A stretch of 64,000 bases of DNA from Blastocystis sp. Blastoise. Lineage: Eukaryota; Sar; Bigyra; Opalinata; Blastocystidae. The notes below the pieces were generated by a model that made no database searches, was not told the DNA's origin, and saw only the letters and a list, made by a program, of their open reading frames with translations. This document shows, piece by piece, positions 1 through 64,000 of the stretch. Each line of letters begins with the position of its first letter. Within the stretch, counting starts at the first letter, position 1. The stretch spans positions 559,501 through 623,500 of the forward strand of contig JBBPEB010000027.1 in assembly GCA_039096225.1 (NCBI GenBank), in the 5' to 3' direction. Position numbers and translations under genes: made by a program.

Positions 1-164
1 AAACAAAATGTATAAAAAAATTGAAAAGTAATATGAATAAGGAACAAGTCTTATGATGACTAAACATAAATTGCAATGATTTTTTCTTTTTTCAAAAATA
101 ATGTTATTATTTTAAAAACATCGTTTTAATCGTTATCTATTAAGTTATATTGTTTGTTAATATA

Positions 165-2756
165 ATGAGTACCCCGTATATAATAAATTATAATCATATT
201 ATACAGTTAGATTCTATTAAAATATCTTTTTTTAGTCAATCTAAGAAATCTAAGAAGACTCAAACTCCTAAATCTCAAATTACTGCTAAAGTTGATCCTC
301 TTCAATCTATTCCTGAAGATACTCCTTTTGGAAAGATTATTCGTGCAGTTGTCAGTAAAGGTTTTGATTCTGGAAAGGTCATTGAGACTTTAGATAAGTT
401 ATGGGAAAATGGTCTTAACATTGAAGATATTGACAATGCTGTTCAAACCGTTATTGAACATTTTTCTAAGGTATATAGCTATAATTTTAATTTTTGATAA
501 CATTTTAATTTATATAAATATTATAGAAAGTAGAAAAACCTGTTGAAAAGTCTGTTGAACAACCTAAAAAAGAGAAAGTTGTTGAACCTTCTCCTGTTCC
601 TGAAATAAAAGAAGAAACTTCTACTCCTATTGAAACACCTAAAGAAGAAGATGTATATATTGTTATTATTAATAATTATGATGTTTTATTTTTCATATAT
701 ATGATTTTGATTATTATTATTATTATTATGTAGTTTTTTGTTATTAATAAAGATTTAATAAATCGTTTAATGGCTGTAGCTTCTTTAAAGAATATTAGTC
801 AAGTATTAAATGGATATAATCAATGGTATACTACTGCTTCTATTGCTGATGTATATATTTATTATTATTATTTTGTTTTTTTTTTTATTTTTTAATTTTA
901 TTTTTATTATTATTATTTTTTTTTATTTTTAATATTATTATATATAGAAACAAGTATTTTTTAAGAGTGGTGTAATAGATAAATTATTTGATTCTTTCTT
1001 TACAAATAAGAATGAAGGAAATGTCGAACAAATGTTTACTTGTTTCTTTAAGACTTTCTATCAATTTAATGATGTATCTATTATATTTATTATTATTATT
1101 ATTATATAACTATATATATATATATAACTATAGGAAATAGCTCATACAATTAGTCGTGCATTATTATTAATAAAAGAAAATGCTAATTTATTATCTATAA
1201 GTAAAACTGAATTAGCTAATTCAATGACTACTATTATTAATCAATGTCATAAGGATATCGAAGCTAAATCAAATACAGATGAGAAAGTTAAAGAATTATT
1301 AAATATTATACAATCAAGTGTTTCTTCATTAGATTCTATTACTAATAATGATGTTGCTTCTCAATTTAAATATAGAGATCTTTCTTGTAAATTAACTAAA
1401 TCAATTTATTCTCTTCTTAATTTATATGGTACATTACAAGTCCCTGAAGATGCTTCTGTTGATTTATCCTCGCTTGTTCCTCTTCCTGAAGGTGCAGAAG
1501 AAGCTATAGCTAAAGGACCCGAAATCAAAGGTCATATTCAATCTATTGAAACAAAGCATAAAGAAACAATTGAACCATTAAATAAGCAACAAAAAGAAGA
1601 AGAAGAAAAATTATTTGCTAATCAAGAAAAAGAAAAAGCTTTATTAAAAGAATTAGAAGAAGTTCGTAAATGTATTCAACAATCAAATAATACTATTAAA
1701 CAAATTGAAGCTGATAAAGTTATTTGTGAAAATACATATAAACAAGAAATAGGCAAATTAGATTCTAGTAGTCAAGTATATTATTATTATTTAATGTTTA
1801 TTTTATTATTATATTTATTTTATTATTATGTTTATTTTATTATATTTATTTTATTATTATATTTATTTTATTATATTTATTTTATTATTATATTTATTTT
1901 ATTATTATATTTATTTTTTTATAATGTTTATTTTATTTATTATTATTATATAGTCTATCTTAAAGGTATTAAAACAAGTTGAATCTCGTGATGCTATTGT
2001 TGATAATATTAAAGTAGTATTAAATAAGATTAGTGAATCTTTTGATACTACTCAACCTGAATCTATTCAATCTCTTATCGGAGATATTAATAACTATAAA
2101 CAACAATTATGTCAATCAGCTGAAACTTATTTCAGAAAAGAAGTATATATTATATTTATTATAATTATTATTTTTTACTATTTTATTATTATTATTATAT
2201 ATTATAGTATTCTTGTATTTCCTTCTTATCTACTCGTATAAGTAACTTTGAGAAATCAATTCATTCCTTAGCTGTAAATGAGAATAAATTCAAATCTCTT
2301 GGCTTATATAAGAATAGTACTGCTATACATGATGAGATAGTACCTTTAGAAAAGAAGGTAGAAAGTAATAAGAATACACTTAAAGTATTAAAAACTATGT
2401 GTATTGATAATGAAATGAGTCTTGCTGAAATACTTAATAAAGATATTAATATAGTTAAAGAAAACTTGTATATAGATTTATTGGATAATATTATTATTAT
2501 TATCATTATTATTATTATTATTATTATCATTATTATATATATTATTATATATATTATTATTATATTTATCATTAATTTATCTTTAGAGAATCTGTGGGTA
2601 AGGTTTATTCCTATATTAAAGCTTTAACTATTGTGGATCATTTATCTGAAGAAGTCAAATCACTTATAAATAATAATATTACAGATGTCACTCCTGATAC
2701 CATTGAAGAACCCAAATCTATTATTACTAAACCTACTCAAGTAAAAGCTACTAAAG

Positions 2757-2789
<33 letters not shown>

Positions 2790-2905
2790 AATCTGCAGAT
2801 ATGTCAAAATATAATTGGGCTAATAAAACTAGTACTCCTGTTGAAGCTATTCCTTATAAAAGTATAGATGTTATTCAAAAAGAAGAATTAAATAAATCAC
2901 AATAA
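165..2905 (+). CDS. Coiled-coil protein with UBA-like N-terminus, 9 exons
   Basis: I join nine exons: 165-175, 236-470, 527-652, 734-850, 948-1073, 1134-1775, 1954-2142, 2208-2467 and 2587-2905. They sum to 2025 nt (674 aa) with every phase consistent. The start is the ATG of an 11-nt first exon; this reading continues directly into the Lys/Gln-rich second exon. Residues about 35-80 (PFGKIIRAVVSKGFDSGKVI onwards) look like a small three-helix UBA-type fold. A charged Glu/Lys/Pro linker follows, then a helical region, then coiled coil (about residues 290-400, rich in E, K and Q), a Thr run, and a C-terminal tail containing MSKYNWANK. I do not recognise the family; a cytosolic ubiquitin-linked or scaffold role is only a guess. 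All introns are 56-178 nt, GTAT...TAG, and (ATT)-rich. Confidence 0.75.
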
Positions 2906-3772
2906 TTCAATTATTTTGATTCTAAAAAATATATATAATAATAGGTGTATTATTTAGTTATTATATTTTGCTATAAAGTTCTGTAAATTATTCAATACTC
3001 TTTGCATTATTTTTATTTTGTTATTATTCCATTTAATAAAACAAATTCATGTACTAGTTTTAATTGATGATTACTTTTATTATGTGCCATTTTTTATAGT
3101 ATTTAATAGAATGAGGAATCTATTATTCTATTCCATGTTTATATATCTGAATGTAAATTTATAATAAATTTACTATCAAGTCACATACATCAAGAATAAC
3201 ATATTTTTCAATAGAATGAATCAATTCACTGATTAACACTTTATTTTTAATACATTTTACTGAACTGTTGGACTTTCTATACTAAAACATAATACTTTTT
3301 AATGCTATAATCAAGACTAATCCTATATATGAATATTCTTATTAAACTGACTTCCAGTGACACTAATTATAGAATTAGCTTTTATACTCCTAAAAACTTA
3401 TTTGAAAGAGACTCAATTCTTATATATCTCATATGTGTCCTATGATATACAATAAATCATACATAGAAATAAAAATTTAAAAGTGTTTAATGATAAAAAA
3501 CATTCTTTTGTAAGCATATCTTTTCTTCTTCATATTCGAGTTGCCAAAAAAAAAAATCTAGAGTTCTCGCCTGACCTGTAGCATATGATAGAGTCATAAA
3601 TACCTTGTTTATTATGAATGACAGATCGATCACTATACATTTCTTGTCGAAATAGCAAAAAAGATTCGGTGAAACGAAGAATTTGGTAACACAGATTTTT
3701 CTTTTGTTCTTTGTTAGATTTCATTTTTTTGCATAAATATTTTATTGATATAGTTATTGAGATCAATTAGAA
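2906..3772. other. Intergenic, no supported gene
   Basis: AT-rich spacer between the coiled-coil gene and the Cys-rich gene. A 78-codon reading on the minus strand near the right end has no family resemblance and overlaps the likely promoter of the Cys-rich gene, so I leave it out. Confidence 0.5.
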
Positions 3773-4099
3773 ATGAGTTCTTGTGGTTGTTCTGAAAAGA
3801 AAGAAGGTGTTTGCCAATGTGGTTCTAAATGTGATTGTAAACAAGAATGTCACTGTAGACATTGTTGCTGCAAGGAACCTTGTGAATGCGCTGAATGTAG
3901 CTGTCATAATGACTGTAAATGTGAAGGTCATCATTGTTGCTGTGAAAAATGCAAAGATGATTGTAAGTGTGAAAAACCTTGTCCTTGTATTTATGGATGC
4001 TGTAAAGACAAAGAATGCTGTGAAGATAAGAAATGCTGTGAAGATAAGAAATGCTGTGAAGAAAAAGAATGCTGCAAAGATAAGAAATGTGAATGTTAA
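3773..4099 (+). CDS. Metallothionein-like Cys-rich protein
   Basis: A single-exon reading of 108 residues, about one third Cys, arranged as CXC and CC pairs with abundant Lys and Glu and almost no hydrophobic residues. The C-terminus is a tandem of a seven-residue unit of the form CCEDKKC. This composition is typical of metallothioneins, which bind Cu, Zn or Cd through thiolate clusters in the cytosol. There is no signal peptide and no aromatic core. The protein is longer than the usual 60-70-residue metallothioneins, and the tail repeat suggests growth by internal duplication. The family assignment rests on composition, because metallothioneins align poorly across lineages. Confidence 0.8.
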   Translation: MSSCGCSEKKEGVCQCGSKCDCKQECHCRHCCCKEPCECAECSCHNDCKCEGHHCCCEKCKDDCKCEKPCPCIYGCCKDKECCEDKKCCEDKKCCEEKECCKDKKCEC

Positions 4100-4735
4100 A
4101 TAGATATCAAATTTTGAACATTATCCACATTTATAAATCTTTTATTGTTTAAATTCATTTATTTATTTTTTACTTTGTTTATTAACTTGTGCTAGCATTT
4201 CTATATAAAAAAGTGTTTTGTTAATTCGAAGTTATTCACACAAATCACAATTCTATGTTTTTTTAATCTATTAAATAGAATCTCTATAATCTCTCTATAA
4301 TTATCAGCATGGAGGATATAAGAATACGATAAAATTCCTATAAAATAAAAACATTCCTAAATATATCAACAAAGTGGAACTGTAAGTAATATAATAAGGT
4401 CATACTTATCATTGCTATATAGTCTAGATATACCACCTTGTTAATTATAATGATCAATGCTGATAATGGAACATATAAAAATAAATTGATATCATTTAAA
4501 TTAATAAGTATTGATTCAGTTCAATCCATTTAGTGTTTCTAGCTAACGCTCTGCTTTTTATACGTGTTTATATACATAAAAAGAAACAAAAGAAAACAAA
4601 GAATACCATTCTTAAATAAAAAATGTAATTCTCTGAAAAATAAGATTTTTTTATGATTATTTTTTGAAATGGTAGTTCTCCATTTTAGGTTTCCATTTCT
4701 TTGTTATTATCATTTCACTCTCTGAAAGCTTGTTT
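4100..4735. other. Intergenic, nothing recognised
   Basis: AT-rich spacer upstream of the GTP cyclohydrolase gene. I see no RNA gene or conserved reading. A T-rich stretch precedes the start codon. Confidence 0.5.
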
Positions 4736-5395
4736 ATGGATACGAAGTTTATTTCTACAAATCAATCATCTGCCTCTGATGATGAATTTGATGATGATAC
4801 TCCTCATAGTCTTGAAATTCTAAGTGATACCGAGAAGCTTGAGAAGTTGGCAGAAGCTTACAAAACTATTCTTGAGGTTATTGGAGAAGACCCAGAAAGA
4901 GAGGGTTTATTGAAAACTCCTATGAGAGCTGCAAAATCAATTTTATTCTGTACTCAAGGCTATACTCAAAATTTAGATACTGTATTAAACAAAGCTATAT
5001 TTCAACAAGAACATAGTGAGATGATTATTGTCAAAGATATTACATTTTATTCTACATGTGAACATCATTTACTTCCTTTTTTTGGTAAAGCTCATATTGG
5101 ATATATACCAAATCATAAAGTTGTTGGTCTCTCCAAATTAGCTCGTATTACAGAAATGTTCTCTAGAAAATTACAAGTAATATTTTTTTTAAATATAACA
5201 TTTATTAGATTTATTAGATTTATTAGATTTATTAGAATATATTTATAATAATGTTTCTATATAGATTCAAGAAAGATTAACAGAAGAGATTGCTGATGCA
5301 ATTATGCAAGCAGTTGACGCCAAAGGTGTAGCTGTAGTATTAGAAGCAGAGTATATATAGTATTATTATATATTATTATTATATTATTATTATTA

Positions 5396-5476
<81 letters not shown>

Positions 5477-5705
5477 GACATATGTGCATGAGTGTTCGAG
5501 GGGTTCAAAAGATTGGTATATATATATATATTATTATTATTATTATATTTATTCCTATCATAATGTTTTCATAAAAAATCAATTATTATTAATCTATATA
5601 TATTTTTTTATTATAGGTTGTAAAACAATAACATCTTGTTTATTGGGTGAACTAAAAGAAAATGAAAAATTAAAAAATGAATTCTATCATAAATTATCTA
5701 TGTAA
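4736..5705 (+). CDS. GCH1: GTP cyclohydrolase I
   Basis: Exons 4736-5176, 5265-5350, 5478-5515 and 5617-5705 give 217 aa. The enzyme converts GTP to 7,8-dihydroneopterin triphosphate, the first step of tetrahydropterin or folate synthesis, as a homodecamer. The zinc and active-site segment [20 protein letters not shown] is intact, followed by [10 protein letters not shown], then [13 protein letters not shown], which carries the third zinc Cys, and the C-terminal KTITSCLLG. The first 60 residues are an acidic, variable extension, as in animal and amoebal enzymes. I place the start at the first in-frame ATG. The 38-nt third exon codes for one of the most conserved blocks, which supports the splice model. 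I cannot tell a folate role from a tetrahydrobiopterin role. Confidence 0.96.
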
Positions 5706-6379
5706 TATTATTATTCGTAATATCATTTCTTTACTATAGATTTATATATATATAATCTTGATTCTGATAAACCATAAACTATATTTAATAATAATTTTTA
5801 TATTTTTGTTTTGCTTATATATATAGTATAACATTTATTTTATAATATATTTTTATGTAGTATTTTATTTTTCTTAATTTCATTTCATTGTTGCATTTTA
5901 TGTATATATATATTAATAAATATAATATATTGATTCATTCTATTTGTTCTATTTTTTTATATAAATTCTATATTCAAATATATATATGTATATATCACAT
6001 TATATTTTTATATACTATTCTTTTTTTTGCGTTTCTTTTTATTTGGGTATGTTTTTTTCTTCTTTATTTTCTCGAATCTTGAATTTTTTTTTTAAATCAT
6101 AATTTCATATTTCCTTTTTTATATATAATAAATATTAATATATATTGTTTTATTGTATAATAAAAGTAATATGAAACTAGTTTTTGATTATTGTTTAGTT
6201 GAAATAGTTATTTTCATTGATTATATTTATTTTGATTAATTTCATTTATTTTGATTAATTTTATTTATTTTCGTTGATTATATATTATATATATTATATA
6301 TATTGAATAAATTCAAACAATAGAAAGGTATTAAAAACAATTTCAAACAGTTGCATTGGAATGCAAAAAAGAAAAGAAA
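5706..6379. other. Intergenic, low complexity
   Basis: T-rich spacer downstream of the cyclohydrolase gene, with short imperfect repeats of a TTTATTTTGATTAAT-like unit near 6220-6270. The hydrophobic 64-codon reading at 5888-6082 is Ile, Phe and Tyr from AT-rich sequence and is not credible as a gene. Confidence 0.5.
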
Positions 6380-6566
6380 ATAGAAAAAGTATTATATAAT
6401 ATTTAAAAATGCTTTGTTTTTAAAATAGAAAAAGTATTATATAATAGTAAAAAAAATTATGTTTTTAAAATAGAAAAAGTATTATATAATATTTTAAAAA
6501 ATTATGTTTTTAAAATAGAAAAATATAATATAATATTTAAAAAGTTTTGTTTTTAAAATAGAAAAT
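6380..6566. repeat. Tandem repeat, about 4 x 45 bp
   Basis: Four adjacent, slightly diverged copies of a unit that begins with AAATAGAAAAAGTATTATAT and ends with TATGTTTTTA. Copies differ by single substitutions and 1-4-base indels; the last is shortened. The repeat lies between convergent gene ends, upstream of the palindromic element. Confidence 0.85.
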
Positions 6567-6714
6567 AAGTATCGATTGTAAATCAAGAAAAAGATAATTA
6601 AACCCATATATATATATATATATCTTATATACTTATATATATATACTCAATAATACTAAGAATATATTGAAAAAATAATAAAAAATAAATATATAAAGAA
6701 TTGGCGTAATTCAC

Positions 6715-6840
6715 ACTCAGCATAGTAGAAGGTGTTTTCTTTAGAGTATGCATAGTAGACCAGGCCAATAGGCGGGTAGCCTATTGGCCATACTATGCTG
6801 AGCATGAATTTTTTCGTCATACTATGCTGAGCATAAATTA
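6715..6840. repeat. Nested palindromic element (MITE- or hairpin-like)
   Basis: A perfect 11-bp stem, GGCCAATAGGC / GCCTATTGGCC (6763-6773 and 6779-6789), closes a 5-base loop. It is flanked by inverted copies of CTCAGCATAGTA (left, 6716-6727) and TACTATGCTGAG (right, 6791-6802 and again at 6819-6830). A partial left copy, GCATAGTAGA, occurs at 6750. The GC content of the stem is far above its surroundings. The element sits just past the 3' end of the PPR gene. It could be a short terminal-inverted-repeat transposon remnant or a structured 3' element. Confidence 0.7.
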
Positions 6841-6896
6841 TCCCTAAAGAACTAGAATTAAAAAATGATTATAACTATATATAAATATTATTATAT

Positions 6897-9422
6897 TTAA
6901 GATAAAGAGAATGATTGGTTAATTCGTTGTAAACACGAATAAGAAGAACGTTTTATATAGGATTGACATAAGTTTTTACAATTATTATTTATATATACAT
7001 TAAAAAATGGATATGAAAATTCAATACATTTTTGTATATTTGTTGGGAGATTTTTTAAATTTGGTTTTGGACAATTTTCATCAATTTGAATTGAATCTGG
7101 TTTATTAGGAACTGAAAATGTGAAGAATTGATATTCAGATGTAGCTGATTTATTCTTATTATTATTTTTATTTTGTATATTTTGAAAGAATACACTAGGA
7201 GATATAGATATAAAATAAGAAAGAGGAATATTATTTTGTTTAATCATATCAACTAATAAAGATATTGTACATGTATTATTTTGTTCTATCGCTAAATCTA
7301 ATATATCATTATAATTTCTCCAAGGTATTGAAATACCTTTAGAATTCATAGTATTTAATATAGAATATGAAATATCTAAATATTTCTTTGAACAATAAAA
7401 AGATAATAAATAACTATAAGCATTATTTGTTAATGTATAATTATTATTCTTAAATAAATCAAGATAAGTTGAAGTTGTTTTCGATTCTAAAGAGAATTGA
7501 TATAATAATGCATATATAGATAAATCTATAGGAATATTCTTCTCTATAACTTCTTCAATAAGTTTTTTCGTTTGTATTTCATCCTTATATATATAGGATG
7601 CATATATATATGTAGAATAATCACAGGGTTTTAAAGATATTTTTTTCTTTTTCATTAATTGATATATACTATCTGCTTTTTCTAATTTTCCATAAATAGC
7701 AAAAAATCTTAATAATAATTGATAAGATTCATCAGAAATATTCAGTTTTTTATTTTCAATTTGTGTATATAAAGATTCTAAATACAAAATATCACCCGTT
7801 TTTCCAATACATTGAATATAAGATTGAATCAGTTCGGGATGAAATTGAGTGAATTGTGTAGAGAATGGATATAATGAAAAAACATAATAAGAACAATAAA
7901 TTTGATTTGCGTCTGAACATTTATTCAGTATATTTAAGCTAGTATCAGGAGATAGTTGAATATTTTTTTGTTTTAAGTATTGTAATATAGTTATTAATTG
8001 ATCCCAATTTTTTGTTTCTGTTAATGATAAAGATAAACAATCGAACATATTGATAGACCAATAATTTATGCTTTCCTTTGCTTCTTTATAAGAAGATAAT
8101 ATTTGTTTATGATTATTTGTAAGAAGACAATTCCATAAATAGATTTCATATAATTTGCAATAAGAAGATAAGCAATCATAATCATTTCCTGTAGGAGAAA
8201 CAACAGAAGAAGCAGGAATACTATTTTGAATATAATTCCCTTGTTTATAAATAGAAGAAGAAGAGGAAGAAATAGATTTTTTCCAATATTTAGGAATAAG
8301 AAATGAAAAGAATGAATGATTATTAGAGATCGTTTTCTTTTGAAATAGAGAAGAAGAAGAAGAAGTAGAATTTCTCAGTGATTTCGGTTCTAGGATGTTC
8401 TTTAAGGAAAGTGAAGAATCATCATATAAGTGTATATTTGTATTAATAGGAACTGACGTATCTAATATAGATATTGAATCTCCACTCATTTCAGAAAATT
8501 TATTATTATTATTGTTATTATTATTATTGTTATTGTTATTGTTATTGTTATTGTTATTATTATTCATATTATTATTCATATTATTATTAACATTATTATT
8601 CATATTATTATTATTCATATTATTCATATTATTATTATTCATATTATTCACATCAGAAGAAGACAATAAATAATTACTATTAGAAGATAAAAATAATGAT
8701 GAGTTTTCTTTTCTTCGTTGTAATAAGAATAATTCATTAAATGTATTTGGAAGAAAGAAATCATTAAAGAATAAATTAACTTCATCATATTCATTATTTG
8801 ATAATTGTATATATAATTGTGCTAAAGTAAAAGAAGAGGATAAAGAAGAAGACATATTTGTTATTTGTAATTTATAACGTTTTAATAAACTTTCAGCAAT
8901 TTCACAATCATCTAAACATATTAATACATAAGCAATAGGTTCAATATAATTCTTTTGTTTTTCAAAAGGAAGATTTTCAATATAACGAATAAAATCGTAA
9001 AGTTGAAACAATTGTTGAGTTTGTAAGAAATACATCATTAAATTAGAGAAATTTCGATATTGATATTTTGAATCCATTGTAATCATGGTTTTCAAATCAT
9101 TCAAAGCCTCTTCTACATGACCATCACTTAACGATTGCTGAAAAGATTCATTAATTTCTTCTTCTTTTTCACTCAGTGCAGTATCTATACCATCTTTGAA
9201 AAATATTTTCTTTAGAACGTAAGATATAGTTGAGAAGCTTCGTTTCGAATCAGAAGAATAATGAGATTTTAATAGGTGAATCTGCTTGTTCTCATATATA
9301 TTTTTAGTACATATTGTAATACATCGAAGATATTGATATGGATGATTTGGAAAATGATGAGAACAATTCCGAAGAACTGAATACGAAAAATAAAATGTAG
9401 AATTTTTCAATAAGTTCATCAT
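6897..9422 (-). CDS. Mitochondrial-type PPR protein with Asn insert
   Basis: One uninterrupted exon of 841 codons; the start is the first ATG of an ATG-ATG pair. The N-terminus is basic, Ser/Tyr/Arg-rich and acid-poor for about 65 residues, as in a mitochondrial presequence. From about residue 90 and again from about 430 to 760 the protein is built of paired helices of about 35 residues with PPR hallmarks, for example SYQLLLRFFAIYGKLEKADS and YSYLLSFYCSKKYLDISYSI. PPR proteins bind organellar RNA one base per repeat and act in processing, stability or translation. A low-complexity MNNN/poly-Asn insert with adjoining Ser runs occupies about residues 260-390 and probably forms a disordered loop. 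This is the only long intronless gene in the window. Its RNA target cannot be read from the sequence. Confidence 0.85.
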   Translation of the reverse strand: MMNLLKNSTFYFSYSVLRNCSHHFPNHPYQYLRCITICTKNIYENKQIHLLKSHYSSDSKRSFSTISYVLKKIFFKDGIDTALSEKEEEINESFQQSLSDGHVEEALNDLKTMITMDSKYQYRNFSNLMMYFLQTQQLFQLYDFIRYIENLPFEKQKNYIEPIAYVLICLDDCEIAESLLKRYKLQITNMSSSLSSSFTLAQLYIQLSNNEYDEVNLFFNDFFLPNTFNELFLLQRRKENSSLFLSSNSNYLLSSSDVNNMNNNNMNNMNNNNMNNNVNNNMNNNMNNNNNNNNNNNNNNNNNNNNNKFSEMSGDSISILDTSVPINTNIHLYDDSSLSLKNILEPKSLRNSTSSSSSLFQKKTISNNHSFFSFLIPKYWKKSISSSSSSIYKQGNYIQNSIPASSVVSPTGNDYDCLSSYCKLYEIYLWNCLLTNNHKQILSSYKEAKESINYWSINMFDCLSLSLTETKNWDQLITILQYLKQKNIQLSPDTSLNILNKCSDANQIYCSYYVFSLYPFSTQFTQFHPELIQSYIQCIGKTGDILYLESLYTQIENKKLNISDESYQLLLRFFAIYGKLEKADSIYQLMKKKKISLKPCDYSTYIYASYIYKDEIQTKKLIEEVIEKNIPIDLSIYALLYQFSLESKTTSTYLDLFKNNNYTLTNNAYSYLLSFYCSKKYLDISYSILNTMNSKGISIPWRNYNDILDLAIEQNNTCTISLLVDMIKQNNIPLSYFISISPSVFFQNIQNKNNNKNKSATSEYQFFTFSVPNKPDSIQIDENCPKPNLKNLPTNIQKCIEFSYPFFNVYINNNCKNLCQSYIKRSSYSCLQRINQSFSLS

Positions 9423-9428
9423 AACCAA

Positions 9429-9836
9429 AACATTCTATATTCTTATAATAATTGAACAATAAGAAAGAAAAAATGGAAAATTCTTTTTTATTTTATTTTT
9501 TTAATAATTTTTTATTATTTTAATGAGAAATATATTAGGATTGTTAACAAGTATATTTAAAAAAAATTTGTTTGTTATCCATTAATAAGTAAATATATGT
9601 AAAAGTTGTTTACCTGGTAAATTACTAGTGCTTTGAAGAAATGGGCATCAGAATGGTATTATAAAAACTAAAGAATCGTTTGAATATGTTTATAAATTTA
9701 CGTTGATTTATTTTCATAAAGGATAAACCAAAATAAAAACAAAAAAAAAATAAGAAATAGTTAATAGAATTGATTTGTATTCAATCAATCAATTACATAA
9801 GAACTACAAAAGCTATAAGAAGTAAAAGAATTATAT
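9429..9836. other. Intergenic, no gene seen
   Basis: Spacer between the start of the PPR gene and the 3' end of the galactokinase gene; it must hold the PPR promoter. Only A/T tracts are visible. Confidence 0.5.
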
Positions 9837-10134
9837 TTATAAATCAAGATGAGGGAAATAACAAGCACCAGCACAAGGTTTAGAGGCAAAGAGACCTTGT
9901 TTGATTTGTTCTTCATTGAAACCGTGAGGAATATAATAACCATCACGAAGAGCAGCAATAAATTTATCAACTTCAGCTTCTTTAACAAGATGAACAGCAC
10001 AACCACCCCAACCAGCACCAGTTAATCTAGAACCAATAGCACCATTAGCCATAGCAAGACTAACTAATTCATTAAGATCATCACAACTACAATCATAATC
10101 ACCAGCACAACTCTATATATAGATAGTTAAATTA

Positions 10135-10165
<31 letters not shown>

Positions 10166-11846
10166 AATATAAAAATAAATATAAATAAAAATAAAAAAAA
10201 TAAAAAAATAAAAATAAAATAAAAAATATAACTATACCTTATGAGAAGCACACATTAATTCACCTAATTTTTCTAATTTATTTTCTGTATTGCTTTCACA
10301 AAGATTTCTGAATTCCCAGACTCTAGCGGCTTCAGAATAGACATGTAAAGCTCTCTTTAAACAGTAGAATTCATTGTTCACTTCTAAAACTTTAGCAGCA
10401 GCAGGTCTATCAGCAAATAAGACTTCTTGCTTAAGAGGAACTTCAAGGATCTTTTCAATTTCTTCAGTAGTATATACACCTTCATGTAAATACTTCTTTA
10501 AGATTTCTTGCATTTCAGTAAATGATTTATTACCACAAGCTTGTTGTAATTGTAATAAAGTAGTCATCTTAAGACAATCAGGTAAATTCATAGCTTTAGC
10601 CACAATCATAAGTGCTAATCTACCTTCTACAACACGAAGATTATATCCTTTAGCAGCAGTAACAGCTTTAGGAGCTTGATAGAACGAGTTACTGATAACA
10701 AATACACCTCCTTCAGGTAATTGAACGGAATGAGTACGAAGGGGATTAAACTCAATATGACGAGCTTGACCACGTACACCTAAGCAAGATATAGCTTGAT
10801 CCATACCACCACCCATAGTACCAATATATAATCTATATATAGAGTATTATTAGTAGTCTATTATAGTAATAATAACATATATAATAATAATAATAATAAT
10901 ATATATATACTCACATAATCTACATTGTTCAGCAAGACCACTTCTAGTATAAGTAATGCCATTAGCTGTAGAAGTAGCAAGACAAGAAGCAACCTAAAGA
11001 AAATTCACATATATAAATTATAAAATATTATAATAAATAAATAAAAATGAATTCTATTTTTAGGATATACTCATATATATATATATATATATATATACAA
11101 CAAAAGCAGAAGAACTAGATAAACCAGCAGCAGAAGGAACAGTACCCGAAATAGCAATCTTAAGAAGCTTAGGAGTCTTATCCTTTAACTATATAATATA
11201 TATAATAATAAGTATAATAAATATAATAAATATAATATAATATAATATAATATAATATCAAAATATAATAAATATAATATAATAAACAAATAAATATAAT
11301 ATAATAAACAAATAAATATAATATAATAAACACAATAAACAAACAATTCAATATATACTTCACCAGCACCATCGAAAGCACCTTTATAACCACATTGGAA
11401 ATAAAGAGCCCAAGAATGAGATTTACTGACGGGAGCCTTAGGATCTACAGGAATGAGAGAGTCAGCATAAAGTTCTTTTTGCTATAATAATATATATAAA
11501 TTAAACAATTTCTTTAGAAAACTATAAATATATATTAAGATAAACAACATACAACATTGACAACGCTAAATTCAGTCTTATTTTCAGTGTTATCTACGGC
11601 ACTTACAGCCATAACTACATCATTAGCAATAGCCATAGGTAAAACGGAATATCCATGATAATCGATATGTTCACCAATGAGATTGACTCTACCAGGAGCA
11701 CGTACATAGAAATCAGGTTCACAACCATAAGCTTCGACAAATCTATTCTTTAATTGTTGATATCTAGTCTTAGTAGCTTCTAAGAATTCAGGTTCATAGA
11801 CTTTATCTAAAGTATCGAATTTAGGTACAGCGTCTTCACAGGACAT
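9837..11846 (-). CDS. GALK: Galactokinase, GALK2 type
   Basis: Exons in coding order: 11846-11553, 11481-11359, 11188-11099, 10993-10911, 10832-10238 and 10112-9837; 1461 nt, 486 aa. This GHMP-family kinase phosphorylates galactose (or GalNAc) at C1 with ATP, the entry to the Leloir pathway. All three family motifs are present: the galactose signature GRVNLIGEHIDYHGYSVLP near residue 58, the ATP-binding GTVPSAAGLSSSSAFV near 155, and LTGAGWGGCAVHLV near the C-terminus. Blocks YIGTMGGGMDQAIS and HVYSEAARV also match. Similarity to human GALK2 and plant galactokinase is closer than to bacterial GalK, so GalNAc kinase activity is possible. The start is the ATG giving MSCEDAV. No other galactose-pathway gene lies nearby. 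Confidence 0.95.
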
Positions 11847-12670
11847 ATTTAATACAGATCTTATATAAAAAATCAAACAAACTTTACAAATAACGTAATA
11901 AATCTAAAATAGAAGCAGAAACAAAAAGCATCTGTCTAGTGATTCACAGAATCTCTTCTTATACAATAAACAAAAATCACTGTACAGACAGGATGACACT
12001 TTTCATTATCAAATCAATTTCCTTTGTGTTTCTTTCAATTTTGATATTTTTCCTTTCTTTCTTTTTATTGGCTTCTACGATGGTTTTTGAGCCATTCTTT
12101 TACAAAAAAAACATCATACTACTTTAAACGTCTTTCTATTGGACAATGACTGATTTGACTCAATAATATAAAAGTTTTCATCAGTGTTTTCTATTTCTTG
12201 AATACTGTGTTTCTTCTTCATTTATATTCAAGCTCATCATATCAAGAAGTTGTATCATCATGCTCTCAGTGCAGAAGATTCCAGTGCAAAGAGAAGATAG
12301 TTTAAAGAGGTAACTCTGTTTTGATGTCATTGTCCAAAATTTTCTTTCTAGATTGATTCACTCACATTCTATTCATGAAAAACAAAAGATCCGGAAACAT
12401 ATATTGTCTATATGTCGTGTAATTGCTCCAAATCAACTGTTGTATTCAATTCTGTTGATCATCATTATCAAATAGAACAACTATATTGATGCATATGCAA
12501 TAGAGTAAGTTCAAAATCTGTTACCGATTGAACTGAATATTTAATATTCTAGTTATTCAAGCAAGTAAACAGAAAAATTAAAAGTAACTCGACAAGAAGA
12601 GTTTTTAATAGATTGTAAAGGACATTTTACTTTTAATTTTTATTTTTTATTGAAATTAAATATTATAAAA
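11847..12670. other. Intergenic between divergent genes
   Basis: Shared upstream region of the galactokinase gene (leftward) and the small Cys/Gly-rich gene (rightward). No reading has family support; two short ATG-initiated frames are not credible. No regulatory motif can be assigned with confidence. Confidence 0.5.
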
Positions 12671-12901
12671 ATGATATGCTCTGGATTTGGTCCTGATGGA
12701 ATATCAAAGGGATCCTGTGGAGCTGATTGCATGAGCTGTTCTGCACAATGTAATGGTGGAGGTGTTCCTAGCGGTGGCTGTGTTGCATGCTGTCAAAGCA
12801 ATGGTGCTGGTGGTTGCTGCTGCATATATTATATCATTATCTTTTTAATTATACTTGCAGTATTGGTGTATTTTTTAGGGGTTTATTTCCATATATTTTA
12901 A
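12671..12901 (+). CDS. Small Cys/Gly-rich tail-anchored membrane protein
   Basis: A 76-residue single-exon reading from the first ATG. Residues 1-52 contain about 14 Cys and many Gly (CGADCMSCSAQCNGGG onwards, ending in GGCCC). Residues 53-74 form one strongly hydrophobic helix (YYIIIFLIILAVLVYFLGVY), and the chain ends three residues later. There is no N-terminal signal, so a tail-anchored topology with a cytosolic Cys-rich head is likely. It superficially resembles the CYSTM/CYYR class of stress-linked Cys-rich transmembrane modules, but I cannot prove membership. The GC content and codon use of this short frame stand out sharply from the flanks, which is the main reason to believe it is coding. 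Confidence 0.65.
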   Translation: MICSGFGPDGISKGSCGADCMSCSAQCNGGGVPSGGCVACCQSNGAGGCCCIYYIIIFLIILAVLVYFLGVYFHIF

Positions 12902-13944
12902 ACAGAGTTCTATTTGAATAATTTAAACAATATGCATTTCATATTTGTTAGTTGGTTTGCTTAATGATCATTTATTTCTTTTTTGTTTTGTTTCCTAAGT
13001 CTATTGTTAATTCATAAATAATTAATTTCTAAATTTTTTTATTCCATTCATATTGTCAGAAATATTTAATTGAAACGAAGCATTTAGCGATACACATTTT
13101 GTAATATAAATATATATAATCACATTAAAGAACACCATAAAAAACATTTCATTTTCTTCATCGTATGAAACTATTAAATTTCTTGAACACATATCATCTA
13201 AGTACATCAAAGATTTGTTCATTTAAAAATATAGAATAATAACGATTCCATAACCAAGGTGGGTGACAATAGATAATATAAAATGTTCAATTTCATTATA
13301 ACTTCATTATTTATAATGAAAACTACTGAAAAATAATATTCTTTGTTCGTCTAATGAAAGAATGAAAGTGATAAAAGACATATGCATGAGAATACTCATA
13401 ATAGAACATTTTATTTTTGTATGCTCACAAAAAACGGAATACATAAGCTTGTAGATCCGTAGTCATAATAGAACAGATACAAATACACAGTATTAGCACC
13501 AGATAGTCCGTAGATGACAACATAAAACCAAGCTTCATGTCTTTCTCATCACATAGTATATATTTACAGCGTCTAATCCGATTGAAGCTAACTGGAACAT
13601 GTAACAAACTTAATTAATACATTCTTCACCTCTTATTGATGAGAGAAAAACCAAATGAAATTCTTATCATCCTCAAAAAATGTAGAATCGCGGGAAACTA
13701 GTGATAGATGCTTTAATTATTGTTTTCCCCCGTTATTATTGTTTATTTGACAGTAACTCCTTCCATGTTAGGTCTCTTAGTAGTTTTATAAAAATCACTT
13801 TATTTTATTGGTTTAAATCGGAAATATGGACCATTATAAAGTGTGTCATGAGTTATTTGCTTTATTTGTTGTATTTTGTCCGCAAATTTTTTTTTAATTT
13901 TTATTTTTAAAGAAATCATTAAACCTTTAAAATTTTGATATATA
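12902..13944. other. Intergenic, about 1 kb
   Basis: No supported gene. Several 60-70-codon frames exist on both strands but lack codon bias and family similarity. The last 60 bases before the next gene are A/T-rich leader. Confidence 0.5.
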
Positions 13945-14184
13945 ATGAGCACTATTTTAGGACTCATTGGATTCACTACTGGTGGCGTTGTTAAAGGATC
14001 AATTGCAGCTGCCATGCAGGCTGCAATTGGTAACGTAGGTGCTGGATCCGTATTCGCGATTCTCCAAGCTGCTGCAGCTACTGCTGCTTCATTTTTTTCT
14101 ACTGTCGCTTCTCTTGGTGTTGGTGGTATCGTAACTGCAGTTGGTAGTGCTGTTGCTGCCTTTGCTGCGACATGTTCATTGTAA
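13945..14184 (+). CDS. IFI6/IFI27 (ISG12)-like small membrane protein
   Basis: A 79-residue single-exon protein made almost entirely of Gly, Ala, Ser and hydrophobic residues. It matches the Ifi-6-16 family pattern: GFTTGGVVKGSIAAAMQAA, then GAGSVFAILQAA, then a Gly/Ala-rich last helix (SLGVGGIVTAVGSAVAAFAA). In animals these proteins are interferon-induced, membrane-embedded and often mitochondrial or at the nuclear envelope, with links to apoptosis. In protists the family is widespread but uncharacterised. There is no cleavable signal; two to three hydrophobic helices are predicted. The start is the ATG just upstream of STILGLIG. A role in a mitochondrial or other internal membrane is inference. 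Confidence 0.8.
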   Translation: MSTILGLIGFTTGGVVKGSIAAAMQAAIGNVGAGSVFAILQAAAATAASFFSTVASLGVGGIVTAVGSAVAAFAATCSL

Positions 14185-14366
14185 TATTTATAATAATACG
14201 CGTTGCTTTTTAATTATATATATGTCTTGTGTTTTGCTAGTAAATAAAAATGTCATTCACTTGTTTTTTTAAATTATAGTTTTATATTATAATCGTTAAA
14301 CAACAAAAGTATAAATAAAAATAGGACAAACAAATAAAATAAATGAACTATTAAAAAAAGTAGTAA

Positions 14367-15925
14367 TTACTGAGGAAGACTTTCACATTCAATAATATAA
14401 CCATTTGAAGTTAAAAAATATTCACTGTGAGTTGATAAAAACTTATAAAGCTTATTCAGAGCTATAATAATAGTATTTAAATCAATTTCATTAATTCTTG
14501 CCCTTGTAAATAAATAGGGTAATTTAGCTATATATATAAGAATATAATAGATAATATATTAATTAAATTATTTGTTTCAGAATAAATTATGATGCAAACA
14601 AGAAAATAGGGAAAAGAATATATAAATAAATTTAAATAATATGTAAATAAATAGAATGATTAAAATAAAAAAATAGATTATCCTATAAATAATGATTTGA
14701 TGATATATATAGTAAATTCTCTCTTTGAGAAAATATATATAATATAATATAATATAATAAATAAGTATTTATATATATACAGAATAATCTGCATAAATGT
14801 TCAATTCCATAGATATCGCATGGATCTTTGTCTTTAATGACTTTACAGGCCGTCTTAAACTGACTGTCTTCGACTGAATAAAATAATAAACGAGAAAAAC
14901 ACTCGTTGAAATATTCACTTAACCCTCTACATAACTATAATGTATATATATAGTTATTAAGATAAATAAATGGTATATAGAGCTTTTAATTATATAAAAA
15001 TAGTTTATAGAAATTAATGATATATATATATATATACATCTTCAGCATCTTTTTTAGCTTCTTCTGATGAACAAGAATCTATATACTATATATATATATA
15101 TATTATATTTATCTTTTATAACTATAATAATAAGTGATGTTTATATATTAAAAACAATTATAATTTATGTTATTTATAAACGAAATATAATAATAATATA
15201 TATATACATCTTTAAATATAATATTTATAGTATATTTTCTAGGAAGAGGAATACGAAGATCTTTATTAACAATATTCTATAATAAGCATAATAATAATAA
15301 TAATAATAATTAATAATACTATATATATATATATACAGAACAAATATAATATAAAAAAAATATCAAAAAAAAATAAATATACATATAAATATACATATAA
15401 TATATATATATACATCCCAGTCTTCAGTAAGAGTACGTTTTATAAAATCAGGAAGCTCCATTTTAACACGAAGACTTTTTTCTTCTTTCTATATATATAG
15501 TATATATATTACAATAAAATATATAACAATCAAAAAAAATAATAAAATACAGAAAGATCAGTAGCCGCTTGTGTTTTCTTTTGCGATATTTTTCTAGATA
15601 AAACAATAAAGATAATGTAATATATAAATATAATATAAATAAAAATTTACGTTATTTTTTTATGTGACGAATTGATTTTATCTTTTTCTAGTTCATTTTC
15701 TTTTGTTTTCTTTAGAAGAACATCTGAAAAGACGGTTTTATCCCATTTTGAATTCCATTTCAAGAAATGAATTCGATATTTATATAATTGTGTGACTTTA
15801 TCAAACTCCACGGTAAGAATTCTTGCATCGTATAATCGACCAAAATCCTTAGCTAAAACATCTTCATCTACTTGAAATTCTTGTTTTGGAGTAACAGATA
15901 CTGGAATATCAATATCTTGATTCAT
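14367..15925 (-). CDS. MRG15/EAF3-type chromatin protein
   Basis: Seven exons in coding order: 15925-15651, 15593-15551, 15488-15414, 15276-15208, 15085-15038, 14934-14781 and 14527-14367; 825 nt, 274 aa. An N-terminal chromo-barrel (residues about 18-75, RLYDARILTVEF...YRIHFLKWNSKWDKTV) binds methylated histone H3 tails. After a Lys-rich linker comes the MRG domain, opening with MELPDFIKRTLTEDWD, then IYGIEHLCRLF, and ending near YKFLSTHSEYFL. MRG proteins are subunits of NuA4-type acetyltransferase and Rpd3S/Sin3-type deacetylase complexes and couple H3K36 methylation to histone acetylation state. The fifth exon must use the first of two closely spaced TATAG acceptors to keep frame. At 274 aa it is shorter than the usual 320-360. 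Confidence 0.92.
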
Positions 15926-16191
15926 TTCAACAACTTATTTTATTTCTTATATAAAACAAACAAGAATAAAACAAAATACGTTGTTTTTTACGTTTGTTCG
16001 TGAGAATTTTAAAAATCACGTTGTAAATTATCTTTGTTTCATAGTTATTCTATTTTAAAATTCACAATTTTTGGAGGTATTCTTATATTCATGAAAATAA
16101 TCTATTAATTCAGACAATTTATGTTTTTATTCTTGTTTTTTATTTATAAACAAAATAAATACATTTATTTGTACCTTATTACCATTATTTG

Positions 16192-16593
16192 ATGTCTGGT
16201 ATGCAAAAAAATTCATCCATATATTTTATTCAAGTATAGGCATTGCAGAGAAAAGACTTATTGGAGAACGTAAACAATGGAGAAAAGATCATCCTGTTGG
16301 TTTCACTGCTAAACCAAAAAAAGATGAGAATGGATCTACAAATCTAATGTTCTGGGAATGTGAAATCCCTGGAAAAACAGGAACTATATGGGAAAATGGA
16401 AAGTATCATTTAACGATGCAATTTCCAGATGATTTTCCTTCACGTCCTCCTAAATGTATATAAAAACTATAATCTATTCATAGTAGAACAATGATTTTGT
16501 AAAGTTGATTAAAATTCTTTTTTTATTCTATATTGAAATATATATATTCATTTTTATTATATATATGTATATACATAAATTTTCTTTCCCTTT

Positions 16594-16640
<47 letters not shown>

Positions 16641-17061
16641 CTTTTCTTTTATAGGTCAATTTCGTCCTCCACTTTTTCATCCTAATGTATATCCTTCAGG
16701 AACAGTATGTCTTAGTTTATTAAATCCAGAGAAAAAAGAGCACGGGTGGAAACCATCTATTACTGTAAAAGAAATTCTATTGGGTATTCAACATTTATTA
16801 GCCAATCCAAATTGGTTAGATCCAGCTCAAGCAGAACCAGTACAAGCTTATAGGTATATTTATAATATTATATATATTTTATTTTATGATGTTATGATTA
16901 TTATTATTATAATCATTTATTATTATTATTATTATAAATTATATATTATTATTATACTTATTATTATATATATATATAGACATAGTGAGGCTACTTATGA
17001 ACGACGAGTTCGTGAGTTTGTTGCTAATTATATGAAAACAGATCATTCTAATCAAATATAA
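16192..17061 (+). CDS. UBC9: SUMO-conjugating enzyme UBC9
   Basis: Exons 16192-16198, 16240-16455, 16655-16853 and 16980-17061; 167 aa. UBC9 is the single E2 that carries SUMO on a thioester and transfers it to target lysines. The 7-nt first exon encodes MSG; then comes [13 protein letters not shown], the N-terminal SUMO/E1-binding helix typical of UBC9. The catalytic block [20 protein letters not shown] puts the active Cys at residue 93, the canonical position. [18 protein letters not shown] follows. The loop after the active site carries KKEHG where most UBC9 proteins have a shorter acidic turn. The length is near the usual 158. No neighbour belongs to the SUMO pathway. Confidence 0.97.
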
Positions 17062-17068
17062 TATGATT

Positions 17069-17102
<34 letters not shown>

Positions 17103-18650
17103 CATATTTAAAAAATTTGTCGACACTATTATTTTATATTAATATATAAATATTTCTATTCTTTATTAAATTATGAAATAAATAAAACATTATTTCATGT
17201 GTACTATAAATATATAAATAAATTGTTTGTTCGTTTAACTTATTATGAATAATATACACAACGAATCAGAATATAATACTATTGAATAGACCCTATTGAA
17301 ATAAGAGAAATCAGAAAAATATATATATAATGAAATGAAATCAAGTGATTTCAAGAAAAAATGAAATAATTATTTAATAATTATATGTTAATCACAAAAT
17401 ACTATTAGAATTAAAAAAAAGAAAAAAGAAATATTTATATAGGAATAAAATGATATACATATATATGAAGAATGTATAAGGATTCTATTATAAAAAAATG
17501 TAAATTTCACATTTACAATGGATAATAGAAATATAAATGAAAATAAATAAATAAAAATAAACTGATATCAAATATTTATATAAAAATATATATATATATA
17601 TGTATATTATTAATAGTATCATGATTATATTAATAGAGCAAAGAAATATAAAGAAATGATCGATATATTTATAAAAAAATGAATAAAAAAATAGAGAATA
17701 AAGAGAAAAAAATAAAGAAAAGAGAATAAAGAAAAAAGAATTAAACGAATAGAATAGATAATGATAAAAATATGAAAGAAATAGAGAGAAATATATGTAT
17801 ATAAATAAAAGAAAACCAAGAAAATAATAGAAAATCAAATGGAATGTGTTTATCTATTCGAATATGAAAATATATATATATACATGTAAAATAAATAAAT
17901 AAATAAATAAATAAAAATAGTAATTCATTTAGTTCATGAATAAAAAATAGTTCATTTCAAAAGAATAGAGACAAAAAAAAAATTTAGTAAATTTAGTTAC
18001 ATAATTTTGTAAAAATAAGAATACAATTATAAATAAAAAAATAAAATATATATGTATATATACATATTCAAGAGAAAGGGAAATTAAAATTAAAATAAAA
18101 TGAAAAATGACTACACATATTTTTAGAAGTATATACAAGTATATATATAAATATATATTTAAAAATATATATACTCATACCCAAATAATAACATATACAA
18201 AATATGATTAAAATAAATAGTAAAAAAAATTGATAAATAGAAGAAAGAGGAAATATAAATATATATATACATTGAGTTTATATATACATATAAACGAAAA
18301 ATAAATAAATAAATAATTGATAAATAAAAGAGAGAAAGAGGAAATATAAATATATATATACATTGAGTTTATATATACATATAAACGGAAAAAAAAAAAT
18401 ATTAAATACTTTATAAATGAATATAAAAAAGATATAACCTATTGTAGCCACAGTATAATTAAATAAAAAGTTAATAAATAGTGTAAAAAATAAAAGTAGA
18501 TATATTAATATATATATAAAGTTATATAAATATATATATATATTTTCATAATAAAATAAATAAAAAAAAAGATGAAGAAGAAGAGTTATTCATATAAATA
18601 AAGAAAATCTTATATAATGTAAAGAGAGATAGTAATAAATAAAAAAATAA

Positions 18651-18681
<31 letters not shown>

Positions 18682-18687
18682 ATTAGA
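17062..18687. other. Long AT-rich convergent spacer with tandem duplication
   Basis: More than 1.6 kb of A/T sequence between the 3' ends of UBC9 and the BTB-like gene. It contains TATA runs and AAAT runs, and at about 18228-18390 two tandem copies of an 85-90-bp unit that includes TACATTGAGTTTATATATAC. No credible coding frame is present. Confidence 0.6.
18228..18390. repeat. Tandem duplication, two copies of about 88 bp
   Basis: Both copies start ATTGATAAATA, continue with AGAAAGAGGAAATATAAATA and end TACATATAAACG. They differ by a few bases and a short indel. They lie in noncoding sequence. Confidence 0.8.
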
Positions 18688-18800
18688 TTATTCAATAAAA
18701 CTATCAGATTCACCATAACCGAAGGATGTATCTATATATATACATATATATATATATTATTATTATTATGATTATGATTATGATTATGATTATTAATTAG

Positions 18801-18839
<39 letters not shown>

Positions 18840-18922
18840 CCTAATAATAAGGGAACAAGTCTTAGGTTGATAGTGTTCAATTCCAGAGTTAAGTATTAAC
18901 TGAAGGGAACGCATCGATAGAC

Positions 18923-18968
<46 letters not shown>

Positions 18969-19543
18969 GTATATTCTTAAAGAAATATAATAATAATAGT
19001 AGTTATAATATTAATAATAATAAGTATAATAAATATAATAATATATACTAATAAAAGAAAGAGACACAAAGTCATTTTCATCACAAAGCTGAAACCATCT
19101 GAAAAATGCATTAAATAAATCATCTCCAATGTTACAAGCTATATATATATATATATATTATATATATATATACAGTGAAAAACAAGCTTAACTGACGCAG
19201 GGTGAACTAAATCTTCGAAATAATGTTGCATCGAAGAATCAGAACGCTTTTTAAACTCTAAAATATATAATATATAATATAATATATTATAAATACTTGT
19301 AAAAAAATCAACAATAGAAGGTCGACGTTTGAAATTGTGTTCCTCCGCAGATGAGGATCCCGGACGAAACAGAATCTTTAATGCTAAATATGAATAATTA
19401 ATATTTTATGTCATTTATGTATATATTTATATATACAATTAAAGGTTATCACAACTGGATAATCCCCGCGGGGATCTTCTTTTTTATATGAAACACATAT
19501 ACGATGGAGAAATAAGGAGAAACAGGCAACAGAAAGAGTGATA

Positions 19544-19581
<38 letters not shown>

Positions 19582-20163
19582 AATGTCATCAATAATAATA
19601 AATATATAAATATAAATATAAATATATATATATACCAGAGAAATGAAGTGTAAGAGGAAGATAATAATCATTTTGTGTCCATAAACTTATAAATTGATAT
19701 ATAAATATAGATAAGATTTCAGAAGATATATCATTTAAACGAAAAGCTATATATATATATATATATATGTTAGTAATAATAATAATAATAATAATATATA
19801 TGTATATATACATTTGATATTAATAGTATTAACAAAAGGTAATGATCCCTTGGGGAAATACTGTAAATTATTCAGAATTAAATCAGTTTTTAAAGTAGTT
19901 GTCATACTACCTATATATATATATAGGATATAATGATAATAATAATAATAATATACCAATAAGAGTAAGAGAAGTCAGTTTTTGAAAATGTCCCTGAATA
20001 GAGAGGAAGAAGGTAGAAATAGTAGGAGTATTACATGGACAACCTATATATATATATAGTTATATATAGTTATATATATACTATGAACAACAATAGAATC
20101 CATAGAAGGTAAAAACATCTGAAAAAGTGACTTAAAGAAGCTGAATGATTCAGGAAGACTTGC

Positions 20164-20244
<81 letters not shown>

Positions 20245-20359
20245 TATATACATTGAACATCTATAGAATCCATCATAGTAATAAATTCGCAATGAGGATC
20301 ATAATCCGCAAGTGATATATACTTATTAAATAATACTATATCATCATATCCTATATATA

Positions 20360-20393
<34 letters not shown>

Positions 20394-20497
20394 TATATAT
20401 ATATACCATGAAATACTATATGATTATAGGTAACTCGATAATTATGTATATATAAATATTCAATTAATGGTATATATTCCTTATCAAAAGTTAATGC

Positions 20498-20530
<33 letters not shown>

Positions 20531-21023
20531 TTCTATACATTAATATATACGATATAAATGAATAGTTTTTAATTGCGGGAATTCATTATTATTGAACCAG
20601 TCAAGAAGCGAATGAATATCAATATCATTATATGCTATATATAGAATAATATATATATAAATATATATATATATATACGAATAGTGATTTCTTCAAGTAA
20701 AGGAAATCGTTGCGATGTTATAATATGTTTTAATATCTTTAATTTCAAAAGAGTTGAAGTATCTATATAATGATTAATATATATAGTAATGATAATATAT
20801 ATACTTATAGAAATGAATTGTGTCACGTGACTCATATCAATTGACGCTAAGAGCGTTATAAACGAATTAATTTGATCGTCCGATTGATATTCTATATTAA
20901 TAACAATAATAATAATATATATACATATATACGTGGAAAATAATAAAAAGAAGTAATATATTGATATTTTTTTGATGTATATATATCCAAATATAAATAC
21001 AAGCTTTCGTCATTGTCAGAAGG

Positions 21024-21075
<52 letters not shown>

Positions 21076-22470
21076 CTATAAGTAACACTAGAGCAATATT
21101 GGTCAAGATTATTATTCATAATATAATGCAACCATTCAGGATCAGATATACGAGACATACTATATATATATATATATAGTTATATAGTTATATATACATT
21201 AATTTTGACATATGATAAGGAGAACTAATGAATACATCTATATATATATAAAGTAACAATAAATATAATAAATAATAATAAATAATAATAAATAATAATA
21301 AAATATATATATATATATATATATATACTATTATTAGGAATGGAGACAGTTTGCTCATTCGAGATATTATATAGATACATATCGTTCATCGATAACTCAC
21401 CATATCCTTTGGCTAGATTCTCTGAATATTCATGGGAATATATACATTATTAGAAAGATAGAAGAATAGTATATATATATATACATTCAACATTAAAAAA
21501 GTAAGAATAAATAAAATAATGAAAATAATAATAATAATAAATAGAATAATAATAATAATAATAATATATACTATTTTTATCTTGTGGTATTCTAGAAATA
21601 ACGACAGTTTTAAGGCTTTTGATAATAGAAGGATATTCTAAATAGAACATTCTAGAATAATCTTCTTCACATGAAAATTCACCTATAATAATAAACATAA
21701 TAAATATAATAATAAATAACATAATAATACACATAATAAATATAATAATAAATAACATAATTAACATAATAATCCATATAATAATTAACATAATAAAAAT
21801 AATATATACCTGTAATAATAAGAAAATGAATATTCATATAATTAAATAAAACATGATATTCACGTAAAATGTTCAACTTTTCATCATTAATTCCATCTAG
21901 AGAAAATATAATTAAAATTAAAAAAAAAATAATAATAATAAACATACTATTAATAAAAATTCCATATATTCCGTCTTTTATATATTTTTCAAAGAAACGA
22001 ATTAAATAGAAGGAAAGACTTGCTTGAGTAAAAATATCGATATTCTTTTCAAATCGAACGGGAAGAATATCATCTTCATAATCAATAACAAATGTTTTTA
22101 ATAAACACGTCATTATAATTTCAATATTTTTTTGATCACAATCAGGATAATAATTTTGATAAGTTTCATATAACTCTGAAAGCACAGGAACTTTCAATGA
22201 AGATAAATCATAATTTGGATCTTCTAAAATACTAATTAATAATCGTAACTGAAGTTTTGGTTTTTCAACATGAATTACTATCTCCTGATCATCATTTTTA
22301 TCTGAATTATTGTAGAGCTGACTTAATATGAAAGATGGATTCATCTCTAAAAGTGATTGGTCCACAATCAAAGACTCGTCGTTCAAAAACACAAATTTAC
22401 CTATAAAATTATAAATATCACAAAATGAATAAATCATACATGTGCTATTTTGTTTGAATTGCGAACTCAT
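18688..22470 (-). CDS. BTB-like protein with about 30-aa exon repeats, ~20 exons
   Basis: I read about 20 exons from the ATG at 22470 (first exon 31 nt, 22470-22440; second from 22400) to the TAA at 18688. Splice phases were followed at both ends but not checked at every internal junction. Residues about 10-150 resemble a BTB/POZ fold (KFVFLNDESLIVDQSLLEMN...LLISILEDPN). The rest is a series of exons of about 28-40 codons, each a diverged repeat with a Leu/Phe helix and a short strand, such as GHFQKLTSLTLIG and FPQLKTIHLY. This looks like a degenerate leucine-rich repeat array with one repeat per exon. BTB-LRR proteins often act as substrate adaptors or in recognition, but the function here is inference. 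The introns are TATA and (AAT/ATT) runs. Confidence 0.6.
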
Positions 22471-23255
22471 TATTATCAATAACTATAATTCATAAATAAA
22501 AGTGAAAATAAGTTTTATATAAAGCATACGTTCTCTACGAAAGTATCAATACAAAAAATACAAAAATGAATTAGACTCTTTTTAAGTAGATAAGAGTATC
22601 TAAAACAATTCTTTAAAAATTAAAGCCACAATAAAAATGCCCAAAAGAACTTTTGACCTCATGTTTTTCTTAACGGTCTAGAGAGTTTTCTTATCCACTC
22701 AACTTCCTTCTATAATATGTCAGTTTAAATACTAAAAGCTCTACAAAAATATTATTCAAATTGTTTAAAAATAAAATGTGCATGTGCTCGTTATAATTAG
22801 GTTGTGAAAAACAAGAATAAATTTTATTTCTTATATATATCAATAAAATATAACTTTACTATATATAATCACTATTTATATATCATAAAGAAAAAGAATA
22901 TGCACAAAAAAGACAAAATACATCCTTAAAAAATAATGAAATAATCATGATTATTATTTCAGGTGAGATTTCTTGATAATGTTGTTTAAAAGGAGGTTTG
23001 GTTAATACAATTACTGGAAAATAAAGAATCTTCCCTCAAAAATGTGTATTTCCCATGAGGAATTCTAAAGTTTAAATCTTTTTTTTAAAACCACCCATAT
23101 TGATAGCCAATCATTCAGAGTTTCTCCATTGTTTCTCCAATAAGAAGCTGGTCCAATAAAACACGCATACAGCGTCATGATAGCAAATACAATTCCAATT
23201 TCATTTTTAGAGAAACTATAGATTAAATTTATTTTTATTGTTTGCTTTACTGACA
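22471..23255. other. Divergent intergenic region
   Basis: Upstream of both the BTB-like gene (leftward) and the GH3 gene (rightward). No gene is supported. A 63-codon reading on the minus strand at 23065-23256 overlaps the GH3 leader and has no family match. Confidence 0.5.
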
Positions 23256-26117
23256 ATGAAATTTGTGCTTATCTGCGTACTTGTACTTGTTGTACTTGCA
23301 TCCCCATCTGTGGATTGTCAATCCAAACCTCAAGCTGATTATCCTTACTGTAATCCTGAGCTTTCTATTGATGAAAGAGTAGATGATCTCGTTGATAGAA
23401 TGACTTTAGATGAAGCTATCTATCAAACATGGAGTGTTGCCCCTGGTATTGAACGTCTTGGTATGAAAGCTTATAATTGGAGAGCTAATTGTCTTCATGG
23501 TTGGTCTGCTTCTGGTGGTAAATGGTATGATTTAAAGTGGAATGCTTTCCCTGCTCCTATTGGTCTTGGTGCTATGTTTGATCTTCCTCTTGTATATAAT
23601 ATTTATTTATTTCTGTTTATAAATTTATTATTTTAGTATGAAAATAAGTATTATTCTATTATATATATATATATAGACTAAAAAGGTTGCTATAGTTACT
23701 GGTAATGAAGGTCGTGCTCTTCATAATATTCTTCTTGAAAAGAATAATGGATCTATTCTTGAAGCTACTTCTCTTAACTGTTTCTCTCCTAATGTTAATT
23801 TATTCAGAGATCCTAGGTAGATTTATTGTGTTTATGTTTATTATTATTATGTTATTATTATTATTATTATTATTATGTTTATTATAATAAATATATATAT
23901 AGATGGGGTAGAGGTCAAGAAACCTTTGGTGAAGATCCTTATTTAATTGCTATGATTGGTGCTGCATATACCGAAGGATTACAAGTATATATATATATAT
24001 ATATTATTATTATTATTATGATTATTATTATTATTATTATTATTATTAATATATAGCAAAAGAGTGGTAAATATTACAACGTTGCTGCTTGTGCTAAACA
24101 TTATGCTGTTCATAGTGGTCCTGATAATACTCGTTTATCTTTTGTTGCTAAATCTACTGAACATGATTTATATGATACTTATTTCCCTCAATTTGAAACT
24201 CAAGCTCGTTGTGTCAATGTCCTTCAAATGATGCCTGCTTATAGTGGTATTGAAACTAAAGAATCACCTGAACGATCTCCTGATGCTGCTAATAAATTCC
24301 TTCTTCAAACGACTCTAAGAGAACGTTGGGAAAGACCTGATATTAATATTATTAGTGATAACGGTGGTGTTGAATTTACTAAGACACAACAACATTATGT
24401 CGATAATTTTGTTGATAGTGCTGCTATATGCATGAATGCTTCTACTGATCTTGATCTTGGTAATGATAAAATATACCCTAAATATTTACCTGATGCTGTT
24501 AAACAGAATAAAACGAAAGAAAGTACTATTAGAGAATCTGTTAAGAGAAGTATGAAATTAAGAATGTTAGTCGGTGATTTTGATCCTAAGGATAAAGTTG
24601 AATATCAAAATTGGGGCTATGAACATCTTAATACTCAAGAATATAAAGATATTAATCTTCTTTCTACTCAAAAATCTATTGTTTTATCTCGTAATCGTGT
24701 TGGTGTTCTTCCTACTGATTTTAAACAATATAAACAAATTGGTATTGTTGGTAATAATGCTGATAATGGTAAAGCTTATCTTTCTAATTATGAAGGTATT
24801 CCTGATCATATTTATACTGTTAAAGAATCGATGGAGACTTATTGTAAGGAGAATGGTCTACCTGCTCCCCTCTATGCTCCTGGTTGTATCGATAGTCAAT
24901 GTATTCGTGAATCATACTTCCCCGCGGTTATGGAAATGGCTGAGAAAGTTGATGTTGTTATTGCTGTATATTATTATGTTTATTATTATTATGTTTATTA
25001 TTATTATAATTATTATAATATTATATTATATTATTATTATTATTATATTATATTATATTATATATATATATAGGTAATGGGTTTAGATATGAATATTGAA
25101 GGAGAAAGTCATGATAGAGTCATGAAGACTTGTAAAGGTATATACTAATATCTCTCCTATTATATATATTATATATATATGTTATTTATTTTTATTTAGA
25201 TATTCATAATTCTATATATATATATATATTCATGCTTGTAAAGATCAACCTACTGAACTTCTTGGATTACCCGGTTGTCAGGGCGATTTAGTCAAACAAT
25301 TACATGATATGGGAAAGACTGTTATTTTAGTCCTTGTACATGGTGCTCCTATTACTGTTCCTAATTATGCTGATACTGTTATTGATGCTTTCTATCCTGG
25401 TCAATTTGGTGGTCAAGCTATTGTTGATGTTATTACTGGTAAATATAATCCTGCTGGCCGTCTTCCTTATACTATTCTTAAAGAAGATAAAAATATGCTT
25501 GGATTTGATGTATATATATTATATTTATTATTATTATATTATTATTATATTATTATTATTATTATTATTATTATATTATTATTATTATATAGGATTATGA
25601 CTTTGTGGATCTTCCCGGTCGTACTTATAAGTATTACAGAGGAGAAATACAATTCCCCTTCGGACATGGTCTCTCTTATTCTACTTTCAATTATAATAAT
25701 ATGAAGATATCTGCTTCTACTCTTAAGCCATGTAAATCTCTTACTCTTTCTGTTACTGTTCACAATAATGGTCCTTTTGATGGTGATGAAGTTATTCAAG
25801 TATATGTTTCTACTCCTTCTGCTTCTTTTGTTGTTCCTATTAGACAATTATATGGTTTCAGTCGTGTGTTTATTAAGAATGGTGATGATTATACATTTGA
25901 ATATACATTAGATGCTCTTTTAATGTCTGTTGTGAATGATGATGGTAAACGAGTTGTTTTACCTGGTGACTATAGCGTTTATATTGGTGGTGGTCAACCT
26001 GGTTATTCCAGTGGTATTTCTTCTCAATTCTCTGTTGAAGGTTCTGTTCCTACTCTTATTGATGAATGTCCTAAGGAAGTTCCTCGTTATTTCTGTGCTG
26101 ATTTTGCTAATATGTAA
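23256..26117 (+). CDS. Secreted GH3 beta-glycosidase (xylosidase-like)
   Basis: Exons 23256-23591, 23677-23816, 23903-23984, 24057-24965, 25074-25137, 25253-25509 and 25593-26117; 770 aa. A clear signal peptide (KFVLICVLVLVVLASPSVDC) opens the protein. The N-terminal TIM-barrel shows ERVDDLVDRMTLDE, DPRWGRGQETFGEDP, then CAKHYAVHSG. The nucleophile Asp is in INIISDNGG, residue about 287. The C-terminal alpha/beta sandwich carries MGLDMNIEGESHDR, the acid/base region of the plant and fungal beta-xylosidase branch, and GQFGGQAIVDVITGKYNPAGRLP. A fibronectin-III-like domain follows from FPFGHGLSYSTF. Likely extracellular or lysosomal breakdown of xylan, arabinan or beta-glucan oligosaccharides. 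The exact sugar cannot be told. It stands alone, with no other carbohydrate-active genes beside it. Confidence 0.93.
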
Positions 26118-26595
26118 AAATCATTAATTAACAGAATTATATATATTTTTAAGAAATAATTTGCGTTTTTTAAATATCTTCTTCGCTTTGCAAGTAGTTT
26201 TTGAATTATGCGCCTCGTCCCTTCCTTTGTATTGTTTATTAATATTTTATTAATCTTTGGAATAAATAAACACATCAAATTAGTTCATTTTTACAAAAAT
26301 CTTCTTTGACACAAATTGAGATCAACCATATCTGAAAATAGCAAATATATATATCCAAAGAATCACAATTCATAAATTCAACATTAAAAGAAGACACATT
26401 TTCTATTTCTCACAAATTAATTTAATGAATCAATAAAAACAACAGAAATAAAACGAATAATTAGAAAATAATCATAAATTTAAAAATCGTCATTTCTGTC
26501 TTTTTAAACATCATTTTTCACTTAGAACAACTTTCCATATTTTATTAATTTTGATAAATAAAACATTATTAATTATTTAATATTTTATTTTTAAA
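26118..26595. other. Intergenic spacer
   Basis: AT-rich, between the GH3 stop and the tRNA-synthetase start. Nothing recognised. The last 60 bases are almost pure A/T, as before most genes here. Confidence 0.5.
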
Positions 26596-28979
<2,384 letters not shown>

Positions 28980-29242
28980 AATAATAAAAAACATAATTAT
29001 CTATTATCTTCTCATTTTTATTTTATATTTAGTCATATAAAATATTATTTATATATATATATTGTTAAGTTTCATTCAATTTATATAAATATACATGTAA
29101 ATAACAAATAAGTTTGTTTTAAAAAAACAACAATTGTAAATATTTCTATTTTATAAAAAGAATGTTAAATATATATACATATAAACATATTTAGAAAAAA
29201 AATAATATATAAATTCAATAGTAATTTCGTTATTTAGCAAAT

Positions 29243-29793
29243 TTATTCTAATTTGGCTTTAGGAGATTCCCAAGCTTTCCATTCTATAGATTCATATATA
29301 TTTATATATATATTTAAAATGAAAAATGTAAAAAAATATATATAATATATTATATATATATACCAGCATATTCATGTAATAAAGCTAATTCATCCTTAGC
29401 TTGAAGAATAAGTTCTTCAGCTTGACCACAACCAATTTGTTCTTCAGCATTCTTAAGCTATAAAAATATACATATTAATCACAGATAAGTTAGTAAAAGA
29501 ATAGGAACAGAATTAAGATTGTTTTAAAAACGTATATTCAAGAGAACAATTTAATATTTTAATTATTTATATAAAATAAATACACTATCAGCAGTTTTAA
29601 TAGTATTGAGACGATAATTTGTTAAAGATTCAACATTTTTTCTATATTCAGCAGTTTCAGGAATAGCTTTGATTTCTTGAAGAGTTTGATTATATAAATC
29701 AATTAAAACAGCCTTAGCATTCTTAACTACAGGTATACCAACAATACCAGTACTCTTCTTAACTACTTCACAAAGAACTCTAGTAGCAAACAT
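29243..29793 (-). CDS. NDUFA5: Complex I subunit NDUFA5 (B13)
   Basis: Exons in coding order: 29793-29584, 29457-29364 and 29283-29243; 345 nt, 114 aa, the usual family size. NDUFA5 is an accessory subunit on the matrix arm of mitochondrial NADH:ubiquinone oxidoreductase. The match runs from KKSTGIVGIPVV through AIPETAEYRKNVESLTNYRL to CGQAEELILQAKDELALL and the final EWKAWESP, colinear with the human protein. There is no long presequence, as is normal for this subunit. This gene is the best evidence that the organism has respiring mitochondria with complex I. Confidence 0.95.
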
Positions 29794-30719
29794 TATCTTA
29801 TATAGGAAAAGACAAAGAAATCTCACTTTGTTGAAAGAATACTTTTTCCCTTTTAAGAAATTCCTGTTTTCCCAAGATTATTTTATGGGAATTCAGAGAA
29901 TCAACTTTATGCAGCGACTCATCTAGAAATGAATGGCTCATAGATCTAATGCATCATCGGTATTTACCAGAGATTCTCATAGTTTGTAAGCGATTTATCG
30001 AATACTATTCGATTATCGGGTTTTTGAAAAAATGATGAAAATGTCGTATTGTTTTGAATGTAGCTAGAGAAAGAATTTGAATTGTATTTTTGTGATAATT
30101 TATGTATACTTTCATATATATTTGTAACACTGATTCTTAACTTTATTTGAAAACTCATATATTCTATGAATACGAAAATGAATGAAAAATATTAAATAAA
30201 TGTTTTCATATATGTAATTCGTATTAGTTAATATTCTTAAAATAGAATGATCATGATTCAATGATCTAATGAAATAAGTGCCGATACGAAATAGTAGTCT
30301 TTTTTTAGAATTTATAAACCAAAATGTTTTAATCTTATTCTTAATTCTTCGATCTTGATAGGTTTTATATATATACTGATTGCTCAAGTGATGAATAGTA
30401 AACTTATGAATGAAATAAGACTAAACAAGCCAAAACAATGCCATCAATAAATAGCGTCGATATTTCTCAAAACCAATATGTTCATTGATTTTTTAAAAAT
30501 TAAATATTTCAGTAATAATATGAATGCTGACTATTTATTATATATAAAACGTGCTGTATAAAAGAACAAAATTTCTTAATTGAAAAAAAAGAATATGTAG
30601 AATCCTATAGGTATTTTTTAAAGATAACCGTGAAGTGCCGCCTTCTAAGGAAAACAGAAAACGAACTTCTTCTGTTTTTTTCTATATATCTTTCCAATAA
30701 CAATTTATATAGAATCATT
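29794..30719. other. Divergent intergenic region
   Basis: Between NDUFA5 (leftward) and the kinase gene (rightward). Two overlapping 60-90-codon minus-strand frames at 29964-30387 lack family support and look like chance openings. Confidence 0.5.
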
Positions 30720-35703
<4,984 letters not shown>

Positions 35704-37241
35704 TTACTTCTATACAAATTATTATTTATAAATGATTTGCTATTTGCTTTTGTATTAATACCAATCTCTTAAAAATATTATGTTGCTATTTCACGTTATT
35801 ATATGTGTTTTTTTTGGCATCAATAATTATATATATTCATTTTTTGTATTGTTATGTAGTTTTTAAATATTATAAACAAGTTCATAAACAAAGCACACAT
35901 TGAATGTAATACATTTAAAACAATATGTTACTCAGAATACAGAGAAGAATTAAACATCAGGATTCAGTCGAAAGATGGTGATAACTTTTCTTTCCTCATT
36001 GTAATCGATTTTTAATTAACATATCATATTTAGCTATTTTACTCAGTCATGTTGTATCATCACTCGGTTCAGACTCGAAAGATGGTGTATAAGATGATCA
36101 TCATAGTAAAATATACTTAACAAGTAGAACAAAAAAAAAATAGTATTATAGCAATAAGAATACTCAGTCATGTTGTATCATCACTCGGTTCAGACTCGAA
36201 AGATGGTGTATAAGATGATCATCAAAGTATTCAATATCAATAAAATATATATATAATAACGTTATGCCAAAAAGGTATACACGTAGATTTCACTTACATA
36301 TTAATTATCCTAGCAATTTCAAACACGCCATATGAATAATAATAAAATAATTTATGTGGATTTCTTTCTTACAAATGAAAAAACGTATAGTGATTGAAAG
36401 AAACTATAAAGAGTATAAATCTTCAAAACTCTAGTGATTATCTGTTTCTTTATTGGAAATAAAACGAAAATATCCAATAAAAATGATGTTTCGTATATTC
36501 ACGGGTATTTGCATTATTTTGGGGAAATTCGTTATTTTTCTCCTTATGCGAAATACAATTCTTTTCCCAAAATAGTTTAAAGTCTCTTCTTTGCATAGAT
36601 TTGGCATAGAAACTCTAATTAATTGCATTAGTAACTAAGATAATATGTATGATATTAACATACTAGTTAATAGCGATAAACAAGAATTATTTTGGTTGAA
36701 TATGTTGAAATAAAACTTTTTTATTTCAGATTCTATGTAGTTTCTTCTATATTCAGGTACAAAAGAGCATCTATATACCAAATGAGAACAAAAGAGGTAA
36801 CATATATCTTTGTAAGAAACTAAATGAGTCATTAACGGAACTACTATTGAACGAAGATAACTCAGCATGCAACTCCTCATAATCATTTTTGTAATGCATC
36901 ATATATGTTCATATAGCACATAAATGATTCAACTAGAATACGAAAGAAACGCTTGTCTCTTTTGAATTATACTATATATGTTTTAGTGATCTAGGTCTTA
37001 TTTCCTAAACAAATCAAAACGTATATATATTGGAAAGAAGTATTTGAAATGGATAGTATAAAAACTAAAGACAAAAAACAAGAATTGTACTGAAAGCTAA
37101 AGAATTACCTTGGGAATTCATCACTTTTAAAAATTCTTAAAAATAAGTCTCATTATATAAATCCTTTTGTACTTTATATTTTTTTGCTGTTTAATCTTCA
37201 TTGTTTTATCGTTTATTTATTAAAGAGATATCTTTCCATTT
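35704..37241. other. Intergenic with 67-bp direct repeat
   Basis: About 1.5 kb without a supported gene. Two minus-strand frames of 65 and 83 codons (36431-36886) lack family support. The region is slightly less A/T-rich than other spacers and holds the direct repeat listed separately. Confidence 0.5.
36041..36228. repeat. 67-bp direct repeat, two copies 121 bp apart
   Basis: Copies at 36041-36107 and 36162-36228 begin ACTCAGTCATGTTGTATCAT, continue CACTCGGTTCAGACTCGAAA, then GATGGTGTATAAGATGATCA. They differ at one base. A shorter, weaker relative (CAGTCGAAAGATGGTGATAA) occurs near 35966. Confidence 0.9.
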
Positions 37242-42097
<4,856 letters not shown>

Positions 42098-42893
42098 TTT
42101 ATTATATTTTTTAAGTCATAATTATAATTATATATAATTATATATATTTATTTATTTATTTTTATTTTTTTATACATTTTTGCAGTTTTTATCTTAATAC
42201 CTTTATTATTCATTTATTTATTTATTAATTCATTTACAATACTACTTTTTCTACTTTTCTTATTTATTAATATTCTATATGCAAATACTTATTGTTATGA
42301 AACAATGCTGTATATTATTCATGTATGCATATATATTTATCAATATAAATTTATTTCTTTTTATCTTTTATTCTCTTTTATTTTCATTTTTTTTTCATAC
42401 TTTTTCAATTTTTTCATCTCTTCATTTCACTCATGTTCTCTACTGTCAGAATAGAATACTATTTTTATATTTTACTTTTTTTTCAATCATTTGTCAATTA
42501 ATAGTGTATTTGTTTTTGATATTGTTTAATTATTGATTTCAATATAGTTTTGTATTATTCAACCTCACTAATCTATATTCTAAATACCATAAAATCCGCT
42601 TCTTTAAAGCTAACAATGACTAAAATATACTTTTAAATTATAATCTAATGATATCACCAATAGTGAATTGTTATTCTTATTCTAAAGCAAGACATATTAA
42701 CTCAAAATATATACTTACTATAACGAATAATTTAATTAAATTTATAACAATACATTTTAGTATCATAGATATATATTCAAACGTTAGTTGTGTGTAATTA
42801 AATCCTGATAAGCATCATTATTAAATAGTTCTACACAAAAAAAGCATTTTCGTTATCAAAATTTTAAATCAATCAATACGGCTTCTATATTCA
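42098..42893. other. Intergenic spacer
   Basis: AT-rich, T-rich near the 3' end of the Asn-rich gene. The hydrophobic 85-codon frame at 42279-42536 is Phe, Leu, Tyr and Ile from T-rich sequence and is rejected. Confidence 0.5.
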
Positions 42894-43416
42894 ATGAGTC
42901 AAAGTGAAAGTATTATTAATTGTAGTATATGATCTTTATAATTCTTTAGACGACGATGAAACTGGTGTTGCGTCATATTCAAATTTCATATTTCAAGATG
43001 ATTCTGTTGAAATGACACTAGATTTTGATGAGCTTAAAGAAGATCCAGTATATAATATATATTATTAATCTAGAATCAATATTAAGGAGTTAAAGCAAAA
43101 TCTCGAGTGTTGTATGTGTCATGAATTGGCTAGAAACACGATGACCTGCATAGAATGTCGAGAATTATTCTGTGGAAAGTGTGCAAATGAGAAAATTGGT
43201 GATTTCACCACGTGTCCTCGTTGCCATCAATATGATAATTCACCTGAGTCTATCGGTGTTATTATGTATATATACATATATTATTAATATACATAATAAA
43301 TATTTTATATTTACATATAAACAAGTATTTCAATTATTTTTTATTATCTTTCTAGACATGATGAAATATTATCAACTGTTATTCAAACTATATATGATAC
43401 AATTGAAAAAGAATAG
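42894..43416 (+). CDS. Small RING-like zinc-finger protein
   Basis: Exons 42894-42921, 42950-43047, 43087-43265 and 43356-43416 give 121 aa with phases closed and a TAG stop. Residues about 47-85 carry eight Cys/His ligands in RING-like spacing (CCMCHELARNTMTCIECREL, then FCGKCANEKI, then CPRCHQ). This suggests an E3 ubiquitin ligase or a structural cross-brace finger. The N-terminus is acidic (DDSVEMTLDFDELKEDP) and the C-terminus is a short amphipathic helix. Two introns are unusually short (28 and 39 nt). The second of these ends AAG rather than TAG. I cannot name the family more closely than RING or TRAF-type finger. Confidence 0.8.
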
Positions 43417-43675
43417 TATTAATTATTGTGATATATACTATTTATATTTCTTCTATTTTTCACTTTTTCATATTCTTTCTTTTACTATTATTATTTTTAA
43501 AAAAATGTTATGTTTAACTAGTAGATATATATATAATATATATTGAAAACAACAAATTATGATTCTTACGTAGTATAAAAATATTGAATAGTATAAATAA
43601 AATAATGAAATATATAGATTCATTGAATTAGAAATAAAATATATATAATAATAAAAAAATAGTTTATTTATCTAT

Positions 43676-43877
43676 TTAATCTCTTTCTGTTAAATGATTT
43701 AAATGTGTATCTATTTCGTCACGTGTTAAAACTGTCCAATATTTACCATTTTGTACACAACCAACCTATATATATATCATAATAATTCTTATAATTAATA
43801 TAGGTATCAATAATTCTTATTATAAGTATTGATAAAAATAAAATTAAAATTACAAATAATTAGTATACGAAAAACAA

Positions 43878-43923
<46 letters not shown>

Positions 43924-44775
43924 TTCAACATCAGAAGAAGAAATATCACTTCCAAAAACAGTCTGAATTGTGCTTAAACCTAATTCAACAGTTTCTTCAA
44001 AGGAAAACTCTTTATTTCCTTCCATTTGTTTTTCAAGATAATTTGTAGCTTCTTGAGCTTTATTACCACCTGAAGTACCCTATATATGTATATATATATA
44101 TATATATAAACTTATATAAAGAAAAATATTAATATAAAAAAAAATAATATTTTATAAAATAATATTTTATAAAATAAAATAAAAAATAAAATATATCTAA
44201 TACTAATAAGCATATAAATATATACTTTAAAACTCCAGCAATTACCAGCAGGATCAATTTTATATACAGCAGGACCTGTTTCATCATCAATACTATATAT
44301 ATAAATAATAAAATATTATTATTTTTTTTTTTAAATTATTAAATATATTTGTTTACCCAGCTAATATCATAATGCATCCAAATACTCTCATTTCTGCACG
44401 TTGAGTTTTGATTTGACAATTATCAGCAACTTTCTTTGCTAAAACTGAAATAGGAATTTCATAACCATATTTAAATTTAAATTCAGTAGCTTCTTCACGA
44501 GCTTTACCTACTTGGGCATAACAATCAGCTGGTAAACCAGTCATTAAGCATCCAATATGATCGGTAATTCTGTAAAGGTTTGTAACATCACTCATATCCA
44601 CTGTGTTATCTGTAACTTTCTTCTGTGATAAGACAACTACACAGTCTTTACCCTTTATACCGACAGCTAAGTTACCAAATGACTTGACAGCATTGAAAGC
44701 ATATTCAATTTGATATAATCTACCTTCAGGGGAGAAGATAGATAAATATCTATCATAAACAGCATTGCTTTCCAT
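43676..44775 (-). CDS. PSMA6: 20S proteasome subunit alpha1 (PSMA6)
   Basis: Exons in coding order: 44775-44357, 44292-44226, 44079-43924 and 43765-43676; 732 nt, 243 aa, the usual family length. Alpha1 is one of seven alpha subunits forming the gated outer ring of the 20S core; it has no protease activity. The alpha signature is present (YDRYLSIFSPEGRLYQIEYA), followed by GKDCVVVLSQKKV, IGCLMTGLPADC, MRVFGCIMILAGIDDE and the family-specific ending HLNHLTERD. The subunit-level call rests on close similarity to PSMA6/SCL1 (IFSPEGRLYQVEYAFKA, GCCMILIGIDEE and LVALAERD in the human protein) rather than to other alphas. Confidence 0.96.
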
Positions 44776-45214
44776 TTTTATCTATTAATATCTCTTCAGT
44801 TAATCTTTCTAGAAATTTTTCTTCTTAAAAATATTAAAAAAAAAGAACCGTGATTCTTTCTTTCTTTTCTTTATATGAAAAATATAATTTTTTTTTTTAA
44901 TATTTTGTTCTTAGGGGAAAAAAACTTCTGTTTATAGTGTATACTAAAGATGGAAGTTTTGAAAATATTTAATTTCTCACTGAAAAAATAAAAATAATTA
45001 CTATTTTATTGAATAATAAAAAAAGAATATATTTTTACTTTTATTCTCTATTCGTTTTGTAGTAGAAGTATATTGAGTCATGGTATGCTTGTTAGACATA
45101 TATATATATCTAATTTCTGTATAGTCTGCTATATTTGACTTTTCTGAAATCATAATTCTGATTCTTCTTTTCATATGTACATGCACATTCGCACATCCAT
45201 ATTTCAAAGGATTG
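44776..45214. other. Intergenic spacer
   Basis: Upstream region of the proteasome gene, holding its promoter. Only A/T-rich sequence with poly-T and poly-A tracts is visible. A 68-codon minus-strand frame at 45001-45207 is not supported. Confidence 0.5.
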
Positions 45215-45340
45215 ATGGATAATCACAAAAAAGGATTTTCTGGACTTTTCTGGAAAGCGTACAGAATTGGTGAGCGTTTATCACCTTATATTGCTGTATT
45301 CTGTATGATTATGGGTATCTATGCTATTTTTATTCAGTAA
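45215..45340 (+). CDS. 41-aa single-pass membrane protein (putative)
   Basis: Starts at an ATG and ends TAA: a basic, aromatic head (MDNHKKGFSGLFWKAYRIGE) and then one hydrophobic helix (LSPYIAVFCMIMGIYAIFIQ) reaching the C-terminus. The composition is unlike the I/Y/L runs of chance frames here: mixed residues, including Gly, Trp, Pro and Cys. The size and layout recall small accessory subunits of respiratory complexes or ER membrane complexes, but I recognise no specific family. It is flanked by the proteasome gene and the 3' end of MED14. Confidence 0.5.
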   Translation: MDNHKKGFSGLFWKAYRIGERLSPYIAVFCMIMGIYAIFIQ

Positions 45341-45740
45341 AATAATATGAATTTCTTATGAAAATATATTTTTATGTGTTTATTTGTTATATATATATTT
45401 ATTTCTCTTTGTATATTAGTTTATTGACTTTTTCATGAATATCATGTATTTCAATTGATTCAGAATGTTGTTTGTAAAAGAAAACGAATATATAATGTAT
45501 TTTTTTTAACATTATAAATATATGCGTTGTTTGAATATATATATAATGTATATTCTTTTTATACTATATATATGCATACATAAACTTTTTATTTTTTCAT
45601 AAATTGATCGATGAAACAACTTTAATGAACTGATAGAAGGTATTTAAAATAAGAAAAAGAAAATAATACTTTGAAAAATTAAAATAATAATAAATAAGAT
45701 ATATATATATTATTTTTATTATTAAACATTAATAAATTTA
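45341..45740. other. Intergenic spacer
   Basis: A/T-rich convergent spacer before the 3' end of MED14. Nothing recognised. Confidence 0.5.
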
Positions 45741-51740
<6,000 letters not shown>

Positions 51741-51898
51741 TCTTAATAATATTATTTAACAAAAATAACACTAAAGAAAAAATACTTCTCCTTTTTTTTG
51801 ACTAAAGTTTTATTCCTGTTTAAATTACGCTATAACCTAGTTGACGTGATATAATGTAAAAATATATATTTTTTTGTTTATTCTTATATATATTATAG

Positions 51899-53973
<2,075 letters not shown>

Positions 53974-54240
53974 TATATATATATATATATGTATTTGTTA
54001 AAAATTATTAGTATTATGTTAAGAATTATGAACTGTTGTTTTCTTATTCTTTGTTAACTAAAAATTATATATACATAACTTTACATTATATATATATAAT
54101 CATTCATTACACTATTTATATTTAAAAAAACAACACAATATGAAAAAAAAATAGAAATTCACTTTTTTTAAGAAGAAATAAAAGAAGAAAACATATTTGA
54201 ATCAAATAATAACTTTATAAATATATATATATAAATATAT

Positions 54241-54437
54241 TTAAACATCAAAGAAATCATCATCCATATCATCATCATCATTATTTGTATTTCTCTTGAT
54301 CTAGAATAAAAAATATTTAAATAAATATATTCAATATCTATATAATATATTTACAATAACTTTAGTATGCTTAACTTGTCCATCCATGTTCTCTAAAATA
54401 GCTATAATATCCTTTTCTTTTACCTATAAAATTTTAA

Positions 54438-54469
<32 letters not shown>

Positions 54470-54915
54470 AATTCTCATATATACCTCTCTAATTTGTCCT
54501 TTTTGAGCTAAATCTACTATTTTATTTTCAATAGCAGTAGCTTTGGCAGGATCTACAACAGAAATACGACCAACTAAATATACATATCAGATCAAATACA
54601 AGTCAGAAAATATTTAAACAAAATGACGTTCAATAAATAGATATTTACGTCTAGCTCTTGCATCAAAATCCATGATTGTATGAAGGATATTTTTTTTGGC
54701 TTCTTCTTGTTGCCTATAAAAATATGGCTCTTATCAAATAATACAATTTAGTATGTTACTGTTGTTGTTCAGCTTGTTTTTGTTGAGAAGCCATAGATGC
54801 TTGACTCTAAACATGAATTAGAATACTTTATACTTAGTGATACTTACCATTCCAGCAGGGTATTGACCGTCCTAATTAAAGAAATAGATTATTTAAATAA
54901 TAATATACATACCAT
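54241..54915 (-). CDS. PDCD5: PDCD5 / TFAR19 homologue
   Basis: Seven exons in coding order: 54915-54913 (ATG only), 54871-54848, 54806-54760, 54713-54649, 54573-54485, 54423-54355 and 54300-54241; 357 nt, 118 aa, typical family length. PDCD5 is a small helical nuclear and cytosolic protein; in animals it is linked to apoptosis, TIP60 and chaperonin binding, and its archaeal relatives bind DNA. The core matches: EEAKKNILHTIMDFDARARL, GRISVVDPAKATAIENKIVD, LAQKGQIREVKEKDIIAILE, and an acidic tail (NNDDDDMDDDFFDV) like the human DSDEDDDY end. The upstream Gln run (QQKQAEQQQQQQ) is ordinary for the family. Introns here are small and of more ordinary composition (GTAAG/GTAAAT donors), unlike those of the neighbours. 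Confidence 0.94.
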
Positions 54916-55409
54916 TTAGAAAATATTAAAACAATAAAAATCTACAAAAATGAAATTCTTTTATTATGATTTTCTATTAAGACTGCTTTTTTTTTTTCCA
55001 TATTTATTGCTCGCACTATAATAATGAGACTATTCATTGATGACTTTAAGTATTTCTTCTCATGTTACCAAAAATAATTTTAATGTTTTATAAATGTTAT
55101 GTTTTATGAAGAGGTTGTGTTGTTTATATGTATATACAATATTTTGCTAATGAGTTTACATTATTTATTTGAATATATTATATTGAAATCTTGGTGACGC
55201 TCACAAAATGATTTCTTTATAAAAACATTTATTTCATATATATGTAGTGACACTAATTTTGTATGATTTGATTTAATTTTAGAAAACAATGTTAATATAC
55301 AGAAAAGTTTAAACACAAAAATAAGCCAGGAAAAATAAGGAAAAAATATATATATATTTTAAGGAGTAATTGAATGACTATTTTGATTCTATATATATAT
55401 ATATATTGA
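54916..55409. other. Intergenic, PDCD5 upstream and PAF1 downstream
   Basis: Must contain the PDCD5 promoter and the PAF1 3' end. No gene is seen. Confidence 0.5.
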
Positions 55410-55853
55410 TTAGACTTCAGGATTATGCATAGTATCATATAGATTAGTATCTAAGTAAGTAGCACTTTCTCGAGTTACAATAATATCCGTATTACTTAAT
55501 AAACCATTATCCTATATATATTATATATATATTCATTATAATATATATTTATTATAATATATATTTATTATATATATTTAATATAAATATTTAGTATTAT
55601 ATATTTATTATATATATTTAGTAGTATATATTTAATATATATATTTATTATTATATATTTAATATATATAATAATATTATATATATACGCATTTCTTTAA
55701 TAACAGTAGTTTCTTCGGTTCTAAAGGAGTATAGAGCACTTCCCCGCGGGGAACCGTTTCTTGAGAGTCACGTGTAGACACCTGTTCTGGCATTTCACTT
55801 GAAAAGGACAATAAATACTTCTCAGAAAGAGGATTCGATTTTGACTATATATA

Positions 55854-55905
<52 letters not shown>

Positions 55906-56294
55906 CATATATATACGATATTCAAGTCAACTGTATTCACATTATATGTATTCTTCCAATCATAATGGCTATTGTCCTTATTATTCTTCTTAAGTACTTC
56001 TCCCAAGGGAATAATAACTTTCGACTGACTACGAACCTTTGGCTCTTCCGTCTTCTCTATAGAAACAGAAGTATATATAATCATAATAAGTAGAATAATC
56101 ATAATAATTATAATAATCATAATAATCATAATAATTATAATATAATTACAATCTTTACAAGAATTATTCATATAAATAATACATTATATATACCATAAGT
56201 TCTAATAATAATAGATAATTGATTGTCGTTAAGAAGAGAGGGGTCCATAGACTCAAAACGCTATATATATATATATGAAATAAACATTAAAAGA

Positions 56295-56332
<38 letters not shown>

Positions 56333-57004
56333 AAGAAATCTTTCTATTTAAAAAAATATCATAAGTAAAATCGATATTATAATATATATATATATACAGC
56401 AAGTATATAGTTATTACAGAATAGATCTTGGTCAGGTAGAATATCCCACACGCGAACGGGTTTGATGGCGGCATTGACGGGATTCGCGGGAATGGTGAAG
56501 GAATCAAAGGACTTCTCAATATCCGTGATTTTCTCTTCATTTTCATGATTCGAATCGTCTTGTTGAGGAGATGTAACCGCGGGGATTTCAGGTATTTCAT
56601 CAGTATCCTAAAAAAGGATATAAAAAGATGTATATAGATATATACATATATATAAATATATAGATGAAAATATAGATAACAAGAAAATAGTATATTTATA
56701 CTAACTAGATTAAAAAGGTAATATAAAAGAAATAAAGTTATTATTATTATTGTTATTACATATAAATATAATAATAAAAATAACAATATATTAGCATTTT
56801 CATATTAAGCATAATAAATAAATATATATATATACCTTATCATTGAATATAATATCTCCGTTATATTCGACTTCTTTTAAATAAGAACTAGTATGAAATG
56901 ATTTGGCGCCAATCGATTTCGTGGCGGTATCCGGTAAACTGGATTCTTTTGTGAATTTTAAAAATGAGACGTCTTTTGGATCAGGAGTAACAGATGGAGG
57001 TATA

Positions 57005-57051
<47 letters not shown>

Positions 57052-57515
57052 TGTTTATTGTGATATATTAAAACTTTTATTATTAATATTATGGTTTAAT
57101 AGACTTGATTATATATTGTTTAATAAACATAATCATAATAAACATAATAATCATAAATAATCATAATAATGATAAATATATATATACGAGAGAATTTATC
57201 ATAGCCAATATAAGGAATATCCAGAGTTGGAGGGTAAATTGGATATTTATAAGTTGTATATAATGAAGAATTACTTAATTGGTTTCTTCCAGAAACATCG
57301 AAATTCAATGCGACAAACTTTGGTTCAATTGGAATTTCAGGTAAACTATTAACAAATTTTAATGGGCACTTATATTCTTTTATCATAATAGGTAATAATC
57401 TACTAGATTTTTTAACATGTGCCATAATATCTCGATATCTATCTGTACCTTTCTTTTTCTCATTTCTCTTCTTTTCTTTTTCTTTATCTTGAATAGGATT
57501 TTGAGGATGCTCCAT
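55410..57515 (-). CDS. PAF1: PAF1 complex subunit Paf1
   Basis: Seven exons in coding order: 57515-57188, 57005-56836, 56607-56398, 56260-56194, 56056-55917, 55844-55689 and 55511-55410; 1173 nt, 390 aa. Paf1 is the scaffold of the RNA polymerase II elongation complex that promotes H2B ubiquitylation and H3K4/K36 methylation. The N-terminal block CPLKFVNSLPEIPIEPKFVA closely matches human [20 protein letters not shown]. The middle has FLKFTKESSL, an acidic stretch ending EKITDIEKSFDSF (compare human AIEKTFE), and VRVWDILPDQDLF, in the position of the conserved PVFPDFKMW segment. The C-terminal acidic Ser-rich tail of animal Paf1 is missing. Four of the seven exons are GC-richer than usual for this window. 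Confidence 0.87.
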
Positions 57516-57654
57516 TTATGCTTTATTCAAGTCAAATATTACAACTATATCTATACAGAACTCTGAATAATATACAAAAATTCAATTATCAAAATGTTAT
57601 TTTCCCAAGAATATTCAGATATTGATTTTGAAAAAAAATGGGTACAAGACCGAC

Positions 57655-59008
57655 TTGGCCAGACTAAATTGCGCTATTAACTGTTCTCGGTTTCTGGCGG
57701 ATACTACTAACCAGAAAGATAACAAAAAAAAGCCAGTGAAAAAATTGGTTTTATCACGATTATAAAGTAGTATTCTTTTGATCATTTTTCAAAAATAAAA
57801 ATCGAGGTACAAAAATCGTTTTTTGCTATTTTAAGGGCAAAGACGTTTGAATATAAAAGAAATTATATTTTTATTTATACATATATGTTATTTGAATTAT
57901 AAGAAAAGTGTGAAATATATCATAACATTAAAAACAAAGAGATATTAAGAGAAAGTCAATAATCATTAAAATAATAAGAATATAGAGAAAAAAAGTTAAT
58001 AAACCTGGGAATGCTAAAAAAATTCTTTTTTTTCCATATTATTTAATTCTCTATTTTAGATTAATAACAGAAAAAAACTATTTAAATTTAATTAATTCAG
58101 ATATTATTATATGTATATATTTGTGGAAAAATATCATTTAAAGCTATAAACGTTATTTTCTAAGAATCAATATAATTATGTTTATAAAATATGACTATTC
58201 AAGCATAATTAACAAGATGTGTATTTTTAAAATATTTATTTAAAACAAATTGCAACTAAAAAACTATTTTGTGTATGTGAATATAATGTGAATTAATAAA
58301 TGGCAACATTTACGTGTTTAAATCGTTGTTTAAGAAACACTGAGACATTTCTTAGGAATAAAACCGATTTATTTCTCATTTTGAGTATTCAGAAAACACG
58401 GACTTTTTAATAAAATATTTTAATATATGTAGTCTTAGTAATAATACTTTGCTGATTATACACGAATAATGCATTTTATAAACATAATTGTATTGATTCT
58501 TAGAAAATAACGTTTATAGCTTTAAATGATATTTTTCCACAAATATATACATATAATAATATCTGAATTAATTAAATTTAAATAGTTTTTTTCTGTTATT
58601 AATCTAAAATAGAGAATTAAATAATATGGAAAAAAAAGAATTTTTTTAGCATTCCCAGGTTTATTAACTTTTTTTCTCTATAATTTTACTTTTTTAATGA
58701 TTATAGACTTTTCTTAATATCTCATTTATTTTTAATGTTATGATTCATATCTCACTTTTCTTATAATTTAAATAACATATATATATAAATAAAAATATAA
58801 TTTCTTTTATATTCAAATAATTTTGCCCTTAAAATAGCAAAAAACGTGTTTTTGTACCTCGATTTTTTGTTTTTAAAAAATTGTCAGAAATAACTACTTT
58901 ATAATCGTGATAAGATCGATTTTTTCACTGCGTTTTTTTTGTCATTTTCTGGTTTAAAATATCCGCCAGAAACCGAGAACAGTTAATAGCGCAATTTAGT
59001 CTGGCCAA
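57655..59008. mobile_element. Foldback (long-TIR) DNA transposon with 8-bp TSD
   Basis: A 1354-bp element whose ends are inverted copies of TTGGCCAGACTAAATTGCGC. The arms run inward for about 530-550 bp each (57655 to about 58200 and about 58460 to 59008), with roughly 90% identity by eye, enclosing about 260 bp of unrelated A/T DNA. The identical 8-mer AGACCGAC flanks both ends directly (57647-57654 and 59009-59016), a perfect target-site duplication. No transposase frame is present, so the element is non-autonomous. An 8-bp duplication fits hAT or P superfamilies, while long arms recall foldback Mutator-like elements (normally 9-11 bp). It lies upstream of PAF1, in noncoding DNA. Confidence 0.93.
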
Positions 59009-59016
59009 AGACCGAC

Positions 59017-59861
59017 AAGAAAATAATCATTTTCCCACGACTCTTCGTTGATTTATAGTGCAAATTTCATAATTTTATAACTAATATTTTTTTTTCCATT
59101 AATCTATGTCATTTATGATTCAAATATAATAGTATTTGTTTTGTTGACTGTTTACAGTCATGGTTTATTGAACTATTAATTCTCATTGATAAAGAAACGA
59201 CTTTATTGTAAAAATGTGAATTATATGTCATAAAACAAGATCCTATTGTGGTATTTATTTTTAGATATCTTTTAGTATAATCATTAACAGAAGATTCTAG
59301 AGATCAAATATCATTTTCATGTTTAATTTGTTCGTCAAGTATTGAAGCTCTATTATATTTATATACCTTCTATATCTTCTCTTACTTATATTGATATTAT
59401 TGATAATAATCATTTATGATGTGTAACTTAAAATAATAATTAAAAAAAGTCATTTATATTTTAAATAGCGAAATAAACTAAAGTTGTATACAAATACACT
59501 GTATATATATATATATATATATATCAGTTGATATTCATAATACTTTTGTTTATCCCAGATTCTTTAAATTGTTATACATTCAATTAAATTATTTGATAAA
59601 ATAAAGAAGAATATATAATAATTTGCTTATCTCACAATAGTATATATTTTGTATATAGTAAAACTTGATATTGAGTAATATTGTATATAAAGTTTATCAA
59701 TGTCAATTTATTTAATAAATATATATATAAAAAGCAAACTTCTACATTAGAAACATATCAAACAAATAAAAAAAATAAATTTAAATTTTAAACATACATA
59801 TAAACATATTAATAAAATGATGAATATTTTAGATATATATATATACTTATAATATTAATAA
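59017..59861. other. Intergenic, nothing recognised
   Basis: A/T-rich spacer between the foldback element and the 3' end of EMG1. No coding frame above background. Confidence 0.5.
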
Positions 59862-61575
<1,714 letters not shown>

Positions 61576-61820
61576 GATATTATATAAATGGATTAAATAT
61601 ACAAAGAAAGAAAAACCATACAAAAATGTTAAACAAAAAATTTCACGATTATTTATAATTTTAAACTAGGAAAACCATTTATTTCAGTGAAATGATTACT
61701 TTTGTTAGAAAACAGTGTAAGGATGTATAAACAAAACAAGAATAATAATAGAATATGATTTACATAAAAAAACACCTTGATTCATCGAAAAAAAAGAGAT
61801 ATTTAAAAGAAAAATAAAGT

Positions 61821-62590
61821 TTAATCGATTTTAATGTTATTGAATATTTTTTTCACAAATACTTCAGCAGCTGATGACGATATATAAGCAGTAACCAGTG
61901 ATATGCAACTACTAAGAAGAAGCTAAAGAAATAATAAGAAATTAGAACTATTGAATTAGCAATAAAATATAATGATTCAAGAGATATAGAATTAATAATT
62001 ATATATATATAAAGAGAGAGAATAGAATTACATACAGCTTCAGTGAAGAAGAAAAGAGTTTGAATATATCCAGACATTTCCGTTTTATATAAATAGAAAT
62101 AGACACAATAAATAAAGACATAAAGTCCCGTAGATAAACCCGAGAAATAAGAGGTCCATCTCCAATTATAATTCTCAACATTTAATAATATATAAGTACC
62201 AACAATAGATACACAAATGGTAATAATCAATAAAACAACTATATATATATATAGTATAATCATGAAAGATAAATAAATAGTTCGATATATAGTAATAATA
62301 ATATAAATATTATGTATAATAATAATAATAATAATAATAATATAAATAATGTGTGAACATATGATAATAATAATAATATATATATCATACGGACCATGAA
62401 TAATAAGAATCCATAAACATAATAATATTTATAAGACCATAAAGAGGTGAAGATGAAGAATATTTCAATGAAAATGGCACCAAAAGGTAGTAATCCAGAA
62501 ATGAAAGAGATGAATACAGGGGTAGTGTAGAAGGGAGTAGAAGGAATAGGAGAAGGAAGAGAAGACGTACGACATGGATAATTAGGAATA

Positions 62591-62661
<71 letters not shown>

Positions 62662-63216
62662 AAATAGTAGAATTGTTAAAATAAAATAGTAATTATATAT
62701 AATATATATATACCATTAATATTTCTGCCAATAATAGTACCAATAGTTTGAAGTGGTATCATAATTAGTGCCCAAATAGCTAGTATATAGAGAAATACTT
62801 GTACAGGAACAGTAGTAGCATGAAGATAAGTAGACATTAGTATATGAAGGAAGAGATATCCAATAGATACCAATACTATTATATATATATATATAGAGAG
62901 AGAGAGAGAATATATATTAATAATAAAATTTCATATTTGAAAAAAGAAGAAAATAATAGTTATAAAATATATAAAAAAATAATATATATAGAATATACAT
63001 TAATAATAAAATTTCATATTTGAAAAAAGAAGAAAATAATAGTTATATATATATATATATACAAGGTAATGCGGATACCGCGAGGATCATAGTGAAAGTC
63101 CATTTGGGTGAAGGATGAGGGAAGAACGCCTTACGGTATATAGATCCAGAGACATAACCATTAACGAGGGTACAGGCACAATAGATAATAATGAAATATG
63201 TAATAATATCATCATC

Positions 63217-63247
<31 letters not shown>

Positions 63248-64000
63248 GATTATACAAAAGATACTAGAAATACAATAATAATAATTATATATATATATAT
63301 ATATATATATACGTTGAACATAATGTCCTCCAAATAAAATTAGCATCAGAGAAATGAGAATAGAAAAACATAATTGTGCACCAGTACCCTATATATATGT
63401 ATATATATTATTAAAAAAACAATATAACAATATAAGTATATATATATACCATAAGAATACTGTACATTTGGATATGTACGGGTGTACGAAACACATCTCC
63501 ATGAATTCGTTTCCATCCGCTATCATCTTTGTTTCTCTCTACGTTATCACTATAATCTTGTTTATAACGGGCATAATCATAGTTTAATGTTCTCATCATA
63601 ATAAGAGCAACTAAACCGGCTAAGAAGATAACTATCATAAAACTATTCAGAATAGAAAACCAATGAATTTGAGACTCAAAGAAATTATATTCTAAATAAC
63701 GATTAAATCGCTGAGAAAATGGAACGTCAGTATATACCCATTTACAAGAATAAGTAAATGTAATAGGACTATATATATATGATTATATTATTATTATTTA
63801 TATATATATTATATATTATATTATTATTATTTATATATATTATATATTATATATTATATATATATATATTATATATATACACAAGAGGTTCGACTTTGGT
63901 AAGAACGGAGGAAGTGAGATTGACTTCAATGATATTATTCTGATTATAAGAGAGAGTGAAGTGACGATGTGTATATATAAATGTCTTATCAGGCAAAACT
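61821..64000 (-). CDS. TM9SF3: TM9SF3-like nonaspanin, 5' end outside window
   Basis: At least eight exons, entering from the right edge (exon 63882 to beyond 64000) and ending at the TAA at 61821. Others in coding order: 63768-63450, 63388-63313, 63216-63063, 62875-62714, 62591-62391, 62238-62036 and 61922-61821. The visible part starts in the lumenal domain (SYNQNNIIEVNLTS), then WFSILNSFMIVIFLAGLVAL and the cytosolic loop DYARYKQDYSDN...GWKRIHGDVFR. Eight more membrane helices follow, including VNGYVSGSIY, IGTIIGRNING and LLNVENYNWRWTSYFSG. Nonaspanins are Golgi and endosomal proteins with nine helices, involved in sorting and adhesion. The tail FVKKIFNNIKID ends in KXD, the COPI/Golgi-retention signal of the family. 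Similarity is closest to TM9SF3. Confidence 0.94.

Follow-up and report, generated by a model that had tools for sequence, protein, structure and literature searches.

Evidence for a non-autonomous foldback-type transposon family with 8-bp target duplications in Blastocystis sp. Blastoise

Introduction

Two long inverted arms lie near one end of a 64,000-nucleotide stretch of Blastocystis sp. Blastoise DNA (hereafter the window). Do they belong to a transposon that has moved, what could have moved it, and does the similarity of its arms date its activity? The original prediction, made from the bare sequence, described a complete non-autonomous foldback transposon that could not be assigned to a superfamily. 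As set out below, the locus very probably belongs to a family of non-autonomous foldback-type DNA transposons that has at least seven complete copies in this organism, is moved in trans and has arms that exchange changes. Mutator-like elements are the first suspect for its superfamily.

The element in the window

The element spans 57655-59008 (1,354 bp) and is bordered by an exact 8-bp duplication that fixes its boundaries, as had been proposed (Table 1). The chance of one such 8-mer pair matching is about 1.4e-4, computed for the local base composition. The left terminus of the element reads TTGGCCAGACTAAATTGCGC, and the right terminus is the reverse complement of this sequence. The arms, anticipated at roughly 530-550 bp, were measured at 536 bp each and thus make up 2 x 536 of the 1,354 bp, as in foldback elements; they are 89.6% identical over 539 aligned columns. 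Classical Drosophila FB elements contain tandem subrepeats within their arms; repeat analysis of 57655-59008 revealed no tandem repeat family. Positions 57655-57666 include GGCCAGAC, the 8-mer that the P element of Drosophila classically prefers as its target; this is probably a coincidence.

A total of 21 open frames of at least 30 aa touch the element. The longest (64 aa) enters from the flank, while the longest lying wholly within is 51 aa; in the second type of copy described below, the longest inner frame is 75 aa. As no coding capacity was seen, the element must be moved in trans. The remainder of the window includes pieces of several host genes (Table 1). For a PPR protein of the window, no homologue was found at E <= 0.001.

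Table 1. Coordinates of the transposon parts and of host gene pieces in the window.
Feature	Position	Strand	Basis
Target-site duplication, left copy, AGACCGAC, 8 bp	57647..57654	+	Exact match to right copy
Inverted arm, left, 536 bp, first bases TTGGCCAGACTAAATTGCGC	57655..58190	+	Inverted-repeat and arm alignment
Middle, 282 bp, non-coding	58191..58472	.	Judged by open frames
Inverted arm, right, 536 bp, last bases GCGCAATTTAGTCTGGCCAA	58473..59008	-	Inverted-repeat and arm alignment
Target-site duplication, right copy, AGACCGAC, 8 bp	59009..59016	+	Exact match to left copy
PPR protein, host gene piece	6897-9428		
Glycosyl hydrolase family 3, host gene piece	24057-25073		
Protein kinase, host gene piece	32517-33104		
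Med14, host gene piece	51285-51752		
DUF1604 (presumably G-patch type), host gene piece	51899-52702		
EMP70, host gene piece	61853-62712		

Copies in the genome and their duplications

The assembly comprises 34 contigs and 33.3 Mb. One of its hAT transposases matches two NCBI proteins of Blastocystis sp. Blastoise (Stramenopiles, Opalinata, Blastocystidae) at 93% and 86% identity; a Dictyostelium origin had also been considered, but a myosin search, in which no control matched either, gave no match. Allowing up to three mismatches, the 20-mer at the element's terminus occurs 15 times in the assembly, and its reversed control pattern never. Fourteen are the ends of seven complete elements and the last is a lone end. 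Five complete copies, on contigs C1, C2 (the window), C3, C4 and C29, form a first type of 1,353-1,355 bp. These are mutually 98-100% identical: a pairwise alignment of 1,357 columns contains 2-20 mismatches, and gaps in 0-5 columns. The second type comprises two complete copies of 1,398 bp (C3:1662034 and C19:556667) with ends TTGGCCAGACTATTTTGCGC and perfectly matched arms that take up 2 x 450 bp, again a foldback structure. The lone end (C4:1395988) is a fragment of this second type. Between the types, about 55-56% of the aligned arm columns are shared, visibly most at the tips. Among the best-scored candidates of whole-element genome searches, only that fragment and a weak 57-bp match appeared beyond the seven copies.

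Each complete copy carries an exact 8-bp duplication, and every one is different (AAATGAAC, AGACCGAC, GGACACAA, TATTGACC, GAAATAAG, CGCAAAAG and AAACACGA). The duplications are richer in GC than their flanks (23/56 bases vs 664/2,800, p = 0.003), with seven sites being too few for a target motif. The flanks are unrelated among the copies, and the boundaries agree to the base. Exact inverted ends together with a variable duplication of fixed 8-bp length, found in all seven, characterise a non-autonomous TIR transposon.

Empty sites and insertion

For each of the seven copies, the joined flanks were compared with the whole genome of this one assembly. The joined C3:1389874 site matches continuously at C3:1346593-1346809, and the joined C1:116491 site at C34:856494-856713. 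At the first sister locus 301/301 locally aligned bases are identical, and at the second 293/294; both contain the 8-mer once and lack TTGGCCAG. Therefore, each of these two insertions went into one of a pair of duplicate loci and doubled 8 bp of the target there. No near-identical second place was found for the other five sites, the window's included, in the joined-flank search, in which seven weaker matches (71-89% identity) all involve AT-rich DNA flanking the copies on C4 and C29.

The exact, differing duplications at seven of seven copies and the two sister loci with a single 8-mer show that the element inserted with an 8-bp duplication. Given the perfect match of its empty sister site, the C3:1389874 insertion is recent relative to base change. 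A separate observation is that the C1 copy lies within DNA duplicated on C34 (C1:116381-119480 and C34:854676-856713), and that a hAT-like gene is present in both duplicates, at a distance of about 1 kb from where the element inserted.

The duplicated DNA that surrounds two of the seven sites might instead hint at an immobile inverted duplication that spread through segmental duplication. Yet the duplicates at exactly those two sites lack the element, and the copies combine unrelated flanks with base-identical boundaries, which leaves this explanation with almost no probability. Transposition of a non-autonomous foldback element, as originally predicted, is thus borne out by the further copies, their variable duplications and the empty sites. 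The prediction had held that an 8-mer invariant between copies, or a single-copy repeat with no empty sites in related strains, would refute it; what was found, within one genome, is seven copies, seven different 8-mers and two empty sites.

Arms that change together

Within the five first-type copies, the two arms are 89.6-93.7% identical, while in each second-type copy the 450-bp arms match each other throughout. The two second-type copies of this assembly differ from one another at nine sites, eight in the arms and one in the middle. Those in the arms fall into four pairs: each change in one arm has its complement at the mirrored position of the other. If the arms changed independently, such pairing would have a probability of about 7e-12, by a simple count in which mutation hot spots are disregarded. 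The arms of the first type are mosaic. On C3, C4 and C29, the left arm has bases of the right type at about alignment columns 258-327, while on C1 it is the right arm that has bases of the left type, at about columns 319-327.

The simplest account is that the arms exchange sequence, either through gene conversion or through repair that uses the opposite arm as template. The mirrored pairs and the mosaic tracts are seen directly; the route by which changes may pass from arm to arm, and its timing before or after insertion, we infer. Could the arms be alike merely through the youth of the element, with no exchange? The copies are indeed very similar to one another. However, first-type arms differ by 6-10% within a copy, as against at most about 1.5% between copies, and all four second-type arm changes are mirrored, so that youth by itself is a very improbable explanation.

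Arm exchange has a further consequence. Because it keeps the arms alike, arm similarity within a copy is no clock and does not date activity, whereas copy-to-copy identity does. The original prediction had read the similar arms as a sign of recent activity or of gene conversion between them: the second part is supported, and the first, as a measure of age, is not.

Search for a transposase

In the proposed mechanism, a transposase encoded elsewhere would bind the TTGGCCAGACTA..TTGCGC ends, and a presumed staggered cut at the target, followed by insertion, would produce the observed 8-bp duplication. A transposase gene sharing the element's ends, which the original prediction had proposed to look for, was not found in this assembly by terminal-pattern, whole-element or distance searches; the partner may be diverged or lost. 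As no such gene was found, mobilisation in trans is what we infer.

Allowing one mismatch, TTGGCCAGACTA occurs at 56 places, of which 15 are exact and the other 41 contain the mismatch, and its reversed control at 61. The control is as frequent, and one-mismatch places alone are therefore uninformative. Among 15 of the 41 that were read, ten belong to an unrelated MITE (L068, L069, L071, L072, L075, L077, L078, L079, L081 and L082), and the remaining five (L070, L073, L074, L076 and L080) lack the following TTGCGC. The pattern TTGGCCAGACTANNTTGCGC, with up to three mismatches, finds 35 places, namely the same 15 element ends and 20 MITE places, and its control none.

These 56 TTGGCCAGACTA-like places were compared by distance with 28 MULE places and 59 hAT places (32 by domain, 27 by transposase query). 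Only three come within 10 kb: a hAT nested in the truncated second-type copy, the hAT-like gene that lies 1 kb beyond the copy on C1, and a hAT at 7.9 kb from a 12-mer with one mismatch.

Is the family Mutator-like?

The long arms put Mutator-like elements first among the suspects. In the excerpts of the literature used here, MULEs typically have arms longer than 100 bp and 8-10-bp duplications, with 8 or 9 bp in Muta1 (PMC5225508), and foldback elements mostly seem to be Mutator (PMC4079207). Arms of 536 bp and an 8-bp duplication fall within these bounds (PMC5225508). The genome also offers possible sources: the MULE domain has 28 matches, 19 of them stop-free with open frames of more than 400 aa or more-or-less intact copies. 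On the other hand, all 28 are more than 10 kb away from any TTGGCCAGACTA-like end, the nearest being at 10.3 kb, a comparison of distance only.

The MITE mentioned above provides a second comparison. It measures 142 bp, has ends GGCGTAATTCACACTCAGCATAGTA.. and occurs at 20 genome places by pattern, including about 6705-6846 of the window (L068); its G-rich ends suggest a Mutator-like identity. Duplication length, taken as the longest match over small border shifts, is 9-11 bp in seven of nine copies and 7 and 8 bp in the other two (the ten copies listed above without L071, the right end of which differs). This Mutator-looking element thus contrasts with the exactly 8 bp in all seven copies of the foldback family. 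The MITE also has an inner palindrome, GGCCAATAGGC..GCCTATTGGCC. Overall, a MULE foldback family moved by a MULE transposase of this genome is a tentative assignment, possible and preferred, without being probable.

Is the family moved by another 8-bp-duplicating superfamily?

Known superfamilies that duplicate 8 bp include hAT, P, Merlin, Sola1 and Zisupton. The strict 8-bp duplication in seven of seven copies suits any of these, and hATs are common in this genome. Their dimerisation domain, PF05699, has 32 matches, and one hAT transposase query has 59, many of them mere pieces. At seven of 15 loci examined, near-full-length pairs of TAGAGCGGTTC ends lie 2.9-3.0 kb apart; an exact 8-bp duplication borders two of the seven (ATCTTATC and ATAAGGTA), but not the other five.

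The family shares the 8-bp duplication of hATs, but not their ends. The hAT terminal-base consensus is C/T-A-A/G-N-G, and the hATs delimited here end in TAGAG (family F, and families A and C as read from their right ends) or CAGGG (left end of family E), as opposed to TTGGC in the element. No genome match was found to the P-type RNase H domain or to the Zisupton KDZ domain; both results carry little weight, as no control matched either. Movement by one of these superfamilies is rather unlikely, though it merits consideration after the Mutator-like reading.

One specific hAT partner was considered and rejected. The lone second-type end at C4:1395988 is 1 kb from a hAT-like gene, but the element of this gene is TAGAG-ended, and it directly follows 181 bp of the truncated second-type copy. 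A TTGGCC end, with up to five mismatches, was found at none of 14 other loci of that hAT family (L019-L032, about 1.5 kb of flank each).

Other features of the hAT elements were also observed. One hAT-like element, which begins with CAGGG on its left and exceeds 7.2 kb, has two copies (L083 from 2211 and L084 from 1884; C8 and C22) with 99.9% identity over 7,292 bp, and 19 genome places have the same domain score; it is unusually long and apparently very recent. Oppositely oriented pieces of one hAT transposase family are separated by only a few kb at C31:1011329-1016562, C22:905455-912305, C26:689715-692449, C13:52397-55543 and C24:401488-406894, as if they had inserted into or beside each other head to head.

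The combination of TTGGCC ends and a strict 8-bp duplication sets the family apart from the hAT ends of this genome that were examined and from the 142-bp MITE. It might mark an undescribed Blastocystis transposase lineage, the foldback derivatives of which would keep their arms identical through hairpin or arm-templated repair within the life cycle, although this is improbable. In summary, a MULE ranks first as the superfamily, another known 8-bp superfamily follows, and the remainder falls to unknown or undescribed groups. After these comparisons of ends, duplications and transposases, the family is still unassigned, as the original prediction had left it.

Discussion

This kind of element is already known, while the family itself is new to the literature searched. 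Among the matches listed (title and abstract opening), searches of the Blastocystis literature on foldback or DNA transposons brought up no such element, and a search for TTGGCCAGAC nothing on transposons. In the available excerpts of the Blastocystis subtype 7 genome paper, transposons are named once, under repeat masking.

Several described systems are similar, as judged from excerpts of the respective papers. For example, the Mutator/foldback family Tm1, from root-knot nematodes, also has long inverted arms, which within one element are 93.15% alike on average, as well as MITE-like members that do not code, duplications of 8-10 bp and a paralogous empty site (PMC3169594). It differs in its mostly 9-bp duplications, composite arms of variable length and transposase-coding members (PMC3169594), compared with exactly 8 bp in seven of seven copies here, where a coding member was not found. 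Tetris, a Drosophila virilis foldback, is likewise non-autonomous with long inverted arms, an autonomous partner that was not found and a merely inferred superfamily, but it has 8-10-bp duplications and internal tandem repeats (PMC4079207), which were not seen in the window element.

Galileo of Drosophila, from the P superfamily, has foldback-like long inverted arms as well, but mostly 7-bp duplications and a P-type transposase (PMC4168063), a match to which was not found here in an uncontrolled search. Muta1, an active MULE of Aedes aegypti, resembles the family by description, rather than by comparison of ends, in its 8- or 9-bp duplications with no sequence preference, but encodes its own transposase (PMC5225508).

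These findings document a recently mobile foldback family in Blastocystis. Two near-perfect empty sites, together with copies that differ by few bases, allow a direct reading of how long arms evolve, with changes in one arm recurring in its partner. Chromosomal inversions have arisen where copies of the foldback-like Galileo recombined ectopically, according to the excerpted account (PMC4168063), and the foldback family described here may for that reason be a source of rearrangements in Blastocystis too.
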